NCBI GenBank assembly: GCA_030432875.1
Contig: JAUILP010000002.1
Span: 1-64,000, forward strand
Source: Oligoflexia bacterium
GTDB taxonomy: Bacteria > Bdellovibrionota_B > Oligoflexia > Oligoflexales > JAGOVF01
DNA length: 64,000 bases
Reading direction: 5' to 3'
A program made the position numbers and the translations under genes. Under the pieces are notes generated by a model that did not search any database, was not told where the DNA came from, and was given only the letters and a program-made list of their open reading frames with translations. Shown here piece by piece: positions 1-64,000 of this stretch. The stretch's first letter is position 1. Each line of letters starts with the position of its first letter.

Positions 1-2
1 GT

Positions 3-185
3 AAAAGAACTCGCGCCGATTGCGGGAGATTCTTTGATATTGCTAGAGGCAGTGCCATGGAATGCGCAGCTGCAATTGATGTATGCAGAATTTTAAATCT
101 TGTAGACGAACAAAAACAACAAACGACCAAGCTGCTTTTGCATTGGATAGTCGCAATGCTTACAAAATTGGCCAGGCCGCACTAA
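3..185 (+). CDS. Four-helix-bundle protein (S23/IVP family), 5'-truncated by window edge
   Basis: The open frame enters from the left edge and gives about 60 residues ending at TAA (183-185). The residues RFFDIARGSAMECAAAIDV, followed by a helix ending in MLTKLARPH, match the C-terminal half of the small four-helix-bundle family first named for proteins encoded in 23S rRNA intervening sequences. Members are about 115-125 residues, so roughly half is missing to the left. The family's cellular role is not settled. It is often found as a solitary gene scattered through genomes, which fits here because no operon partner is visible. The family call rests on the conserved RGSA-E-A block and the terminal 'LTKLAR' motif. 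I saw no frameshift in the visible part. Confidence 0.72.
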   Translation, partial: KRTRADCGRFFDIARGSAMECAAAIDVCRILNLVDEQKQQTTKLLLHWIVAMLTKLARPH

Positions 186-403
186 GCTGCAACGACGCCG
201 TGTTTCGCCCAGACCCACGATGCCGTCTGAGCTTACGCCTAGGCTGACGAAATCGACTAGGTCCACGCATTAATGTGAGTACAGGCCCTAATATTTATCT
301 TTCTATTTGCTATTATTGCGACAACTCTTTTAACGTATTTGAAGATTATTCTTTTTAGGTAAAGGTGACTTTTTTTAGGAGGTTTTTAAAAGAACTAAGA
401 ACG

Positions 404-445
404 GCTTAAGTGATGAACGAAGTGTTGCTACACTAAGCTGTTTTT
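404..445 (+). terminator. Possible Rho-independent terminator
   Basis: GCTTAAGTG (404-412) pairs imperfectly with CACTAAGC (431-438), with an inner AGTGT/ACACT hairpin, followed shortly by TTTTT (441-445). It lies between the rightward four-helix-bundle gene and the convergent methylase gene, where a terminator is expected. The 186-403 stretch before it shows no gene that I can support. Confidence 0.4.
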
Positions 446-466
446 AAGAAAGCATTGTCAATCTAA

Positions 467-1147
467 TTAAGGAAAAAGTATCAAAACAAAATTATCCTTT
501 TTATCGCAGTTGGGCAGGAGGTTTTTCAGCTCTTTGGTAGAATAAAAAAAATAAGTCTCATTTTCATTTCCGATCTCTTTTGCAAGCAAAAAATGTCTAA
601 AATCACGGTGCATCTCAGCGATCTGGGTGATGAGAGCTTTGAGACGATATGGAGTATCTAATATTATAAGCGGGATTTTAAGAGCCAGTGATTTCTTTAA
701 CTCCTCGTGTCTCAGCTTTGGTTCTCGCGGCAAAAAACCCAAATAAAGAAATTTTTTAAGTGGCAGCGGCGAGGCGCTTATGGCTCCCGTTAAACTACTG
801 GGGCCGGGAATTATGTTGATGTTTGCCTTTATCCGAAACGCTAGAGCGACTAGGTCGGCTCCGGGATCATCCATGCCACTAGCCCCTTGGTCGCTCATAT
901 AAAGGACACTTCCTCCCTTGAGGAGAGTTTCTTCAGCGGCCAGTAGCGTTTCTTTTTGTCCGTGCTCGTTATGACGGAGGTAATCCCTAAAAACCTTTGC
1001 TTTTTTAAGGATTTGTCGGGCGGGGCGGTCTTCTTCAAAGATGAGTAACGTTGCCTTTTCAACCCATTCTAAGGCACGCGTCGGAATATCTTCCGGGTTT
1101 CCCAGGCAATTAGCAGCAAGAATGAGTGTTCCCTTGGTTGGCGGCAT
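467..1147 (-). CDS. RsmI-like tetrapyrrole-methylase-fold SAM methyltransferase
   Basis: A 226-residue protein of the SAM-dependent methylase superfamily that includes RsmI, the 16S rRNA C1402 2'-O-methyltransferase. Visible landmarks are an N-terminal GTLILAANCLGNPEDI (RsmI-type 'GTLYLVATPIGNLEDIT'), RHNEHGQKE, the glycine/aspartate loop MSDQGASGMDDPGADLV, and PGPSSLTGAISASPLPLKKF followed by LGFLPRE. RsmI proteins are about 280 residues and carry a C-terminal helical domain. This one stops after the methylase core and its signature loops are diverged, so it may be a paralogue with another target rather than RsmI. The ATG at 1147 begins directly at the conserved strand. It stands alone, convergent with the gene at the left edge and divergent from uppS. 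The function as an rRNA methylase is inferred. Confidence 0.72.
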   Translation of the reverse strand: MPPTKGTLILAANCLGNPEDIPTRALEWVEKATLLIFEEDRPARQILKKAKVFRDYLRHNEHGQKETLLAAEETLLKGGSVLYMSDQGASGMDDPGADLVALAFRIKANINIIPGPSSLTGAISASPLPLKKFLYLGFLPREPKLRHEELKKSLALKIPLIILDTPYRLKALITQIAEMHRDFRHFLLAKEIGNENETYFFYSTKELKNLLPNCDKKDNFVLILFP

Positions 1148-1400
1148 AGTTGGTTTAACCAGTTAATATGATATGGTTTATAGAATATTTATGGCGACCT
1201 AGGGAATAATAACATTAAAAGCCTTAAGTTCGCTTTACAAATAGGCGCAATACCCGCTCGCAATCATATAAAAGGTTTGCTATTTTGTCTTTTTAATTTA
1301 TTTTTATATCCGGGTTTGCTATGTAACACCGGTTGAGTTGAATATGTGCGATTTTAAAAAATAAAAGGTTTATAAAAAATATACTGATCCTTAAGGACTT

Positions 1401-2180
1401 ATGATAGAACCTCGTGATCTTAAAACATTAGATAAAAGCGGAGCCTCAGGCGCTCATCAGCTCAAGCATGTTGCCATCATCATGGATGGTAATGGTCGCT
1501 GGGCAAATCAGCGAGGTTTTTCGCGGATTATTGGCCATAAACACGGTGTCAAAAATGTTCGCACGGTAGTCAAGGCCGCAAAATCTCTGGGTATAGAAGT
1601 CTTAAGTCTCTTTGCTTTTAGTGAAGAAAACTGGGGGCGACCCCTACTTGAAGTCCGTTCCATTATGGCGCTAATTGATCAGTTTATCATTAGGGACCGA
1701 AAAACTCTGGACCGCGAAAACATCCGTTTGAAAGTTATTGGTGATTTGACGCGGCTTCCTTTAAAAACAAGAGCTTTGATCGAAAATACAGTTGAAATAC
1801 TTAGTAAAAATTCGGGCATGATTCTTAATGTTGCTATTAGCTATAGCGGAAGAGCTGATATTTTAAATGCCAGCTTAAAACTTGCTGAGGCACTTAAACA
1901 GGGGGCGTTGAGTCCTGAAAACGTGACACCAGAGGTGTTCAGCAAGTACCTAAGCACAAGTGACATCGCCGCACCCGATCTTCTCATCCGCACCAGCGGC
2001 GAACATCGTATTTCTAATTTTATGATTTGGCAGCTTGCTTATACGGAGCTGTATTTTACTGACGTCTTATGGCCTGATTTTTCTGAACAAGATTTTTATG
2101 CTGCCATAAAAGATTATCATATGCGCGATCGACGCTTTGGCCTGGTGAAAACCCAAAATCCAGAATCCCTGCCACTTTGA
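1401..2180 (+). CDS. uppS: Isoprenyl transferase (undecaprenyl diphosphate synthase)
   Basis: Cis-prenyltransferase that condenses eight isopentenyl diphosphates onto farnesyl diphosphate to make the C55 carrier for peptidoglycan and surface polysaccharides. The 259 residues carry the family signatures: HVAIIMDGNGRWA (catalytic Asp29), SLFAFSEENWGRP at about 69-81, RTSGE (197-201) with RISNFMIWQ, and TELYFTDVLWPDF. Length is typical (about 250). AAGGA at 1393-1397 lies only 3 nt before the ATG, which is tight, but the first conserved block starts 22 residues in, so the start is plausible. It opens the run uppS-cdsA-rseP, an order common in proteobacteria, with cdsA 25 nt downstream. Cytosolic and membrane-associated. 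Confidence 0.96.
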   Translation: MIEPRDLKTLDKSGASGAHQLKHVAIIMDGNGRWANQRGFSRIIGHKHGVKNVRTVVKAAKSLGIEVLSLFAFSEENWGRPLLEVRSIMALIDQFIIRDRKTLDRENIRLKVIGDLTRLPLKTRALIENTVEILSKNSGMILNVAISYSGRADILNASLKLAEALKQGALSPENVTPEVFSKYLSTSDIAAPDLLIRTSGEHRISNFMIWQLAYTELYFTDVLWPDFSEQDFYAAIKDYHMRDRRFGLVKTQNPESLPL

Positions 2181-2205
2181 ATATCTTTAAGTTAAAGGGT
2201 AAAAA

Positions 2206-3069
2206 ATGCTTAAACACAGAGTTATGACCGCTATAATTGGTGGCGGGTTACTCGTACTTCTCTTTATTTACGGGGCACCTTCCCTCATCGCTTTTGCGCT
2301 TGGGGCAGGCCTTTTTCTATCCGTTTTTGAAGCAACAAGTATGCTCATACCCGCATGTATTGAAACGTTTACCCGTGAGCCAGAGGAAAAGAAATATCTC
2401 CTCAGTAAAACGAAACATTTTAATTATTTTAATATCTGTATGGGGCTGTCCCTATTTGTCACCATGCTTGGCTCGCAAAATGTTAATGCCTCGATCGTGA
2501 TTTTTGCCGGTCTCGTGATATCATGGGTGGCGGCATTATTTTTAGCGGCAAGTCCCGCTGCAATTATGGGTTTGGTTTTTGCTAATACCTTTAGTCTTCT
2601 TTATGGGAGCGTCTTTTGGTTTATTATCTGGGAACTTTTTTCGATGCCAGGAAGTTTTTATAATGTTTTTTTTCTGCTTCTCATCGTTTTCGCTTCGGAT
2701 ACGGGGGCTTATTTTTCTGGGAGATTTTTTGGTAAACGAAAATTAGCGCCGCATCTGAGCCCTAAAAAAACGGTGGAAGGTTTGATAGGCGGCGTACTGT
2801 CGGGAATAGTAGTCGTATGTCTATATAATTTTTTACTTGATGAACTTTTTTCTTCTAGTTACCTGTATATTGTTTTGGCGGGGCTCATCGCAAGTTTAAT
2901 CGGTGTTTTGGGTGATCTATTTGAATCAACGTTAAAGCGCTTTGCGAATGTCAAAGACTCTGGTGGGCTTTTGCCTGGGCATGGTGGTATACTGGACCGT
3001 ATTGATGCGCTCATCTTTGCCGCGCCTTTGGTGTGGTACATGCTTACCATTATGGGAGATAAGGGGTAA
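2206..3069 (+). CDS. cdsA: Phosphatidate cytidylyltransferase
   Basis: Integral membrane enzyme making CDP-diacylglycerol from CTP and phosphatidate, the precursor used by PssA at 5812. The 287 residues hold several hydrophobic segments and the complete CDP-DG synthase signature near the C-terminus: S-T-L-K-R, then KDSGGLLPGHGG, then LDRID, at about residues 244-270. SDTGAYFSGRFFGKRKLAP with SPKKTVEG precedes it, as in characterised CdsA proteins. A Shine-Dalgarno AAAGGG sits 6 nt before the ATG. It lies between uppS (25 nt gap) and rseP (3 nt gap), so the three are surely cotranscribed. In many proteobacteria dxr sits between cdsA and rseP; it is absent here. Confidence 0.96.
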   Translation: MLKHRVMTAIIGGGLLVLLFIYGAPSLIAFALGAGLFLSVFEATSMLIPACIETFTREPEEKKYLLSKTKHFNYFNICMGLSLFVTMLGSQNVNASIVIFAGLVISWVAALFLAASPAAIMGLVFANTFSLLYGSVFWFIIWELFSMPGSFYNVFFLLLIVFASDTGAYFSGRFFGKRKLAPHLSPKKTVEGLIGGVLSGIVVVCLYNFLLDELFSSSYLYIVLAGLIASLIGVLGDLFESTLKRFANVKDSGGLLPGHGGILDRIDALIFAAPLVWYMLTIMGDKG

Positions 3070-3072
3070 ATT

Positions 3073-4836
3073 GTGGGAATCGAGCAGATTATTGGTCAGC
3101 CAGCGGTAGCTATCATTGTACTTCTGGGTGCCCTGATTTTTTTTCATGAACTAGGTCATTTCATCGTCGGACGTCTTTGTGGCGTGGGTGTTGAAATTTT
3201 TTCGATCGGCTTCGGCCCTACCCTTCTGAATATAAATTATAAAAATACCAGCTATAAGCTCTGTCTTATTCCTCTCGGGGGATATGTAAAATTCGCGGGA
3301 AGTCTTAGCGAAGAGCCTGTTTCCGAAGTTTTTTATGGAAAGGAATTTTTCGCGGCATCGCGTTTAAAACGAGCCGCTATAATTGCGGCAGGACCGGGAG
3401 CAAATTTTTTGCTTGCGGTTGTTTGTTATACTTTCATCGCCCATGATGGCATTCCTCAGTTTCCTGCTTATATCGGTCAGGTGCGTTCGGGGAGCCCAGC
3501 GGATCAGGTGGGTATAGAGTCACAAGATGTTGTGGTCTCAATCAATGGGAAAATGATTTCTTATTGGAGTGAACTTCAGGAAACCATAGCGCTGTCTCCA
3601 CCGAATAGTGATCTCAACCTAACGGTAAGTCGCGATAATCAGCCGCTGGACTTTGTTATCAAACCGAACACGAGCGAAGTTGAAGATGAAATGGGGAAAA
3701 AACAGCAGCAGAATGTCATTGGTGTTGGCTTAGAATATATACTGCCTATTTTGACTGTCACTGAGGATTCGCCCGCCTTTAACGCGGGCCTTCGGACAGG
3801 CATGCTTCTAGAAAGTGTCACTTTTGAAAATGGCACCCTAAAAAAAATAACCAGTAGTGATGAGATTTTTATAGCACTGGGCGAAGCAGAGAAAAGCGGT
3901 AGTCCCCATCTTGTTTTTACGGTAAGCGCGCCCGCGATAGGTGATGAACAAAAGGACCCTAATGCAGAAGAAAAATTGGCCGTCAAAGGGAGTCAGCAGG
4001 ACATCGGCCTGGATTTACTTGATCGGGCAGAGGGCGTGGCTCAAGCTGAATTGACATCGAAAGCTAGAGGCAGGGAGCTTGCGACTCTTTTGGGGATTAG
4101 TGATAGTCAACTAACCATCAAATCTATCGCCTCCGAAGACCTAAAGTCGCTTCTTAAGCCTAATGACCGTCTTATCCGCTTTAATGAAACTTTGCTAGAT
4201 GACATTTATAGTTTGGCGCATGGGTTTGAAACCGCGGAAAAGGCGAGTGCGAATATTGAAATTCTTAGAGGGGGTGAAGTCCTCAAGCTAACCGTCCCTT
4301 TGCAAAGCTATGAAGTGCAAAAGGTAAGCGGAAAGGCTTTGGCCTATTATTTGGATGTCCAAATGCTCGGGAGTCGCAAAGCGCCTGAGGTTATTTTGCA
4401 AAAATTTGGGGGGATCTTTGGGGCTTTTCAATTTAGTCTTATACAAACCGGCAAGCATGCCGGAATGATTGTGGGTGGCATTTATAATTTGATCATAGGC
4501 AACATGCCTCTTAAGGCCCTTGGTGGCCCCATGATGATTGCTAAGGTGGCCGGAGATAGCGCTAAAATGGGATGGAAGTCTTATCTTGGTACCATGGCTT
4601 TGATTAGCATCAATTTAGGCGTCATAAATCTGTTTCCGATTCCGGTGCTCGATGGAGGGCAGTTACTGCTAATTGCTGCGGAAGCCGTGAAACGGCGGCG
4701 CTTAGAGCCAAAAGCTGTAGAAAATTTTCAAAAAATTGGCTTTGTCCTTTTGTTTTCACTTATCATACTCTCTCTTTACAATGATTTAAGCCGTTTTTGG
4801 GCTTCAATGCTCGCAGGCATTAAGGATATGTTTTAG
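3073..4836 (+). CDS. rseP: RIP metalloprotease RseP (site-2 protease) with expanded PDZ region
   Basis: Membrane zinc protease that cleaves anti-sigma factors and remnant signal peptides inside the membrane. The zinc motif HELGH is at residues 25-29 in the first TM segment, and the third ligand region NLFPIPVLDGG is at 519-529 in a C-terminal TM segment. Between them lie PDZ-like segments at about 133-200 (SGSPADQVGI), 222-285 (DSPAFNAGL) and a more diverged 335-415. At 587 residues it is clearly longer than the usual 420-460; the excess is in the periplasmic PDZ part. The start is GTG at 3073, 3 nt after the cdsA stop, with AAGGGG overlapping the end of cdsA. A natural substrate candidate in this window is the membrane-anchored anti-sigma-like protein at 31155, which is inference only. 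Confidence 0.95.
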   Translation: MGIEQIIGQPAVAIIVLLGALIFFHELGHFIVGRLCGVGVEIFSIGFGPTLLNINYKNTSYKLCLIPLGGYVKFAGSLSEEPVSEVFYGKEFFAASRLKRAAIIAAGPGANFLLAVVCYTFIAHDGIPQFPAYIGQVRSGSPADQVGIESQDVVVSINGKMISYWSELQETIALSPPNSDLNLTVSRDNQPLDFVIKPNTSEVEDEMGKKQQQNVIGVGLEYILPILTVTEDSPAFNAGLRTGMLLESVTFENGTLKKITSSDEIFIALGEAEKSGSPHLVFTVSAPAIGDEQKDPNAEEKLAVKGSQQDIGLDLLDRAEGVAQAELTSKARGRELATLLGISDSQLTIKSIASEDLKSLLKPNDRLIRFNETLLDDIYSLAHGFETAEKASANIEILRGGEVLKLTVPLQSYEVQKVSGKALAYYLDVQMLGSRKAPEVILQKFGGIFGAFQFSLIQTGKHAGMIVGGIYNLIIGNMPLKALGGPMMIAKVAGDSAKMGWKSYLGTMALISINLGVINLFPIPVLDGGQLLLIAAEAVKRRRLEPKAVENFQKIGFVLLFSLIILSLYNDLSRFWASMLAGIKDMF

Positions 4837-4892
4837 ACGGTTTTTTTGGGGCAAAAACACACGCAAAGCAAAATGAATTAGGTTAAAATTTT

Positions 4893-5660
4893 ATGGGAAT
4901 GAATTATTTTTTGCTTCTCGATACGTCCCTCTCAGGACTTGCCTTGGGGCTTGTTCAATATGAAAAAGATGGCGCTAGCACCTTAAAAACTCTGCTTGAT
5001 TCTTTTATCCATCCCGTTCGCAATGAAGCATTTACCGGCCTAGGGCATGAAATTAATGCCTTGATCGGCAGAAATCACTTGCAGCATGGAGACATTGATG
5101 GCCTGGTCATCGGAATAGGGCCAGGCTCCTTCACGGGTATACGCATTGGCATGGCTTTTGTTCAAGGGTTGATGGCGGGGAGGCATGGTAAAGGGGAGAA
5201 AAACCTCCTTGTCAAAGGGGTATCGACTTTAGAGGCTTTGGGTCTATGGTTTTTGCATAACCCCGGTGGTCTTGATAAACAAATGGTGATTTTTCCCTCG
5301 ACGGCGACTCATGCATATGTTGCTGTCGTAGAAAAACGCGACGGTCAAGACGATAGGGGGCACTTTTCTGGACGACTTGTGGGCATAAAAGAGTTAGCAG
5401 AAAGCCAGGGTTCCTTGATGGGGACGGATATTTCTGACACAGGCATTACTCTCATCGAAAATAATATACCTAGTTTTTCCACAGCTCTCGAAAAAAGCGG
5501 GAAAGCTTTCACGCTAAAGTCAGCTCAGGACGTTCTCCCAGAAATTATCCTCGCTTTGAAGGCTAGCATCGGGGCAGATTTTCCGCTAGGATTCAAAACA
5601 GAACTGCCCGTTGCCGATTATGCCCGCTTGTCAACAGCAGAAGAGCGCATCGTCAAATAA
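4893..5660 (+). CDS. tsaB: tRNA t6A biosynthesis protein TsaB
   Basis: TsaB is the ASKHA-fold scaffold partner of TsaD and TsaE in making N6-threonylcarbamoyladenosine at tRNA position 37. The N-terminus FLLLDTSLSGLALGLV is the phosphate-1 strand of the fold, and VIGIGPGSFTGIRIGMAF is the family's hallmark. The 255 residues are slightly longer than E. coli TsaB (231). The start ATG at 4893 is followed two codons later by another ATG (4899). Neither has a strong Shine-Dalgarno, so the exact start is uncertain by two residues. It follows rseP by 56 nt and probably shares its transcript. No RimI or TsaD gene is adjacent. Confidence 0.92.
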   Translation: MGMNYFLLLDTSLSGLALGLVQYEKDGASTLKTLLDSFIHPVRNEAFTGLGHEINALIGRNHLQHGDIDGLVIGIGPGSFTGIRIGMAFVQGLMAGRHGKGEKNLLVKGVSTLEALGLWFLHNPGGLDKQMVIFPSTATHAYVAVVEKRDGQDDRGHFSGRLVGIKELAESQGSLMGTDISDTGITLIENNIPSFSTALEKSGKAFTLKSAQDVLPEIILALKASIGADFPLGFKTELPVADYARLSTAEERIVK

Positions 5661-5763
5661 GTAATACGACAACTCGCAGACGTCAGAACAACCGACTACC
5701 GTAGAGGGTACATGAAACCTCAGGTTTTTCTGCTCTAAGCGTTCTAATGTCGGGTAACGGGCG

Positions 5764-5769
5764 TATAAT
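5764..5769 (+). promoter_or_regulatory. Candidate -10 box upstream of pssA
   Basis: A perfect TATAAT, 43 nt before the pssA start, in the 151-nt gap after tsaB. At 16-18 nt spacing upstream no good TTGACA match is seen, so a standard sigma-70 promoter is only suggested. It would let pssA be expressed separately from the uppS operon. Confidence 0.4.
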
Positions 5770-5811
5770 TTTTTAATTTAGAGCAGTCCTGAAAATGAAG
5801 AGAGGATCACA

Positions 5812-6672
5812 ATGGTCAAAAGTCCAGCTTTAAAAAAACGCGTGGGGAGTGCTGTTTATATTCTTCCCAATTTACTCACCACGGGAAACTTGTTTTTTGG
5901 TTTTTTTTCGATAATAAAATCCTTACAGGGTCAATTCGGCTGGGCAGCTGTCGCCATTTTACTTGCAGGTATTTTTGATATTTTGGATGGGCGAGTCGCC
6001 CGAATGACCCATAGTTCGAGCGAATTTGGGGTGCAGTATGATTCCTTGTGTGATCTGGTAAGCTTTGGTCTAGCACCCGCGTTTCTCATGTTCCAATATG
6101 GTTTGCACGAACTCGGACGTTTGGGTTGGATGGTCTCCTTCATCTTTCTCGCGTGCGGCGCTCTTCGGCTCGCCAGGTTTAATGTTTTCTCTGCCATTGG
6201 CCAGGCAACTGGGGATTTTATTGGTCTTCCCATTCCTCTTGCTGCCTACAATATCGCCTGCTTTGTTCTGTTACATCTAGAAGTTTTTGGGGCAAATGTC
6301 CAGAACACAGAAACGCCGCTGCGATTTTTAGCTCAGTATCTTGATGGCAGCATTTTAAAAAGTTATGTTTTTCTGGGTGTCGGCTTGCTTCTGGCTGTAG
6401 CTATGGTCAGCAATTTTCCTTATCGCTCCCATAAGACCCTAAAACTAAAGGGTGTTATTCGGCCTTTTAAATTTTTGTCGTTGGTGGTACTTCTGTTCGC
6501 TCTGGTCGGTTATCTTCCAGAACTGTTTGGCTTTTTGCTTTGTTTTATCTATGCGATCAGTGGCCCAATAGACTGGCTTCTGGGGAACAATAAACTCAAT
6601 GATGATGCCATTTATTTTTCTAGCGAAGATGAACCCCAGGATGACGAAAACAGCAGCGATTCTGATTCGTGA
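5812..6672 (+). CDS. pssA: CDP-diacylglycerol--serine O-phosphatidyltransferase
   Basis: Integral membrane CDP-alcohol phosphatidyltransferase that makes phosphatidylserine from CDP-DAG and serine, the first step toward phosphatidylethanolamine. The family signature D-G-x2-A-R-x8-G-x3-D-x3-D is exact: D59, G60, A63, R64, G73, D77, D81. About eight hydrophobic segments follow, then an acidic Ser/Asp/Glu-rich tail at 267-286. The N-terminal LPNLLTTGNLFFGFFSI is typical of the PssA type rather than PgsA. Length (286) is normal. AGAGGA lies 5 nt before the ATG. The substrate is supplied by cdsA 2.7 kb upstream. No psd gene is present in the window. Confidence 0.93.
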   Translation: MVKSPALKKRVGSAVYILPNLLTTGNLFFGFFSIIKSLQGQFGWAAVAILLAGIFDILDGRVARMTHSSSEFGVQYDSLCDLVSFGLAPAFLMFQYGLHELGRLGWMVSFIFLACGALRLARFNVFSAIGQATGDFIGLPIPLAAYNIACFVLLHLEVFGANVQNTETPLRFLAQYLDGSILKSYVFLGVGLLLAVAMVSNFPYRSHKTLKLKGVIRPFKFLSLVVLLFALVGYLPELFGFLLCFIYAISGPIDWLLGNNKLNDDAIYFSSEDEPQDDENSSDSDS

Positions 6673-6690
6673 AAATTGCCTAGGATTTTA

Positions 6691-6717
6691 GCCAGGCAAG
6701 CCAAAGTCGTGCCTGGC
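6691..6717. repeat. Perfect 8-bp hairpin downstream of pssA
   Basis: GCCAGGCA (6691-6698) and TGCCTGGC (6710-6717) form a perfect stem with an 11-nt loop, 19 nt after the pssA stop. No T-run follows on either strand, so it is more likely an mRNA 3'-end stabiliser or Rho-type boundary than an intrinsic terminator. Confidence 0.45.
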
Positions 6718-6887
6718 CTCTGGAAATATCAAATGAGATAAATATTTGCCCGCCTTAAAAAATGTCATTGCAATATTTATTCTCAATAAAAAATAGTATA
6801 CAGTTCAGTTTTAAAAATTTTTTTTACAAATAGCTTCAAGGTTGAGCCATTTGCGTGATTAACCAATAGATGATCAAGGATACCCCA

Positions 6888-7916
6888 ATGAAAGTTGCGA
6901 TTTTAGGAGCCACAGGCGCAGTTGGTCGTGAAATGATTAAAGATTTGGCTGATAGTCCTTTTAGCAAGCATTGTGACGTGCATCTCTTCGCAAGCCCAAG
7001 GTCTGCGGGGGCCTCTTTGCCATTTAAGGAAAAGACTCTTCATGTTAAGCCTTTTTCACTAGAGGCCTTGCAAGGTTTTACTTTTGCTCTTTCTAGTATT
7101 AGTTCTAGTTTTTCCAGAGAGTGGGGCGAAAAATTAGCAGCTCAGGGAACCATAATGATTGACAATAGCAGCGCTTTTCGCATGCACGCGCATATTCCTT
7201 TGGTGGTTCCAGAGGTCAATATCAATGCGGTCAATATCAAAGATAAGAGCTTTCCCAATATTATCGCCAATCCCAATTGTTCTACTATCCCTCTGGCTAT
7301 GAGCTTGCTGCCTCTAGAAAAAACATTTGGGGTGAAAAAAGTTTTTGTTTCGACCTACCAGTCTGTATCCGGGGCAGGACAAAAAGGAATGAGTGAGTTA
7401 GAAGAGCAGTCTTCAGCTTATTTGCAGGGTGAGGGGAAAAGTCTAAAGCCTAAGCATTTTAAACAGCCTATTGCCTTCAATATTATTCCAGCCATTGACG
7501 TAATGGATGGGGCAGGTCACTGCTTTGAAGAAGAAAAAGTGGTGCGAGAATCCCGTAAGATCTTAGGAATGCCTGAGTTGGAAATTCTTGTGACTACTGC
7601 TCGCGTGCCGACCTTTAACTGTCACTGCGAAGCTGTAACAGTAGAGCTTGCTCGTGAAGTGACCCGAGAAGAAGTGACACAGGTATTTCGTGATTGTGGC
7701 TTTTTAGAAGTTGATGCGCGCAATGAACCGGAATATTTTCCGTCAAATTATCTTTTTAAGGGAAAAAAAGGCGTAGGCCTTGGGCGCGTGCGTTTGCCGC
7801 TTGAAAAAACAAAATCAAATTTCGTGCAATTTTGGCTGGTTATTGATAACCTTAAAAAAGGCGCTGCGACAAATGCAGTAGAAATTTTTGATAAACTTTA
7901 TCCTCAATTTCAATGA
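6888..7916 (+). CDS. asd: Aspartate-semialdehyde dehydrogenase
   Basis: NADP-dependent reductive dephosphorylation of aspartyl phosphate to aspartate semialdehyde, the branch point to lysine/diaminopimelate, threonine and methionine. From the ATG at 6888 the protein opens with MKVAILGATGAVGRE (nucleotide-binding loop). The catalytic cysteine is C131 in ANPNCSTIP, and the substrate-binding segment RVPTFNCHCEAV follows. I prefer 6888 over the in-frame ATG at 6870 because AAGGA (6876-6880) is 7 nt before 6888 and the family starts at this strand; the earlier ATG has no Shine-Dalgarno. That gives 342 residues, the usual length. The next gene begins 7 nt after the stop. Confidence 0.95.
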   Translation: MKVAILGATGAVGREMIKDLADSPFSKHCDVHLFASPRSAGASLPFKEKTLHVKPFSLEALQGFTFALSSISSSFSREWGEKLAAQGTIMIDNSSAFRMHAHIPLVVPEVNINAVNIKDKSFPNIIANPNCSTIPLAMSLLPLEKTFGVKKVFVSTYQSVSGAGQKGMSELEEQSSAYLQGEGKSLKPKHFKQPIAFNIIPAIDVMDGAGHCFEEEKVVRESRKILGMPELEILVTTARVPTFNCHCEAVTVELAREVTREEVTQVFRDCGFLEVDARNEPEYFPSNYLFKGKKGVGLGRVRLPLEKTKSNFVQFWLVIDNLKKGAATNAVEIFDKLYPQFQ

Positions 7917-7923
7917 AAAAGAA

Positions 7924-9030
7924 ATGACTATGGTATCGAGAGCAAAGCCGCGGGGAATAATTTTTTCTTATGTTTTATGGCAAGGTCTGTCTCTAGGGTC
8001 TGGACTCAAGGCAGACGTTATTCTAGAACAAAATAATAGCTTTGCTTATGTTCAAGTTGCTGAGGCTTTGGATACAGGTGTTAATCCAGATATACCCGCT
8101 GCTGACGAAGTTCAGGTGCCGAGTCCTAGCGAAGAATCTTTGCCAGCCGTTCAGAAACAATCAGCAGATGAGGTTACTACTCCAACGACTAATGACGAAG
8201 AATCTTCTTCATCAAGCGCAAAGAACGAAGACTTGGCTCCCCCTTCTGCCGCTGAACCGCCTCCAAATTCCGCACCCTTAGTGACAGAAACTCCGGCAAC
8301 GACGGTTAGTGACGACGAACCTGAGCCTAAGGATGATCCTGTCAAAGAACAGTTTCTTCGGTTTCATCAGTTTTCTCTGGGATTAGAGTTCTCTAGGCCA
8401 AAATTTTCAACGACTGATTTGCCTCTATATAAAGATTATTATGGCAAAGAAGCTCTTATGCTCGGTTTTCGTCTAGACTGGGACGTCCTGAGAAACAAAT
8501 ATCTTGCGCTGGGCCTTTTGTTTCGCTTTAGCCATTATTCAGATTCAGGATATGCGTCGCAAAGCTCTACCGAATATGTAAAAGATGGGAATGCTCCCCT
8601 TGATTTAACTCTTATTCCCCTGCAGTTGGGTGTCAGTTTGAAATTGACCCCCTTTAGTAAAAAATGGTTGGTGATAAATGGGTGGATGGGGATGGAACGC
8701 CTTTTCTTCCAGGAAACCCGCGGGAGCATCGCGGATGATACGGCGACCGCGAGTACCTCTTCTACTACGACCGATGAGGAGGTCGATAGCGGTGTCCTGA
8801 CCAACAAAGGCTGGGCTCAACATATTTTTACAGGGTTTTCTCTCAATATTTTACTCAATCCATTAGAAGAACAGCCAGTAAAAGCAGCTTCTTTTATGGG
8901 TATAGAGCGGGTCTATCTTTCGCCCTATTTTGAAACCAGTGTCCCCTCCCAAAATAAAGACCGCAGTGGTGTGAAATTTAAACGCGTAACCTACGGGGTT
9001 GCCTTCATATTTGAAACCCGTGGTATATAG
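7924..9030 (+). CDS. Probable outer-membrane beta-barrel protein with acidic Pro/Ser-rich linker
   Basis: Unrecognised family. From the ATG at 7924 (368 residues) there is a basic start and a hydrophobic signal-like stretch (IIFSYVLWQGLSLGSGLKA). About 100 residues rich in Pro, Ser, Thr, Glu and Asp follow, then from about residue 145 a region of alternating aromatic/hydrophobic strands (FSLGLEFSRPKF, MLGFRLDWDVL, LALGLLFRFSHY, YGVAFIFETRGI) typical of outer-membrane beta-barrels. A Ser/Thr/Asp-rich loop lies near residues 270-295. In-frame ATGs occur at 7888 (inside asd), 7924 and 7930; the one after the asd stop is more credible. It follows asd by 7 nt and precedes truA by 26 nt, so it is embedded in a housekeeping transcript. 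Function unknown. Confidence 0.6.
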   Translation: MTMVSRAKPRGIIFSYVLWQGLSLGSGLKADVILEQNNSFAYVQVAEALDTGVNPDIPAADEVQVPSPSEESLPAVQKQSADEVTTPTTNDEESSSSSAKNEDLAPPSAAEPPPNSAPLVTETPATTVSDDEPEPKDDPVKEQFLRFHQFSLGLEFSRPKFSTTDLPLYKDYYGKEALMLGFRLDWDVLRNKYLALGLLFRFSHYSDSGYASQSSTEYVKDGNAPLDLTLIPLQLGVSLKLTPFSKKWLVINGWMGMERLFFQETRGSIADDTATASTSSTTTDEEVDSGVLTNKGWAQHIFTGFSLNILLNPLEEQPVKAASFMGIERVYLSPYFETSVPSQNKDRSGVKFKRVTYGVAFIFETRGI

Positions 9031-9056
9031 CGGGTCGTGTACTGTAAAAATAATTC

Positions 9057-9863
9057 ATGAAAAAATACCGCCTTAATATTTTTTATCATGGAGCCTCTTT
9101 TCAGGGGTGGCAGGCGCAAAAAAATGGCAAAGCCGTTCAAGATATCCTAAATTCAGCTTTATCGACTATTTTAAGAACACCCATTTCTTCTACAGGAGCA
9201 GCAAGAACTGACGCGGGTGTGCATGCAGAAAATCAAATCGTTACCTTTAAATATGCTGAAAAAATAGACGAAAAATTTTTTTTGCGCAGTTTAAGTGGGA
9301 TTTTACCCCCTGAAATAGGCGTCAAATCCTTAGATATACCGCCCGACCATTTTCATCCTATTAAATCAACTCTTGGCAAGGCATATTGTTATCGTTTATG
9401 GTTCGCGCCTTATTCTCATCCTTTTTTAAATTCGTTTATGTGGACGCCGCGTGGGCGCTTTAACCGAGAAGTTTTCAAGCAGGAACTCAATCATTTTGTC
9501 GGAAAACACGATTTTTCGGCGTTTTGTGCCAGCGATTCCTCGGTGCTTAATAAGGTTCGTGAAATTTATGAAATTGAGGTTCGTGATCAAGGAGAACATC
9601 TTGTGGAGGTTTGGGTAAGTGGGGATGGTTTTCTCAAACAAATGATTCGTACCATAATTGGTACGGCACTAGGACTGAGCTCGTTAAGAAACACCAAATC
9701 ACCAAGGATTTCTATCCCTGGGCTTCTTCAAAAGAGCTTGCGCAGTGACGCCGGAGCAACCGCGCCAAGTCAGGGTCTGACTTTAGCCAAAATATATTAT
9801 GATAGGATCCCCTCTTTAAATGAAATTTTCATAGAAAGAGAGGGGAGATTTTTTTTGCTATAA
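9057..9863 (+). CDS. truA: tRNA pseudouridine synthase A
   Basis: Isomerises uridines 38-40 in the anticodon stem of many tRNAs. The catalytic aspartate D52 lies in ARTDAGVHA (canonical GRTDAGVHA, so the first glycine is Ala here). The N-terminal YRLNIFYHGASFQGWQAQ and the C-terminal FLKQMIRTIIGTAL helix are family hallmarks. The 268 residues are normal. No Shine-Dalgarno is evident before the ATG; translation may be coupled to the preceding gene. The last codons overlap a strong hairpin plus T-run (9808-9856), so transcription probably ends within the 3' end of the coding sequence. Confidence 0.95.
   Translation: MKKYRLNIFYHGASFQGWQAQKNGKAVQDILNSALSTILRTPISSTGAARTDAGVHAENQIVTFKYAEKIDEKFFLRSLSGILPPEIGVKSLDIPPDHFHPIKSTLGKAYCYRLWFAPYSHPFLNSFMWTPRGRFNREVFKQELNHFVGKHDFSAFCASDSSVLNKVREIYEIEVRDQGEHLVEVWVSGDGFLKQMIRTIIGTALGLSSLRNTKSPRISIPGLLQKSLRSDAGATAPSQGLTLAKIYYDRIPSLNEIFIEREGRFFLL
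9808..9856 (+). terminator. Intrinsic terminator inside the 3' end of truA
   Basis: TCCCCTCT (9808-9815) pairs perfectly with AGAGGGGA (9839-9846), followed by GA and eight T (9849-9856). The stop codon of truA lies just after it (9861-9863), so the hairpin is encoded by the last 19 codons of the gene. Confidence 0.6.
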
Positions 9864-9922
9864 TAAATTAATAAACGCGGCATTGGGATGGTTTCGCTTA
9901 CTAAAAAAATTCAGGATATATA

Positions 9923-11758
9923 ATGCAAAATAAAATTAAAAACATCTTACTCCCAGGCATAGGCTGGCAATTATGTATCAGCATCTTATTTTTTGCTTCC
10001 TGCTCGACGATAGGGCGTTCAAAAAAAGATACCGTAATACTGTCGCCTGGTCCCTTGAAATCAGTTGAGCAGTTTAATGCATTAGAGCCTCTCGGTGAAG
10101 ATTTTGTCGCGATTTCAGAAGAAATGTGGTCCCCTGGACAAAGAAAAATGATGGCGTCTTATTATTTTTTGGTCGCCGAGCAATTAGCTTTATCCGGAAA
10201 CTTAAAGGATTCGGGCGACCTCTACCAGACGGCCTACAATTTGGATCCCAATGGTCTTGTAGGGTCAAAAATGGTTGCCGTTAAGGCAGCCCTCGGGGAT
10301 ATCAAAGGGGCGCGCTTAGAGGCCAATCGGCTCGTCCTGCTTTACCCTATAGATGCCAATATCAATTTTCTTTTTGGACGCCTTTTACTTGCTGACGGCA
10401 TGACCGATGAGGCCCAAAAGTATTTTAAAAAAACCCTCACTCTGGACAAGACTAACGAAGCGGCATATCTGGCTCTTATAGAAATATATTCTAGCCAGAA
10501 AAAAATGCATGAAGCGGAAAAGGTTGCCGAGGAGTTCATTACCCATTTGCCATGGTCGACAAATGGCTGGATACAGGCAACACGCATAAAGTTGCTTGTG
10601 GGTGATAAAAAAAATGCTCTGGAAAAAGCTGAAAAAGCCTACAAGCTTGACCCTAACCAACCTGAGTTGATCCTTCTCTATGCTATTACTTTGGAGCTGA
10701 ATGGTGAAACCAATGCTTCTGTAGCTTTGTTTGAGCAGCTATTTAGGCAAAATCCTAGTAGCGAAAATATTTTAAGTGGCATTATCGAACTCTATCGAAA
10801 AATCGGAAACCTTGAAGAAGCTGTAGCGCTTATTGATAGCGTTGGTTATGACATAAAAAATGAATCTCATGCCATGATTTTACTCCATAAAGCGATTCTT
10901 TTAGGTGAGCTTGGCCGCGAAGATGAAGCTTTCGAGTTGGTACAAAAAATTGGGACAGCGCATCCCCAAAATGACCGTTTACAGTATATTTTAGGTTGGG
11001 CGTACGAACAGAAAAAGTTGTTTGTTGATGCGATTAAGACTTTTCATCTTATACCTAACACCTCGCGTCTGAAGCCCTATGCGCTTGTTCGCGAGGCTCT
11101 GATTTTAAAAACACAAAGCAAGAAAAACGAAGCAAAAAATATAATTGATGGCTGGTTGACAGATAATGAGCCCGTAGAGCCAGAATTGATCAATATTTTT
11201 GCCTCATTGCTAGCAGATCTTGATGAATTTGAACGAGGCATAGAACTTATCAATCAGGCTTTTTCTAAAAATATAAAAACACCGGAACTGCTTTTTTTGC
11301 GCGGTGTTATTGAAGAACAAGCCAACATGTGGGATGCAGCGTCTAAAACCATGGAAGAGGTTATTGCCGATAATCCTGATCATGCAGAGGCATTAAATTT
11401 TTTAGCTTATCTTTGGGCAAATCAAAAGATTAATTTAAAAGAGGCAGAGCAGCATGTCACCAGAGCATTAAAATTTAGACCAAATTCTGGGCATTACTTA
11501 GATACTTTGGGTTGGATTTATTTTCAAATGGGAAATTATCCTGAGGCAGAAAAATTTTTACTAAAAGCAGAGCAGAATGAAACCAGCGAGGGTGTGATTT
11601 TTGAGCATCTCGGCGATCTATATAAAGTGTTAAAGCAGGAAGAAAAAATGCTCGAATATTATAAAAAAATCGGCTCCGGCAATTTGGAAAAGCGAGACCG
11701 AGCGCGGCTAAAAATAAAATTAGCTCCGTATGGGATAAAGGTTCCGGATGAAAAATAG
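9923..11758 (+). CDS. TPR-repeat lipoprotein
   Basis: A 611-residue protein with a lipoprotein signal (lipobox ending FFASC, Cys27) followed by a long array of tetratricopeptide repeats from about residue 75 to 595. Recognisable units include NEAAYLALIEIYSSQKKMHEA, SENILSGIIELYRKIGNLEEA, DTLGWIYFQMGNYPEAEKF and EHLGDLYKVLKQEEKMLEYY. TPR lipoproteins of this size act as scaffolds for envelope complexes (secretion, cell-wall or polysaccharide machinery). The overall layout also recalls the DUF/TPR proteins found beside GspE-like or assembly genes in delta-proteobacteria, but no specific role can be assigned. AGGA sits about 7 nt before the ATG. It overlaps the next lipoprotein gene by 11 nt, so the two are translationally coupled and probably act together. 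Confidence 0.8.
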   Translation: MQNKIKNILLPGIGWQLCISILFFASCSTIGRSKKDTVILSPGPLKSVEQFNALEPLGEDFVAISEEMWSPGQRKMMASYYFLVAEQLALSGNLKDSGDLYQTAYNLDPNGLVGSKMVAVKAALGDIKGARLEANRLVLLYPIDANINFLFGRLLLADGMTDEAQKYFKKTLTLDKTNEAAYLALIEIYSSQKKMHEAEKVAEEFITHLPWSTNGWIQATRIKLLVGDKKNALEKAEKAYKLDPNQPELILLYAITLELNGETNASVALFEQLFRQNPSSENILSGIIELYRKIGNLEEAVALIDSVGYDIKNESHAMILLHKAILLGELGREDEAFELVQKIGTAHPQNDRLQYILGWAYEQKKLFVDAIKTFHLIPNTSRLKPYALVREALILKTQSKKNEAKNIIDGWLTDNEPVEPELINIFASLLADLDEFERGIELINQAFSKNIKTPELLFLRGVIEEQANMWDAASKTMEEVIADNPDHAEALNFLAYLWANQKINLKEAEQHVTRALKFRPNSGHYLDTLGWIYFQMGNYPEAEKFLLKAEQNETSEGVIFEHLGDLYKVLKQEEKMLEYYKKIGSGNLEKRDRARLKIKLAPYGIKVPDEK

Positions 11759-12452
11759 TTATTTTAGTATATTTATTGGAGGTTATTTATATAAGAATTT
11801 CTTTTTCTTATTATTATTTTCCTTCACGCTGAGCTGCCAGACGACCCCTAAAATAAGCTTGGCGGAAATGCCTGCTGAAATTGGCAAACTGTTTGCCCCA
11901 TGCTCTGGCGAAGGAGATGTAGAGGCAAGTCTGTTTGAAAATAACCATTTTATCCTGCGAAATACTCTTGGGTTTTATAGCCATGCAGATCACCTTGAAA
12001 TTGAAATTTTGGGTTTATTTGATGAATCATTGCAGTCAATAAGTATAAAAGGAAGTCAGCTTCATCAGGAAGGCAAGCTATCTGAAAAATTAAAGCAACT
12101 CCAGGTCAACAGCAAGGGCTTTATAACTTGGGATGATCATTTAGTAGCCGTGAAAGCCAGTGAAATCAGTTGTTTGCTGCAATTCCGCCTGCCTATAGAA
12201 TGGAGAGATGATCATCTTCGTCTCTATCAAGACGCGCAGGATGTCCATATGTACCGCAAAGATCAATTTCGTGAAATACATGGTGTTTTTAGCAAATCGA
12301 GCTACTGCGTAGATATAAGTTGGTATGGTATGTGGATTTTTTTCAAACGGCATCTAGAATGGTGTGTTAATAGGGTGGAAAAAAATGCGCTTACCTTGCG
12401 CGGGATAAATGGCTATCATATAGGGCTAAAGCAATTAGACAGTGATAACTGA
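11748..12452 (+). CDS. Small lipoprotein of unknown function
   Basis: 234 residues with a hydrophobic signal (FFFLLLFSFTLSCQ; lipobox LSC, Cys30) and no domain that I recognise. The mature part is mixed alpha/beta, ending in a tryptophan- and aromatic-rich stretch (WYGMWIFFKRHLEWCVN). The start overlaps the last 11 nt of the TPR lipoprotein gene, a spacing that points to coupled translation and a shared complex at the outer membrane. The stop is followed by a short tandem repeat of GCTGATG units (about 12454-12472). Function unknown. Confidence 0.65.
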   Translation: MKNSYFSIFIGGYLYKNFFFLLLFSFTLSCQTTPKISLAEMPAEIGKLFAPCSGEGDVEASLFENNHFILRNTLGFYSHADHLEIEILGLFDESLQSISIKGSQLHQEGKLSEKLKQLQVNSKGFITWDDHLVAVKASEISCLLQFRLPIEWRDDHLRLYQDAQDVHMYRKDQFREIHGVFSKSSYCVDISWYGMWIFFKRHLEWCVNRVEKNALTLRGINGYHIGLKQLDSDN

Positions 12453-12534
12453 TAGCTGATGGCTGATGGCTGAAGAGTGTTAATTCTGCTTCATAGATAT
12501 AAATTTTGATAAGGCTAAAATGAAGGAGGCGAGT

Positions 12535-13020
12535 GTGCCGACTGAAAATTCCTATAAGGCTGGCGTGCTCAACTTGCTTGTCGCCCATGGAGAGATTGAT
12601 GAGATTACCCATATGGCTGTATCAGCCTATATGGAAAAACAAAACCGCTGTAGTCTCAGGACGCTTTTGGAAACTCACTTATATTCGGAGACCCAGTTAG
12701 CAGATAAAATCGGTCAATACCTAAAGGTGAGCAGGATGATCGATTTGAAATTAGAACAAATTGATACTGATTTTTTTAAAAAAATCCCCTTCCCTCTCGC
12801 CAAAAAAAATATGGTTATCGCTCTTGGCTACGATGAACTCAGCCCCGAGAGAATTGTTCTTGTTATGGCTGATCCTACGCGTGAGGATATTATTCAGGAA
12901 ATTAAGCAGATTCTTGGTGGGCCTCTTACTCTGGCTGTTGCGGAAAGATCGGAAATAAAGCGTCTTATAAATAATGCTTATCCGCTAGAATTACAACTGC
13001 CCACTTTGTTTTCAATTTGA
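12535..13020 (+). CDS. Stand-alone GspE N-terminal-domain (MshEN-like) protein
   Basis: 161 residues matching only the N-terminal domain of type II secretion / type IV pilus ATPases: a first helical half (GVLNLLVAHGEIDEITHMAV), then ADKIGQYLKVSRMIDL, FFKKIPFPLAKKNMVIAL, a strand ending VLVMADPTRED, and a C-terminal IKRLINNAYP. The ATPase domain is absent. I chose the GTG at 12535 because AAGGAGG (12523-12529) lies 5 nt upstream, and the ATG at 12520 would put that ribosome site inside the gene. In GspE and MshE this domain binds the inner-membrane platform partner or c-di-GMP; the arginine/glycine motif for c-di-GMP is not clearly preserved. It is followed without a gap by the two transporter ATPases. 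Confidence 0.7.
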   Translation: MPTENSYKAGVLNLLVAHGEIDEITHMAVSAYMEKQNRCSLRTLLETHLYSETQLADKIGQYLKVSRMIDLKLEQIDTDFFKKIPFPLAKKNMVIALGYDELSPERIVLVMADPTREDIIQEIKQILGGPLTLAVAERSEIKRLINNAYPLELQLPTLFSI

Positions 13021-13034
13021 AGGGGACAGGGAGC

Positions 13035-14021
13035 TTGAGGGAAAATATACTAGAAATTAATGATCTTACCGTTGCCTTCGCCTCCTCCGGAGAGGAGCTT
13101 GTTGCGATAGAAAATATTGGTTTTTCTATTGCTCAAGGTGAAACAGTGGCTTTGGTAGGCGAATCAGGCTGTGGGAAAAGTGTCACATCACTCTCTATAC
13201 TAAAACTTTTAGATGAAGATGTGAGTACCTACAAATCAGGCAGCATTCTCTTCGAGCAAAAAGACTTAATGAAACTGGGTGAAAAGGAGCTGCGAAAAAT
13301 TCGCGGCAATGCAATCAGCATGATTTTTCAGGAACCCATGACATCGTTAAATCCTGTTTTCACTGTAGGCGATCAGATTGCCGAAGTGTTTCAAACCCAT
13401 CGCGGGATGAGTCGTTCTGAGGCCTTAGATCAGGCTGTATCCATGCTTGATCTCGTCGGACTGTCCGATAGCCGAGGCCGGATTAAACACTATCCCCACC
13501 AGCTATCTGGCGGTATGCGGCAGCGCGTCATGATCGCCATGGCACTGGCCTGCCATCCAAAACTCTTGATCGCGGATGAGCCAACAACGGCGCTCGATGT
13601 GACGATTCAGGCGCAAATTCTTGATTTGATGAATCAGTTAAAAAAAGAATTCCAAATGGCTATTTTGTTGGTCACCCATGACTTGGGGGTTGTTGCTGAA
13701 TTTTGTGACCGCGTTATGGTCATGTATAGCGGAAGAATTGTTGAATCAGCCTCAGTTTCTACCTTGTTTTCTCAGGCTTCGCACCCTTATACCCAGGGTC
13801 TTTTGAGTTCTATTCCCAGATTAGATCAAAAACAAGATATCTTGCCGACGATACCGGGAAGTGTTCCTCGGCTTCAAGACCGAGGGTCTGGATGCTATTT
13901 TGCGGACCGTTGTTCCTTGGCGCAAGCGCGGTGCCGTGCCGAAGTTCCAGCGCTCGTGGCAATTGCGCCCGATCATTACTGTGCCTGTCATTTTGCCAAA
14001 GCAAAAGGGGAGGCATCATGA
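13035..14021 (+). CDS. OppD/DppD-type peptide ABC transporter ATP-binding protein
   Basis: ATPase subunit of an oligopeptide/dipeptide-type importer. Walker [10 protein letters not shown]-loop [11 protein letters not shown], signature LSGGMRQR, Walker B LLIADEPT and the H-loop VTHDLGVV are all intact. The C-terminal oligo_HPY region has the Cys-containing [14 protein letters not shown] segment that in this family can hold an Fe-S cluster. The frame could open at TTG 13017, overlapping the previous stop, but TTG 13035 has AAGGGG about 9 nt upstream and starts right before the first strand, so I use it (328 residues, normal length). ATGA overlap (14018-14021) with the OppF partner shows coupling. 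No permease or binding-protein genes are adjacent, so the substrate is unknown. Confidence 0.9.
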
Positions 14022-15001
14022 CCCCTTTGCTCAAAGTAGAAAGTTTAAAGAAAATTTTTGTCAGCAAGCAGAGTTCGCTGTGGCAACCCCAAAAGAAAAT
14101 GATTGCGGTCGATAAGGTGAGTTTTACCCTAAATAGTGGGGAAACTCTTGGTATTGTTGGGGAGTCTGGATGCGGTAAATCAACCCTAGGAAAATGTATT
14201 TTAAGGCTTTATGAGCCTGATCAGGGTTCGGTTGTTTTTAACGGTGTCGATGTCCTTAGGCAAAATGCTAAGGCAATGCGGGCTCTTAGGCGGGAAATGC
14301 AAATTATATTTCAGGATCCTTATTCGTCCCTCAATCCGAGGCTGAGGGTAGAGAATCTTATAGCCGAACCTATGAAGGTACATAAATTAGGTTCCAGGAT
14401 AGAAATTAAGGAAAAGGTCGCACTGCTTTTAGATAAAGTGGGACTGAATCAAGATGCCTTACGTAAGTTTCCCCATGAGTTTTCTGGTGGCCAGCGGCAA
14501 AGGATCGGTATTGCTCGGGCACTTTCTCTAAGTCCAAAGCTTATCGTGGCAGATGAGCCGGTCAGTGCCTTAGATGTCTCTGTGCAGTCACAAATTCTCA
14601 ATCTTCTTTCGGGACTCAAAAAAGAGTGGAACCTGAGCTTTTTGTTTATTTCTCACAATTTAGCCGTGGTGAAACATATTAGCGATAGGGTTGCGGTTAT
14701 GTATTTGGGGAGCCTTGTGGAGGTGGCCGACGTCAAAGATCTCTTCGCTCGTCCTTTGCACCCTTATACGCGCGCCCTTATTAGCGCTATTCCTACCCCG
14801 GAAGTGAATTCGGGAAAACCTCAGCGCATCATATTGCAAGGAGATATCCCCAATCCTTTTGCGCCTCCCAAGGGCTGTAGCTTTAATACGCGTTGCCCGC
14901 ATGCGACAGCGGTATGTAAAGAACAGGTTCCTAAATTGTCAGCGCTCAAACAAGGGGATGAACATCAACATCTTGTGGCCTGTCACCATGCAAAAATCTG
15001 A
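14018..15001 (+). CDS. OppF/DppF-type peptide ABC transporter ATP-binding protein
   Basis: Second ATPase of the OppD/OppF pair, 327 residues. Walker [10 protein letters not shown]-loop IFQDPYSSLNP, signature FSGGQRQR, Walker B LIVADEPVSALD and the H-loop ISHNLAVV are intact, and the C-terminal oligo_HPY part with CSFNTRCPHATAVC is present. The start ATG at 14018 overlaps the OppD stop by 4 nt and has GGGGAGG upstream. A longer open frame reaches back to 13892 inside oppD but is not credible. Its 3' end overlaps the MurG-family gene by 14 nt. Together with OppD it forms a complete nucleotide-binding heterodimer that must use permease subunits encoded elsewhere. Confidence 0.9.
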   Translation: MTPLLKVESLKKIFVSKQSSLWQPQKKMIAVDKVSFTLNSGETLGIVGESGCGKSTLGKCILRLYEPDQGSVVFNGVDVLRQNAKAMRALRREMQIIFQDPYSSLNPRLRVENLIAEPMKVHKLGSRIEIKEKVALLLDKVGLNQDALRKFPHEFSGGQRQRIGIARALSLSPKLIVADEPVSALDVSVQSQILNLLSGLKKEWNLSFLFISHNLAVVKHISDRVAVMYLGSLVEVADVKDLFARPLHPYTRALISAIPTPEVNSGKPQRIILQGDIPNPFAPPKGCSFNTRCPHATAVCKEQVPKLSALKQGDEHQHLVACHHAKI

Positions 15002-16091
15002 GCGAAGTTCTTTGATTAAACCAATTGTTCTTACCGGCGGTGGTACAGGTGGCCATGTCATTCCTCATTTAGCATTACTAAAGTATCTCAGAAGTTCAAA
15101 GCGGCCCATTTTTTATATAGGCTCCGAAGGCATTGAAAAACAGATAATGGAAGGTGAGGTTGACCATTTTTATAGCATTCCCACCGGAAAGTTGCGTCGC
15201 TATCTTTCTCTCGACAATGTTAAAGACATTTTTCGCGTAATCGCGGGGGTTTTTACGGCTTTTTTCCTCCTAATACGTCTTAAACCTGCGGTGATCTTTA
15301 GCAAGGGCGGTTTTGTCAGTGTTCCTGTTTGCTGGGCTGGATATTTGCTGCGCATTCCTGTTGTTACTCAGGAATCAGATTTTACACCGGGATTAGCCAC
15401 GCGTTTGATAGCGCCTCTCGCAAAAACGACGATTTGCGCCTTTTCGGCGACGACGTCATATTTGCCCAAAAGATATCATAGTATTTTTGTTGGCCAGCCC
15501 GTGCGTGAAGAGCTTCTTCAGGGTGAGTCTCACTTTGGGTATGAACTGTGCGATTTTGAAAGAGACGATGCGCGCCCTGTAGTTTTGGTCATGGGAGGGT
15601 CACAAGGGGCTACCGTTCTCAATGAGCTTGTGGTGCAAAATCTCGCGTCATTGACGCAAAAATTTCGCGTAGTTCATCTGGCGGGCAAAAATTGGCAGTC
15701 ACCTGAAAATCTTGCTAGCTATCAGGGTTCCTACGTCTCGTTTCCTTTTTTGATGGGCGAGCTAAAACATATTTTTGCCATTTCATCGCTTGTGGTAAGT
15801 CGTGCCGGAGCTAATGCGATCTTTGAGTTTTTAGCCCTGCGCCTCCCCATGCTTCTTATTCCTCTGGAGCGGGGAAGCCGTGGAGATCAGGTTGATAACG
15901 CGCGTTATTTTAAAGAAAATGGCTGGGCACACATACTGACGGAGCATGAAATGAGCCTGTCCTCTTCATCGTTTATGAGTGCAATAATAAGTCTTCAGGA
16001 AAATGCGGGCGAAATTAGAGATCGCCAAGCCCAGACTCATATAGGAAAAATAAATCACGCAATTGCCGACGAGATACTGAAATTTATTTAG
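14988..16091 (+). CDS. murG: MurG-family UDP-GlcNAc glycosyltransferase
   Basis: GT28/GT-B glycosyltransferase. The MurG landmarks are LTGGGTGGHVIPHLAL near the N-terminus, FSKGGFVSVPV, GGSQGATVLNEL and the C-terminal sugar-nucleotide loop SRAGANAIFEFLALRLPML. MurG adds GlcNAc to lipid I to make lipid II at the inner face of the membrane. The acceptor-side motif reads QESDFTPGLA instead of HEQN-PG-N, as in a diverged MurG subgroup, so a paralogue with another acceptor is possible. I chose ATG 14988 (367 residues, 14 nt overlap with oppF); an in-frame ATG at 14958 would add ten residues. The gene lies outside any dcw cluster: no mur, fts or ddl genes are nearby. Confidence 0.82.
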   Translation: MQKSERSSLIKPIVLTGGGTGGHVIPHLALLKYLRSSKRPIFYIGSEGIEKQIMEGEVDHFYSIPTGKLRRYLSLDNVKDIFRVIAGVFTAFFLLIRLKPAVIFSKGGFVSVPVCWAGYLLRIPVVTQESDFTPGLATRLIAPLAKTTICAFSATTSYLPKRYHSIFVGQPVREELLQGESHFGYELCDFERDDARPVVLVMGGSQGATVLNELVVQNLASLTQKFRVVHLAGKNWQSPENLASYQGSYVSFPFLMGELKHIFAISSLVVSRAGANAIFEFLALRLPMLLIPLERGSRGDQVDNARYFKENGWAHILTEHEMSLSSSSFMSAIISLQENAGEIRDRQAQTHIGKINHAIADEILKFI

Positions 16092-16117
16092 GCTGAGTAT
16101 AATTTCTCCAATAAATT

Positions 16118-17242
16118 CTATTCACCCGAACAGTTGATTCTTTGAGAGGATATAGGGAATTCTTCCAACATGATTTTTAGGCGATGATGTCGGATAAAAT
16201 CAAGTACTTTAATGTATTCACCTTCCATTTTATTTTTGAGATAGCTTCTAAAATCTGAGAGATTGAGATTGTTCAGTGATGGCTCATTAGGGTCAATGTT
16301 ACTGACAGGGGAATCAATCACGATTTGGCATTGTGTGCCAATAGTCGTTAAGTCCGAATTGAACTTTGACATTATGTTACGAACTTTATCTTGACCCCAG
16401 AAGTAGTTTACGGGATACAGATTTTCAAGTATGTCTTCAGCGTTTTGCTTAAATTGGGCATTAGCCATGGCTGGGGTAGAGAAAACCACAATTTGCTTGA
16501 GTTGATTTGGATCAGGACTTTTCCTTAAATGTATACCATAGAGTATGGCAAGAGCCCCCCCTAAACTATGGCCGGTGAGATGAACCTTCATCGCCGATGG
16601 ATTCTGGTTTGCCGTCGTGGGTCTTGACGATATTCGGAGAATTTCTGCAGAAATTTCCGGCATCAGGCATTGAAAAGCTCTTAAAAATCCCGAGTGCACT
16701 TTGCCAGGGACTAAGTTTAAACTATCTGGTTCTAGAATAAAGTCCCTTCCCATAACTAACAGCCAATCTTTCATAGAATCTTCAAAACCAGCGTACGGCA
16801 TATTCGTTCCACGAAAGGAAACGATAATATCATTGCTCTTCGGATTATGAAAAATGGCAACTTGGGAGCCATCGTTGCACTCATTTGTTAGGATAAATAA
16901 TTCGAGATTAGTATTATTAATAAAATCCATCTCACTAGAGTTATTTTGATCAATATATTTGAGATCAGATAAAATGGGATTAGCTCCTCTGATCCGCTTA
17001 AAGCGATCCGCTAAATCATTTTCATAGACTAGCCCGGCAAATCTGCCAAGCAAAGAAGGAGATATCGTTCCATTGGAATCGCCACCCTCAGAAATTTCTA
17101 CCTTTACCTTAGAATTTAAATTGACAGTTTTACAGCCTGCATTGGACAAGACAAGCGCTGCTAAAAAGATAAAAATTAGTCCATTTTCCAATGTGAAATG
17201 TTTCTTACAACTTAGAAAATTAATACGGCTTAAGTGATACAT
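16118..17242 (-). CDS. Class 3 lipase-family lipoprotein
   Basis: 374 residues. A lipoprotein signal peptide (FIFLAALVLSNAGC, Cys37) is followed by an alpha/beta-hydrolase of the fungal-type class 3 lipase family: the strand IIVSFRGTN, the family motif VHSGFLRAF, and the nucleophile elbow GHSLGG (Ser226). VVFSTPAMAN, the VFGSP-like strand after the nucleophile, and a late HH pair at about 353 are candidate positions for the rest of the triad. It is probably surface- or periplasm-exposed and hydrolyses acyl esters; the substrate is unknown. It stands alone, convergent with the MurG-family gene, with only 26 nt between the two stops. Confidence 0.85.
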   Translation of the reverse strand: MYHLSRINFLSCKKHFTLENGLIFIFLAALVLSNAGCKTVNLNSKVKVEISEGGDSNGTISPSLLGRFAGLVYENDLADRFKRIRGANPILSDLKYIDQNNSSEMDFINNTNLELFILTNECNDGSQVAIFHNPKSNDIIVSFRGTNMPYAGFEDSMKDWLLVMGRDFILEPDSLNLVPGKVHSGFLRAFQCLMPEISAEILRISSRPTTANQNPSAMKVHLTGHSLGGALAILYGIHLRKSPDPNQLKQIVVFSTPAMANAQFKQNAEDILENLYPVNYFWGQDKVRNIMSKFNSDLTTIGTQCQIVIDSPVSNIDPNEPSLNNLNLSDFRSYLKNKMEGEYIKVLDFIRHHRLKIMLEEFPISSQRINCSGE

Positions 17243-17859
17243 AATAAGAGTCTTTAGATTATTAAAAAGCTCGTGATGTTTTTTTTTCTTCTTATTAGAT
17301 TTATTGCTGAGTTACTCAAAGGACTTATCGGCGGAAAATTCTTATATCCAAAGTTTTTTTCTTTTTTTTACCAGTAAATGGTGTTGTTTCTCAAATAATA
17401 TAATAAAAATAGCTGCCTATGATTGAGCTTGCGCTGGAGTGTGCAAAGCGTCGATCTTGTCTTGGGTGGGCAGCCACAGATGAAGCTGCAGACTTTGGCG
17501 CGGGTCATTTAGTTTAAATAATATCCTTAGCATGGATGAAGTGTGGCCTAGAAAGCTTTTTGTAGAAAAGATGCTGTTTTTATGCCTAACTTTTGCTTAT
17601 AGATGCCATTTTATTTTGCTGGGGCTTCCCTATTACAGCTTTCTCCTAGAGCAAAACAATTTTTGCCAGTCAGAGCATGTTTTTTGCGGTTTTTTATTAG
17701 GAGTTTATGCGCTATAAATTGCTTTATAGGCTAGGGGTAATAAAAAAATAAAAATTACAGAAGTTGATTATGTCTCCCGCCAAAAAGTGCTATAAATGAA
17801 GAGAATTGAGAGAAAAAATCTTCATCCTCCCCCCTCACTGTTTAAGGAGACAAATGCTT
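17243..17859. other. Long intergenic region, no supported gene
   Basis: About 600 bases of AT-rich DNA between the divergent lipase gene and the EF-G-like gene. It has a GC-richer patch at 17413-17517 with a 32-codon ATG frame (17419-17517) lacking a ribosome site, and a 61-codon frame at 17532-17717 with no family signal. I see no tRNA, SRP-RNA or tmRNA signature. It must hold the promoters of both flanking genes, but no convincing -35/-10 pair was found. Confidence 0.5.
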
Positions 17860-19914
17860 ATGAACGCAAAAACACTGAAAGGTACCCGCGTCATAGCTCT
17901 CATCGGTCCGTACCGGAGCGGAAAAACGAGTTTAATTGAGAGTTTTTTAAGTGTAAGTAATACAATTCCCAAAAAAGGGAGTGTCACCGATAATACCGCC
18001 TCAGGTGATAAAAGCGAAGAGGCGCGCCGCCATCAAATGGGCGTAGAATTGAATCTATGTCAGCTGCAGTATGAAGGAGAGGAATTCGTTTTTTTAGATT
18101 GTCCGGGATCTCTCGAATTTCTCCAGCAGTCTTACAATGCACTGATGGTAGCAGATGCAGCTATAGTCGTATGTGAACCTCAAGCAGAAAAATCACTGGC
18201 CTTAACCCCTTATCTCAAGTTTTTAGACGATAGAAAAATTCCCCATTTCATTTACATCAACAAAATGGATGTAGAGCCCCCCAGCATACACACGGTATTT
18301 CAAAATTTGCAGGACATTTCAACAAGGCCCCTCATACTCCGAGAGCTCCCTATCCGTGAGGGACGAACTGTGGTGGGATATGTCGATTTAGTTAGTGAAA
18401 AAGCCTATAAATATGACCCCAATCAACCCTCAAAACTTATAAAAATCCCCTCCCATCTTGAAGAAAATGAAAAGGCGGCGCGACATAAAATGCTCGAGTC
18501 GTTATCAGAATATGATGATCACCTTTTAGAAGAGCTTATCGAGGACATAGAGCCAAGAGAGGAAGAAATTCATGAGACTTTTATCAAAGACCTGCAACAG
18601 GATCTTGTGGTCCCTGTTGTTTTTGGGTCAGCGCTTTTGGATCATGGTACCCGTAGGCTATTAAATATCATCAATCATGAAGTGTCCGGGGTTGATATTA
18701 GTCGAACACGTGTATTTGGACAAAACGAGCTTAAGGATTTTGACGATACTAATGTCATCGCTGAAGTATTTCATACCCAGCATATTCCCTATAAAGGGAA
18801 ATTAAGCTATTGCCGCATTTGGAATAGCATTCTGCAGGTCGGAATGTCACTCAGCGGTGAAGTAGCTAAGTCAATGTTTACATTGGTCGGGACTGACATT
18901 AAGCCCCAAAATGAAGGGATGCCTGCAGGTTCAGTTGTGATCCTCAATAAGTTTGATGCGGCTCAAACGGGCCATATCATAAGTTCACAGCCTAGACAGG
19001 ATTTCAAGAGTCATCTCTATGTGCTGCCTTCATTGTTTGCCTTGGCTGTAGAAACTGAAAAGCGTACCGATGAATTAAAACTCAATGAAGCCCTTGCAAA
19101 ATTGACCCAGGAAGATCCCTCTCTGATCGTGGAGCACAATCAAGATACCGGAGACCTAATTTTGCACGGCCAGGGTGATATTCATTTAAAAATAGCGATG
19201 GAAAGGTTGCAAGATAAGTTCAATGTAAAAATCAATTCCCATCAAATGCACGTCCCCTACAAGGAGTCTATTCAAGGAACAGCTAAAGTCCAAGGACGTC
19301 ATAAAAAACAAAGTGGCGGTCACGGTCAGTTTGGCGATGTTCATTTAGAAATTAAGCCACTTGAGCGCGGTAAGGGCTTTGAATTTTTTGATCAAATCAC
19401 CGGTGGCGCAATTCCGAAAAACTACATCCCCGCAGTTCAGGCAGGTGTTGAAGAAGCGTTGGAAAAAGGCATTTTTGGCTATCCCGTCGTTGACGTGTCG
19501 GTAAACTTATTTGATGGTAGTTATCATAGGGTAGATAGTTCAGATTTAGCTTTTAAAATGGCTGCTATTCATGGTATTCGTGAAGCCCTTCCTAAGTGCG
19601 AGCCGTACTTGCTTGAACCCATCATGACGGTGGAGATTCTCGTCCCAACTGATATTATTTCCGCGGCACAAAAACTTGTATCAGGACATAGAGGGAAGAT
19701 TTTAGGATTTAGTGATAAAGAAGGTTGGAACTTCTGGAGTACGATTTCCTCTCAAATCCCACAAGCAGAGTTGCATAATTTTATCAATGAACTTAGATCA
19801 TTAAGCGCAGGACTGGGGGCTTTTGAAAGCCGTTTTGATCATTTTGAGGCAGTTCCCGCAAAAATGACCGAACAAATTGCCCAGGAGCGTAAACAGCAGC
19901 TGGAAAAAAAATAG
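17860..19914 (+). CDS. EF-G-like translational GTPase (alternative family)
   Basis: 684 residues with all EF-G domains: P-loop GPYRSGKT (about 16-23), G3 LDCPGSLEF, G4 NKMD, G5-like FGSALL, then domain II, domain IV (GRHKKQSGGHGQFGDV) and domain V ending with SGHRGKILGF. It belongs to the short EF-G-like branch also seen in alphaproteobacteria ('VALVGPYGSGKTSLLE', 'LDCPGSIEF') rather than FusA. In canonical EF-G the switch II motif is DTPGHVDF and the His is essential for GTP hydrolysis; here it is Ser. AAGGAG (17844-17849) lies 10 nt before ATG 17860 and 4 nt before the in-frame ATG 17854; I use 17860. A standard fusA is expected elsewhere. Role unproven. Confidence 0.85.
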   Translation: MNAKTLKGTRVIALIGPYRSGKTSLIESFLSVSNTIPKKGSVTDNTASGDKSEEARRHQMGVELNLCQLQYEGEEFVFLDCPGSLEFLQQSYNALMVADAAIVVCEPQAEKSLALTPYLKFLDDRKIPHFIYINKMDVEPPSIHTVFQNLQDISTRPLILRELPIREGRTVVGYVDLVSEKAYKYDPNQPSKLIKIPSHLEENEKAARHKMLESLSEYDDHLLEELIEDIEPREEEIHETFIKDLQQDLVVPVVFGSALLDHGTRRLLNIINHEVSGVDISRTRVFGQNELKDFDDTNVIAEVFHTQHIPYKGKLSYCRIWNSILQVGMSLSGEVAKSMFTLVGTDIKPQNEGMPAGSVVILNKFDAAQTGHIISSQPRQDFKSHLYVLPSLFALAVETEKRTDELKLNEALAKLTQEDPSLIVEHNQDTGDLILHGQGDIHLKIAMERLQDKFNVKINSHQMHVPYKESIQGTAKVQGRHKKQSGGHGQFGDVHLEIKPLERGKGFEFFDQITGGAIPKNYIPAVQAGVEEALEKGIFGYPVVDVSVNLFDGSYHRVDSSDLAFKMAAIHGIREALPKCEPYLLEPIMTVEILVPTDIISAAQKLVSGHRGKILGFSDKEGWNFWSTISSQIPQAELHNFINELRSLSAGLGAFESRFDHFEAVPAKMTEQIAQERKQQLEKK

Positions 19915-20271
19915 TGTTCTTTGCGAAATTTCACGCAGACTTGCCATAAAAGTACCCCGATTTTTGGGAAATAAAATCGGGGTCATGTTCTTTGTCTGAA
20001 AAATTCAGGCGACCCATATTTGAAAACAGGTCCAAAAGCCTTTTATGTTAAGGTCTAGGACAACATTAGTTTAAAAAAGTCAGACCTCTAGCTAATAAAC
20101 CATCTTGTAGAGGTTGACCTTTAAATTTTGCTGTTCGCGAAGATCCAATTTTTTTTGTGCGCTCCTCCTTGCTCAAGGCCATTAATTTTGATAGAACGTC
20201 TTCGGTATTTGCATCCTTTTTAGGACTGCAGAAGGGGTGTTATCTTGGACCAATCTTTAGGAGTTTTTTTT
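19915..20271. other. Intergenic region with terminator
   Basis: 357 bases between the EF-G-like gene and the secreted protein gene. Apart from the terminator-like hairpin at 19954-19983 and the ribosome site of the next gene (TTTAGGAG, ending at 20263), I see no gene, RNA or clear promoter. Confidence 0.45.
19954..19983 (+). terminator. Strong hairpin downstream of the EF-G-like gene
   Basis: ACCCCGATTTT (19954-19964) and AAAATCGGGGT (19973-19983) form a perfect 11-bp stem with an 8-nt loop, 39 nt after the stop codon. The T-rich tail is weak on the plus strand (CATGTTCTTTG), so termination efficiency is uncertain. Confidence 0.55.
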
Positions 20272-20844
20272 ATGAAGTTTACAGGCAACAGCTTTAAGTT
20301 TTTGTTAATGGGTGTGTGTTCTATCATTTTTTTGGCATCGGTTTCTTCTGCTGCTTCAAAATTTGACGGGCCGTACGTGCGTGAAGCACAAATTAAACAA
20401 TTAAAAACTCTCATGACACTTGCGCAAACGGTCATGCCCGAAAAAACTAATTTTCCTAAATATTCGGCTTTGGGACTAAAAATTAATGTCGCCCAAGGGC
20501 TCTCCAGTGGACTGTGCCAAGAAGTGAGTCCCGATGAGGCCTCTGACAAGCTACTGACAGCTATCCAGCGAGCGGTCCCAAAAGGTGTTTGGGATAGCAT
20601 ACCAAAACTTCTTCAGGCAGTTAAGGGGGAACTTTCTGCTCTTTGGGCTTTAGGCGGGAGCGAAGCGCAACTCATGGTCTGTGCAACTGGTGGCCGAGGA
20701 CAGGGATATCTTGATGGCGAGGTGTCCATGAATATGAGCTTTATGATCAAGGAACTTACTCAGGAAGAGTCAGACGCGACCTTTAACAAAAGAAGTTTCG
20801 ACAATATTCAAATATTTTATTCTGCGGTAGAATGGGAAGAATAA
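20272..20844 (+). CDS. Secreted protein of unknown function
   Basis: 190 residues from ATG 20272, chosen because TAGGAG ends 8 nt upstream; the frame could extend to a TTG at 20245, but that would include the ribosome site. An N-terminal signal peptide (KFLLMGVCSIIFLASVSSAAS) predicts export with cleavage after SSA. The mature part is mostly helical with conserved-looking Cys residues (GLCQEVS, MVCATGG) and no family that I recognise. It is followed 47 nt later by arfB but with no sign of functional linkage. Function unknown. Confidence 0.62.
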   Translation: MKFTGNSFKFLLMGVCSIIFLASVSSAASKFDGPYVREAQIKQLKTLMTLAQTVMPEKTNFPKYSALGLKINVAQGLSSGLCQEVSPDEASDKLLTAIQRAVPKGVWDSIPKLLQAVKGELSALWALGGSEAQLMVCATGGRGQGYLDGEVSMNMSFMIKELTQEESDATFNKRSFDNIQIFYSAVEWEE

Positions 20845-20891
20845 ATAAAGGGTGAAAAAAGAAAGCTAAAGTTAAGGATTCTCTCTCGAGC

Positions 20892-21308
20892 ATGATCACA
20901 ATTACGGATAAAATTCACATTCCCGATCATGAAATCACCTTAACTTTTAGCCGAAGCGCGGGGCCTGGGGGACAAAATGTCAATAAAGTTAATAGCAAAG
21001 TCAGTTTGTCCTGGTCTCCAGAAAATAGTTCAGCGCTCCCTCTAGAAGTTATTGCCCGGTTTTTGCAAAAATACGCTAGCAAAATAACCATGGATGGCCG
21101 CATCGTCATCATCTCAATGTCTTCTCGGGATCAGGGGGCAAATATTTTGCTCTGCAAAGAAAAACTAGCCAAGATGCTGCAAAGCGTGCTCGTGCCACCA
21201 AAGCCCCGAAGACCGACCAAGCCTACTAAGGGGTCCAAAGAGCGGCGTCTTAAAAGTAAAAAACAGCAGAGCCAAACTAAAGAAAACCGAAGAAAAATTT
21301 CTTACTAA
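20892..21308 (+). CDS. arfB: Alternative ribosome-rescue factor ArfB (RF-1-type peptidyl-tRNA hydrolase)
   Basis: Releases peptides from ribosomes stalled on truncated mRNA without a stop codon. The GGQ catalytic motif is at residues 26-28 (SRSAGPGGQNVNKVNSKVSL spans the class signature). The protein lacks a codon-recognition domain and ends in a basic tail (KGSKERRLKSKKQQSQ and on to KENRRK) that in ArfB enters the empty mRNA channel. Length (138) matches YaeJ/ArfB. AAGGA lies about 14 nt before the ATG, longer than ideal. No smpB or ssrA is in the window. Confidence 0.93.
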   Translation: MITITDKIHIPDHEITLTFSRSAGPGGQNVNKVNSKVSLSWSPENSSALPLEVIARFLQKYASKITMDGRIVIISMSSRDQGANILLCKEKLAKMLQSVLVPPKPRRPTKPTKGSKERRLKSKKQQSQTKENRRKISY

Positions 21309-21310
21309 TC

Positions 21311-21336
21311 GTCAATGTCTATTCAGAAACATTGAC
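21311..21336. repeat. Hairpin between convergent genes
   Basis: GTCAATGT (21311-21318) and ACATTGAC (21329-21336) form a perfect 8-bp stem in the junction between convergent arfB and the lipoprotein gene, overlapping the stop of the latter. No T-run follows on either strand, so its role as a terminator is doubtful. Confidence 0.35.
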
Positions 21337-23010
21337 ATTCTCCAAGGTGGCTATGCCCGTAAGATCAATAATGGGCAAATCCGAGGGAGCCGTCGCCAAA
21401 ACATCATAGCCGGATGCTATATCAGTAATATGAGCATTGTCAGGAACATAAACCCCTTCGCTGTTTTGCTTAAAGCATTGCTTCCATATTTGTGGCCCTT
21501 GATTGTCACCACTGGTGCCACACACTCCTTTAGAAAATTGAGGGGTATAACACCCTGTGGGGCTTAGGGCAATATTTTCTGCTAGCGCTTTACGGATGCT
21601 TGTATTCATAACGGCTCCAGACCAAGAGCAGCCCGATAAGGTACCATCCTCTGCTTGTTCCGTGGAATAGGTAAAGCCTCGCGTTGCTTCTTGATAATTT
21701 CCACCAGGGTTTGCCCAGTAGCTTATTTTTCCCGCATAGGTACTGGGATTGACGTCAAAGGCAAAATAAGTCAGGCCACTGAGTTCAGAATTTCCCGAAT
21801 TTTGGGTAACCCCCGTATTGGGGTCAAGCACTCCGCCAGTGTTAAAGGGATCGATATTTGCGAGCTGGCTAGTATAACCGACGTTGCGAACCTCAATCTT
21901 AAGTCTTTGGTCGGCATAGGTCGTTCCAGATTTGCTGTAGGCCATACTTTTAAAATGGCGCTGGTTGTTATTGTCTGCTGCTTCTGAAAGATCAAGAACG
22001 CCAGTATAGTTTTCATTGCTCTGCGCACCGGGAGAATGATAGAGAATCAGAGTATTATCTTCACTAGACTGGGTATTGCTGAGCTTGTATTTAATTTCTG
22101 TTTTGTACACGACGCGATCGTTTTGGTTGTCAAGAATGGAAATTTCGGCACTGGTAATGTCAAGGAGCGTGGGGACTTTAGCCTGAGCGATCGAAGTCAA
22201 ATTAACTGGCGTTGTACCCTCAAATTTATCTTTTCCGGCTTTTTTTGCTTCGCATAGGATTCCGCGAAAAAGGGCAAGAGCGCCGTTAAGTTTTGCCGCT
22301 GTCGCTTTGATCATACCACGTCCGACCGTCACCATACAGGCTTCACCTGTGCTGTTTAGCTGAATATTTTGTATTTGACTTAAAGCGTTTTTTACATCGT
22401 CAGTAGTCCCTTCTTTTGCGGATTCGACCGTCGGATTAATTTGACCGCCATCTACGTTTCCTATGGCCGTTCCGGATACCATTCCATAATCAAAGCCATA
22501 GCAGGCTTCGACATTATTGCTATTAAATGTGAGGGCATTTAACTCGGGCTCACTAAAACAGCTACTGGCCTCGCCATTGAGCACGTCTAAGGCCTCCTTT
22601 AGTGCTTCCTTTGGATGCTCTTCAAAACTTGTTGCCGCATCTTGGTTGTTGCCCGGTGGCGGGTTGTTTAACCTGAGCATGGGGATATTTAGGGTTCCCA
22701 CTGCGGCTTCACCAGGCGTATTGTCAATAGCGATGGGAAACGCCGATATTGCAAGGCCTTCAGGGTAAGATCCCGCAAGGCCGTTATCTGAAATCGCTAG
22801 ACTCGAAGAACTTATAGTTGTGTCCGCTGCCGGTGTCTCTGTAGTGGTAGTAGTTGTTGTGGAAGTGGTCGTATCTGTCGTCGTATCTTGATCAGAAGCA
22901 GCCTCTGGCGTAGTGGCGGGAGTTGTACTCGTATTGGGTTGGCAGTGGGTTAAAAGGGATATAGATAGTAATAAGCTAATTTTAATAGATAAAAAGTGAT
23001 TGTGATGCAA
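21319..23010 (-). CDS. Large lipoprotein with Thr-rich linker, unknown function
   Basis: 563 residues. The start is TTG at 23010 with GGAGGG 8 nt upstream. A signal peptide ends in the lipobox LLTHC (Cys23). A low-complexity Thr-rich linker follows (about residues 25-60, including runs such as TTTDTTTSTTTTTTT), then a globular part with several Cys residues and many Asn/Gly. I recognise no domain. The Thr tract resembles surface-tether linkers of exported proteins and could be O-glycosylated, which is speculation. It sits alone between convergent arfB and the M16 peptidase pair, 207 nt downstream of the latter, so it may or may not share a transcript with them. Function unknown. Confidence 0.7.
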   Translation of the reverse strand: MHHNHFLSIKISLLLSISLLTHCQPNTSTTPATTPEAASDQDTTTDTTTSTTTTTTTETPAADTTISSSSLAISDNGLAGSYPEGLAISAFPIAIDNTPGEAAVGTLNIPMLRLNNPPPGNNQDAATSFEEHPKEALKEALDVLNGEASSCFSEPELNALTFNSNNVEACYGFDYGMVSGTAIGNVDGGQINPTVESAKEGTTDDVKNALSQIQNIQLNSTGEACMVTVGRGMIKATAAKLNGALALFRGILCEAKKAGKDKFEGTTPVNLTSIAQAKVPTLLDITSAEISILDNQNDRVVYKTEIKYKLSNTQSSEDNTLILYHSPGAQSNENYTGVLDLSEAADNNNQRHFKSMAYSKSGTTYADQRLKIEVRNVGYTSQLANIDPFNTGGVLDPNTGVTQNSGNSELSGLTYFAFDVNPSTYAGKISYWANPGGNYQEATRGFTYSTEQAEDGTLSGCSWSGAVMNTSIRKALAENIALSPTGCYTPQFSKGVCGTSGDNQGPQIWKQCFKQNSEGVYVPDNAHITDIASGYDVLATAPSDLPIIDLTGIATLENVNVSE

Positions 23011-23217
23011 AGCTTCTGCCCTCCAAAAATAGTTGCTAATACCTTGAGCACCATTTCGGAGGGAAGCGAAAAAAAAATAAGAAAATAAAATTAATGCCTT
23101 TCAAAAGAGTCTCAACAACTGGGAGCAGATGTGGGCAACCTACCAAAAAAAAAGATTTTTTTGCTAAAGACGTTTGTTATGGTTGTCGATTATTTTTTAG
23201 TTGCCTTAGGATGGTAT

Positions 23218-24618
23218 TCATCCTTTATTTGCGGAAATAAATTTTTTCGCCCATGTGTCCTTGTAGCCAGCTTTTTGAAACAAAATACCAAGACGCATAT
23301 TTTTTAGATATTTTCCAGCGAGCGATTTAATTTGCTCGGGTGTCACTTTATCGAGCTCTCGCGGCAAATCATAAAACGGGTTTAGACTGCCATGATAAAG
23401 CTGGGTTTCAAGAAGTTTTGCCGCTATGGAATGGTGGGTTTCTTGTTTAAGGTAAAATGCTGTGGCAAATTCTTTTTTAAATTCAGAGAGATCTTCCGGG
23501 GTATAGGAAGTTGATTTTATTTTTGTGATCACTTGCTGAATGACTTCTAGGGTTTCCTCAGGTTTTGGTGTTGTTGAATAGATAATTCCAAGTCCCATGC
23601 GATACTGCCGGGTATAGGCATAGGTTGCGTAGCTTAGGGATCGTTTGGTGCGAACTTCTTCATCAAGCTCTTCAGAAAAAATATTAAATAACAATGTTGC
23701 CGCAACCGCGTCAGGAGAGTTAACTTCTGGAGCCGAAAATTTGGCGAGCAAATAAGCGGTAGGTACGTCTCGATCTTCAAAAACCAGGCTACAATCATCT
23801 TTAAAGGGAGGTACTTCTATTTTGGGTGGGGTATAGCTGATTTTGGGAAGGGAGTTAAATTGCTTCTCTAAATCGGCAATAATTTTTTCTTTGGGCATTG
23901 ATGTTACGACCACTAGCGTCATCGGCGTGGTTTGCAGAAGTTGCTGGTAAAAACCACTGAGCTCTGAGGTTTTAAGTTGTTTCATTTCTGTAACTGAATC
24001 TTTGGCACTCAGAAAATAGGGGTGGTTCTCGGGATAAAAACATTTGTTAACCAGTTCGTTGGTAAACGCGTCGGGGTTATTGGCAATAGATTCATAGTGA
24101 GCGAGAAGCTGTTTGCGCTGAAGTTCAGCATCAGAGGGTTTGAAGCTCGGGTGAAGTATGACATCAGAAAAAGCTGCCAATGCTTGAGGCCAGTAGTCAT
24201 TGATAGTTCCCAGTGAGCACTGAGAATGATCAATTCCCTGGGAGCAGGCGATATTTAATGAGTATTTTTCTGCCAGGGCAAATAAAACATCTTTGGGATA
24301 ATTTTTACTTCCCATCGTCAAGGTATCAAAAGCCCAAATGCCAAGATTTTTTTTACCTGTGGGCGTAGCGCTAGAACCTTTAGGCCAGCCAACCATCAAA
24401 GAGACAAGGTCACTGCTAGGTTCATTGCGAATAATAACCTGCGTCCCATTGGAAAGAGTCGCTACCGAAGTTTGTTCTTTTTGGGCGGCAATGGAGGCAT
24501 CGGAAACGAGCCTGTTATCCTCTTTGGTTTTTGATGAAGTGCCATCAGTCGTGCAGGCAAAGCTAGGAAAAAGGAACACTAAAGAAATCAGAGCAGGGCG
24601 AAGCAATTTTTTAATCAT
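23218..24618 (-). CDS. M16-family peptidase-like lipoprotein lacking the zinc motif
   Basis: 466 residues. The lipobox SFAC (Cys22) is followed by the two-domain M16 (pitrilysin/processing peptidase) fold: VATLSNGTQVIIRN, then a C-terminal half with VLLFNIF-like helices, SYATYAYTRQYRMGL and a final ITKIKSTSYTPEDL block. Where active M16 enzymes have HxxEH, this protein reads GKKNLGIWAFDTLTMGS, so it is predicted to be catalytically dead. In bacterial M16B heterodimers one subunit is inactive in this way, and the active partner is encoded just upstream (24673-26082, 54 nt gap). The pair would form a periplasmic peptidase clam-shell tethered to a membrane. The substrate is unknown. Confidence 0.87.
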   Translation of the reverse strand: MIKKLLRPALISLVFLFPSFACTTDGTSSKTKEDNRLVSDASIAAQKEQTSVATLSNGTQVIIRNEPSSDLVSLMVGWPKGSSATPTGKKNLGIWAFDTLTMGSKNYPKDVLFALAEKYSLNIACSQGIDHSQCSLGTINDYWPQALAAFSDVILHPSFKPSDAELQRKQLLAHYESIANNPDAFTNELVNKCFYPENHPYFLSAKDSVTEMKQLKTSELSGFYQQLLQTTPMTLVVVTSMPKEKIIADLEKQFNSLPKISYTPPKIEVPPFKDDCSLVFEDRDVPTAYLLAKFSAPEVNSPDAVAATLLFNIFSEELDEEVRTKRSLSYATYAYTRQYRMGLGIIYSTTPKPEETLEVIQQVITKIKSTSYTPEDLSEFKKEFATAFYLKQETHHSIAAKLLETQLYHGSLNPFYDLPRELDKVTPEQIKSLAGKYLKNMRLGILFQKAGYKDTWAKKFISANKG

Positions 24619-24672
24619 AAATAATCAGGCCTTATTTTTAAAAAAAATATTATAGAAAATGAAAAACAGTAT

Positions 24673-26082
24673 CTAAGTTGACTTTTGCGTTTGCGGTCTT
24701 TTTTTCAACCACTTGTCAGCAAAAGGTTTTGACGTGTCTTTGAGTTTTATTTTTTTGCCATTTTCTTCCGAGATGAGTAAGCCAGCGAGGTAAGGTTTAT
24801 TGATGAGGTATTTTTTAACAAAATCCTGAACATCTGAAAGTGTTATTTGGTTCATGTTATTTACGTAGCCTTGGTAATAGGCAAGGCCCGTTACAGGCCA
24901 CCAAAAGGCAAGGGTTTTGGTAAAACTAGACGGAGCGTTGATCTCCCTTTTATGGTCTATAATAAGCGAGCGCTTCACGTCGTCTAATTGGTCGCTACTA
25001 AAATAATCCGGCTTTGCCATCGCGCTGATTTCTGCTAGGAGACTTTTTTTAGCGTTTAAGATGTTTTCAGGTGTAGCTCTAAGGTAAAAAGATGATTCTC
25101 CTGTTTGGGACTGCGTAAAGTAGGAAAAGCTAGCCCCAAGAGTCAGGCCGCTATCGACAAATTTTCGGTAAAATTTGCCGGACTTATGCTGCAGTAAGCT
25201 AGCAAGAATATCAGCAATATAAGTGTCTTTTGGCGTTTCTTTGAGGTAAGGGCCCATAAAGGTAAGTTCTACGCTGGCATTGTCGATATGTGGTCTAAAC
25301 ATAACGAAGTCTATCGTCTTGGTGAATTTGGGAAAACTCGGAGGCGTAATCGCTTTCCATTCTTTAGGAGCGGTCCAAATAGAAAAACTTTTTTCGGCTT
25401 TTGCTTTTAGGTCTTCATACTCAAAATCTCCGCCAACAATCAGGGCGCAGTTTTGCGGGACAAAAATGTCTTTTTTGATTTGCATAAGTTGGGCGCGGTT
25501 TGCTTCAGCAATGACCGAATAGTCTCCAAGAGGATCTCTAAGAAATCCTTGTTCTTGATAGAGAATGCTGCGCTGTAAATTGTAAAAATCAAATTCCGGC
25601 TGACTCGCATTGCGGTCCCACTCATCGAGGACAACTTTGCGTTCTTTAGTCAATTCTTGTTCGTCGATAAGGGGTGTTGCTATGGCATCGGCCATAAAAT
25701 CTAAGCCTTCCACCAAATAAACTGAAGGCAACGTGAAAAAATAGCGGACTTTTTCTGCTGAAGTATCCCCGTTGTAGGTGATGCCTAAGGTCCTAATCCT
25801 TTTTTTAAAGGCCTCTTGATTGGGTAGTTTTTCGTTGCCCTTAAAAAACATATGTTCCCACAAATGCGTTAAGCCATTTGATCCTGGACTTTCTGTCATC
25901 GCACCACCTTTGCAGGTCAAGACTATAGTGGCGAGGGGGACCTTGTGTGAAGGAAAAGCAATGAGTTCAAGTCCATTTGCTAATTTTTCTTCCACAAACA
26001 AATTTTCGCCGTGAAGCACAGGTACACCGAAGAGTGTGAGAGAAATAAACACGGTCCTTTTAAGAGCTCGGATTAGGGGCAT
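24673..26082 (-). CDS. M16-family zinc metallopeptidase, active subunit
   Basis: 469 residues with a signal peptide (VFISLTLFGVPVLHG) and an intact zinc site: HLWEH (His73, Glu76, His77) with the distal ligand Glu154 in KERKVVLDEW, 77 residues on, exactly the M16 spacing. The second M16 domain (FRPHIDNASVELTFMGPYL and later) is present. AAGGA lies 7 nt before the ATG. It precedes the motif-less paralogue at 23218 on the same strand and together they look like an M16B heterodimer. Exported; probably degrades or processes peptides in the periplasm. Confidence 0.9.
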   Translation of the reverse strand: MPLIRALKRTVFISLTLFGVPVLHGENLFVEEKLANGLELIAFPSHKVPLATIVLTCKGGAMTESPGSNGLTHLWEHMFFKGNEKLPNQEAFKKRIRTLGITYNGDTSAEKVRYFFTLPSVYLVEGLDFMADAIATPLIDEQELTKERKVVLDEWDRNASQPEFDFYNLQRSILYQEQGFLRDPLGDYSVIAEANRAQLMQIKKDIFVPQNCALIVGGDFEYEDLKAKAEKSFSIWTAPKEWKAITPPSFPKFTKTIDFVMFRPHIDNASVELTFMGPYLKETPKDTYIADILASLLQHKSGKFYRKFVDSGLTLGASFSYFTQSQTGESSFYLRATPENILNAKKSLLAEISAMAKPDYFSSDQLDDVKRSLIIDHKREINAPSSFTKTLAFWWPVTGLAYYQGYVNNMNQITLSDVQDFVKKYLINKPYLAGLLISEENGKKIKLKDTSKPFADKWLKKRPQTQKST

Positions 26083-26131
26083 TTTTTTTCCTTAAAAACT
26101 AAAAAATAAATATGGGTTATTTAGAGTTAAA

Positions 26132-28123
26132 TTAAATTTTATCGGCGATAAGTTCAGCAATATCTTTAACTATAACATCTTTTTCCTTGCCGTGGGCTTT
26201 TACGCCGTCATTCATCATGGTCATACAAAAGGGACAAGCAGTGGCAATCATATTGGCTCCCGTTTCGATTGCTTCTTTTGCCCGGTTTTCATTAACGCGC
26301 GTGCCTTCATCTTCTTCTAGCCACATGCGCCCGCCACCAGCGCCGCAGCAAAACCCTGTTTGCTTGCTGCGCGGCATTTCTTTGAGTGTGCCTGCCGCCC
26401 CCGCAAGAGTTCGGGGAGAATCATATATGTCATTGTGCCGCCCTAGATAACAAGAATCGTGATACGTAATATCAAGAGACTGAGCCGTCTCTTTGTTTAA
26501 GGTGATTTTATTTTCTTGAACAAGTGAGTTGATAAGGTCTGAATGATGTAAAACCTCGAGGTTGCAGCCGAGATCTGGGTATTCATTTTTTAAGGTATTA
26601 AAACAATGCGGACATCCTGTGACGACTTTTTTAACCTGATAACGCTGAAACGTTTCAATGTTTTCCTGAATCTGCATTTGCGCCAAATACTCATTGCCGA
26701 GGCGACGCGCCGTATCGCCATTGCATTTTTCTTCGGCCCCAAGAATAGAAAATTTTATTCCTGCCTGCTTCATGATCTTTGCTATAGCAACAGAGACTTT
26801 TTTATAGCGGTCGTCAAAAGATCCGGCACAGCCAACCCAAAACAAATATTCAACATCTTTATTTTGCGCCATTGTCGGGATATCGAGTCCTTTTGCCCAG
26901 TCACCGCGGCTGTTATTGTCAATGCCCCAAGGATTGCTTTGATTTTCAAGATTAGCAAAAGTTGTGTTCAAAAGCTCAGGAAATTCGGATGCGGTCAAGG
27001 TAAGGTAGCGCCTCATGTCGATGATAGCCGGGATGTGCTCGATTTCTAAGGGGCAGGCCTCCATACAGGCACCGCAGGTCGTGCACGCCCAAAGTTCCTC
27101 TGCGCTTACGATGCCACCGATAAGAGCTCTTGGCTCCGCTGGTTGGAGCAAGGCTTCATTGTTGGCATCTTTTAGGTGGTGAATCATCAAGCGAGGGTCG
27201 AGTTTTTTGCCTGTATTGAAGGCGGGACACTGAGCGGTGCAGCGTCCGCACTCAACGCAGGTCGTGCCATCGAGAAGCTGCTTCCAGGTAAAATCAGAAA
27301 CTTTGCCGACGCCAAAGGTTTCGGCGTTTTCATCAAACTCCATGGTGCGTATACGTCCACGTGATTTTAGGCTACGAAAAAACATATTTGGCCAAACCCA
27401 AATAAGATGCTGATGTTTAGAATAGGGAAGAAAGGTCACAAAACCTAAAAAAACAAAACTATGAAGCCACCAGACAACACTTGTAAATCCCTCCCAGCCA
27501 TCTGGGCTTTCGATCCCAAAAAGCCTGCCAAACAGCTGAGAAACCCCGGTAGAAACCATTAAAGGCGCCTGGGGTAGAGCTGATTCGGCTCCAACAGCAG
27601 TTTTTCCGCCAAGAACCAGGAGTTCGGTAAAGAGCAATGCACCAATTAAGCTGAGAACAATGTAAGCATCTTTTTTTGACGCTGGGGCAAGTCCCGCAAG
27701 CCTTGGCGGGGGAAAAAAAAGACGGCGCGACACAGCATAAATGATGGCAAGCAATGCCACAGTATTGGCAAAATCTTGAGAAAAAAGGTAGCTTGAAAAG
27801 AGTGCGCCATCACCAAAAATATCTTTAAAACTAAAACCTGAAATCCCGTAAAGAATAGTATCTAAGCTACCAATACTCACGAGTACAAACCCCCAAAAAA
27901 TACAAAAATGCATTATGCCTGCACTTTTTTCTTTAAACATTTTTCCTTGGAGTAAGCCCTTTACAAGGACACCTTTTATGCGCACATCCGTTTGGTCACT
28001 GCGGTTTTCTTCTTTTCCCTGTCCGATCTTAAATTTTTGCCATGTTTTTTTGACATTTTTTACAAACAAGTAAATGGTTGCGATAAGCAGGACGGTAAAA
28101 AAGAGATGAGATACAATATTCAC
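26132..28123 (-). CDS. Membrane-bound (Fe-S) oxidoreductase, HdrDE/GlpC-like with CCG domains
   Basis: 663 residues. The N-terminal third has about five TM segments resembling the nitrate reductase gamma/HdrE cytochrome-b-like domain. A ferredoxin module follows with two [4Fe-4S] motifs: C289-x2-C292-x2-C295-x3-C299-P and C347-x2-C350-x2-C353-x3-C357-P. Next come two CCG-type domains, with GCAGSFDDRY, a CPHCF segment, GFCCGAGGG and ACPFCMTMM. This is the architecture of the large ferredoxin-type reductases that link cytosolic electron carriers such as ETF to membrane quinone. No etfAB genes are in the window, so the partner is inferred. The start is GTG 28123 with GGGGAG 7 nt upstream. It lies 49 nt upstream of the M16 pair on the same strand. 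Confidence 0.87.
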   Translation of the reverse strand: MNIVSHLFFTVLLIATIYLFVKNVKKTWQKFKIGQGKEENRSDQTDVRIKGVLVKGLLQGKMFKEKSAGIMHFCIFWGFVLVSIGSLDTILYGISGFSFKDIFGDGALFSSYLFSQDFANTVALLAIIYAVSRRLFFPPPRLAGLAPASKKDAYIVLSLIGALLFTELLVLGGKTAVGAESALPQAPLMVSTGVSQLFGRLFGIESPDGWEGFTSVVWWLHSFVFLGFVTFLPYSKHQHLIWVWPNMFFRSLKSRGRIRTMEFDENAETFGVGKVSDFTWKQLLDGTTCVECGRCTAQCPAFNTGKKLDPRLMIHHLKDANNEALLQPAEPRALIGGIVSAEELWACTTCGACMEACPLEIEHIPAIIDMRRYLTLTASEFPELLNTTFANLENQSNPWGIDNNSRGDWAKGLDIPTMAQNKDVEYLFWVGCAGSFDDRYKKVSVAIAKIMKQAGIKFSILGAEEKCNGDTARRLGNEYLAQMQIQENIETFQRYQVKKVVTGCPHCFNTLKNEYPDLGCNLEVLHHSDLINSLVQENKITLNKETAQSLDITYHDSCYLGRHNDIYDSPRTLAGAAGTLKEMPRSKQTGFCCGAGGGRMWLEEDEGTRVNENRAKEAIETGANMIATACPFCMTMMNDGVKAHGKEKDVIVKDIAELIADKI

Positions 28124-28327
28124 GGCTGCACTCCCCTATCAAAAAGACCAGGAAAAAAAATTATAGGTGTGTCACCCATAATCGCGACTTTTAAAGTTCC
28201 AGAATAGCAAGGCTCGGCAAAATCCTCAACGTATCAGTAATAAAAAAGAAATTAGGCAAATTTTTAGATATTTTTGGAACAGTTCCCCGTAAAGGATGCT
28301 GATTGTAAATCAATTTTCCAGGCATAT

Positions 28328-28342
28328 AAAATGCCGCATTTT
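28328..28342. promoter_or_regulatory. Operator-like palindrome
   Basis: AAAATGC, C, GCATTTT: a perfect 7+1+7 inverted repeat overlapping the TATAAA of a candidate promoter, about 75 nt upstream of the strong hydroxylase promoter. The shape fits a dimeric regulator site; the regulator is unknown. Confidence 0.35.
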
Positions 28343-28415
28343 GGTTGGGGCAATTTTTTACAAAGATAATCGTCCGAATTATTTTTTATAGAACCTTATA
28401 TACTACTTTTCATCC

Positions 28416-28444
28416 TTGGAATAGCCGAGGTTTTACCCTATAAT
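28416..28444 (+). promoter_or_regulatory. Sigma-70-type promoter of the hydroxylase gene
   Basis: TTGGAA (28416-28421), a 17-nt spacer and a perfect TATAAT (28439-28444). Transcription would start near 28451, leaving a leader of about 26 nt that carries AAGGAG before the ATG at 28477. It is the best promoter match I found in the window. Confidence 0.65.
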
Positions 28445-28476
28445 CATAAAAAATTTTTATCTCAAGGAGCGAGAAA

Positions 28477-29334
28477 ATGCTGCAAAAGGTTCTCATCCCC
28501 TATTTGCTCTTTCCCCTGGCTTTGGCTGCGGCAATACTTCTTGGTGTTTCTGCTTTATACACCTCCGTCGATAGGACCCTTTACAATATTGGCGTATTTC
28601 TTGTGCTGATGCTGTCTTGCATTGCCCTGGAACGCTGGATTCCTTATTCGCGTTTAAAACTTTCGTCTGAGCGACTCAGAGCAGAAATCATCGTTACCCT
28701 GATCAATATTTTTGTGGTAGCTAAACTTGGCGAGCTTGTCGTAGCCAATTTTTTTAGGCTTTTAGCGGGTGAGATATGGGCAATCCCGCCAAGTTTAGGG
28801 CCCATTTGGTTACAGGTCATCCTAGCGGTGTTACTTATCGATTTTGCTCGCTACTGGATTCATCGCTGGCAGCACCGTATTCCTTACCTCTGGAAACTGC
28901 ATGCGGTGCACCATAGTATTCCGCAGGTCAATGCTCTAAATGGGCTATTCGCACACCCAATTGATTTTTTCTTACGCAATATTTTTCCCATGTTCTTACC
29001 GCTGCTCGTTGGTATTGATGTTTTTGCGGCATTCATGGCGACGATTATTTTAACGGTTTTAGGGTCGTTCCCTCATGTCAATATCCCCCTCAAGTACGGT
29101 TTTCTTGAATTTGCCTTTTGTTCTCCTAAGCTTCATCGCTGGCATCACTCAGAAAAAATGGCCGAATCCAACAACAACTTTGGTGTTGGGCTTATTATTT
29201 TTGATAGATTATTTGGCACTTTTTTTAACCCCTCTGACCGAGAAGCCCCCGATGTGATGGGTATCGAAGGGGTTACGGTGCCAGTCGGAGAAGTTCGGGA
29301 GTTGATTCGTCTGCCGCATACCAAATTTATTTGA
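28477..29334 (+). CDS. Sterol desaturase / fatty acid hydroxylase superfamily membrane protein
   Basis: 285 residues with four or more TM segments and the di-iron histidine clusters of the superfamily: HRWQH (after DFARYWI), HAVHHS, a central HP near the third TM segment, and HRWHHS towards the C-terminus. Members hydroxylate or desaturate lipid chains, sterols or carotenoids using O2. The sequence does not settle the substrate. AAGGAG is placed before the ATG and a strong promoter precedes it, so the gene is an independent transcription unit. Length is normal for the family. The downstream neighbour is convergent and unrelated. Confidence 0.88.
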   Translation: MLQKVLIPYLLFPLALAAAILLGVSALYTSVDRTLYNIGVFLVLMLSCIALERWIPYSRLKLSSERLRAEIIVTLINIFVVAKLGELVVANFFRLLAGEIWAIPPSLGPIWLQVILAVLLIDFARYWIHRWQHRIPYLWKLHAVHHSIPQVNALNGLFAHPIDFFLRNIFPMFLPLLVGIDVFAAFMATIILTVLGSFPHVNIPLKYGFLEFAFCSPKLHRWHHSEKMAESNNNFGVGLIIFDRLFGTFFNPSDREAPDVMGIEGVTVPVGEVRELIRLPHTKFI

Positions 29335-29530
29335 TTTCTGGGTAATGAGATTTGGTGGGTGACGACTAATAAACCAATTTTTAAGTTTTTGGGCAGATCT
29401 TAAAGGTGTGATCAATTAAAATTTATTTTGTGAACGACTAAAAGATCTCCAATCAGCTCTGTGCCGCATAAGTTGCTGCGATAGACATTAAAACGCCTCT
29501 TTTTATCTAAAATAATACCGAATCTACAAG

Positions 29531-30547
29531 TTATCGGTTAAGGGGTGGGGAAGTAATAGTTTGAATCCAATCATAGTATTCAGAGTCTCCGATAAAAGAA
29601 TAGAGACTAAAACCACCTTCACACAGCTCTCGTTCGCGCTGTTCTTTAGTCAAGGATTCGGTTATTGTGACCGGAATTTCAGATCCCCACAATACCCCTA
29701 CAAGATACCACTCTAAGCTACCGTCATTATCACCATCAACAAAAGCATAAAGAGGACCTCCAGAATCTCCAGAGCAAGTACCTCCATCTGAAGAGGTAAA
29801 CTCGCCAGAAATAGCATCTTTTTCCAAAGGTTCTGCGTCCCTTTTTTGCACGACTATTATAGCCTTATAGCATGGGAGCTTTCTAGTAGGAAGGCAGGGT
29901 TCATCAGGAGCCAATCCAAGGTCATGGATGTTATTTCGGTATTCGACTTTTTTAACATCTAGCCCTTGCCATAATTTCTCCGAATTGGGCTGATCAAAAA
30001 ATAGCCGCCCAAAACCAGAGGCTTTTAGAATAGTATCATCCTTGATGGTCTCAAGATTTCGTAAAATTGGCAATTTCACATAATTAAGCGGTGAGGTCCC
30101 ATCTAAATTAACTAGGGCAACCTCGTAATTTGGTTGTGGGTCAATGCCACCATTTAGAGACCTATCTTTTTTTGTCCAAGATTTAAAAACATTCAGGGGT
30201 TCTTTAACTCTTAAGTATTTATTCCTTTTTTTTGCAATTGTGGTTCCATAATCAGGGAAATTTATTGCGAAATCCAAGGGGCTTTTTAAGCGTAGTGACA
30301 GCGTATTTCTTATACAATGAGTTGCTGTAATGACCCAATTATTTTCTATCAATGCTCCACTGCAGAACCCCGGATTTCCGATCGATGTACTCACAATTTG
30401 AACAGTATTACGCAATCCTGGATGATCCTTGGCCAAAGGCGAATTACTCCCATAACCATTATGTATTTTTCCAGAACTATAAGGATTAGAGAATTGACAT
30501 GATGATAAGAATATGGCTAAAAAAATTATAAAAAAAATGTTTATAAT
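29531..30547 (-). CDS. Trypsin-like (S1) serine protease lipoprotein with non-canonical or broken start
   Basis: The catalytic triad is visible: WVITATHC (His), YEVALVNLD (Asp region) and CSGDSGGPLY (Ser). The first standard start codon (TTG 30436) would give 301 residues with no export signal. Upstream, however, the same frame continues without a stop and encodes a hydrophobic segment ending FLAIFLSSC, a good lipobox whose Cys codon is at 30497-30499. No ATG, GTG or TTG lies before it in frame. An ATT at 30545-30547 has GAGG 5 nt upstream and could serve as an AUU start. Alternatively, the ATG at 30556-30558 (MRQIL), one base out of frame, would need a single-base indel to join. I therefore extend the gene to 30547. 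Protease activity is well supported; the start is not. Confidence 0.75.
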   Translation of the reverse strand: MINIFFIIFLAIFLSSCQFSNPYSSGKIHNGYGSNSPLAKDHPGLRNTVQIVSTSIGNPGFCSGALIENNWVITATHCIRNTLSLRLKSPLDFAINFPDYGTTIAKKRNKYLRVKEPLNVFKSWTKKDRSLNGGIDPQPNYEVALVNLDGTSPLNYVKLPILRNLETIKDDTILKASGFGRLFFDQPNSEKLWQGLDVKKVEYRNNIHDLGLAPDEPCLPTRKLPCYKAIIVVQKRDAEPLEKDAISGEFTSSDGGTCSGDSGGPLYAFVDGDNDGSLEWYLVGVLWGSEIPVTITESLTKEQRERELCEGGFSLYSFIGDSEYYDWIQTITSPPLNR

Positions 30548-30661
30548 ATTTGCCTCATTATAAATTATAGGGTTCCGGTATCAAATAGACCTCCAAACAG
30601 TATAAGCTATTTCGTTCATAGATTAAACAAACGAAAAGAGTGCAGCTGGTTTTTGGATTAA

Positions 30662-31006
30662 AACCAGTTACTTCTTTTAGTCGTAAAAATAGGGGGTAAG
30701 ATCAGAGACGAGAATGCTTTAAAAGTCAACGCTGAACATTTCTGGCAATATTCTGGTAGGGATTATTGTCCAGGCAATGAACCATGCAGTGGCCACACGC
30801 TTTTTAATTATACATCTTTTAAAAAGGATAGAGAATTGTTGGATTTCTCTGGCGAACCTACTGGTCAGTGGGTGACCGATACCATTACTAACCCTTACAA
30901 CGTTTGTATTAAAAAAGGTGAAGATTGTGTGGCTTTGAGGAGTGCCTATAGTGCTTCTAAGGGCGCTCATAGAATGTTTATGAATAACGAATGTACATTT
31001 CAGTAA
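30662..31006 (+). pseudogene. Open frame without start, probable gene remnant (Cys-containing secreted-type protein)
   Basis: A 114-codon frame with strongly protein-like content ends at TAA 31004-31006: Trp, Cys and Tyr are well spread (EHFWQYSGRDYCPGNEPC, then CIKKGEDCVAL and FMNNECTFQ), with about five Cys residues. It has no ATG, GTG or TTG near its 5' end, and upstream the frame closes at a TAA just before 30662. A GTG frame at 30640 with 19 sense codons could join it if one base were lost from the GGGGG run near 30692-30696, but that part has no signal peptide. A strong terminator follows at 31077. I do not recognise the family. Most likely it is a 5'-decayed or frameshifted gene. Confidence 0.45.
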
Positions 31007-31076
31007 AAAATTATCTGCTGATTTTTTTATTCAATCACTTTTCAGCATGGTATCTAATCAGGTTATTTTAAGGCAA

Positions 31077-31125
31077 AAAGAAACTGAATGGTAAATCGCC
31101 GTTCAGTTTCTTTTCTTGTTTTTTA
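31077..31125. terminator. Bidirectional intrinsic terminator
   Basis: AAAGAAACTGAA (31077-31088) pairs with TTCAGTTTCTTT (31102-31113), followed on the plus strand by a T-rich tail (TTTTCTTGTTTTTT). On the minus strand the stem is followed by TTTTTGCC. It separates the plus-strand remnant from the minus-strand sigma/anti-sigma operon and would stop transcripts from both sides. Confidence 0.75.
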
Positions 31126-31154
31126 CCGCTGCTCAATATTATTGATATATTTTT

Positions 31155-31862
31155 TTAATCCCGGAGTGGAAACGCTATACTATTACATCCCGCAATATCA
31201 CTCGCTTGCTGTTGGTGCCATCTTTTTGTCCGTACCGTACGCTGCAATTCAGCAAAGATATGATTTGGATTCAAAGATGCCATGCTAGGAGACAGCGTAC
31301 AGTAAAGTATAGCTAGGGTCTCTTTTTCACTGGAACCGGACAAAATAATGCTTCCAGGCAAAGCCGTCTTTGTCTTAGCAGGTATAATTATTTTGGCTTT
31401 GAGAACGTCTTGCCTGTTATCGAGCAGAGTGCCATCGCGTGTGTATACGGCTTCCCAAAGCAGAGATTCTTGAGGCAATAATATTTCTGTTCTTATGTGA
31501 TCGCCTTCCAGTAACTGCGCCCCAGGTTTTAAAATAGAAACGTTTTGCCCTCTCTGCCAGTAAACAGTGATCTGCCCTGAACCTTTCATCCGTAATCCTG
31601 TTTCCTGTTCCCTCTGCACAGAGGGATAATTGATATAAAAAAGCAAACTTGCGGCCAGTAAAATTCCGCCAAGAGCCGTCCACTGATGATAGGGAACCCG
31701 CGTTTTTTTTATGGGCGGTAATTTTAACGGGGGCAAAGAAAATTTTTCAGCACGTTCTAGCTCATCGCGTGCCTCCTCTGACAACTGACCCTGGGTTCCC
31801 GTCAAGATTTCTTTGTGCAAAGACAGTAGGGAACGCCTATCCAAATTGTTACCACTATTCAT
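31155..31862 (-). CDS. Membrane-anchored FecR/anti-sigma-like protein
   Basis: 235 residues with a cytosolic charged N-terminus (about 1-68), one TM helix (TALGGILLAASLLFYINY, about 71-88) and a periplasmic beta-rich part. The periplasmic segment TVYWQRGQNVSILKPG, then LLEGDHIRTEI, then TALPGSIIL, resembles the extracytoplasmic sensor part of FecR-like / DUF4384-like proteins that sit next to ECF sigma genes and caspase genes in myxobacteria (from memory, not searched). The start codon overlaps the sigma-factor stop by 4 nt (ATGA at 31859-31862), the classic sigma/anti-sigma arrangement. It should bind the sigma factor at 31859 and release it on an envelope signal. No classical zinc anti-sigma motif (HxxxCxxC) is visible. 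Confidence 0.75.
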   Translation of the reverse strand: MNSGNNLDRRSLLSLHKEILTGTQGQLSEEARDELERAEKFSLPPLKLPPIKKTRVPYHQWTALGGILLAASLLFYINYPSVQREQETGLRMKGSGQITVYWQRGQNVSILKPGAQLLEGDHIRTEILLPQESLLWEAVYTRDGTLLDNRQDVLKAKIIIPAKTKTALPGSIILSGSSEKETLAILYCTLSPSMASLNPNHIFAELQRTVRTKRWHQQQASDIAGCNSIAFPLRD

Positions 31863-32359
31863 GCCCAGATCTCCTTTTGTGCTCTCAGTATTTCTAGGGA
31901 ATGGGCCAAAGACCGAACGACAGTTTTGCGGGATACTCCCATAATATCGGCTATTTCTTCTAACGTTAAACCATCGGCTTCTTTGTAAACAAGAATTTGT
32001 CCATCCCGGGGGCTAAGTTCTTTTAATATCTTTTTGACCAGATCAACGCTGGCGAATCGGCTACTATTATCCTCGCTCATAAGGTCATCAGGCTCGATAG
32101 CATCATATTGCTGAGCGCGATATGATCCTGAACGAAGGTAATCTACACTTAAATTATGACAGGATGTATAAACCCATTTATAGGCAGAAAGCTCGGTGTC
32201 AAAATTCATTTGAGCACTCCACAATTTGGTAAAGACCGTTTGCACAATTTCTTCCGCTACAGTCTTTTTTTTGACTATATAATAGGTTTTGCTGAGGGCC
32301 AGTTTCCCTGTTTTACGGTAAAGTAAGGTAACATTGTGCTCAACTGTGCAATCAAACAT
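31859..32359 (-). CDS. ECF-type RNA polymerase sigma factor
   Basis: 166 residues with sigma region 2 (AEEIVQTVFTKLWSAQ, then YKWVYTSCHNLSVDYLRS) and sigma region 4 (LKELSPRDGQILVYKEADG, then LTLEEIADIMGVSRKTVVRS, a helix-turn-helix). No region 1 or 3, as expected for the ECF group. It overlaps its putative anti-sigma factor downstream by 4 nt and follows the Kelch lipoprotein gene by 14 nt, so it is the third gene of the caspase operon. It probably controls that operon and other envelope genes. The target promoter is unknown, and no ECF consensus was recognisable upstream of 35479. Confidence 0.9.
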   Translation of the reverse strand: MFDCTVEHNVTLLYRKTGKLALSKTYYIVKKKTVAEEIVQTVFTKLWSAQMNFDTELSAYKWVYTSCHNLSVDYLRSGSYRAQQYDAIEPDDLMSEDNSSRFASVDLVKKILKELSPRDGQILVYKEADGLTLEEIADIMGVSRKTVVRSLAHSLEILRAQKEIWA

Positions 32360-32373
32360 ATTTCACCAAAACC

Positions 32374-33846
32374 CTATTCAGGTGTATAAATGCCGCCGGT
32401 ATTTAAGCTGCGATACTCTAAGCCATTCCCACGGTCGAGACTCGTCGTGCCGCCCCAAATAATCATCTTTTCTCCGGTCCAAACGGCAGAATGCTCGAAT
32501 CGCGGATGCGGAGAATATGAATTTGCTGCGATTGGCTCCCAAGTATCGGTAACAGGATCATAAAGACCGCCATCGCCTAAAGCGATGAATTTTCCTGAGT
32601 CGTTATCAATCGTATAACCACCCCAAATCATCATTTTTGCGCCTGTCCAAACAGCCGAGTGCTTTGCTCGCGGACTGGGTGCATTGAGATTGGATATTGT
32701 TTTCCATATGCCAGTTGCTTCGTTATAAATCCGTCCGTCATGATAAACTTCGTTATCATGTGTCCCGCCCCAAATTATAGCGCTTGATCCTGTGGACACC
32801 ATGGTGAAATTCTCTCTTAGAGAGGGACTATTTTCAGTGGCGATGGTTTGCCATGTATCAGCATTGAGGTCATAAACTGCGCCTGCTGTTTTTTCTTGTG
32901 AATCCGCAAACAGCGTATCTTCGACTCCCCAAATAAGGACTTTTTCGTCAAGCAAGGTTACCGATGCTTGCTTGAGTTTCGGGGCATCTGTCGCTGATAT
33001 CCGGGACCAAACATCGGCTGCGGGATCATAAAAACTGCCGCCATTAGAAACCACGTCCCAGAGAAACATTTTATGGCCCGTCCAAAGGGCATTTTGGGTG
33101 GCATCATTCTTAGGGGCTTCTATTTCCGATATCGGCGACCATGTGTCCTGTTCCATATCGTACCGGCCTCCTACAGTGCTATTGCCCCAAACAATTACTT
33201 CTGCGCCCGTCCAGACAATGTCCTGGTCCTTCCATGCTGGTTGTTGCTCCTGAGCGATAGACTCCCAGGAATTTGTACTGGGATCAAAGACAACTTTGTC
33301 GATTACGTCATCTTGCCATGATAAGTATCTGCGATTTCCGCCCCAACGAAAAAGTTTTCCTTGTGCCCAGAGGGCTTTTGAGGCCGACGTTCTGAGGGGT
33401 GCATTGGTTAAAGATGTGGCGACCCAGCCACTTCCTGTAGGCATTAAGGCATCATCCTCTCTGGGTGCTGATAAGGAAAAATCAGCAACCCAAATATGTC
33501 CTGAGACATCGGATGTGTTGGGGGCTTCTAAACAGTCTTCAGCGTTAAAGGCAATATTGCGTTCATGCCCTGCATTAATATTATCTTCTGCCTCAATGAC
33601 GCTGCCACTTCGCAGGCGACAAACGACCTCGTGGTCGGCTACATCTCGAAATTCACCCGGCCCATAAGCTCTTCCGCGACCTTGAAAAACCCTAAAGCCA
33701 TCATAGGGAATGACAAGCTTCTCAATCTGGCAACGAAAATAACCAAAGGAAGTAGAACACTCTCCGTCTTTGTAGCCCTTATACGCGAGTTCACCGGACG
33801 AACACCCACAAAAGCCCAAAAAAAATATTATGATCAAGATTTTCAC
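32374..33846 (-). CDS. Kelch-type seven-bladed beta-propeller lipoprotein
   Basis: 490 residues, GTG start at 33846 with AAGGGAG 4 nt upstream. A very short lipoprotein signal (ILIIIFFLGFCGC) precedes a region of about 115 residues of unknown fold. Then come seven Kelch-like blades from about residue 150 to the C-terminus. Each has the pattern 'W-x-G-x-x-hydrophobic-IWGG ... YD-x-x-x-x-x-W-x-x-I': FRWGG, VIVWGN, MFLWDV, VLIWGV, AIIWGG, MMIWGG, MIIWGG. The last blade ends with TGGIYTPE, so the propeller is complete. It is 10 nt downstream of the caspase gene and 14 nt upstream of the sigma gene. It is probably surface-exposed and may bind a ligand, substrate or the caspase. Confidence 0.82.
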   Translation of the reverse strand: MKILIIIFFLGFCGCSSGELAYKGYKDGECSTSFGYFRCQIEKLVIPYDGFRVFQGRGRAYGPGEFRDVADHEVVCRLRSGSVIEAEDNINAGHERNIAFNAEDCLEAPNTSDVSGHIWVADFSLSAPREDDALMPTGSGWVATSLTNAPLRTSASKALWAQGKLFRWGGNRRYLSWQDDVIDKVVFDPSTNSWESIAQEQQPAWKDQDIVWTGAEVIVWGNSTVGGRYDMEQDTWSPISEIEAPKNDATQNALWTGHKMFLWDVVSNGGSFYDPAADVWSRISATDAPKLKQASVTLLDEKVLIWGVEDTLFADSQEKTAGAVYDLNADTWQTIATENSPSLRENFTMVSTGSSAIIWGGTHDNEVYHDGRIYNEATGIWKTISNLNAPSPRAKHSAVWTGAKMMIWGGYTIDNDSGKFIALGDGGLYDPVTDTWEPIAANSYSPHPRFEHSAVWTGEKMIIWGGTTSLDRGNGLEYRSLNTGGIYTPE

Positions 33847-33856
33847 AAAATCTCCC

Positions 33857-35479
33857 TTAAAATAAAAAATAGTCCAGGGTTACCTGAGCAATATTGGCTT
33901 TTAAAGTCTTTTTCCCATCAAAACCGTCATTAACTAAGATGCGCGTCTGACGCCACATCAGACCGAGATTAAAAGGGCTGTCAAATAGCTTTAGATTGAC
34001 TCCAGCGCCCACATCATAAACAGGCATTGTGGCTTTAAAAGTTCTCGCCGATCCCAAGGTATAGCTTCCGCCCCACTCCTGTGATTGTTGCGCTTGCCCC
34101 CCCCCAATACCAAGGAGCCAGGAGTCGCCAATTGCGGGGAAAAAACCTGTCTTTTCAAAAAATATCCATCCCATCACTTTGTATTCTTTGACCTTAGCGC
34201 TACCTTGAAAGTTAAACTCATCAGGTATGCTATGGAGCCGACTGGAGTGATAGCTCCCTTCTGCTCCTAAGCGCAAAAATGTCCCCGACCAGAATAACTC
34301 TGGGCGATAATAGAAACCAAGGCCTGCAACCTGTGCTTTTTTCTCGCGGTCTATGTATCCAGGATGTGAGCCATAAAATGCTTGTAAGAACCATTTTCTA
34401 AGCAGCTGACCTTTGGGCGTTTTTTCAGCCAAGGTCATCTCTCTCCAAACCAAATTTTGAGATGCCAGTAGATTTTGACTTTTCTTGCCTAAAAGAATTT
34501 GTCCTTCGCCGATGCGGTTTTGATCCTGAATTTTTACATCATAATTGCCGACTGGCATGCTGACTATCGTGGAAATACCCTTTTTTTTGGGATACCGAAA
34601 AATACGCAGTCCGCGATCAGAAGCAAAGGTAATCATCCCGGCTAAGTTTTTATCTAATTTAAGATTAGTGCTGATCTTTTGCGGAAAGGACATGATCACA
34701 TTGCCCTGCCCGCGCAAATCTGCGACAATTTCGGGTTTTTGCTGGCCTTGGCTAGGGAAAACTAAAGCTTGGAGCTTAGATTGGCGGTAGACATAGGCAT
34801 AAATTTCATCAATTGAAACGAGACCATCTCGGTTATTATCGGCTCTGCCATAAAGCCCTTCTACCAGATAATGACTGAAAACGCTCCCCATAATGTCGTC
34901 GCTTTCAAAGGCCGCTTCTGTTTCTGTGCTGGCGGTCAAAAAAATTGTACCGCTCGGCTCATCATGCATAATCTTCGGGATTTCAAAGCCCTTTGATGAG
35001 CGGCTAATGCCTTTGCGTGCTATAGCTCCGGCAAAACAACTATCGAGAAGAGCGACTTTGGTCTTTACTTGAACAAGTTTAAGCAGTTTATGAAGGTGGG
35101 CTTTACTGATCATGCCATCCTTTAAATGTAGACCTAAGCTATCGGCATGGCCGGAAAAATAAAATATAAATTTACTGACGCCTTGAGAGGCATTGATTTG
35201 CCGAATGAAGGCGGTTACTTTTTCATCAAAATCTTTTAGCGATATATCGACCAGGATTTTTATGGCATTAGTTTTAATTGCTCCTGCTGATTCCATGGTT
35301 TTTGCGAACCTTAGGGCATCTTTTACGGCGTATTTGAGCGGTGACAATTTAGGATCATAGGATGTGTTAGATCCAACCACAAGTACAGCCGTAGTGCTCT
35401 CAGTCTCAGAAAATACCTTACTGCTGATGAAAACGAGAAAGAAAATAATGATCCAGGTACCTAAATGATTTCTTGTCAT
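33857..35479 (-). CDS. Secreted caspase-like (C14) peptidase with EF-hand and beta-barrel-like C-terminus
   Basis: 540 residues from ATG 35479 (AGG 8 nt upstream; a TTG at 35494 is weaker). A signal peptide (WIIIFFLVFISSKVFS) leads into a p20-like caspase domain: VLVVGSNTSY, catalytic His111 in FYFSGHAD and Cys148 in LLDSCFAG. After LTASTETEAAFESDD and SHYLVEGL comes a perfect EF-hand loop (DNNRDGLVSIDE, 214-225), then an LRGQG motif at about 255. The C-terminal 200 residues are amphipathic beta-strands (FYYRPELFWSGTFLRLGAE, FNLGLMWRQTRILV) ending in YFLF, as in outer-membrane barrels. The peptidase would face the periplasm or exterior, and Ca2+ may regulate it. First gene of an operon with a Kelch lipoprotein, ECF sigma and anti-sigma. 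Specificity unknown. Confidence 0.86.
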   Translation of the reverse strand: MTRNHLGTWIIIFFLVFISSKVFSETESTTAVLVVGSNTSYDPKLSPLKYAVKDALRFAKTMESAGAIKTNAIKILVDISLKDFDEKVTAFIRQINASQGVSKFIFYFSGHADSLGLHLKDGMISKAHLHKLLKLVQVKTKVALLDSCFAGAIARKGISRSSKGFEIPKIMHDEPSGTIFLTASTETEAAFESDDIMGSVFSHYLVEGLYGRADNNRDGLVSIDEIYAYVYRQSKLQALVFPSQGQQKPEIVADLRGQGNVIMSFPQKISTNLKLDKNLAGMITFASDRGLRIFRYPKKKGISTIVSMPVGNYDVKIQDQNRIGEGQILLGKKSQNLLASQNLVWREMTLAEKTPKGQLLRKWFLQAFYGSHPGYIDREKKAQVAGLGFYYRPELFWSGTFLRLGAEGSYHSSRLHSIPDEFNFQGSAKVKEYKVMGWIFFEKTGFFPAIGDSWLLGIGGGQAQQSQEWGGSYTLGSARTFKATMPVYDVGAGVNLKLFDSPFNLGLMWRQTRILVNDGFDGKKTLKANIAQVTLDYFLF

Positions 35480-35528
35480 AAATAGACCTATCAAAAACTC
35501 AGGTTATGATGTTTTTTAGTAACGATTC

Positions 35529-35554
35529 AAAAAGCAGCGGTCTGCCGCGTTGCT
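35529..35554 (-). terminator. Terminator-like hairpin in the leader of the caspase operon
   Basis: On the minus strand AGCA(AC)GCGG, loop CAGA, CCGCTGCT, then TTTTT. It lies about 50 nt upstream of the caspase start codon, inside an unusually GC-rich block (35529-35645). It could end read-through from upstream or act as an attenuator of the operon. Confidence 0.45.
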
Positions 35555-35730
35555 ACCCGTGCTTCGCTGCTCATTTGCCTAACGTAAACTGCGCTGCGGT
35601 GCTCAGTGACGCCTAGCGTCCCAGCGCTTTTTGAGCAGTTACCTTTTTCAGGGAGCCCAAAAACTTTGGCTATTATTGATTTAAAATTAGTCTTATTTGA
35701 TTTTAGCTGGTTATTACCAAAAGCACAGCC

Positions 35731-35765
35731 AAAAAAAACAGCCACGGATGTCATGGCTGCTTTTT
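35731..35765. terminator. Bidirectional intrinsic terminator
   Basis: CAGCCA (35739-35744) pairs with TGGCTG (35754-35759). On the minus strand eight T follow (35738-35731), right after the lipoprotein gene at 35776. On the plus strand five T follow (35761-35765). Confidence 0.65.
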
Positions 35766-35775
35766 AAAATGAGGG

Positions 35776-36441
35776 TTATTTTCCTTTGCTGCGTATTTTT
35801 GAGCGAAATATTTGCGTGTTATGCGTGTTTATATGTGAATGAATCCCATCTCCACCAGTTCCGCTTCCCGCACCCCCAGCAAAAGTATAGCCACTCATAA
35901 ATCTGCGGGGTTCGCTAAATATAGAAGTTGTTTCCTGTTCTTTAATGAGGCGATCAAATCCTTCTGCCGTACCACTACCGCCGCCACCGCCAATAGTGAG
36001 AGAGGAATGATATGTTCCGTAACGAATCTCGTGGTCTACTCCATATTTGTTCTGGAGCGTCGCATAGGCATCATTATAATTTTTAACTGAAAACGAATAG
36101 CTTACTATGCAGAGAATTCCTTGGGGGGCTGTTTGCTGAAGCACAGCTGTACTCTCTCCAAGAATAATGACGTCATCACCATCTAAAAAGCTCTTATCTT
36201 CAACAAATAGATAGGCCTTGCTCCGTGCGCCTGAACAGTCGTCATGTTCAAAATCTACGTAGGTGTCGGTAACAATAACGACATCATTTTCATCAAGAAG
36301 GGTATTGATCTCTGACGCCAACTTAAAAAAAGATCCCGTTCTTCCTCCGTCAAGCGTAGAGGCTTTAGACTTTTCATCGTGATTTTGTCCGCAGGCTAAA
36401 AGAGTACTTAGAGTCGCCAAGGTGATCATTAAATTTTTCAT
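35776..36441 (-). CDS. Lipoprotein with Gly-rich segments, unknown function
   Basis: 221 residues. Signal ITLATLSTLLACG (lipobox LLAC, Cys17). The mature part includes a beta-rich centre (DDVIILGESTAVLQQ, GILCIVSYSFSVKNY) and two glycine-rich stretches (IGGGGGSGTAEG and FAGGAGSGTGGDG), ending in a basic tail. The ATG is preceded by AAAGGAAAG. A bidirectional terminator follows the stop. It lies upstream of the caspase operon on the same strand but is separated by terminators, so cotranscription is unlikely. I recognise no family. Gly-rich loops next to an acidic, possibly Ca-binding stretch are the only notable feature. Confidence 0.65.
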   Translation of the reverse strand: MKNLMITLATLSTLLACGQNHDEKSKASTLDGGRTGSFFKLASEINTLLDENDVVIVTDTYVDFEHDDCSGARSKAYLFVEDKSFLDGDDVIILGESTAVLQQTAPQGILCIVSYSFSVKNYNDAYATLQNKYGVDHEIRYGTYHSSLTIGGGGGSGTAEGFDRLIKEQETTSIFSEPRRFMSGYTFAGGAGSGTGGDGIHSHINTHNTQIFRSKIRSKGK

Positions 36442-36835
36442 CGTTTCTTTCCTTTAAGTGAGGGGGTGGTCTTAGTTTGTTTCCATATCGATTGTGCTTA
36501 CATGGCATAGACGACCGAGGACGCCAAATAAGGTCATTTTTTTTATTAAAAATTAAAAAACAATAATTACATGGCATTATTGGTTGAGGAAGGTGGGCTG
36601 AGCCATTTTATCGAATTTCAAGGGAAAGTTTTTTTTAAGTAATGATATCAGGGAAGTGTAGATTATCTTTGGGTTTAGTTTTAGGGGCTAAGGTGGCTAC
36701 CTATGATTTTATTGCGAAATAAATTTTAAGCGGCAAGCAAAAAAGTTACTGTTGGATTGAAGCTGAATTATCAAGAGTACTGGTTAAGGGCGCACTAATA
36801 AATAATAGCTACACCCCTTTTTTTGCATCTTTCCT
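36442..36835. other. Intergenic region, no supported gene
   Basis: 394 bases of AT-rich DNA between two minus-strand genes. It should hold the promoter of the lipoprotein at 35776. No clear -35/-10 pair, RNA or coding signal was seen. Confidence 0.45.
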
Positions 36836-37540
36836 TTAAAAAGCCCATCCTAATGATAAAGCCGGTTCAAACGAAGTCATAAAGCGGCGGCGCAGATCAT
36901 TGCTTTCCCGTGTCGTTAATGGCGCGACTGTTGGGTCCTCTTGTTTAGTATCTTTTATGCCACTTTGAAAGTGCCGAATTCCGATATACCCACCGACAAT
37001 AAAGGGCACGGACTCGCCAACATAACGGTAGCCTAAACGCAAATGGCCCGTCATACCACTAAGGCGGGCTTCATGGTACACCGTAGACTGCTCATCTAAA
37101 TAAGCTGCTAAAATATCGCTGTCGCCGTCTTCGATACCTTTACGCCAGCGAACATCTGACTGTCGGTACCCCACCCCCATTGTCCAAAAAAGTCCAGACA
37201 TCCGCATGGGGTTACTATACCTTGAAAAAAGTAAGCGCCATTGGTGCTCTCTGGTGAGAAGCGTAGCGGTTGGCATCGCATCAATTTCTTCTTTGTCCAG
37301 AAGTTCCGTTTCTCTTCTAAAACTACCCTCAACAGATATCACCCCCAGTCCCCTGAGGTTGACCTCTAGGGAAGCGGTGCTTTCTGGTGCGATTATTGGA
37401 ATCGTAAGGGCAAAGTCGTTGCCCCCCCCGCCACTGCGGGAAAATGAGCCCATTTGACCGTATGAAATTTCAGAAACACATAACATCGGGGCTAAAGAAA
37501 AAAGTAGCGTTCTCAGGGCAAATTTTTTGGGTATTTTCAT
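36836..37540 (-). CDS. Probable outer-membrane beta-barrel protein
   Basis: 234 residues from ATG 37540, chosen because GAGGAAAA lies just upstream and the protein then begins with a proper signal peptide (MKIPKKFALRTLLFSLAP, then MLCVSEISYGQ); the frame could extend to 37624 but that part has no signal character. The mature protein is alternating beta-strands (ASLEVNLRGLGVISVEGSF, FWTMGVGYRQSDVRW, HLRLGYRYVGESVPFIVGG, YIGIRHF) and ends SLGWAF with a terminal Phe, the C-terminal signature of outer-membrane barrels. A Gly-rich stretch (SRSGGGGNDF) follows the signal. Function unknown. Confidence 0.68.
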   Translation of the reverse strand: MKIPKKFALRTLLFSLAPMLCVSEISYGQMGSFSRSGGGGNDFALTIPIIAPESTASLEVNLRGLGVISVEGSFRRETELLDKEEIDAMPTATLLTREHQWRLLFSRYSNPMRMSGLFWTMGVGYRQSDVRWRKGIEDGDSDILAAYLDEQSTVYHEARLSGMTGHLRLGYRYVGESVPFIVGGYIGIRHFQSGIKDTKQEDPTVAPLTTRESNDLRRRFMTSFEPALSLGWAF

Positions 37541-37691
37541 AGATAGCTTTTCCTCGGTAAAAAATAAGGTATTTGTGCCGCAACTTAATGATACGAGCTT
37601 TCCTTGGTTGGGGTGTAGCGGCAAAAAATTCCCAGCTTTAGGATTTTTGGTGATAAAAGATATAAAGGAAGATTAATGCAATTATTTTTAG

Positions 37692-37697
37692 TATAAT
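37692..37697 (+). promoter_or_regulatory. Candidate -10 box upstream of the alpha/beta hydrolase
   Basis: TATAAT 21 nt before the ATG at 37719, which would give a leader of about 15 nt. No TTGACA-like -35 box lies at 16-18 nt spacing. Weak support on its own. Confidence 0.35.
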
Positions 37698-37718
37698 TTT
37701 TTCAAACAATTTTTTTAA

Positions 37719-38639
37719 ATGAGATACGCTATGGAGTTTGGATTACAGAAAGATTGGAAAATTGGTTGGATTAATTCTCCCAAGGGCGACGGTAAAATAC
37801 GTTACGCCATTTATTCCCGCCAAGCTAAGCCCGATGCCTATATTCTTTTTCTAAATGGGCGGACGGAGTGGATAGAAAAGTATAGCTATGTTGCAGAAGA
37901 TTTAGGGATACCTGAAAACTGGGGTTTTATAAGTGTTGATCATCGTGGACAAGGGTTTTCCGTAGGCCTAAAGGGGCATGTTGAGACGTATGATGATTTT
38001 GCTCTTGATTTAAAAGCCCTAACGATGGCGATTTGCAAGGATACCCCCTATTTCACATTGACACATTCGATGGGCGGACTCATAAACCTCTATGCCATGG
38101 TTAAAGGCTGCATTAAACCTAGGTTTAGCATTATGTGCGCGCCGCTTCTCGCTATGCCTAACAAGCCTTTTCCGGCTGTGGTGAGCAAGGCACTCTCAGG
38201 AATGCTTACCAACCTAGGGCTCGGCCAAGTATCAACTGGTCTTGGGCGGTTTGATACCGTTGATTTTGAAAAAAATGTATTAACTCACTCGCGGCAGCGT
38301 TTCGAGCGCCTTATAAAAAGCCCGTGTCCGGTTCTTAGCCCAACATTCGCCTGGGTTTCTGCTAGTTTTGCTGCAGTCTCTACGATTTATGAACCGGCAA
38401 ATTTGCGTCAGCTTAATATACCTATAAAAATTATTCAAGGGACCCAGGAAGCGGTAGTTCCTATCGGAGCTGCTGAAGAGTGGCAAATTGCCTTAACACA
38501 AAACTCTGAAAATGATGCAGAGCTTGTTCTTATTGAGGGAGGCAGGCATGAACTCTTGTCTGAGGAGCCAGCGATTTATAAAAAAGCCTTAGATGAGATT
38601 AACGACTTTATAAATCTGCATAAAGACCTATTGTCTTAG
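37719..38639 (+). CDS. Alpha/beta hydrolase (monoacylglycerol lipase / lysophospholipase-like)
   Basis: 306 residues of the serine-aminopeptidase/Hydrolase_4 family. ILFLNGRTEWIEKY is the oxyanion-strand region, SVDHRGQGFS the motif typical of monoacylglycerol lipases and PldB, THSMGG the nucleophile elbow (GxSxG variant: H-S-M-G-G), IPIKIIQGTQEAVV the strand before the acidic residue, and IEGGRHELL holds the catalytic His. No signal peptide, so it is cytosolic or inner-membrane-associated. The ATG at 37719 lacks a Shine-Dalgarno; an alternative ATG at 37731 has GAGA upstream and would remove four residues. It is convergent with prfC. It probably hydrolyses lysophospholipids or monoacylglycerols. 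Confidence 0.85.
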   Translation: MRYAMEFGLQKDWKIGWINSPKGDGKIRYAIYSRQAKPDAYILFLNGRTEWIEKYSYVAEDLGIPENWGFISVDHRGQGFSVGLKGHVETYDDFALDLKALTMAICKDTPYFTLTHSMGGLINLYAMVKGCIKPRFSIMCAPLLAMPNKPFPAVVSKALSGMLTNLGLGQVSTGLGRFDTVDFEKNVLTHSRQRFERLIKSPCPVLSPTFAWVSASFAAVSTIYEPANLRQLNIPIKIIQGTQEAVVPIGAAEEWQIALTQNSENDAELVLIEGGRHELLSEEPAIYKKALDEINDFINLHKDLLS

Positions 38640-38667
38640 GTCTCATCCGAGTTTTAGCATCGCATTC

Positions 38668-40254
38668 CTAAATGGGAGCTGTAGGTGACAGCGCAATTTT
38701 AGGAAATTTTTCCTGCACATACTTTAAACGCCAGGCTTCGTCAACAAGAACAACGGTATGTCCATCTTTATCCTTGCAGAGTTGTTCTCGGCAGTTATCT
38801 TCAAATGACTCCAGCAAGTTTTTGTCTTCAAAACTCACCCATCGCGAAAGCGTGTAAGGCAGAATGACAAAATCCATAGCCAGGTTGTATTCTTTTTCAA
38901 TGCGAAATTTGACCACATCAAACTGAAGTATGCCGACGGCACCCAAAAATTTGTCCGAAGAATGAAATGGGAATAGTAGCTGCAATACTCCTTCTTCAGA
39001 AAGCTCAGTAAGGGCTTTATTAAGCTGTTTTGACTTGAGGGGGTCTCTTAAGATAACGCGCGCAAAATTTTCTGGTGCAAACACAGGAATGCCAGTGAAA
39101 TGAAGTTTTTCGCCTTCTGTAAAACTATCGCCAATTAAAAATTTTCCCGGATCATGCACGCCGACAATATCCCCGGCTACAGCTGTATCAACTAAACTGC
39201 GGTCCTGGGCCAAAAACTGCGTAGGGCGACCGAGGCGGAATTCGCGCTCAAGCCGCGAATGAAATACCTTCATGCCTCTTTCAAATTTGCCCGAACAAAT
39301 CCTTAAAAAAGCAACGCGATCGCGATGATTTGGGTCCATGTTTGCTTGGATTTTAAAAATAAAACCTGAGAATTTTTCCTCGTGGGGGTCAACTACTCGG
39401 GTTTTGGTCGGCCTTGAACCTGGACTAGGTGCCAAAGAAATTAAGGTATTGAGGAGCGTTTCAATGCCAAAATTATTTAAGGCGCTGCCAAAAAAAACCG
39501 GCGCGAGATTGCCTTTTAAAAAAGATTCTCTCGAAAAATCAGCTCCAGCTCCATCGAGCATAGCGATTTCATCTACGAGAGCTGAAATTAACTCTGGTGG
39601 ACAAAATTCATTGAGGTTGGGGTCACCTAAATCCAGCTTGGCAACAGGAACTTGGCGCGATTGATCGCTTCCGGGAGTAAATGCCGATAAGTTTTTTTCT
39701 AGGCGGTTATAAACGCCCCTGAAATCAGGGCCTTGGCCAAGGGGCCAGGTTATGGGGTAGCATGAGATACCCAGAACGCTTTCAATCTCATCAATGAGCT
39801 CTATGGGCTCTTTGCAGGGGCGGTCAAGCTTATTGATAAAAGCAATTATGGGGATTTGCCGCATGCGGCAGATTTCAAATAGCTTTTTTGTTTGTGATTC
39901 AATACCTTTTGCCGCATCAACCACCATCAGGGCACAGTCAACCGCAGTTAAGGTGCGGTAAGTGTCTTCGGAAAAATCCTTATGACCAGGGGTGTCGATG
40001 AGATTGAGTTCATGTTCTTTGTAACTAAAATTCAGCACTGAACTGGTGACAGAAATTCCGCGCTGCCGTTCAATTTCCATCCAGTCTGAGGTCGCAAACT
40101 GTCGCCCTCTTTTTGCTTTTACCGTCCCCGCAAGCTGAATGGCTCCACTATACAGCAGGAGTTTTTCTGTTACCGTGGTTTTTCCCGCATCGGGGTGGGA
40201 AATTATGGCAAAAGTACGTCTCTTATCTATGTCGCGTGAAAGTTGCGGATTCAA
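38668..40254 (-). CDS. prfC: Peptide chain release factor 3
   Basis: GTPase that removes RF1/RF2 from the ribosome after termination. The 528 residues match RF3 length. Landmarks are ISHPDAGKTTVTEKLL (P-loop), the RF3-type RGRQFATSDWMEIERQRGIS block, IDTPGHKDFSEDTYR (switch II with the catalytic His retained), INKLDRP (NKxD) and the RF3-specific FIFKIQANMDPNHRDRVAF. The start is TTG 40254 with AAGGA 7 nt upstream; the second residue stretch NPQLSRDIDKRRTFAI matches the family. Monocistronic: the nearest gene upstream (der) ends 157 nt away. Contrast with the EF-G-like protein at 17860, where the switch II His is lost. Confidence 0.96.
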   Translation of the reverse strand: MNPQLSRDIDKRRTFAIISHPDAGKTTVTEKLLLYSGAIQLAGTVKAKRGRQFATSDWMEIERQRGISVTSSVLNFSYKEHELNLIDTPGHKDFSEDTYRTLTAVDCALMVVDAAKGIESQTKKLFEICRMRQIPIIAFINKLDRPCKEPIELIDEIESVLGISCYPITWPLGQGPDFRGVYNRLEKNLSAFTPGSDQSRQVPVAKLDLGDPNLNEFCPPELISALVDEIAMLDGAGADFSRESFLKGNLAPVFFGSALNNFGIETLLNTLISLAPSPGSRPTKTRVVDPHEEKFSGFIFKIQANMDPNHRDRVAFLRICSGKFERGMKVFHSRLEREFRLGRPTQFLAQDRSLVDTAVAGDIVGVHDPGKFLIGDSFTEGEKLHFTGIPVFAPENFARVILRDPLKSKQLNKALTELSEEGVLQLLFPFHSSDKFLGAVGILQFDVVKFRIEKEYNLAMDFVILPYTLSRWVSFEDKNLLESFEDNCREQLCKDKDGHTVVLVDEAWRLKYVQEKFPKIALSPTAPI

Positions 40255-40411
40255 TCTCTATTCCTTAAGGCCAAGGATTGGTTGTGTATCAGATAGTCTT
40301 ATTACATTTTTTCAAAAAATACCTACATAAACCCACACCCAAGAATTTGTTTATAACCACGGTATTTATGTGTTTTGACCTGCGTTGTCAAGGTGTATAG
40401 GTAAATATAGC

Positions 40412-41803
40412 CTATTCTTTCTTCTCCTCAAGGATATCTTTTCGGGTTTTGGCCCTGAACATAAGTCTGATAGGGACTTTGGTAAACCCTAGGTACTGAC
40501 TGAATTTTTTTTCCATATAATGTATGTACGAGGGTTGAATCTCATCGGCTACATTACATTTAATCACAAAGCTTGGCGGACGGACATCGCTTTGGGTGGC
40601 ATAATAGAACTTGACTCGTTTATTGTATTTTTTAATGAGCTGCGGAGTATGCTCGCTGACGATCCGCTCCAAAGTTTCGTTGACTTTGTGCGTGGTCGCG
40701 CGTTTCGTATACTCAGCATATAGCACTAGAACCAGGTCGATGACGTTGCGGACACGAGTATTCGTCAGACAGGAAATAAAAACAATAGGAACAAAACTTT
40801 TATCACCTAATTTGGCGCGTAAATTTTTTTCAAATTGAGCGGCGGTATGCGTGTTTTTATCCGGGACAATGTCCCATTTGTTGACAGCGATGATCGTTGG
40901 TTTGAAGCGGTCGAGGGAGAGATTTATTAATCGGTGATCTTGATCAGTTATGCCTTCGATGGGGTCGATGAGCACGACGGTGATATCGGAGCTATCGATG
41001 GTCTCTAAGCTTCGGGTGATGCTATAGGTTTCTAGTTTGCTGCTGATCTTAGTTTTTCGCCGAATCCCTGCCGTATCAATTATGGCGATTTCATGATTTT
41101 TATACTTAAAATGAAAATCAACGGCATCGCGTGTCGTTCCTGCAATATCGCTTACCAGTGATCTTTCCTCTCCAGCAAGTCGGTTGAGGAGAGATGATTT
41201 ACCGACGTTAGGTCGCCCAACTAAAGCGAGACGCACATGCTGGGCATCCGTATCAAGTTTGCGGACAAGTGTTTTTTTATTGGGCGCAAGATGAGCATTT
41301 ATCGTAAACTTGAGTTCTTTTAATCCTCGGTTATAGGCAGCACTCACACAGGTAAGTTCATTTTCATTGAGACCTAAGCTCAAAAATTCCCAGAGGATAG
41401 ATTTTTTTTCTACACCATCAACTTTATTGAGGAGACAAAAAAATGGTTTGCCACTTTTTTTGATCATACTATACAGAGCTTCATCATGGGGATGTATGCC
41501 TTGTTTTCCATCAAACACCAGGATAACGAGGTCGGCTACAAGAATGGCTTTTTCGGTTTGCTGCCAGACTAAATTCTCTTTAAAAGGCTGAAACTTAAAA
41601 TCCGAAGTTTCAAAGCCGCCAGTATCAATAATTTCAAAGCCCTGAGTTTTTTCTTTATCAAGATAAACCGTGCCATATAATCGGTCGCGGGTAACGCCTG
41701 GCTGGTCATCAATTATGGCGCGGCGGGTGCGGGTGAGTTTATTAAAGAGAGTTGATTTACCCACGTTGGGTCTGCCGACGATGGCGACGAGTCCTTTGAT
41801 CAT
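40412..41803 (-). CDS. der: Ribosome biogenesis GTPase Der (EngA)
   Basis: Essential double-GTPase that acts in 50S subunit assembly. Two G domains in tandem: GRPNVGKSTLFNKL near residue 10 and GRPNVGKSSLLNRL near residue 195, each with DTxG (DTGG; DTAG) and an NKxD motif (NKVD; NKWD), followed by the KH-like C-terminal domain (PPSFVIKCNVADEI, then SYIHYMEKKFSQYLGF). 463 residues, typical. The start overlaps the rnc stop by 4 nt (41800-41803), so it is translated after rnc from the same message. Confidence 0.97.
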   Translation of the reverse strand: MIKGLVAIVGRPNVGKSTLFNKLTRTRRAIIDDQPGVTRDRLYGTVYLDKEKTQGFEIIDTGGFETSDFKFQPFKENLVWQQTEKAILVADLVILVFDGKQGIHPHDEALYSMIKKSGKPFFCLLNKVDGVEKKSILWEFLSLGLNENELTCVSAAYNRGLKELKFTINAHLAPNKKTLVRKLDTDAQHVRLALVGRPNVGKSSLLNRLAGEERSLVSDIAGTTRDAVDFHFKYKNHEIAIIDTAGIRRKTKISSKLETYSITRSLETIDSSDITVVLIDPIEGITDQDHRLINLSLDRFKPTIIAVNKWDIVPDKNTHTAAQFEKNLRAKLGDKSFVPIVFISCLTNTRVRNVIDLVLVLYAEYTKRATTHKVNETLERIVSEHTPQLIKKYNKRVKFYYATQSDVRPPSFVIKCNVADEIQPSYIHYMEKKFSQYLGFTKVPIRLMFRAKTRKDILEEKKE

Positions 41804-42747
41804 GTTTTTGTTCCTTGGCCAAGTAAGACAACGCGCGAGGCAAAATCTTCGGGTGTCATTTTGTTGATCTCGCCTGAGGGGATGGTTTTTGCTAAGTCAT
41901 AAACTTTTTTGGCAGCGAGTTGTGATGCTTTTTTCTTACTGGCCCCTGTAGCCGTACCTAATGTAGCGGTAGCAAAAACGACCGCAATAGAAAACTGTTT
42001 TTTATGGTCTTCACCTTCACTATGAATGAGCTCATAGGTCGGTATTGTTTTATAAAATTTTTGTGTGAGCTCTTGGAGCAAGGTTTTATAATCATGGGAT
42101 AGGTCGTCAACGACCAAAGATTTTAGGTCGTGGGAAAAAATCTTAATGACGAATTTTTCAGCAGCTTTAAATCCCTTATCGATATAAACAGCACCGATCA
42201 CAGCCTCTAAAGAATCTGCGAGCAAAGAGTTTTTTTTATGTCCCCCACTGGCTTGCTCACTTTTACCGAGCAAAAGTGATTCTCCTAGCGATAGGCGTCT
42301 TGCAACTCGGGCTAAACTGGTTTCATTAACGAGTGAAGAGCGGATCACAGATAGTTTTCCTTCTTCGAGCTGATCCTCCAGTTTATAGAGATAGGTACTT
42401 ATTGATAAACTAAGGACAGCGTCACCTAAAAATTCGAGTCTTTCATTGGACCATATTTTTTTGAGTGCTTTTAGATGTAGATCAAATGTCGCCTTGGCAT
42501 CACCTTTTTGCCTTTTTTCGCTAAATAGTGACCTATGGGCGAGAGCATGATAAAGGAGTATGGGAGACTTAAATTGGTAGCCAATGTTTTTTTCACACTG
42601 AAGTCTTCTTTCCTCAATGTTTCTATATTTTTGGTTAAGTAGGCTCAAAAACAGAGCCGGGCCAGTTTTAACCGTATTTCTCATCCGCATCTGACTAACT
42701 GCCGCTAGGTCTTCTTTTATGTCAATTTCAGTTTTTTTCTTAGTCAT
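41800..42747 (-). CDS. rnc: Ribonuclease III
   Basis: Double-strand-specific endoribonuclease for rRNA and mRNA processing. The RNase III signature ERLEFLGDAVLSL is present, with the second catalytic acidic site in DSLEAVIGAVYIDKGF, and a C-terminal dsRNA-binding domain (DYKTLLQELTQKF, then KKKASQLAAKKVYDLA). At 315 residues it is longer than usual (about 225-250): an N-terminal extension of about 60 residues of charged helix precedes the catalytic domain. ATG 42747 has only an AGGA directly adjacent. ATGA overlap with der. In many bacteria rnc pairs with era; here it pairs with der. Confidence 0.95.
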   Translation of the reverse strand: MTKKKTEIDIKEDLAAVSQMRMRNTVKTGPALFLSLLNQKYRNIEERRLQCEKNIGYQFKSPILLYHALAHRSLFSEKRQKGDAKATFDLHLKALKKIWSNERLEFLGDAVLSLSISTYLYKLEDQLEEGKLSVIRSSLVNETSLARVARRLSLGESLLLGKSEQASGGHKKNSLLADSLEAVIGAVYIDKGFKAAEKFVIKIFSHDLKSLVVDDLSHDYKTLLQELTQKFYKTIPTYELIHSEGEDHKKQFSIAVVFATATLGTATGASKKKASQLAAKKVYDLAKTIPSGEINKMTPEDFASRVVLLGQGTKT

Positions 42748-43182
42748 TCCTACCCTTTTCTTGTGGATACGGCGAAGCAGAAAATATTCTTCTTCAATTG
42801 TGTTTCTTAGGGTGGGGATATTGAAAAGTAATTCTTTAAGGACTAATAGATCACTATCATGATAAATTTTCTCAAAAAAAAATTAGCCGTTTTCTCAAAA
42901 AAATTTTAAAAATGGCAAATCCGTCATGTCCGCTTTGTGCAGCAAAAAACTTCCTCGCCGTAGAGCCTTAAATCCGAAAGAAAATTATTTTTCCATATAC
43001 CCAATCCATCACCTAATCGCCTGGTCACGGCAATTTCTGTACTGTAGAATGGGGAAATGAGAATCGCAATAGAAAATATAGGTTATTTTGTCAGAAATTA
43101 TAAATATTTACGAATATTTCCCCCGGAAAAAAGCTCTAGTGGGCGCGAGTGACTTAACTCCCTAAAATAAGGCCGAAATTAT
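42748..43182. other. Divergent intergenic region
   Basis: 435 bases between minus-strand rnc and the plus-strand DUF167 gene. It should carry both promoters. No convincing sigma-70 pair, RNA gene or coding frame is visible. Confidence 0.45.
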
Positions 43183-43482
43183 ATGGGCGAAGCGTGGTGG
43201 TTGGAAAAAGCTTCTGATGTTCTCCTCAAAGTCTGGATGCAGCCGGGGGCTAAAAAATCCATGATTGTAGGTGTTTATGGAAATATGCTCAAAATCAAGA
43301 TTATGGCACCTCCCGTGGACGGCAAGGCTAACGCCGCTTTGCTTCAGTTCTTAGCGGAGCATTTTGGCGTTAAGGTCAGTAGTCTCTCAATAGAATCCGG
43401 GACGCTCAGCCGCAAAAAAGTCGTTCGTTTTCATACGCCCGATTTGGCTTCATTAAAGAAAAAGTTTTTAACGCAGTATTAA
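43183..43482 (+). CDS. DUF167 (YggU) family protein
   Basis: 99 residues of the small YggU/DUF167 family: VLLKVWMQPGAKKSMIVG, then LKIKIMAPPVDGKANAALLQ (the invariant PPVDGKAN), then FLAEHFGVKVSSLSIESG and SRKKVVRF. The structure is a small alpha/beta fold; the function is not established. It is often near yggT or proC, neither of which is here. AAGG lies about 11 nt before the ATG. Probably a solo gene. Confidence 0.88.
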   Translation: MGEAWWLEKASDVLLKVWMQPGAKKSMIVGVYGNMLKIKIMAPPVDGKANAALLQFLAEHFGVKVSSLSIESGTLSRKKVVRFHTPDLASLKKKFLTQY

Positions 43483-43735
43483 AAAATATTTCAAAAAAAT
43501 CGAAGTGAGTTTTGTGAGCAGTAAACAACTGAGATCCCTAGAGTCTAGCGCTCTGGAGGTGTTTCTATAACCTGAATTTGATCCGCACAAGCCCATAATC
43601 ATTCAATAAAATAAACAGTTTACTTGTTGTTTTATGAAAATTATTGGAAAATAAATAAAGACACTCATAAAAACTAAACACACATGAACACCCTAACCAA
43701 CCTGGGGATGTTTCATTCCGTGGAGGCAAGAATAT

Positions 43736-45310
43736 ATGCTGAGCCGTCGGGGTTTTTTGAAAGGCTCTATCAGCACCGGAGTGCTGCTATCGCCAATGCT
43801 CAAAACATTAGCGGGGGAGGAGCGACGTCTCCTTGATTATTTTGACTGTGGTGTTGCTTCTGGGGAACCGACCCCTGAAGGTGTTATTATTTGGACGCGG
43901 GTGCCTCAATATGCTCGCGGTGTTTCCGGGACAGAAGTCTTTTATGAAGTGGCAACCACCAGTGACTTCAAGCCCTTTTCCTTGGTGAGTCGAGGAAGTG
44001 TCATTACCACCGAACGCTGGGATCATACGGTCAACATTAAATTAGGAGGGCTTAGGCCCTATACTTATTATTATTACCGTTTCTATACGACCACAGGGTA
44101 TACAAGCGAAATTGGGCGAACGAAAACAGCTCCAGAGCCCGATCAGGATATCAAAGTAAAATTCGCCACCCTATCGTGCCAGGACTATATTGCCGGATTT
44201 TATACCGTCTATCAAAACCTGATCAACGAGGACCTCGATTTTTGCGTCCATCTAGGTGATTTTATTTACGAGGGTATTACTTCCAGCAAATTATTTCATC
44301 CAGCACGTATAGATATTATTGGTGAAGCTTTTTTGCTTGAACAATATCGCGCTAAGTACCGTCTTTATTTGTCAGATCCAATGCTTAGGGAGGCCCGCCG
44401 CTTATTTCCTTTTATCCATGTCTGGGATGACCATGAGGTTAAGGACGATTATGCCGGAACAGATTTGCTGATTTTAGATAGGGCGCGCCAAGGTCATCAG
44501 GCTTATGCCGAATATTTGCCCATTGATCTTAAAGACCGATTGAGCAATAACCTGAGTCCGCAAATGACCCGATCGTTACGTTTTGGGTCACAGGTTGATA
44601 TCATAGCAATGGATTTGCGGGCAAATAGAGATATTATGCCCTGCAAAAGTCATATTTTATCAAGAGGCTGTGACGGGATGCTTGACGAGAAACTGAGCAC
44701 GCTAGGAAAATCCCAAAGGACTTGGGTTAAAGATACTCTTAGCACATCAGGCGCCAATTGGAAGTTTTTGCTGTCTTCTGTCATGTTTATGCCCTTTAAA
44801 ATTTTGCCTGATACCAATCTACTTAAAGTCGTGCACGGTTTTTTCACTTCGGTGGCGATGGCGCACAAAGGCATATATATAAATTTTGACGCTTGGGATG
44901 GCTATCCGGCGGAGCGCTTTGATTTAACACAGCATATCTATAATGAAGGTATCCAAAATGTTGTCGTGTGTTCGGGGGATATTCATTCAGCATTTGGGGC
45001 ATCAATTTATGCTGATCCGGAAGATGTCAAAAGTCCCTTGGTCGCGCATGAAATAACAACGCCCAGCATTACCTCGCGGTCAATGTCTGATGTTGCTCTG
45101 GGGATAAATCTTGATAAAATTGGGCTGGATACGCTCTTTATGAAGGCCAATAAACATATGAAGTATGCCTATTTAAAACATCACGGGTATTCACTCTTTG
45201 AAGTCACCCAGAATGCGACTATTGTTGATTTGGTCGGAGTGAGTACTACGGCACAAATGTATGCTGATAGGGTTTTACTCAAGAGATCGGTGCTTAGTCC
45301 GACGCTTTGA
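43736..45310 (+). CDS. phoD: Tat-exported PhoD-family phosphoesterase
   Basis: 524 residues with a twin-arginine signal (LSRRGFLKGSISTG) and GGAGG about 8 nt before the ATG. An N-terminal fibronectin-like domain (DYFDCGVASGEPTPEGVIIW, the PhoD_N block) leads into the metallophosphatase domain: FCVHLGDFIYEG, FIHVWDDHEVKDDYAGT, LLSSVMFMPF and CSGDIHSAF hold the metal ligands (Asp, His, Asn/Asp). PhoD enzymes are Ca/Fe-dependent alkaline phosphatases or phosphodiesterases in the periplasm. Pho regulation is possible: phoU lies at the right edge, but no pho box was identified. Monocistronic by spacing. The symbol denotes the family. Confidence 0.9.
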   Translation: MLSRRGFLKGSISTGVLLSPMLKTLAGEERRLLDYFDCGVASGEPTPEGVIIWTRVPQYARGVSGTEVFYEVATTSDFKPFSLVSRGSVITTERWDHTVNIKLGGLRPYTYYYYRFYTTTGYTSEIGRTKTAPEPDQDIKVKFATLSCQDYIAGFYTVYQNLINEDLDFCVHLGDFIYEGITSSKLFHPARIDIIGEAFLLEQYRAKYRLYLSDPMLREARRLFPFIHVWDDHEVKDDYAGTDLLILDRARQGHQAYAEYLPIDLKDRLSNNLSPQMTRSLRFGSQVDIIAMDLRANRDIMPCKSHILSRGCDGMLDEKLSTLGKSQRTWVKDTLSTSGANWKFLLSSVMFMPFKILPDTNLLKVVHGFFTSVAMAHKGIYINFDAWDGYPAERFDLTQHIYNEGIQNVVVCSGDIHSAFGASIYADPEDVKSPLVAHEITTPSITSRSMSDVALGINLDKIGLDTLFMKANKHMKYAYLKHHGYSLFEVTQNATIVDLVGVSTTAQMYADRVLLKRSVLSPTL

Positions 45311-45697
45311 ATCAATAGTTTTTAGGCAATGCTATCTAAGTCTATGAAAGTTGTGGTTTTATCTGACCAAGATTTTCGCTTAAGCGCCAGATCAATTCGC
45401 CACAGGCTATGTGCCTTCTGTATTTTTCTTCTCGTTTTCATCAATTATTTTAAATATTTATAATCACCTGCCCGGCTTCTTTTTGACGTTCCGTAATTTA
45501 GGAATCACAATATGAACCTAGTCTTAAGATTATTAAAGCCATTGATTATTGGTATTGTTCATCTTACCTAGGTTAGGAGGAATCTGATTCTTTTTTATTT
45601 AAGTTAAAATGTAGAATGGCCGACCTCCTAATAATGGTCTTAATGGGAACTACCATAAAAAATATGCTAGAAGTTTTATTATTGAGGGGTACTGCCT
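45311..45697. other. Intergenic leader of the FG-GAP lipoprotein with inverted repeat
   Basis: 387 bases with no gene. TTAGGAGG (45573-45580) and CCTCCTAA (45624-45631) form a perfect 8-bp inverted repeat with a 43-nt loop about 70-125 nt upstream of the GTG start. A short MNLVLRLLKPLIIGIVHLT-like frame lies at 45512-45571 without a ribosome site; I do not call it. Confidence 0.45.
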
Positions 45698-48600
45698 GTG
45701 AGCAAAAAGGTAATAAATATCTTTTTTGGTTTTTTTATATTTTATTTAGCTAATATTAGCTGTTCTGCTGGTGGTAAAGCAAAAAAGGGAGAAGCTTCTG
45801 AGACGGGAGCTACGGATACAAATGTTGTTGTCGTGAGTCAACCAGAGGTAGTTCAGACTAGCTCTGGGAATTCCCCCACTGAGGAAAATTCAAGTACCGT
45901 CGTCTCAACGACAAATTTACCCACTGTAGCTATTACGAATCCAGCGGTCGGCAGTTATGTCAATGCCGCTACTTCTACTAGCATTAACGTCAATGGCTAC
46001 TGTTCTGAAAACGGCCTCAACGTTACGATTTCAGGAACTGGGACGGCTTCTGTGCTATGCGTTGCAGGAGCCTTCTCCTTAGTAATGGATTATGGCGCAG
46101 CGGCACCAGGGTCCATTTCAATTTTAGCGGATCATGCAGACGCCGAAGGTAACAACGCTATTCAGGCTTCGCGCAGCGTCATTAAAGATGTTGCTGCTCC
46201 TATAGTAAACGTCGGTAGTGATTTAACTACAAATGGAGAAGCAACATTAAATGCTACAGCTTCTGATGCATCTGGCTTGAGCTATGCCTGGACTAAAATA
46301 AGCGGACCCGGTTCTGTTACCTTTGGAGCTAATAGCTCTAAAGATACTACAGTAACGGCAGCAACAGAGGGTAGCTATGTTTTGCGCCTGACGGTCACGG
46401 ATACCGCGGGCAATAGTGGTTTTGATGAGCTTATCATGGTCAAAGATGGAAAGCCTACGCCAGGGAGTTTTTCTGCATCAACGAATGTTAGCCAGACCGG
46501 CTTTACTTTAAATTGGTCTGCGGCATCAGATACAGTTACCTCTGCTTCAGATCTGCAATATTTTGTTTGCTCGGGAGTCGATGCTGCTGCGATTGATACA
46601 GTTGCTGAATGCGAGGCGGCAACTATTGAAATGTCATACGCAGCCAATACCCTTATACTAGCCATTACAGGTAAAACACCCTCAATCTCATACTATTATA
46701 ATGTGGTTGTAATAGACAGCGCAGGCAACAAATCGCTTTATGAGGGTATTACGCAAATGCTCGGCTTTTCGTTGACCTATACCATATCTGGAACTGAAGA
46801 CGATGCTAATTTAGGTAGCGAAGTTGTTGGCGCTGGCGATCTTGATGGTGATGGCAAAGACGATTTTATCGTTAGCGAACCCTCAGCCGCTTCAGGGGGT
46901 ACGAACCGAGGAAAAGCTTACGTTTATACCGGCGCTACCGGAGGTTTACTTTATACTATTTCTGGAACGGAAGACGGCGCTAAGTTGGGTGACTCAGTGT
47001 CGGGAGCAGGTGATGTCAATGGTGATGGTAAAGCTGATTTTATCATTGGTGAATCCTCTGCTGCTGCTGGGGGTACCTCCAGAGGAAAGGCTTATGTTTA
47101 CAGCGGTGCGACTGGCACTGTACTTTATACCATATCTGGAACGGAAGATGGCGCTAAGTTGGGTACCTCAGTGTCGGGAACAGGTGATGTTAATGGTGAT
47201 GGTAAAGCTGATTTTATCATAGGTGAATCTGCTGCTGCTGCTGGGGGTACCTCCCGAGGAAAGGCTTATGTTTACAGCGGTGCGACCGGCACTGTCCTTT
47301 ATACCATTTCTGGAACTGAGGATGGTGCAATGTTAGGTGGCTCAGTATCAGGCGCTGGTGATGTCAATGGTGATGGTAAAGCTGATTTTATTTTAGGTGA
47401 ACCATATGCTACGTCAGGAGGTACCAATCGTGGAAAGGCCTATGTTTACAGTGGTGATACTGGCGGGGTTCTCCACACGATTTCTGGAACTGAAGATAAC
47501 GCAAGTTTAGGGGCAACTGTTGCTGGGGCGGGTGATGTTAATGGTGACGGTAAGTCTGATTTTATCATTGGTGAACCTGGTGCCGCTGCAGGGGGCACAT
47601 TCCGAGGAAAGGCTTATGTTTATAGCGGGGCGACCGGAGGGGTGCTGTACACTATATCCGGAACGGAAGACGGCTCTAAGTTAGGTGCTTCAGTATCAGG
47701 AGCTGGTGATGTCAATGGTGATGGTAAAGCTGATTTTATTATTAGTGAACATTTATCGGCAGGTGGAGGCACTGCCCGAGGAAAAGCTAATGTTTATGGT
47801 GGGGCGGACGGGGAGCTTATATACGCCATATCTGGAAAAGAAGTTTCTGCTTTTTTGGGAGTTTCAGTCGCTGGAGCCGGTGATGTTAATGGTGATGGCA
47901 GAGCAGACTTGATAATTGGAGAACACTTTGCAGATGCCGGGGGTACAAATAGAGGCAAGGCTTACGTTTACCTAAGTGATTTTACCACGCTACCAACCGG
48001 ATCACCCTCTCTTACTTATACTATTCTTGGAACTGAGAATAGCACTAGTTTTGCCCATATAGTTACCGGAGCTGGCGATATCGATGGTGATGGCATGGCT
48101 GATTTTATTATTAATGAACCCAATGCTTCGGCTGGAGGCTTTGCCAGGGGAAAGGCTTATGTTTTTAGCGGGGCTACTGGTGGAGTTCTTTACACGATAT
48201 CTGGAACTGAAGATAGTGCTTCATTAGGTGGGTCTGTTGCTGGTGTTGGTGATGTCGATGGTGATGGCAAAGCTGATTTTATTATTGGTGAATCCAGAGC
48301 CGATGCAGGGGGCACTGATCGGGGAAAGGTTTATGTTTACAGTGGTGCAACCGGAGGTGTTCTCTACACGATTTCTGGTGCTGAAAACAACGCTAAGTTT
48401 GGGACCTCAGTCGCTGGAGCAGGTGACGTCAATGGTGATGGCAAGGCAGATTTTATAGTCGGTGAGCCTTATGCGGCTTCCGGGGGAACTAATCGAGGAA
48501 AGGCTTATGTATACAGTGGGGCGACCGGAGGAGTTCTTTACACCATATCTGGAACAGAAAACTCAGCTCTTCTAGGATTTCCTGTCTCTGGGGCAGGTGA

Positions 48601-49246
48601 TGTGGATGGTGATGGCAAAGCTGACTTTATTATTGGTCAGATGCGTGCTGCAGCTGGAGGTTACTGGTGGGGAAAGGCTTTTGTTTACAGTGGGGCTACT
48701 GGACTGGTGCTCTATACTATATCTGGTACTGAAGACAGTGCTCAATTAGGTTCCACGCTTGCAGGCGTTGGTGATGTCAATGGTGACGGCAGAGCTGATT
48801 TTATCATTGGTGAACAATTAGCTGATGCAGGAGGCGCTAGTGGTGCCAATCGAGGAAAGGCTTATGTTTACAGTGGTGCAACCGGAGGCGTTCTTTACAC
48901 AATAGTTGGAACAGAAGATTCGGCCTCCTTAGGTTGTTCAGTCAATGGGGCTGGTGACGTCAATGGTGATGGCAAGGCTGATTTTATTATTGGCCAAAAA
49001 CAGGCAGATGCAGGAGGGGGCGGTGGAGCAGATCGGGGGATGGCTTATGTTTATAGTGGGGCAACCGGAGAAATTCTCCACACAATATCTGGAACTGAGG
49101 ACGGGGCTTGGTTCGGCAATTCAGTCGCAGGGACAGGGGACGTCAATGGTGATGGCAAAGCTGACTTTATAATCGGTGAAACCCGTGCAGCTGCTGGAGG
49201 CACACAGCGGGGAAAAGCTTATGTTTATTTATCGCCGAATAATTAA
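45698..49246 (+). CDS. FG-GAP / integrin-alpha-type lipoprotein with 14 repeats
   Basis: 1182 residues, GTG start with GAGGGG about 8 nt upstream. The lipobox NISC (Cys22) is followed by an Asp/Ser/Thr-rich linker, one Ig-like module with two Cys (NGYCSENGL, SVLCVAG; about 70-165), a PKD-type domain (YAWTKISGPGSVTF) and an fn3-like domain (about 250-350). Then come fourteen FG-GAP repeats of about 58 residues, each with GAGDVNGDGKADFIIGE, RGKAYVYSGATGG and LYTISGTED. Each carries a DxNxDGxxD calcium loop (a few DxDxDG). They divide as 7+7, with a short linker after repeat 7. This predicts two seven-bladed propellers on a surface lipoprotein, likely for adhesion or ligand binding. No enzyme domain is seen. 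Confidence 0.9.
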   Translation: MSKKVINIFFGFFIFYLANISCSAGGKAKKGEASETGATDTNVVVVSQPEVVQTSSGNSPTEENSSTVVSTTNLPTVAITNPAVGSYVNAATSTSINVNGYCSENGLNVTISGTGTASVLCVAGAFSLVMDYGAAAPGSISILADHADAEGNNAIQASRSVIKDVAAPIVNVGSDLTTNGEATLNATASDASGLSYAWTKISGPGSVTFGANSSKDTTVTAATEGSYVLRLTVTDTAGNSGFDELIMVKDGKPTPGSFSASTNVSQTGFTLNWSAASDTVTSASDLQYFVCSGVDAAAIDTVAECEAATIEMSYAANTLILAITGKTPSISYYYNVVVIDSAGNKSLYEGITQMLGFSLTYTISGTEDDANLGSEVVGAGDLDGDGKDDFIVSEPSAASGGTNRGKAYVYTGATGGLLYTISGTEDGAKLGDSVSGAGDVNGDGKADFIIGESSAAAGGTSRGKAYVYSGATGTVLYTISGTEDGAKLGTSVSGTGDVNGDGKADFIIGESAAAAGGTSRGKAYVYSGATGTVLYTISGTEDGAMLGGSVSGAGDVNGDGKADFILGEPYATSGGTNRGKAYVYSGDTGGVLHTISGTEDNASLGATVAGAGDVNGDGKSDFIIGEPGAAAGGTFRGKAYVYSGATGGVLYTISGTEDGSKLGASVSGAGDVNGDGKADFIISEHLSAGGGTARGKANVYGGADGELIYAISGKEVSAFLGVSVAGAGDVNGDGRADLIIGEHFADAGGTNRGKAYVYLSDFTTLPTGSPSLTYTILGTENSTSFAHIVTGAGDIDGDGMADFIINEPNASAGGFARGKAYVFSGATGGVLYTISGTEDSASLGGSVAGVGDVDGDGKADFIIGESRADAGGTDRGKVYVYSGATGGVLYTISGAENNAKFGTSVAGAGDVNGDGKADFIVGEPYAASGGTNRGKAYVYSGATGGVLYTISGTENSALLGFPVSGAGDVDGDGKADFIIGQMRAAAGGYWWGKAFVYSGATGLVLYTISGTEDSAQLGSTLAGVGDVNGDGRADFIIGEQLADAGGASGANRGKAYVYSGATGGVLYTIVGTEDSASLGCSVNGAGDVNGDGKADFIIGQKQADAGGGGGADRGMAYVYSGATGEILHTISGTEDGAWFGNSVAGTGDVNGDGKADFIIGETRAAAGGTQRGKAYVYLSPNN
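46776..49234 (+). repeat. Tandem DNA repeat, 14 units of about 174 nt
   Basis: The coding repeats of the FG-GAP lipoprotein are visible as DNA repeats: the motif GCTAAGTTGGGT recurs at 46979 and 47153, exactly 174 nt apart, and GATGTCAATGGTGATGG recurs in most units. Unit length varies by small in-frame insertions (for example the extra Gly-Ala codons near 48830 and 49010). Units 1-7 (46776 to about 47975) and 8-14 (about 48013 to 49234) are separated by a non-repeat linker. Confidence 0.85.
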
Positions 49247-49336
49247 ATCTATATGCTGATATATAATAATCAGGCATACGGAGCCCAATTGTGTGTGCTT
49301 GATTTTCACCAATGTTTTTAGAAAATTTAGGCGAAA

Positions 49337-50239
49337 CTACCGGGCTGTAAAAGACAAATTAGGACAAGTCGCTGGCCCATTTTCATAATACTTATTTTTG
49401 CTGAGTTCATCTGCTAGCACCTCAACAAACATATTGGTATCAGCTCCTGTGCCTTCAATAGCGTGGAAACCCATCATGCTATTAAAAAAAGCACGAAGAT
49501 ATTCCGTTTTAAAATTACGCCCTATCTTTTGCACATTAGCGACATCAATGTCAGCTGATTGATCTGCTAAATTGGCCGTAATATTGTCAGACAAAAGCAA
49601 CCCAGCTTCTAAAGATGCTAAGTTAAACAGAATGTTAGTCATAAGAAACAATTTTGCTTTGTCGAGAACTGGTAACATGTCGGTCCAAATAAATTCAGAC
49701 AACGCCTGTTTTAGTGGGAAATAAGTTGCCGTTGCTGGCAAACCTACGACAAGTTTATGCAAGGCCAAAATCGATGGCCCTGTCGCTGCGATTGAGGCCA
49801 AAGTAGCCCCCAAAGCAACGGTAATGTTTACATCTTGATAGTTATATTGTGTTTGTGCGAGTACATATTCTAATTTCCAATTTATGATTGGTTTTGGCGT
49901 TAGGGTGTGCATTTCCGCAGAGCTCAATCTCTTTAAAAAATGGCTCACTATATCTGTAAGTCCATCAAGAGCAGGATCGTTCATACTGTCAAGGGCATTT
50001 AAATTTGCTTGAATGGCCTCAGGGGACCCAATGAAGGGAAGTGAGGCAAAAAAACTAGTTGGTACATCAATACGGTAAAAACACGCACGATTAGAAGAAA
50101 TCGGCTTCATATAGACCAGCGATTTGATGCCATCGCTTAGCAGAGCTTTGTGAGAGTCTTGATTAGGGGGCGTGCTGCACGACCAGTAGAGCATGGAAGA
50201 AATAACAAACAGCACAAGGAACTTTTTTTTATTTTTCAT
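49337..50239 (-). CDS. Lipoprotein of unknown function
   Basis: 300 residues. Signal FLVLFVISSMLYWSCS (lipobox YWSC, Cys21). The ATG is preceded by AAAGGGGG. The mature part is mainly helical (long hydrophobic helices such as VALGATLASIAATGPSILAL and VLDKAKLFLMTNILFNLASL), an unusual content for a soluble lipoprotein and suggestive of membrane insertion or helical packing. Two Cys near the ends (ACFYRI, ATCPNLS) could pair. It is convergent with the FG-GAP gene, 90 nt apart. No family recognised. Confidence 0.65.
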   Translation of the reverse strand: MKNKKKFLVLFVISSMLYWSCSTPPNQDSHKALLSDGIKSLVYMKPISSNRACFYRIDVPTSFFASLPFIGSPEAIQANLNALDSMNDPALDGLTDIVSHFLKRLSSAEMHTLTPKPIINWKLEYVLAQTQYNYQDVNITVALGATLASIAATGPSILALHKLVVGLPATATYFPLKQALSEFIWTDMLPVLDKAKLFLMTNILFNLASLEAGLLLSDNITANLADQSADIDVANVQKIGRNFKTEYLRAFFNSMMGFHAIEGTGADTNMFVEVLADELSKNKYYENGPATCPNLSFTAR

Positions 50240-50453
50240 GATAAACCCCCTTTAATTAAATATTATAAAATATTGCCAAGATACATCCCGCAAGCCCTGA
50301 TGCTTATCAGATAGGGGAAATCGCCAACATCTGCTGTTTCCGCATGCCACGCGGCACTCATCATCCCCTGCTAAACGCCTTAAAAGTAAAGCTGGTCAAA
50401 AACTTCGGTTCCTATGTATCACTAAATTCGGGTTTTAAAAAGAGAATAATTTA

Positions 50454-50894
50454 TTAAGGTGCCTCCTGATAACTATCCCCGCTAAACCCATATTCTTGGC
50501 ATTTTCCCTTCGGGTTATCTAAAAAATCTTGTGGAATAGTGTGCCCTACTTCATCAATAAAGTTTTTCCATGGTAAGCTTTCTAGGTCACCTTGGACGAC
50601 ATTAATGCCCAGGCACATAACATACCAAGAATAAGAGGGAAATTCTGATACGGATTCGATAAGCATTGGTAGAGTGCTAGCATCCCCATAGTTGAAAATG
50701 AGGTCGAGATAATTCCAGTATTCAAAATAAGACTTCAAACGCCCACCATTAGCGTTTATGGCAGTCTGCAATTCGAGGTTGACCTCATGGATAAGCCCGG
50801 TGTCCGAATCTTCATTCAGTTTTTTAGAAAATTCATGGGCTGAATAGATTGCAATAGATTTATCGATAAAATAGCGTGATTTTCGTGGATATTG
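50454..50894 (-). pseudogene. Open frame without canonical start, probable 5'-truncated gene
   Basis: A 146-codon frame of protein-like composition: RKSRYFIDKSIAIYSAHE, then LIHEVNLELQTAINANGGRL, then YFEYWNYLDLIFNYGDAS, ending CQEYGFSGDSYQEAP. It closes upstream at a TAA (50895-50897) and has no ATG or GTG; the first TTG (50771) would cut off a third of the coherent sequence. A parallel frame just upstream has a ribosome-like TAGGAG near 50943 and a TTG about 19 nt on, so a frameshift near 50860-50900 may have broken the gene. No family recognised; possibly related to the lipoprotein next door by location only. Confidence 0.4.
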
Positions 50895-51453
50895 TTAAAC
50901 CCACGAACCAAAATGTGTAAGCTTTTGTTGCTCCTAAATATTAAGCACTTATCTTTTTAGCGTTTTGGCGGATGAGCTAAGCATAATATATCCTAAGTTC
51001 TACGCTTCATTTTCCAGAAGAAGTTTAGATGCCAAGATGAAAGTTTTCTTGACGCATAAAATGACTTTTATCACACAACAATGTGGGGGTGGTATTATTA
51101 ATCATCATTAGGTGATTTCTCTGAAATCATACGAGAGATCTTTGCTGTAATTTTCACTATAAGTCCATAAAAATACATAATAAAAAATGAAATTAGTCTG
51201 AGCACGCGTGCTTTTCTCTCAACAGTTTTTATATGCATGAAAATATCTAAAAAATTGCTTTTTTATCGTTAATTTGATAAGCACGGTTTCAGTTGCCGCC
51301 ACTTAGTTGATTATTTAAATACAGAAGGGCTTGCAACTTAGCTACCTAAACAAAAAAACCAACAGCAGAACAACTAAGAAAAATGAATTATTTATTTGGC
51401 GTGGCCAATCGCCCATTTTCTGATGAGAATAGTGCAGTGATTAAGGAAAGCTA
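50895..51453. other. Intergenic region, no supported gene
   Basis: About 560 bases of AT-rich DNA between the remnant on the minus strand and the HEAT-like lipoprotein on the plus strand. The left end may hold decayed 5' sequence of the remnant. No promoter, RNA or repeat was recognised with confidence. Confidence 0.4.
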
Positions 51454-54348
51454 ATGACTCGGTGTTTTTTGCGTATATTGTTTTTTGTGATTTATTTTTC
51501 CTTACTGCGTTGTAGTTCAGGAAAAAATGATGGTATACGGGCGGCACCACCACCAAATACTCTTACAAAGTTTTATAGTTTTACTTCAGCGACCTGTAGT
51601 ACCGGCGAGCATGTATTTTCTGGGAACAATGAATCGCTCATCCTTCGGGATTTTTGCGGCGCATTGAAAGATGATGCGCTTAATCAATTCTGTGCTTCCG
51701 ATGAACGCGCAAACCTATATACGCAAAACCAATGTGACCTTATTTCTGATTGGGTATTTATTGAAAAAGGAGATAAAAACCAAGGGGCACAGAAAAGCTT
51801 TGAATCAAGCACAAGGCCTAATCCAATTTTTGCCTTTGATGAGATTACGCCCACAGTGCATTCATTAAGTAGTCTTAAGCTCAGACTACAGTTTCTATGG
51901 GCGACACAAACCAAAAATTTTATAAGCCGTATCGCCAAAGATTGGCAGTCGGAAAGCGAATCGATTTTGCGAGATTTTTTGCAGTGCGGCTTTGATTATT
52001 TTGGTCCAAATTGTCTTGAAGGGCAGAAAAAAACTCTTCTTTACGAAGGCACCTTTACAAATTCAGGTGTGGGCTACGCGTTTTTTACGTTCAGCTATAG
52101 TGAATCGCCCCAAATATTTAGTCTCTTATTCCCCTTAGACGAAAATAATCAGGTTTTAGCAGAAAGGAGTAAGGGATACATATTTGGAGTGGCTAATAAA
52201 GACCGTGTTCATGATGCTCAGTTTATATTTGGTAAAAATTCTTCCATACCCCTCGGAGAAGTGTCTTTTAGAAAATTAACGCCGCAAAATTATCATGAGT
52301 TTGTCGCCACCGTTCATGATAGCCGCAGTCAAATACGACTCGCTTTTTATGAAGATGAACTGACTCATTTTTTAAATGAACATGGTGGTAAAGGGGAGAA
52401 ATTGAAAGCTGATGAAATCGCCTTAAGATTAGCTGGCTACGGCATCAATGAAGAACTCCTTGATGAACGGGAGGACCATAATGCGCTATTTTTGTATTTC
52501 AAATATTTTTATGAACACTCTTCTACCGGTGATTATCGCAAATTTTTAGAAATTTCGCGCCACTCTTCTCTCAAAAAAATGGTCCTGCACGCCCAACTTG
52601 CAACGATTCGACTTGGTTTGCTCAATGCTGAGGATGTGCCAGCGCTCATAAAAGCACTGGGGCAAGATGATCAAGAACTCATACGCATTGCCTTTTGGTC
52701 GATAGAGTCTTTAACATTCATACCTTCTCCCCTTAAGGTGGCTTTAGCACGCCTACTCGGAGATGAGAGGGAGTATATTCAAATAAAAGCTGCGGACATT
52801 CTTATAAAATTTGCTTTAGATGCCCCTTCAGTTGTTAAGGTTTCAGAAGTCATCTCAAGAAAAAGTAAAACGCCCCCTATTTACTTAAGAGCCTTAGACG
52901 TCTTGTCTTCGAGTTCTCTTCCTGAGGTAAACCGAAATATTGTTTCTATTATTGACCATCGAGATGCGGATCTAAGACGGGCTTTGGGCTTATTTCTCCA
53001 GGAGCGAATGCCTCTTGAAGACACATTACTTCCAGATCTCGGGCAGCTTGTGGAAAGCCCTTATCCAGACAATCGCATTGTTGGCCTCACATTGATCAAT
53101 TCCCTACCCTCAGAAGAAGCAACATTAGTGCTTGTGCAAAAGTTCCTAAAAATTGATGCAACTCTGCATGACTATTTGATTAAAATTTTGCTATCCCGCA
53201 ACAACTACTCCGACATGCATGTAAATGATTTGGCGAAACTTCAACCGAGAAAGGAAGCGGACTTGAGCTTTACCGGTCTAGAGCTGATGCTACGCATTAA
53301 ATCTCCTTTAGCGGCCAATGCTATAATCGATACTCATGACGGTTGGCTGACTAATATGAATGATAAAAAGGATTCTGATCTCATCGATTATACCCTTGAG
53401 CGTCTATATGCTTTTACGTTTTCGCCTATTAACGCTTTTAATTTGGGAAGTTTTAAGCACGAACCTTACCGGAAGTTTAATGCGATGATTAACTTTCTCA
53501 TTTCAATAGATGGTGATAATGATGAAGTGAGCAGTGTACTTATTGATTTTATTGTTGGTGCGGACGATGTGCAGCGCGAGAAAATTTATCGCCACCTAGA
53601 ATCGCGGATTTTAGGCGGTGACTGTTTACTTAAGCTGGTGGAAAGGTTTCTAAAAGGTAAACCAGCGCCCAAAAGCCCAAAGCAGCAAATAAATTTTGAA
53701 AAAACTATTGAATTTATTAATGAACGAGAGCATATCGGTGCTCAATTTGCCCTGGTGGCAGCAATGGGAATGGAAGATCCTACTGTGCGAAGCTGGGCAG
53801 TCTCACGTTTAGATGTCACAGAATTAGATGCATCAATCGGCGACAAACTCGCCTATTATTTAACGGGTGAATTGGGCACTAATGACGGTGATATACTAAA
53901 TCTGAAAGGTCTAAGTCCGTATGGAGAAACCAGGGAAGCTGCGACTAAATATTTAGTGGAAACCCTAAGCCCCGAAGGATTTACAAGGCTCATGGAATAC
54001 CTTGTCATAGTAGACCAGGACCGCAGTGGTCTAGATATGATACCCCCATCAAAGCGAGATGAGTATGCGGATTTACTGGAGTACTATTTGCGCTCTCTTC
54101 ATTCTTATGATGATATTTCAGATGCGTTTTTAGAGGAGGTCTACCATGGGCTTAAGCATGGTGACCTGTATGGGCAGCTACTTATGTTAAAATTGTTACC
54201 GTTAATTCCTCGCTGTGATGTTTTTGAAAAACTCAAGCTGGCGACGACATTGGTAGGGTTGACGCCCGAGTTTCTTGCCGCTTTGAATGCGACAATTGCA
54301 GAGATGGAGACGACCTTGGGGTTCGGTTGTCTAGTGGCGGTGAAGTGA
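51454..54348 (+). CDS. Large HEAT-like-repeat lipoprotein
   Basis: 964 residues with a lipoprotein signal (FFVIYFSLLRCSSG; lipobox LLRC, Cys21) and AAGGAAA before the ATG. The N-terminal 300 residues contain Cys-rich and beta segments of unknown fold. From about 370 to 650 there are helical HEAT/armadillo-like units (ALIKALGQDDQELIRIAFWS, LARLLGDEREYIQIKAADIL, IVSIIDHRDADLRRALGLF). The C-terminal third is also helical (ALVAAMGMEDPTVRSWAVSR). HEAT-type lipoproteins are usually protein-binding scaffolds. It is convergent with the Ig/PQQ lipoprotein gene. Exact role unknown. Confidence 0.75.
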   Translation: MTRCFLRILFFVIYFSLLRCSSGKNDGIRAAPPPNTLTKFYSFTSATCSTGEHVFSGNNESLILRDFCGALKDDALNQFCASDERANLYTQNQCDLISDWVFIEKGDKNQGAQKSFESSTRPNPIFAFDEITPTVHSLSSLKLRLQFLWATQTKNFISRIAKDWQSESESILRDFLQCGFDYFGPNCLEGQKKTLLYEGTFTNSGVGYAFFTFSYSESPQIFSLLFPLDENNQVLAERSKGYIFGVANKDRVHDAQFIFGKNSSIPLGEVSFRKLTPQNYHEFVATVHDSRSQIRLAFYEDELTHFLNEHGGKGEKLKADEIALRLAGYGINEELLDEREDHNALFLYFKYFYEHSSTGDYRKFLEISRHSSLKKMVLHAQLATIRLGLLNAEDVPALIKALGQDDQELIRIAFWSIESLTFIPSPLKVALARLLGDEREYIQIKAADILIKFALDAPSVVKVSEVISRKSKTPPIYLRALDVLSSSSLPEVNRNIVSIIDHRDADLRRALGLFLQERMPLEDTLLPDLGQLVESPYPDNRIVGLTLINSLPSEEATLVLVQKFLKIDATLHDYLIKILLSRNNYSDMHVNDLAKLQPRKEADLSFTGLELMLRIKSPLAANAIIDTHDGWLTNMNDKKDSDLIDYTLERLYAFTFSPINAFNLGSFKHEPYRKFNAMINFLISIDGDNDEVSSVLIDFIVGADDVQREKIYRHLESRILGGDCLLKLVERFLKGKPAPKSPKQQINFEKTIEFINEREHIGAQFALVAAMGMEDPTVRSWAVSRLDVTELDASIGDKLAYYLTGELGTNDGDILNLKGLSPYGETREAATKYLVETLSPEGFTRLMEYLVIVDQDRSGLDMIPPSKRDEYADLLEYYLRSLHSYDDISDAFLEEVYHGLKHGDLYGQLLMLKLLPLIPRCDVFEKLKLATTLVGLTPEFLAALNATIAEMETTLGFGCLVAVK

Positions 54349-54484
54349 CTGTTAAAAAATAGGTGCACTGATTTTGAACGCAAATATAATAAGTTCATGG
54401 CCCGAAAAGCGGCATATACATGTCCCGAGCGGGATGAGAAGGATACGTTATGTGAAGCAGGCACGCCATGAACAAGCATACATT

Positions 54485-57400
54485 TTAGTTGACCACAAAG
54501 TTGAGCGTGCCAAAAATGCCACTATTGTTGGAGCCCGTCAATGGACTAGGAAAGGTTGTCGGGATATCGGTTTCAACGTGAAATTGCTGAGCTTCAATGC
54601 GCGCACTGTAATTGCCAAGTGGGGTGTCTGATGGTATCACGTATGTACCTGACCAAATGGTCTTGTCAGAATCAAGTCCCTGATAAGTAAGTACAACTTT
54701 ATCACCGTTGGGCATAATGGCTTGTGCCTGGTTATCAAGCCCGCCTGAGCTGGGATCGCGCCTAAGCATGGATGACTTTGCTGTGATTGTCATGGTATTA
54801 CCTGCATGATAGCTTCCTTGGTTTGATGCACTACTTAGGGTCCAAGGTTTTATTGCAAAAACGCTATTTGCCGCAGAATAGTGCTGGAGGCAATAAAGAA
54901 AGCCATTCTTTCCTATTGTTGCTCTGTCACAATTACCCAGAGCATCATATTTCCACTTTAATGCTCCGTTGGTTTGGTTAATCGCGTAATTTCCATAAAA
55001 AATAAGATTGTTAAACGGATCGACTGCAAGGTCGGCTGTCCATGTCGCTCCAGATGTCACTATGGGTCCCCAATTGATGGTTCCATCGCTCGTGTTAATA
55101 GCATAAATGTTGCCTGTACTTTGAGTGAAAAATAGAGAGTCATCTGAAGAAAGACCTCCAACACTTTGTCCACCGCCTATTGAAGATCCATTTAGCCATT
55201 TTTGTCCAGCATTTGCCGTCATGGAAAAAATACCGTTAGCAGCATAACGTCCTGATACATAAGCAGAATTGTCAGCGGCTACACTCGGCGCATCATTGAC
55301 AAAATTACTTGTATTCGCGATCCCCTTTAGAGTGGGATCAGAATTTAAGTTGTCTATGAGAAGCCCATCAGGAGTGGTGCGACGAAATCCCGTTTCACCA
55401 CAGGAAGTCATGTTGCCGTTAGCTGGATTGATGGCAAATGTAGGCGCCATACGCACATTGAGATTGCCGTCCGCAAACTTCCATTTTAAGGTGCCGTCAG
55501 AATTGAGGGCATAATTAGTTCCGTAACGTCCAAAAATATACACTGTTCCGTCTATACCGAGAACGACTCCATTGTTATAGTTTTGCGAATCAGAAATATT
55601 ATAACTCCAAAGCACCGCACCACTGTCTTTTGATACAGCATAAATATTTGAACCATCAAGAAAATAAACGGTACCATTTTCAGAGAGTGCAGGATAGTAA
55701 ACGTTGGTACCTTTAGGTATCGTCCATCGTAATTCTCCGGTTGACGTGATGGAGTTGAACGCATTTCCACCAAAATATAAATTGCCCTCATTGTCTTGAA
55801 CTGCAGAGGAATGAGAATCCCCGTATCCCGAGGCAAAGGTCCAGGCAATCGCAGGATATTCTGGTCCCGCCGTTTTACCCCTCGATGTATCTGCATAATC
55901 AGCTTTATATTTGGGCCATGGTGATGAGCTGTCAAGCCCATCATTCAGTGGGGTGACTGAAAAATTGCTCGCGAACGGTCCTTCAACAATAGTATTAGAA
56001 GCGTTTGAGTGATAAAATATAGCAGCAAAACGACCTACCTTAGATGGGTTTGTTAGTCCGCTAAAAATAAGATATTTAGCGCCAGCAGCTGAATCTAAGC
56101 CGGTGCCATCACGGGTCAAGGTAATGGTGTTTTGACTAGCGTCGTATGATAATGTCACGCCACCATCAATTCCTGATTTTTGCTCCAAGGTTAACCCGGC
56201 GACATTAACATCACTGGAAAAAGTAAGAAAAATTTTCCCATCACTGGGTAAGGTCATGGTTGACGTGTATCGCACAGTCAAGTTTGTATTTGCAGAAATA
56301 TTAGAGTTCCAGGGTATGGTGTAGACATTTGAAAACTGATTTTGATAAACAGTATAAAATATTTCTTGTGTGCTTAGATGATTAGTGCTCATTTGGTCAT
56401 CAGCTGTCAGGATGATTTTGGTAAAGCCGATAGCATTCGATTCTGGTGTTAGCCCCAAGCTACCACCAGTGGCGTCTGAAGCACCGTCATCTGAATAATT
56501 TATTACGATGTTTGTATTCTGAATTAGGGTCTCGTTGGAGCTGCTGGCAAACATAAGGATTGCCTGAACATCTTCATCAGTGCCGCCCCCTTCATCAACT
56601 TGAAAAGCCAAGGTGACAGGCGTATTAATAAGCCCGTGAATACTTTCTGCTACAATAACGGGAGCATCATTAAAAGTTACTGACAAAGACTTTGATGCCT
56701 GTGCAGCAAAATTACCGGCGTCGTCGTTAAGATCGGCGTAAAGCCAAATATTTCCTTCGGCTACATTGCTAAGATCAAAAGGTGCAGAAAAAATTCCAGA
56801 TATACACTGAATATTGCCAGTTATCGCACCTGAAATCGCAACGTAAAGTCCTTCATCTGAGCACGTTCCGCTTATAACGAAGGCTGATTTATTAGCATCA
56901 TTTACCTGAGTTCCTGTAGAAGATAGGCTAATTATTGGTTGCGTAACATCTTTGATCAGAACTTTTGTAGCTCTAGCGGCGACATTGCCAGCATCGTCGG
57001 TCATGTCTGCATTTATGGTCACATTACCATCCACAACATCGCTGTAATCTAGGTCTAAAGAAAAGTTTCTATCCATGCATTTTGCTGCTCCAGAAACTTC
57101 ACCTGAAACTATTACAGTGCCATTATTTTCAGAGCACGTTCCGTTTACAGTAAAGGCGGTTTGATTAGCTTGGTTTATATAATTTAGGAGAGATGGAGAA
57201 AGGGTTACGCTTGGTGCTAGGGTATCCTTTATTACAGTTAGAAAAATTTGATCTGCGGAATTCTTAGCATCGTCTTTTAAATCGGCAACAATAATTACCT
57301 CGCCATCGGAGATATTTGCATAATTAAGCGAGACACTAAAAATATTATCTTTACACTCAGCAGACCCTGAAAGTACTCCTGAAATCTCAATTGTTTTATT

Positions 57401-57928
57401 TTCTTCCGAGCAGGTACCGCTCACAAAAAACTGAGATACATTGCTGTTATTCATTGAAATAGGGGTGTTTGACAGATCGACTTTGGGAAGAATAGTGTCC
57501 TTGATTACAGTTTTGGTTGCTTGAATAGCGTTGTTAGTGTTGGTATTTTTCAATGCAGCGATTATTTGAACTTCTCCATCAGGAACATCCTCATAATTTA
57601 CTAAACTTGAAAAAGCCTCATTTAAACACTGAGTCTCTGCGGTAGCAGCTCCAGAAAGGCTTATTAACACTCCTTCTGGCGTGCATGCTCCAGATATGTG
57701 GAAGCTCTCCTTGTTGCCCAGGTTTATGTAAGCTTCAGTTGTAGATAGGTCAATGGTAGGAGGTCCCCCGCTACCTATATGAGAGGCTTTGTCTCTTTTG
57801 TTGGTTTCCGATGAAGGGTGCAGAATATTGTTTACATTGTCACAATTGCACAAAAAAATGGAGTATACCCCGATTTGCCCTAATAAAGATAGGAGATAGG
57901 ATAGCCGGAAAGTTAATAGTCTTTTCAA
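54485..57928 (-). CDS. Ig-like plus PQQ-type propeller lipoprotein
   Basis: 1147 residues, TTG start at 57928 with GAGGGG 8 nt upstream. The lipobox LCNC (Cys29) is followed by four Ig-like modules of about 93 residues (about 55-425), each with a conserved 'SGxC(S/T)xE' and a second Cys about 20 residues later, ending 'xVIKD'. Cadherin-like and other beta domains follow (about 425-670), then a PQQ-type propeller (about 690-1045) with repeats such as NLYFGGNAF, TVYFLDGSNIYAVSKDSG, TVYIFGRYGTNYALNSDG and NIYAINTSDGTINWG. A last beta domain ends the protein. The Ig module is shared with the FG-GAP lipoprotein at 45698. Surface-exposed; the ligand is unknown. Confidence 0.82.
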   Translation of the reverse strand: MKRLLTFRLSYLLSLLGQIGVYSIFLCNCDNVNNILHPSSETNKRDKASHIGSGGPPTIDLSTTEAYINLGNKESFHISGACTPEGVLISLSGAATAETQCLNEAFSSLVNYEDVPDGEVQIIAALKNTNTNNAIQATKTVIKDTILPKVDLSNTPISMNNSNVSQFFVSGTCSEENKTIEISGVLSGSAECKDNIFSVSLNYANISDGEVIIVADLKDDAKNSADQIFLTVIKDTLAPSVTLSPSLLNYINQANQTAFTVNGTCSENNGTVIVSGEVSGAAKCMDRNFSLDLDYSDVVDGNVTINADMTDDAGNVAARATKVLIKDVTQPIISLSSTGTQVNDANKSAFVISGTCSDEGLYVAISGAITGNIQCISGIFSAPFDLSNVAEGNIWLYADLNDDAGNFAAQASKSLSVTFNDAPVIVAESIHGLINTPVTLAFQVDEGGGTDEDVQAILMFASSSNETLIQNTNIVINYSDDGASDATGGSLGLTPESNAIGFTKIILTADDQMSTNHLSTQEIFYTVYQNQFSNVYTIPWNSNISANTNLTVRYTSTMTLPSDGKIFLTFSSDVNVAGLTLEQKSGIDGGVTLSYDASQNTITLTRDGTGLDSAAGAKYLIFSGLTNPSKVGRFAAIFYHSNASNTIVEGPFASNFSVTPLNDGLDSSSPWPKYKADYADTSRGKTAGPEYPAIAWTFASGYGDSHSSAVQDNEGNLYFGGNAFNSITSTGELRWTIPKGTNVYYPALSENGTVYFLDGSNIYAVSKDSGAVLWSYNISDSQNYNNGVVLGIDGTVYIFGRYGTNYALNSDGTLKWKFADGNLNVRMAPTFAINPANGNMTSCGETGFRRTTPDGLLIDNLNSDPTLKGIANTSNFVNDAPSVAADNSAYVSGRYAANGIFSMTANAGQKWLNGSSIGGGQSVGGLSSDDSLFFTQSTGNIYAINTSDGTINWGPIVTSGATWTADLAVDPFNNLIFYGNYAINQTNGALKWKYDALGNCDRATIGKNGFLYCLQHYSAANSVFAIKPWTLSSASNQGSYHAGNTMTITAKSSMLRRDPSSGGLDNQAQAIMPNGDKVVLTYQGLDSDKTIWSGTYVIPSDTPLGNYSARIEAQQFHVETDIPTTFPSPLTGSNNSGIFGTLNFVVN

Positions 57929-58420
57929 GGAATATTCCCCTCAAACTTGTTTATATAGGAGTCGGAGGTATTCACTAAAAACTTTAATAAGTGGATTCAG
58001 ATTTTAGGGAAAAAAACCGAAAATTACAGAAAAAAATGTAAATTGATTAACCTAAACGTGATGGGCACTATGCGATTATTCTAAATCCTCCTGAAAATGA
58101 TCAATCTTCTTAACTGTATCCAAATGGGTACACTTACTGATTTATCCATCGTAAAAAAATTGAGAATAGGGTTTTGTTGTGCTAAATGAAGTATCAATGC
58201 CTGTATAGCGTCGCGTAGTGAAGAACAATGTGGATTTCTAATCTCTTGTTACATTAAGCTTCCTGACTTAAAAAATCTAAAGAAGTCTCCGGACGTCGCT
58301 GAATAATTATCAATATGAAACCACAAGAACTAATATTTATCAAAGAAATTTCAACATAATAAAGCGGACGCAAAGATTCAATATAAAAAAGAATATATTC
58401 ATTTTTGGAGAACGAGTGTC
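57929..58420. other. Divergent intergenic region, right part duplicated
   Basis: 492 bases between the Ig/PQQ lipoprotein and the first S9 peptidase. From about 58072 onward it is homologous to 60881-61235, upstream of the second S9 peptidase. No separate gene is seen. Confidence 0.5.
58072..58420 (+). repeat. Upstream-region repeat, copy 1
   Basis: Aligns by eye with 60881-61235: both contain CTTAACTGTATCCAAATGGG, GAAGAACAATGTGG and TTCATTTTTGGAGAAC in the same order and near the same spacing, ending at the ribosome site of each S9 gene. Conservation is higher in these blocks than between them. Confidence 0.7.
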
Positions 58421-60814
58421 ATGACTAATTTAGTAATTAAATTTGTGTATTTTTTGTTTTTCCTTAATTCATTTAACGTGGTCATTCTGGCAGAGGAGCA
58501 GGTTTCAAATAATCAAGACTGTCAAGGAAGGGAGTGCTTTGAGGATCAAATAGGAGTCTCAATTGATTTTTCCTATGTCGATGAGCAGAATAAAAAATTT
58601 TTTGAAACTTATGCTCCCTTGCTCGATGAAGATTCAAGAAATCAAAGGCTTCTTGGTTATTGGGCTTCGGATCGAGGTTTTAAAAATATGAGACTTGATT
58701 CCGTCTTGGCATCGCTGTGTGGCGGTTCTTCTGAAGTACCTTTTCATAGACTAAACAACGAAATAAGTAGTGAGCTCTATATTTTTTGCGGATCCAAATT
58801 GATTAGAATTAGGCTTCCTGAAATGAGTCTCTTTTCAGAGGCTAAGGCATTAAGCAACCCCAAAAACGTGTTGTTCGATTTGCGTGATGTTTTACCAGAT
58901 GAACCGCTCGAAAGATTAAAAGCGGAGCGTTTTCATTGCAACCTAAGTGAGAACCGCTGTTTTTTTGAAATGCCTTATCTTGAATCAGGGAATGAAATTT
59001 ATGAGTTTGATCCCCTAACCGAGCGTGTTTACCAGAGCCGCGAATTTGTGGCAACTCAGGAAGACGATAACGGGGCCTATTCAAACGATTTCACCTATTT
59101 AGGTAATGGAATTATGATAGTTTCACAAGGATCACATGATTTTTTCTTTTGGAATAAAAATGAGCCCTTCAGTCAAATAAAAATTTTAAATTATTTGAAT
59201 GAAAAATCGACCTTTCTAAACAACTTAATTGATCCTGACAATGGCGCTCCTCTTGTCGTTCGAGATAATTTTACCCTAAATGACCCGGCAACAGGACAAG
59301 CCTATGCCATAATTTCGGCGATAGAAAATGGCCATAAATGGAGATTTGAAAGCCGTTTTATTGTGATGAACGCATCTGGGTCTTATACTTTTCTTCCAAA
59401 TTATGCGACTAATATTCACGGCATATTTGAAAATCAAGTTATATTTTCGGGAACAGGAGCGGGCACGTTATTGTCATTGGATAGTAAAGAATTTTTATCA
59501 GTCAATCTCTATTCGATGGATTTTTTGAGTGGAACTATAGATGTTATTACAGAGGAAAAACTTCATAATATCGTGGGTCTTAAAAGTGATCGGGCCTATT
59601 TTTTTAATGGACTATATGATTATTATGACCTTCACAATAATGTAATTGTCGGAAAGGCCGGGGTTTTTTACGAAATAACTGTGGATGGAATGCCTCAAAT
59701 AGTGCTGAGTAAACGAACATCTACTGGAAATATTAGTTCTTGGCAAAATATTTTACTTCAAGATCTATGGGAAAAAACTTCCGTCTTAAATGCAAATGGC
59801 ATTTATTATTCCCTTCCCAGTTTTCTACCCTTGACCACAGACGCCATTATAGCTGACATTTCTGGGCCCTATTTTTTCGGCAGTATTATTGCCCACACTT
59901 CTAAAGGCTCAAATACTCTATATGACAAAATAGATTTTTCATTAATGCCGAGAGATTTTGCTCCTATCAATGAGAAACTTAAGCAGACGGTATATAGAAC
60001 AACGTCTGTACTAAATAAAAATTTTGAAATAAACGGGGAGAAAAAAGATCATCTTTTTGACATTCATTTTTTTATGAATAAGGAAACGGATGAAAAATTT
60101 AAGTTAGCGAGAGAAAAAGGAGTAAATGCCCATATTCCAACAATTTTATATATTTATGGTGGAAATGGAAAAAAAGCGATGGATGACGCCACCAGGATAA
60201 GTTCGATGTACCCATGGATAGAAAAAGGCGGGGCTATAGTTTTTGCGGGCATCGCTGGAGGTGAAGATAGCGGTGTTTCAGGTTATTTGTCAGGAATAGC
60301 CTCAAATCGTATGAACGCCATAAATGACATTGAAGCAATAGCGCAAGTATTGTCGCTTACAATTGGATTCACATCATATCAACATTTGGGGTTCCTCGGA
60401 GGAAGCCATGGCGGTTTTGTTGGTGGTTTGACCTATCTATTAAAGAAAAACATCTGTAAAGCCTATTCACTTCTCGCGGGTTATTACGACCTTAGTAAGA
60501 TAAAGTCCCCATCATGGGAAATAAATTATGGGAAATTCCTAACCCAAAAAATTGAGATGGAAGCCTGGTCACTTATGGATAAGGTCGGTCCTAATGTTTC
60601 TTCGGTTGTTTTATTGCAGCATAGTTTATGGGACACCGTAGTACCCTACCAGCAGAGCTATAATTTTGCAAAAAAGGTAGCAGATCTCAATGGCAAAGTT
60701 TTTCTTCTTACCTACGAAATGGCCAAGATGGAGAATGATGCTAAAGCAGGTCATAATATCTTTAGTGAGCCAAGTGAGCTGGATTTTTTTATGAAAGAGT
60801 TGATGCCACAGTGA
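58421..60814 (+). CDS. S9-type (prolyl oligopeptidase-like) secreted peptidase, copy 1
   Basis: 797 residues with a signal peptide (FVYFLFFLNSFNVVILAEEQ) and GGAG before the ATG. The C-terminal alpha/beta-hydrolase domain has nucleophile Ser662 in LGGSHGGFVGG, a candidate Asp738 in HSLWDTVVPY, and His778 in AGHNIF: the order and spacing of S9 enzymes. YIYGGNGKKAMDD is the oxyanion-strand equivalent of HGGP. The N-terminal 500 residues, where S9 enzymes have a propeller, are beta-rich with conserved Cys (CQGRECFE, HCNLSENRCFFEM). It is followed by a paralogue at 61236. Likely exported to the periplasm or surface; specificity unknown. Confidence 0.85.
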   Translation: MTNLVIKFVYFLFFLNSFNVVILAEEQVSNNQDCQGRECFEDQIGVSIDFSYVDEQNKKFFETYAPLLDEDSRNQRLLGYWASDRGFKNMRLDSVLASLCGGSSEVPFHRLNNEISSELYIFCGSKLIRIRLPEMSLFSEAKALSNPKNVLFDLRDVLPDEPLERLKAERFHCNLSENRCFFEMPYLESGNEIYEFDPLTERVYQSREFVATQEDDNGAYSNDFTYLGNGIMIVSQGSHDFFFWNKNEPFSQIKILNYLNEKSTFLNNLIDPDNGAPLVVRDNFTLNDPATGQAYAIISAIENGHKWRFESRFIVMNASGSYTFLPNYATNIHGIFENQVIFSGTGAGTLLSLDSKEFLSVNLYSMDFLSGTIDVITEEKLHNIVGLKSDRAYFFNGLYDYYDLHNNVIVGKAGVFYEITVDGMPQIVLSKRTSTGNISSWQNILLQDLWEKTSVLNANGIYYSLPSFLPLTTDAIIADISGPYFFGSIIAHTSKGSNTLYDKIDFSLMPRDFAPINEKLKQTVYRTTSVLNKNFEINGEKKDHLFDIHFFMNKETDEKFKLAREKGVNAHIPTILYIYGGNGKKAMDDATRISSMYPWIEKGGAIVFAGIAGGEDSGVSGYLSGIASNRMNAINDIEAIAQVLSLTIGFTSYQHLGFLGGSHGGFVGGLTYLLKKNICKAYSLLAGYYDLSKIKSPSWEINYGKFLTQKIEMEAWSLMDKVGPNVSSVVLLQHSLWDTVVPYQQSYNFAKKVADLNGKVFLLTYEMAKMENDAKAGHNIFSEPSELDFFMKELMPQ

Positions 60815-60880
60815 TGGTCGATTATTAGGTTGCTGGTGCCCAAAGCATCAGCGACTGGTTCAAGGGATATAAAACCCTTG

Positions 60881-61235
60881 GCGATCATCCTAAATCCTTC
60901 TGAAAATTATCAATTTTCTTAACTGTATCCAAATGGGAACACTTGCTGAGTTTTTCATTGAAATGAATTAGAAAATAAGATTTTGTTGTGATATATGATG
61001 CATCAATGTCTAAATAACGTCATGTAGGGAAGAACAATGTGGCTTTCTTGTTTAATGTCGCATTTAACCACTGTGGCACTGTAATTCTAAAGAATTCTCC
61101 GTGCCTCAACTGATCATTCATGAGTTTGAATCCACAGAAATTAAAATTCATCATTTTTGTCCCCATACCCTAAAAAGGGAAGCAATGATTCCATTTTTTG
61201 TAAAAGAATATTTTCATTTTTGGAGAACAAATACC
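60881..61235 (+). repeat. Upstream-region repeat, copy 2
   Basis: Second copy of the block at 58072-58420, ending in TTCATTTTTGGAGAAC and the S9 start. The rest of the 60815-61235 gap has a small inverted repeat, CAAGGG (60861-60866) / CCCTTG (60875-60880), just before the block begins, and no gene. Confidence 0.7.
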
Positions 61236-63632
61236 ATGACCCATTTTGCTATAAAATATATGTGTTTATTATTTGTCTTTAATGCATTTCTGGGCACCCT
61301 GTTTGCGCAAAAGCAAGCACTCAATAACCCGGACTGTCAAGGAAGGGCCTGCTTTGAGGTTCAAACAGGGGTCTCATTTGATTTTTCCTATATAGATGAG
61401 CAGAATAAAAGATTTTTTGAAGCTTATGCTCCCTTGCTCGATGAAGAGGCAAAATATAAGAGACTTCTGGGAGATCCCAATGTCGATGAGCATTTTATGT
61501 TTATGGGTGGGCATATTGATTCCTACTTTTCATCACTTTGTAATAATTTTTCTAAAGAGCTAGTCCATAGGCTTAACAACGAACTGGGTGGCGCAGTCTA
61601 TTTTTTTTGTGGCTCCAAATTGGTTAGAATTTTACCGCGTGAATTTAAATTCCTAGCTATGGATCAACTTTTGAGTAGCCAAAAAAACGTGGTGTTAGAT
61701 TTGCAAGATTTTTTTACCAATGAGCCGCTTGAAAGATTAAAGGCAGAGCGTTTTCATTGCAACCTGTCTGAAAATCGCTGTTTTTTTGAAATGCCGTATC
61801 TTGAATCAGGTAATGAAATCTATGAGTTTGATCCCCTATCCAGTCGTGTGTACCCAAGCGCAGAATTTGTGGCAACTCAGGAAGAATATAACGGGGCCTA
61901 TTCAAACGATTTCACCTATTTAGGTAAGGGGGTAATGCTTGTTTTGCAGGGAACAGGTAATTTTTTCTTGTGGAATAAAAATGAGCCCTTCGGTGAAAAA
62001 TTTTTAAATCATTTGGATGAAAAATCGGCCTTTATGGACAACCTAACTGATCCCGATAATGGAACTCAGCTATTTATTTGGGATAATTTTATCCTAAATG
62101 ATCCGGTGACAGGACTAGCTATTGCAGTAATTTCGGCAATGGATGACCTGAATAAATTTGCATTTGAAAGCCGTTTTATTGTGATGAACTCGTCCGGAGA
62201 TTATACTTTTCTCCCTCAATATGCGACAACAATTCACGGTGTATTTGACAATCAAATTATTTTTTCGGGTACAGGAGTGGGTTCGTTTTTGTCATTAGAC
62301 TATAAAGAGGTTTTATCAGTCAATCTCTATTCAATGGATATTTTGAGCGGTACTGTAGATATTATCACAGAGGAAAAACTACATAATGTTGAGGGCCTTG
62401 AAAGTGATCATGCCTATTTTTTAAATGAACAAAATAATTTTAGTGATTCTAAAACCACAGTGATTGTTGGCAAGGCGGGAGTTTTTTATGAAATAGTTGT
62501 CGATGGAATACCTCAAATAGTCATGGGCAAACGAAAAACTGAAGGAATGAAAAGTTTTTGGCAAAATATTTTGCTCCAAGATCTAGTGGGAAAATCATCA
62601 GTTATAAATTCAAAGGGATATCATTATAGACTTACCAGTTTTCTGCCTTTGACCACGGATGTTATTATAGCTGATATTTTTGGACCCTATTTTTCTGGTA
62701 GCATTATAGCTCATAGCTCTGAAAATGCTGTTACCTTATATGACACACTTGACAATGTATTTTTGCCCAGAGATTATGCGTCTATTCAGGAGAAGCTCGA
62801 CACTACGGTTTATAAAAAAACTAAAGTAAAAAATAAAAATTTTGAAATCAATGGGATGGTAAGAGATCATATTTTTGACGTTCATGGTTTTATGAGTACA
62901 GAAACTGAAAAAAAATATGTGCAAGCGAAGGAAAAGGGTGTTAATGCAAATATTCCAATAATTATTAATATTTATGGTGGTTTTGGTCGTGCGACAATGG
63001 AACAAGTGACCTTGACTAACGGAATGTACGAGTGGATTCAAAAAGGTGGCGCGATATTTTTTGCTGGCATCGCTGGCGGAGGGGATAACGGTGGCTCGGG
63101 GCACTTTTCAGGAGTTAATTCACATCGCATGAACGCTATAAATGACATTGAGGCTGTCGCTCAGGCTCTCACAAACTCCTTAGGATTCACTTCATATGAA
63201 CACATGGGGTTTGTAGGCGACAGCAATGGCGGCTATGTAGGTGGTTTGACTTATCTATTAAAGAAAAATATCTTCAAAGCATATTCACTCCAGGCAGGAA
63301 TATACAATCTTGGCGAAATAAAAAATCCATCCTGGGAATTTGATTTTGGGCCGCTCTTAACAGAAAAGATCGAAATGGACGCCTGGTCGCTTATGGCTAA
63401 AGAGGGACCTAATATATCTTCCGCTATTTTATTGCAGCATAGTTTATGGGATGGTGTGGTGCCTTATCAACAAAGCTATAATTTTGCAAAGAAGATCGCA
63501 GATTTCAGTGGAAAAGTTTTTCTTTTAACTTATGAGATGGAAAAGGTAACAAATGAAGACATAAAAGGGCATTTCGCGTATACCACTCTAAGTACGCTAG
63601 ATTTTTTTACGAAGGAGTTGATGCCGCAATAA
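61236..63632 (+). CDS. S9-type secreted peptidase, copy 2
   Basis: 798 residues from ATG 61236; the frame reaches back to 61101, but the GGAGAAC ribosome site, the position of the signal peptide (YMCLLFVFNAFLGTLFAQ) and the alignment with copy 1 all fix 61236. The catalytic residues are Ser663 in VGDSNGGYVGG, Asp739 in HSLWDGVVPY and His779 in KGHFAY. The two copies share long identical stretches (NCQ-type Cys blocks, GAYSNDFTYLG, MNAINDIEA), and the elbow differs (GGSHGG in copy 1, GDSNGG here), which may alter substrate preference. No mobile element flanks the pair. Confidence 0.85.
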   Translation: MTHFAIKYMCLLFVFNAFLGTLFAQKQALNNPDCQGRACFEVQTGVSFDFSYIDEQNKRFFEAYAPLLDEEAKYKRLLGDPNVDEHFMFMGGHIDSYFSSLCNNFSKELVHRLNNELGGAVYFFCGSKLVRILPREFKFLAMDQLLSSQKNVVLDLQDFFTNEPLERLKAERFHCNLSENRCFFEMPYLESGNEIYEFDPLSSRVYPSAEFVATQEEYNGAYSNDFTYLGKGVMLVLQGTGNFFLWNKNEPFGEKFLNHLDEKSAFMDNLTDPDNGTQLFIWDNFILNDPVTGLAIAVISAMDDLNKFAFESRFIVMNSSGDYTFLPQYATTIHGVFDNQIIFSGTGVGSFLSLDYKEVLSVNLYSMDILSGTVDIITEEKLHNVEGLESDHAYFLNEQNNFSDSKTTVIVGKAGVFYEIVVDGIPQIVMGKRKTEGMKSFWQNILLQDLVGKSSVINSKGYHYRLTSFLPLTTDVIIADIFGPYFSGSIIAHSSENAVTLYDTLDNVFLPRDYASIQEKLDTTVYKKTKVKNKNFEINGMVRDHIFDVHGFMSTETEKKYVQAKEKGVNANIPIIINIYGGFGRATMEQVTLTNGMYEWIQKGGAIFFAGIAGGGDNGGSGHFSGVNSHRMNAINDIEAVAQALTNSLGFTSYEHMGFVGDSNGGYVGGLTYLLKKNIFKAYSLQAGIYNLGEIKNPSWEFDFGPLLTEKIEMDAWSLMAKEGPNISSAILLQHSLWDGVVPYQQSYNFAKKIADFSGKVFLLTYEMEKVTNEDIKGHFAYTTLSTLDFFTKELMPQ

Positions 63633-63679
63633 TAGAGGATAGGGTAGTGCCAAGTAATTTCGCACTAAGTATGGTATGC

Positions 63680-63714
63680 GTCACGGGTGCGCATCAAATC
63701 CCCGCACGCGTGAC
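63680..63714. terminator. Hairpin downstream of phoU
   Basis: GTCACG, one G:G mismatch, GTGCG; loop CATCAAATCCC; CGCAC, then CGTGAC: an 11-bp interrupted stem, 21 nt after the phoU stop on the minus strand. Without a T-run it is more likely a Rho-dependent 3' end or a stabilising structure than a strong intrinsic terminator. Confidence 0.4.
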
Positions 63715-63734
63715 CAAAATAACCTCAGGCTAGA

Positions 63735-64000
63735 TTAAACCGACCCACTAAAATACTCCGGTTGATGGCGAACAATTTTTCCCTCAACCATATACACCAC
63801 ATCTTCCGCAATATTCGTGCAGTAATCCCCGATCCTCTCTAAATGCCGACTGATTGATAAATACTGCATAATGGCCTGAACATTTTCGGGGCTTTTTTTG
63901 ACCGCTGCATATACCTTGGTATACATTTCTCTATTTAGAGCATTGACCTCTTGCTCATCTTGGTGAACAGTTTGCGCGAGTTTAATGTCGCGGCGCACTA
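63735..64000 (-). CDS. phoU: Phosphate signalling complex protein PhoU, truncated by window edge
   Basis: The last 88 or so residues of a PhoU-family protein: helical, with VNALNREMYTKVYAAVKKSP, then MQYLSISRHLERIGDYCTNI, then AEDVVYMVEGKIVRHQ. The 'HLERIGDYCTNIAEDVVY' block is the PhoU metal-binding motif of the second helical-bundle repeat. The 5' end lies beyond the right edge. PhoU restrains the Pst transporter and PhoR under phosphate plenty; pst genes would be expected further right. It lies 102 nt from the S9 peptidase on the opposite strand. Confidence 0.9.
   Translation of the reverse strand, partial: VRRDIKLAQTVHQDEQEVNALNREMYTKVYAAVKKSPENVQAIMQYLSISRHLERIGDYCTNIAEDVVYMVEGKIVRHQPEYFSGSV

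Follow-up and report, generated by a model that had tools for sequence, protein, structure and literature searches.

The role of caspases in bacteria is a long-standing question, usually framed in terms of programmed death, and it is raised again by a locus in which an exported caspase is encoded beside an ECF sigma factor and a membrane anti-sigma-like protein. The locus lies in a 64,000-nucleotide stretch (the window) that is part of a 4.0 Mb draft genome of an Oligoflexia bacterium, and it forms a minus-strand operon of four ORFs: the caspase (35479-33857, starting at ATG; the ORF as called mechanically begins at 35494), a Kelch lipoprotein (33846-32374, GTG start), the sigma factor (32359-31859) and the anti-sigma-like protein (31862-31155). 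An earlier note, made from the DNA alone, had given this four-gene operon, in which two gene pairs are 10 and 14 nt apart and the third overlaps by 4 nt, and these values and the coordinates were all exact. Upstream there is a MITE-like repeat, about 125 bp long and with inverted ends (35519-35643; consensus GTAACTTCTCAAAAAGC...GCTTTTTGAGAAGTTACC; 19 matches in the genome), that ends about 40 nt from the caspase start, and therefore the operon promoter must be within this repeat, beyond it or directly below it. An Rfam search gave no matches, and no shared ECF promoter was obvious in the upstream regions, as judged by eye only; no promoter motif was found there. Downstream of the anti-sigma gene, on the same strand, lies a gene for a trypsin-like serine protease (29531-30436 and upstream), with a lipobox-like stretch (AIFLSSC) upstream of its listed start; it is possibly a member of the regulon.

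A phylum-level search of 58 genomes revealed that the ECF sigma gene adjoins the caspase gene in 21/21 testable loci, a count that excludes two further loci cut by contig ends, and that a gene for a one-TM protein lies beside the sigma gene in each; thus the linkage of an ECF sigma and one-TM anti-sigma pair to an exported caspase, as first read in the window, recurs as the same core in relatives. The genome of the window has one Peptidase_C14 gene and two PF08281 sigma genes (2-20 of the latter per genome in the search), and with the linkage recurring in relatives this adjacency is beyond chance. Gene order and strand differ among the loci, which makes the neighborhood look selected: we found caspase-X-sigma-anti in the window, L025 and L036; sigma-anti-caspase in L026-L030, L033, L037 and L040; caspase-anti-sigma in L031, L032, L034, L035, L038, L041 and L042; anti-sigma-caspase in L039; and a divergent arrangement in L024 and L086. 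The three proteins also showed mirrored divergence in their distance matrices (caspase-sigma r 0.87 and caspase-anti-sigma 0.77, with a permutation P of 2e-4 and many of the copies being paralogs within one genome; sigma-anti-sigma 0.81). Several genomes carry paralogous sets, each with its own sigma gene, seven of them in G006. The distribution is patchy, with 12-13 of the 58 genomes carrying the caspase system and the one genome of the same family as the window being without it; the named relatives that matched the caspase profile are Pseudobacteriovorax MAGs. A first contig scan with the single caspase as query gave no matches, and a second scan identified caspases of other phyla that were mostly without a linked sigma gene and without the barrel described below (at one Bacillota locus a sigma gene lies on the other strand), while plasmids yielded distant caspase domains only. 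The core module is thus the caspase, the ECF sigma factor and the one-TM anti-sigma, and the Kelch protein is outside it.

The caspase-barrel protein (540 aa; 33857..35479, minus strand) has a signal peptide (residues about 1-24), a caspase domain (30-262), a beta-sandwich (265-350) and a predicted barrel (360-540). The export in the original reading of a secreted caspase stands; the protein is however not simply secreted, as the sandwich and the predicted outer-membrane barrel follow the caspase domain. This metacaspase-like domain (34694..35392, minus strand) belongs to Peptidase C14 by its Pfam match (PF00656, E 1e-11, 45.1 bits against a curated cut-off of 21.4), its His/Cys dyad and its caspase fold. 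The dyad residues, H111 (35147-35149) and C148 (35036-35038), had been correctly named from the sequence and are invariant in 18 compared sequences, which speaks against a loss of the dyad in homologs. A first structure prediction, from five sequences, was poor; an AlphaFold2 model from an alignment of 21 sequences had a mean pLDDT of 76.7, with the caspase domain mostly >90, and Foldseek searches with it identified metacaspases, caspases and legumain with E-values of 1e-6 to 1e-8, the metacaspases at 1e-8. The protein scored 63.5 bits against caspase_w_EACC1 (NF047832), below its curated cut-off of 140. Pfam and PADLOC scans identified no SAVED, CARF or CHAT domain in the caspase, and PADLOC found no defense family beyond weak matches to the helix-turn-helix of the sigma factor.

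For the trypanosomal metacaspase TbMCA2 the proposed S1 residues are C92, D95, S156 and D211 (PMC4357240), and profile alignment together with the spacing to His and Cys identified D54, S109 and D146 as the equivalents of the last three. D54 and S109 are conserved across the family, and D146 is replaced by Ala (once by Cys) in half of it. By this alignment the caspase appears to keep the metacaspase S1-pocket residues, with a basic P1 (Lys/Arg) as its probable specificity; a lysine cut-site motif would fit this, since prokaryotic orthocaspases are described as cleaving after positively charged residues (PMC6426788). Eight residues past the catalytic Cys lies K156-G157 (35009..35014, minus strand), a candidate self-processing site, and a K/R-G/S pair occurs 6-9 residues past this Cys in 21/21 caspases; as four cyanobacterial caspases carry the same motif, it is unspecific. 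The domain also contains an EF-hand-like loop, D214-x-N216-x-D218-G219-x5-E225 (34805..34840, minus strand), a candidate Ca2+ site in which D214, D218 and E225 are nearly invariant, although the EF-hand_7 match has an E-value of only 0.068.

The C-terminal domain (33860..34402, minus strand; C-terminal residue F) is likely an eight-stranded outer-membrane barrel, to judge from the models. The AlphaFold2 model has eight long strands at residues 363-537, with pLDDT of about 40-75, and Foldseek searches with the weaker, low-confidence first model gave matches to OmpX, OmpA, PagL and NspA. The G+F+Y+W content is 30% in this domain versus 15-16% in the other two, and 16/22 members of the family end in F, W or Y; a simple alternation test of amphipathicity on the strands of the window protein alone was not significant (p 0.087). 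At other loci we observed a caspase-barrel gene that a stop splits, leaving the barrel part in a frame of its own (L041, 6670-8390), and, in the L027-L029 subgroup, a short exported protein that looks barrel-like when judged by eye and whose gene overlaps that of the caspase at the latter's end (L027 5592-6308, L028 9248-9928, L029 7496-8146). Both termini of even-stranded outer-membrane barrels face the periplasm, and for this reason the caspase domain is predicted to be periplasmic, in place of the cell-surface location proposed earlier.

The sigma factor (166 aa; 31859..32359, minus strand) contains regions 2 and 4 (Sigma70_r2, E 4e-8; r4_2, E 5e-9; TIGR02937 over its cut-off) and is short, lacking region 3, as is typical of the ECF group, and it matches ECF sigmas in the PDB. 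The 235 aa product of the gene adjoining it (31155..31862, minus strand) has a cytoplasmic N-terminal part, one TM helix by hydropathy (residues 61-77; 31632..31682, minus strand) and a periplasmic DUF4384-like domain, the layout of a membrane anti-sigma; based on this we regard it as anti-sigma-like and its binding and inhibition of the sigma factor as putative. Pfam gave no family match for it, including none to DUF4384; profile comparison placed it with the L027-L029 anti-sigmas (E 5e-6), two of which have DUF4384 matches under the cut-off (best E 2e-5; L027 25.2 versus 27 bits). Annotation as FecR was ruled out, there being no Pfam match in the protein and none to the FecR domain across the whole genome. 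In four loci a second anti-sigma-like one-TM protein adjoins the sigma factor (L032 6103-6918, L034 1878-2462, L035 4434-5072, L038 4764-5432), and all four of these second proteins contain a K-G or K-S motif. With the barrel ends predicted to be periplasmic, the caspase would share a compartment with the periplasmic domain of the anti-sigma.

In the linker that follows the TM helix of the window anti-sigma, 16 residues past the helix, lies K93-G94 (LRMK|GSGQ; 31581..31586, minus strand), the predicted caspase cleavage site. Our comparison revealed a K/R-G/S pair (Lys, once Arg) 8-26 residues past the TM in 20/21 caspase-linked anti-sigmas, the lone exception being L037 (VKDG). Shuffled 26-residue linkers had it in 9.4 +/- 2.2 proteins (P 5e-5, a value that is optimistic because the 21 sequences amount to about ten groups of related proteins and the test came after the motif had been noticed, with the window of 5-30 residues and the P2 class also selected after inspection). 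For K[GS] alone the counts were 19 observed versus 7.0 +/- 2.0 in shuffles, and the probability of K/R-G/S in windows elsewhere in the periplasmic domain was 0.35. FecR-domain and zf-HC2 proteins were unusable as motif controls, few of them having anti-sigma topology; among ten candidate anti-sigma-like genes beside non-caspase sigmas, several of them doubtful, one had the motif, and this small set is given no weight here. The caspase of L039 is the only one in which R takes the place of K past the Cys, and the site in the L039 anti-sigma is also R; given that the post-Cys K-G is found in cyanobacterial caspases too, this K/R covariation rests on one locus. We infer that the K/R-G/S pair in the anti-sigmas is the cut site expected for a caspase with basic P1.

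The fourth gene of the operon encodes a Kelch propeller lipoprotein (490 aa; 32374..33846, minus strand; Pfam Kelch E 1e-28; lipobox GFCGC), and the seven blades counted originally fit the sequence as read, with six full repeats and a seventh closed by the N-terminal strand. It had been singled out as the distinctive partner of the caspase, a view that gave way once the other loci were compared: Kelch as a conserved partner was rejected, as it occurs within the cluster only at the window, plus near one G006 copy (not in one operon), and the partner slot is taken elsewhere by an RCC1-repeat lipoprotein (L039), leucine-rich repeats (L042), CarboxypepD_reg (L033, L037) or lipoproteins without a known domain (L023, L030). 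The L039 and L042 lipoproteins have a common N-terminal region (E 1e-4) followed by different repeat scaffolds, and a stretch of the L023 lipoprotein is common to L033 (E 1e-10) and L037 (E 1e-7). Judged from these sequences, the variable lipoprotein resembles an exchangeable recognition part. Many Kelch-repeat matches were also present in G016, G020, G023 and G038, some in open frames of >1000 aa.

From the computed operon, core linkage, mirrored divergence, catalytic dyad, caspase fold, anti-sigma topology and K/R-G/S motif, and from the predicted barrel and periplasmic site of the caspase, we arrive at an interpretation to which we give about an even chance: a three-part envelope signaling module with an interchangeable surface lipoprotein, in which the caspase makes the site-1 cut in its own anti-sigma. 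The caspase would be held in the outer membrane by its C-terminal barrel, with the protease domain predicted to be in the periplasm, and a stimulus, which may be a ligand on the lipoprotein or the barrel loops or Ca2+ bound in the EF-hand-like loop, would activate it, possibly with self-cleavage after K156. It would then cut the partner anti-sigma in its periplasmic linker after K93, so that the DUF4384-like domain is lost, and an RseP-type site-2 protease and cytoplasmic proteases would complete the breakdown of the anti-sigma and free the ECF sigma factor to transcribe the operon and other genes. The RseP-type step is plausible because an M50 (RseP-type) site-2 protease gene exists in the genome (window 3073-4836). 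Points against this reading include the half of the family without D146 and the modest confidence of the barrel strands.

The earlier note had taken the opposite direction, release of the sigma factor inducing the caspase, as the main one. In its strongest form the caspase is output only: an unrelated signal frees the sigma factor, which induces caspase and lipoprotein, and the targets of the caspase are proteins of the envelope or of foreign origin. ECF sigmas commonly drive neighboring genes, the variable lipoprotein could be a substrate or inhibitor of the caspase, and the divergent placement of the caspase versus the sigma-anti-sigma pair in L024 and L086 fits a sigma-controlled caspase promoter; however, this leaves unexplained both the K/R-G/S motif in the anti-sigmas and the fixed caspase core against a varying rest, and we consider it unlikely, if the best of the alternatives. 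The topology, the motif and the fixed core probably favor the caspase as an input protease and not only a sigma-induced output; induction of the caspase by the sigma factor, as positive feedback, is plausible in addition. It is more doubtful still that the linkage reflects co-regulation only and that K-G is a structural motif opening the periplasmic domain: in the DUF4384-like group K-G does sit where the domain begins, but the motif is also found in anti-sigmas without recognizable similarity in their periplasmic domains, and its distance from the TM varies. Least probable to us is that the caspase-barrel signals by binding and not cutting, like FecA, or protects the anti-sigma, with proteolysis incidental, for although the periplasmic domain of FoxA protects the anti-sigma FoxR from other proteases (PMC11637429), the dyad and the S1 residues D54 and S109 are conserved here, unlike in pseudo-proteases.

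The reading of the caspase as site-1 protease has partial precedents. Metacaspase/sigma-70 predicted operons have been described from Myxococcus, Anaeromyxobacter, Haliangium, Sorangium, Ralstonia and Fibrobacter (Asplund-Samuelsson 2012, PMC3501461), in line with the sigma/caspase neighborhoods in myxobacteria that the earlier note mentions; like the window operon these combine genes for a C14 caspase and a sigma-70 family protein, whereas anti-sigma, barrel and Kelch are unmentioned in that text. The FecA-FecR-FecI and FoxA-FoxR-FoxI systems have an outer-membrane barrel with an N-terminal periplasmic domain, a one-TM anti-sigma and an ECF sigma, a layout predicted for the window system too, and the site-1 protease of the Fox system is unidentified (PMC11637429); the window system differs in having a small, predicted eight-stranded barrel in place of a TonB-dependent receptor (Pfam found neither such a receptor nor a signaling domain in the caspase-barrel protein), a protease in place of the signaling domain, and an anti-sigma without a FecR domain. 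In the type III CRISPR system CalpL-CalpT-CalpS, CalpL cuts the anti-sigma CalpT and releases an ECF sigma (PMC11417357); this is a dedicated protease like the one proposed here, but a cytoplasmic Lon protease with a SAVED domain, activated by cA4, for which the window system has no counterpart. With metacaspases (AtMC4/9, Yca1, TbMCA2) and orthocaspases the window caspase shares the fold, the His/Cys dyad, S1-pocket residues and probably a basic P1, and it differs from them in being exported and fused to a beta-sandwich and a predicted barrel. A literature search for caspases with anti-sigma or ECF factors did not find the arrangement described, though the main ECF reclassification paper might mention it; caspase-sigma operons are thus already known, and the barrel, the variable lipoprotein and the common cut motif were not found described in the literature searched.

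We give slightly less than even weight to the broader view that this is a new form of cell-surface signaling, in which an outer-membrane caspase acts as the transducer that makes the first cut in the anti-sigma and an interchangeable repeat-domain lipoprotein sets what is sensed. A caspase subfamily here gains a predicted substrate, bond, compartment and transcriptional read-out, which makes bacterial-caspase function testable in one experiment. If the model is true, a family of bacterial caspases would have a defined physiological substrate and pathway, the transducer itself would contain the equivalent of the site-1 protease of cell-surface signaling (PMC11637429), and caspase-type proteolysis would be an envelope-to-gene signaling step in bacteria.
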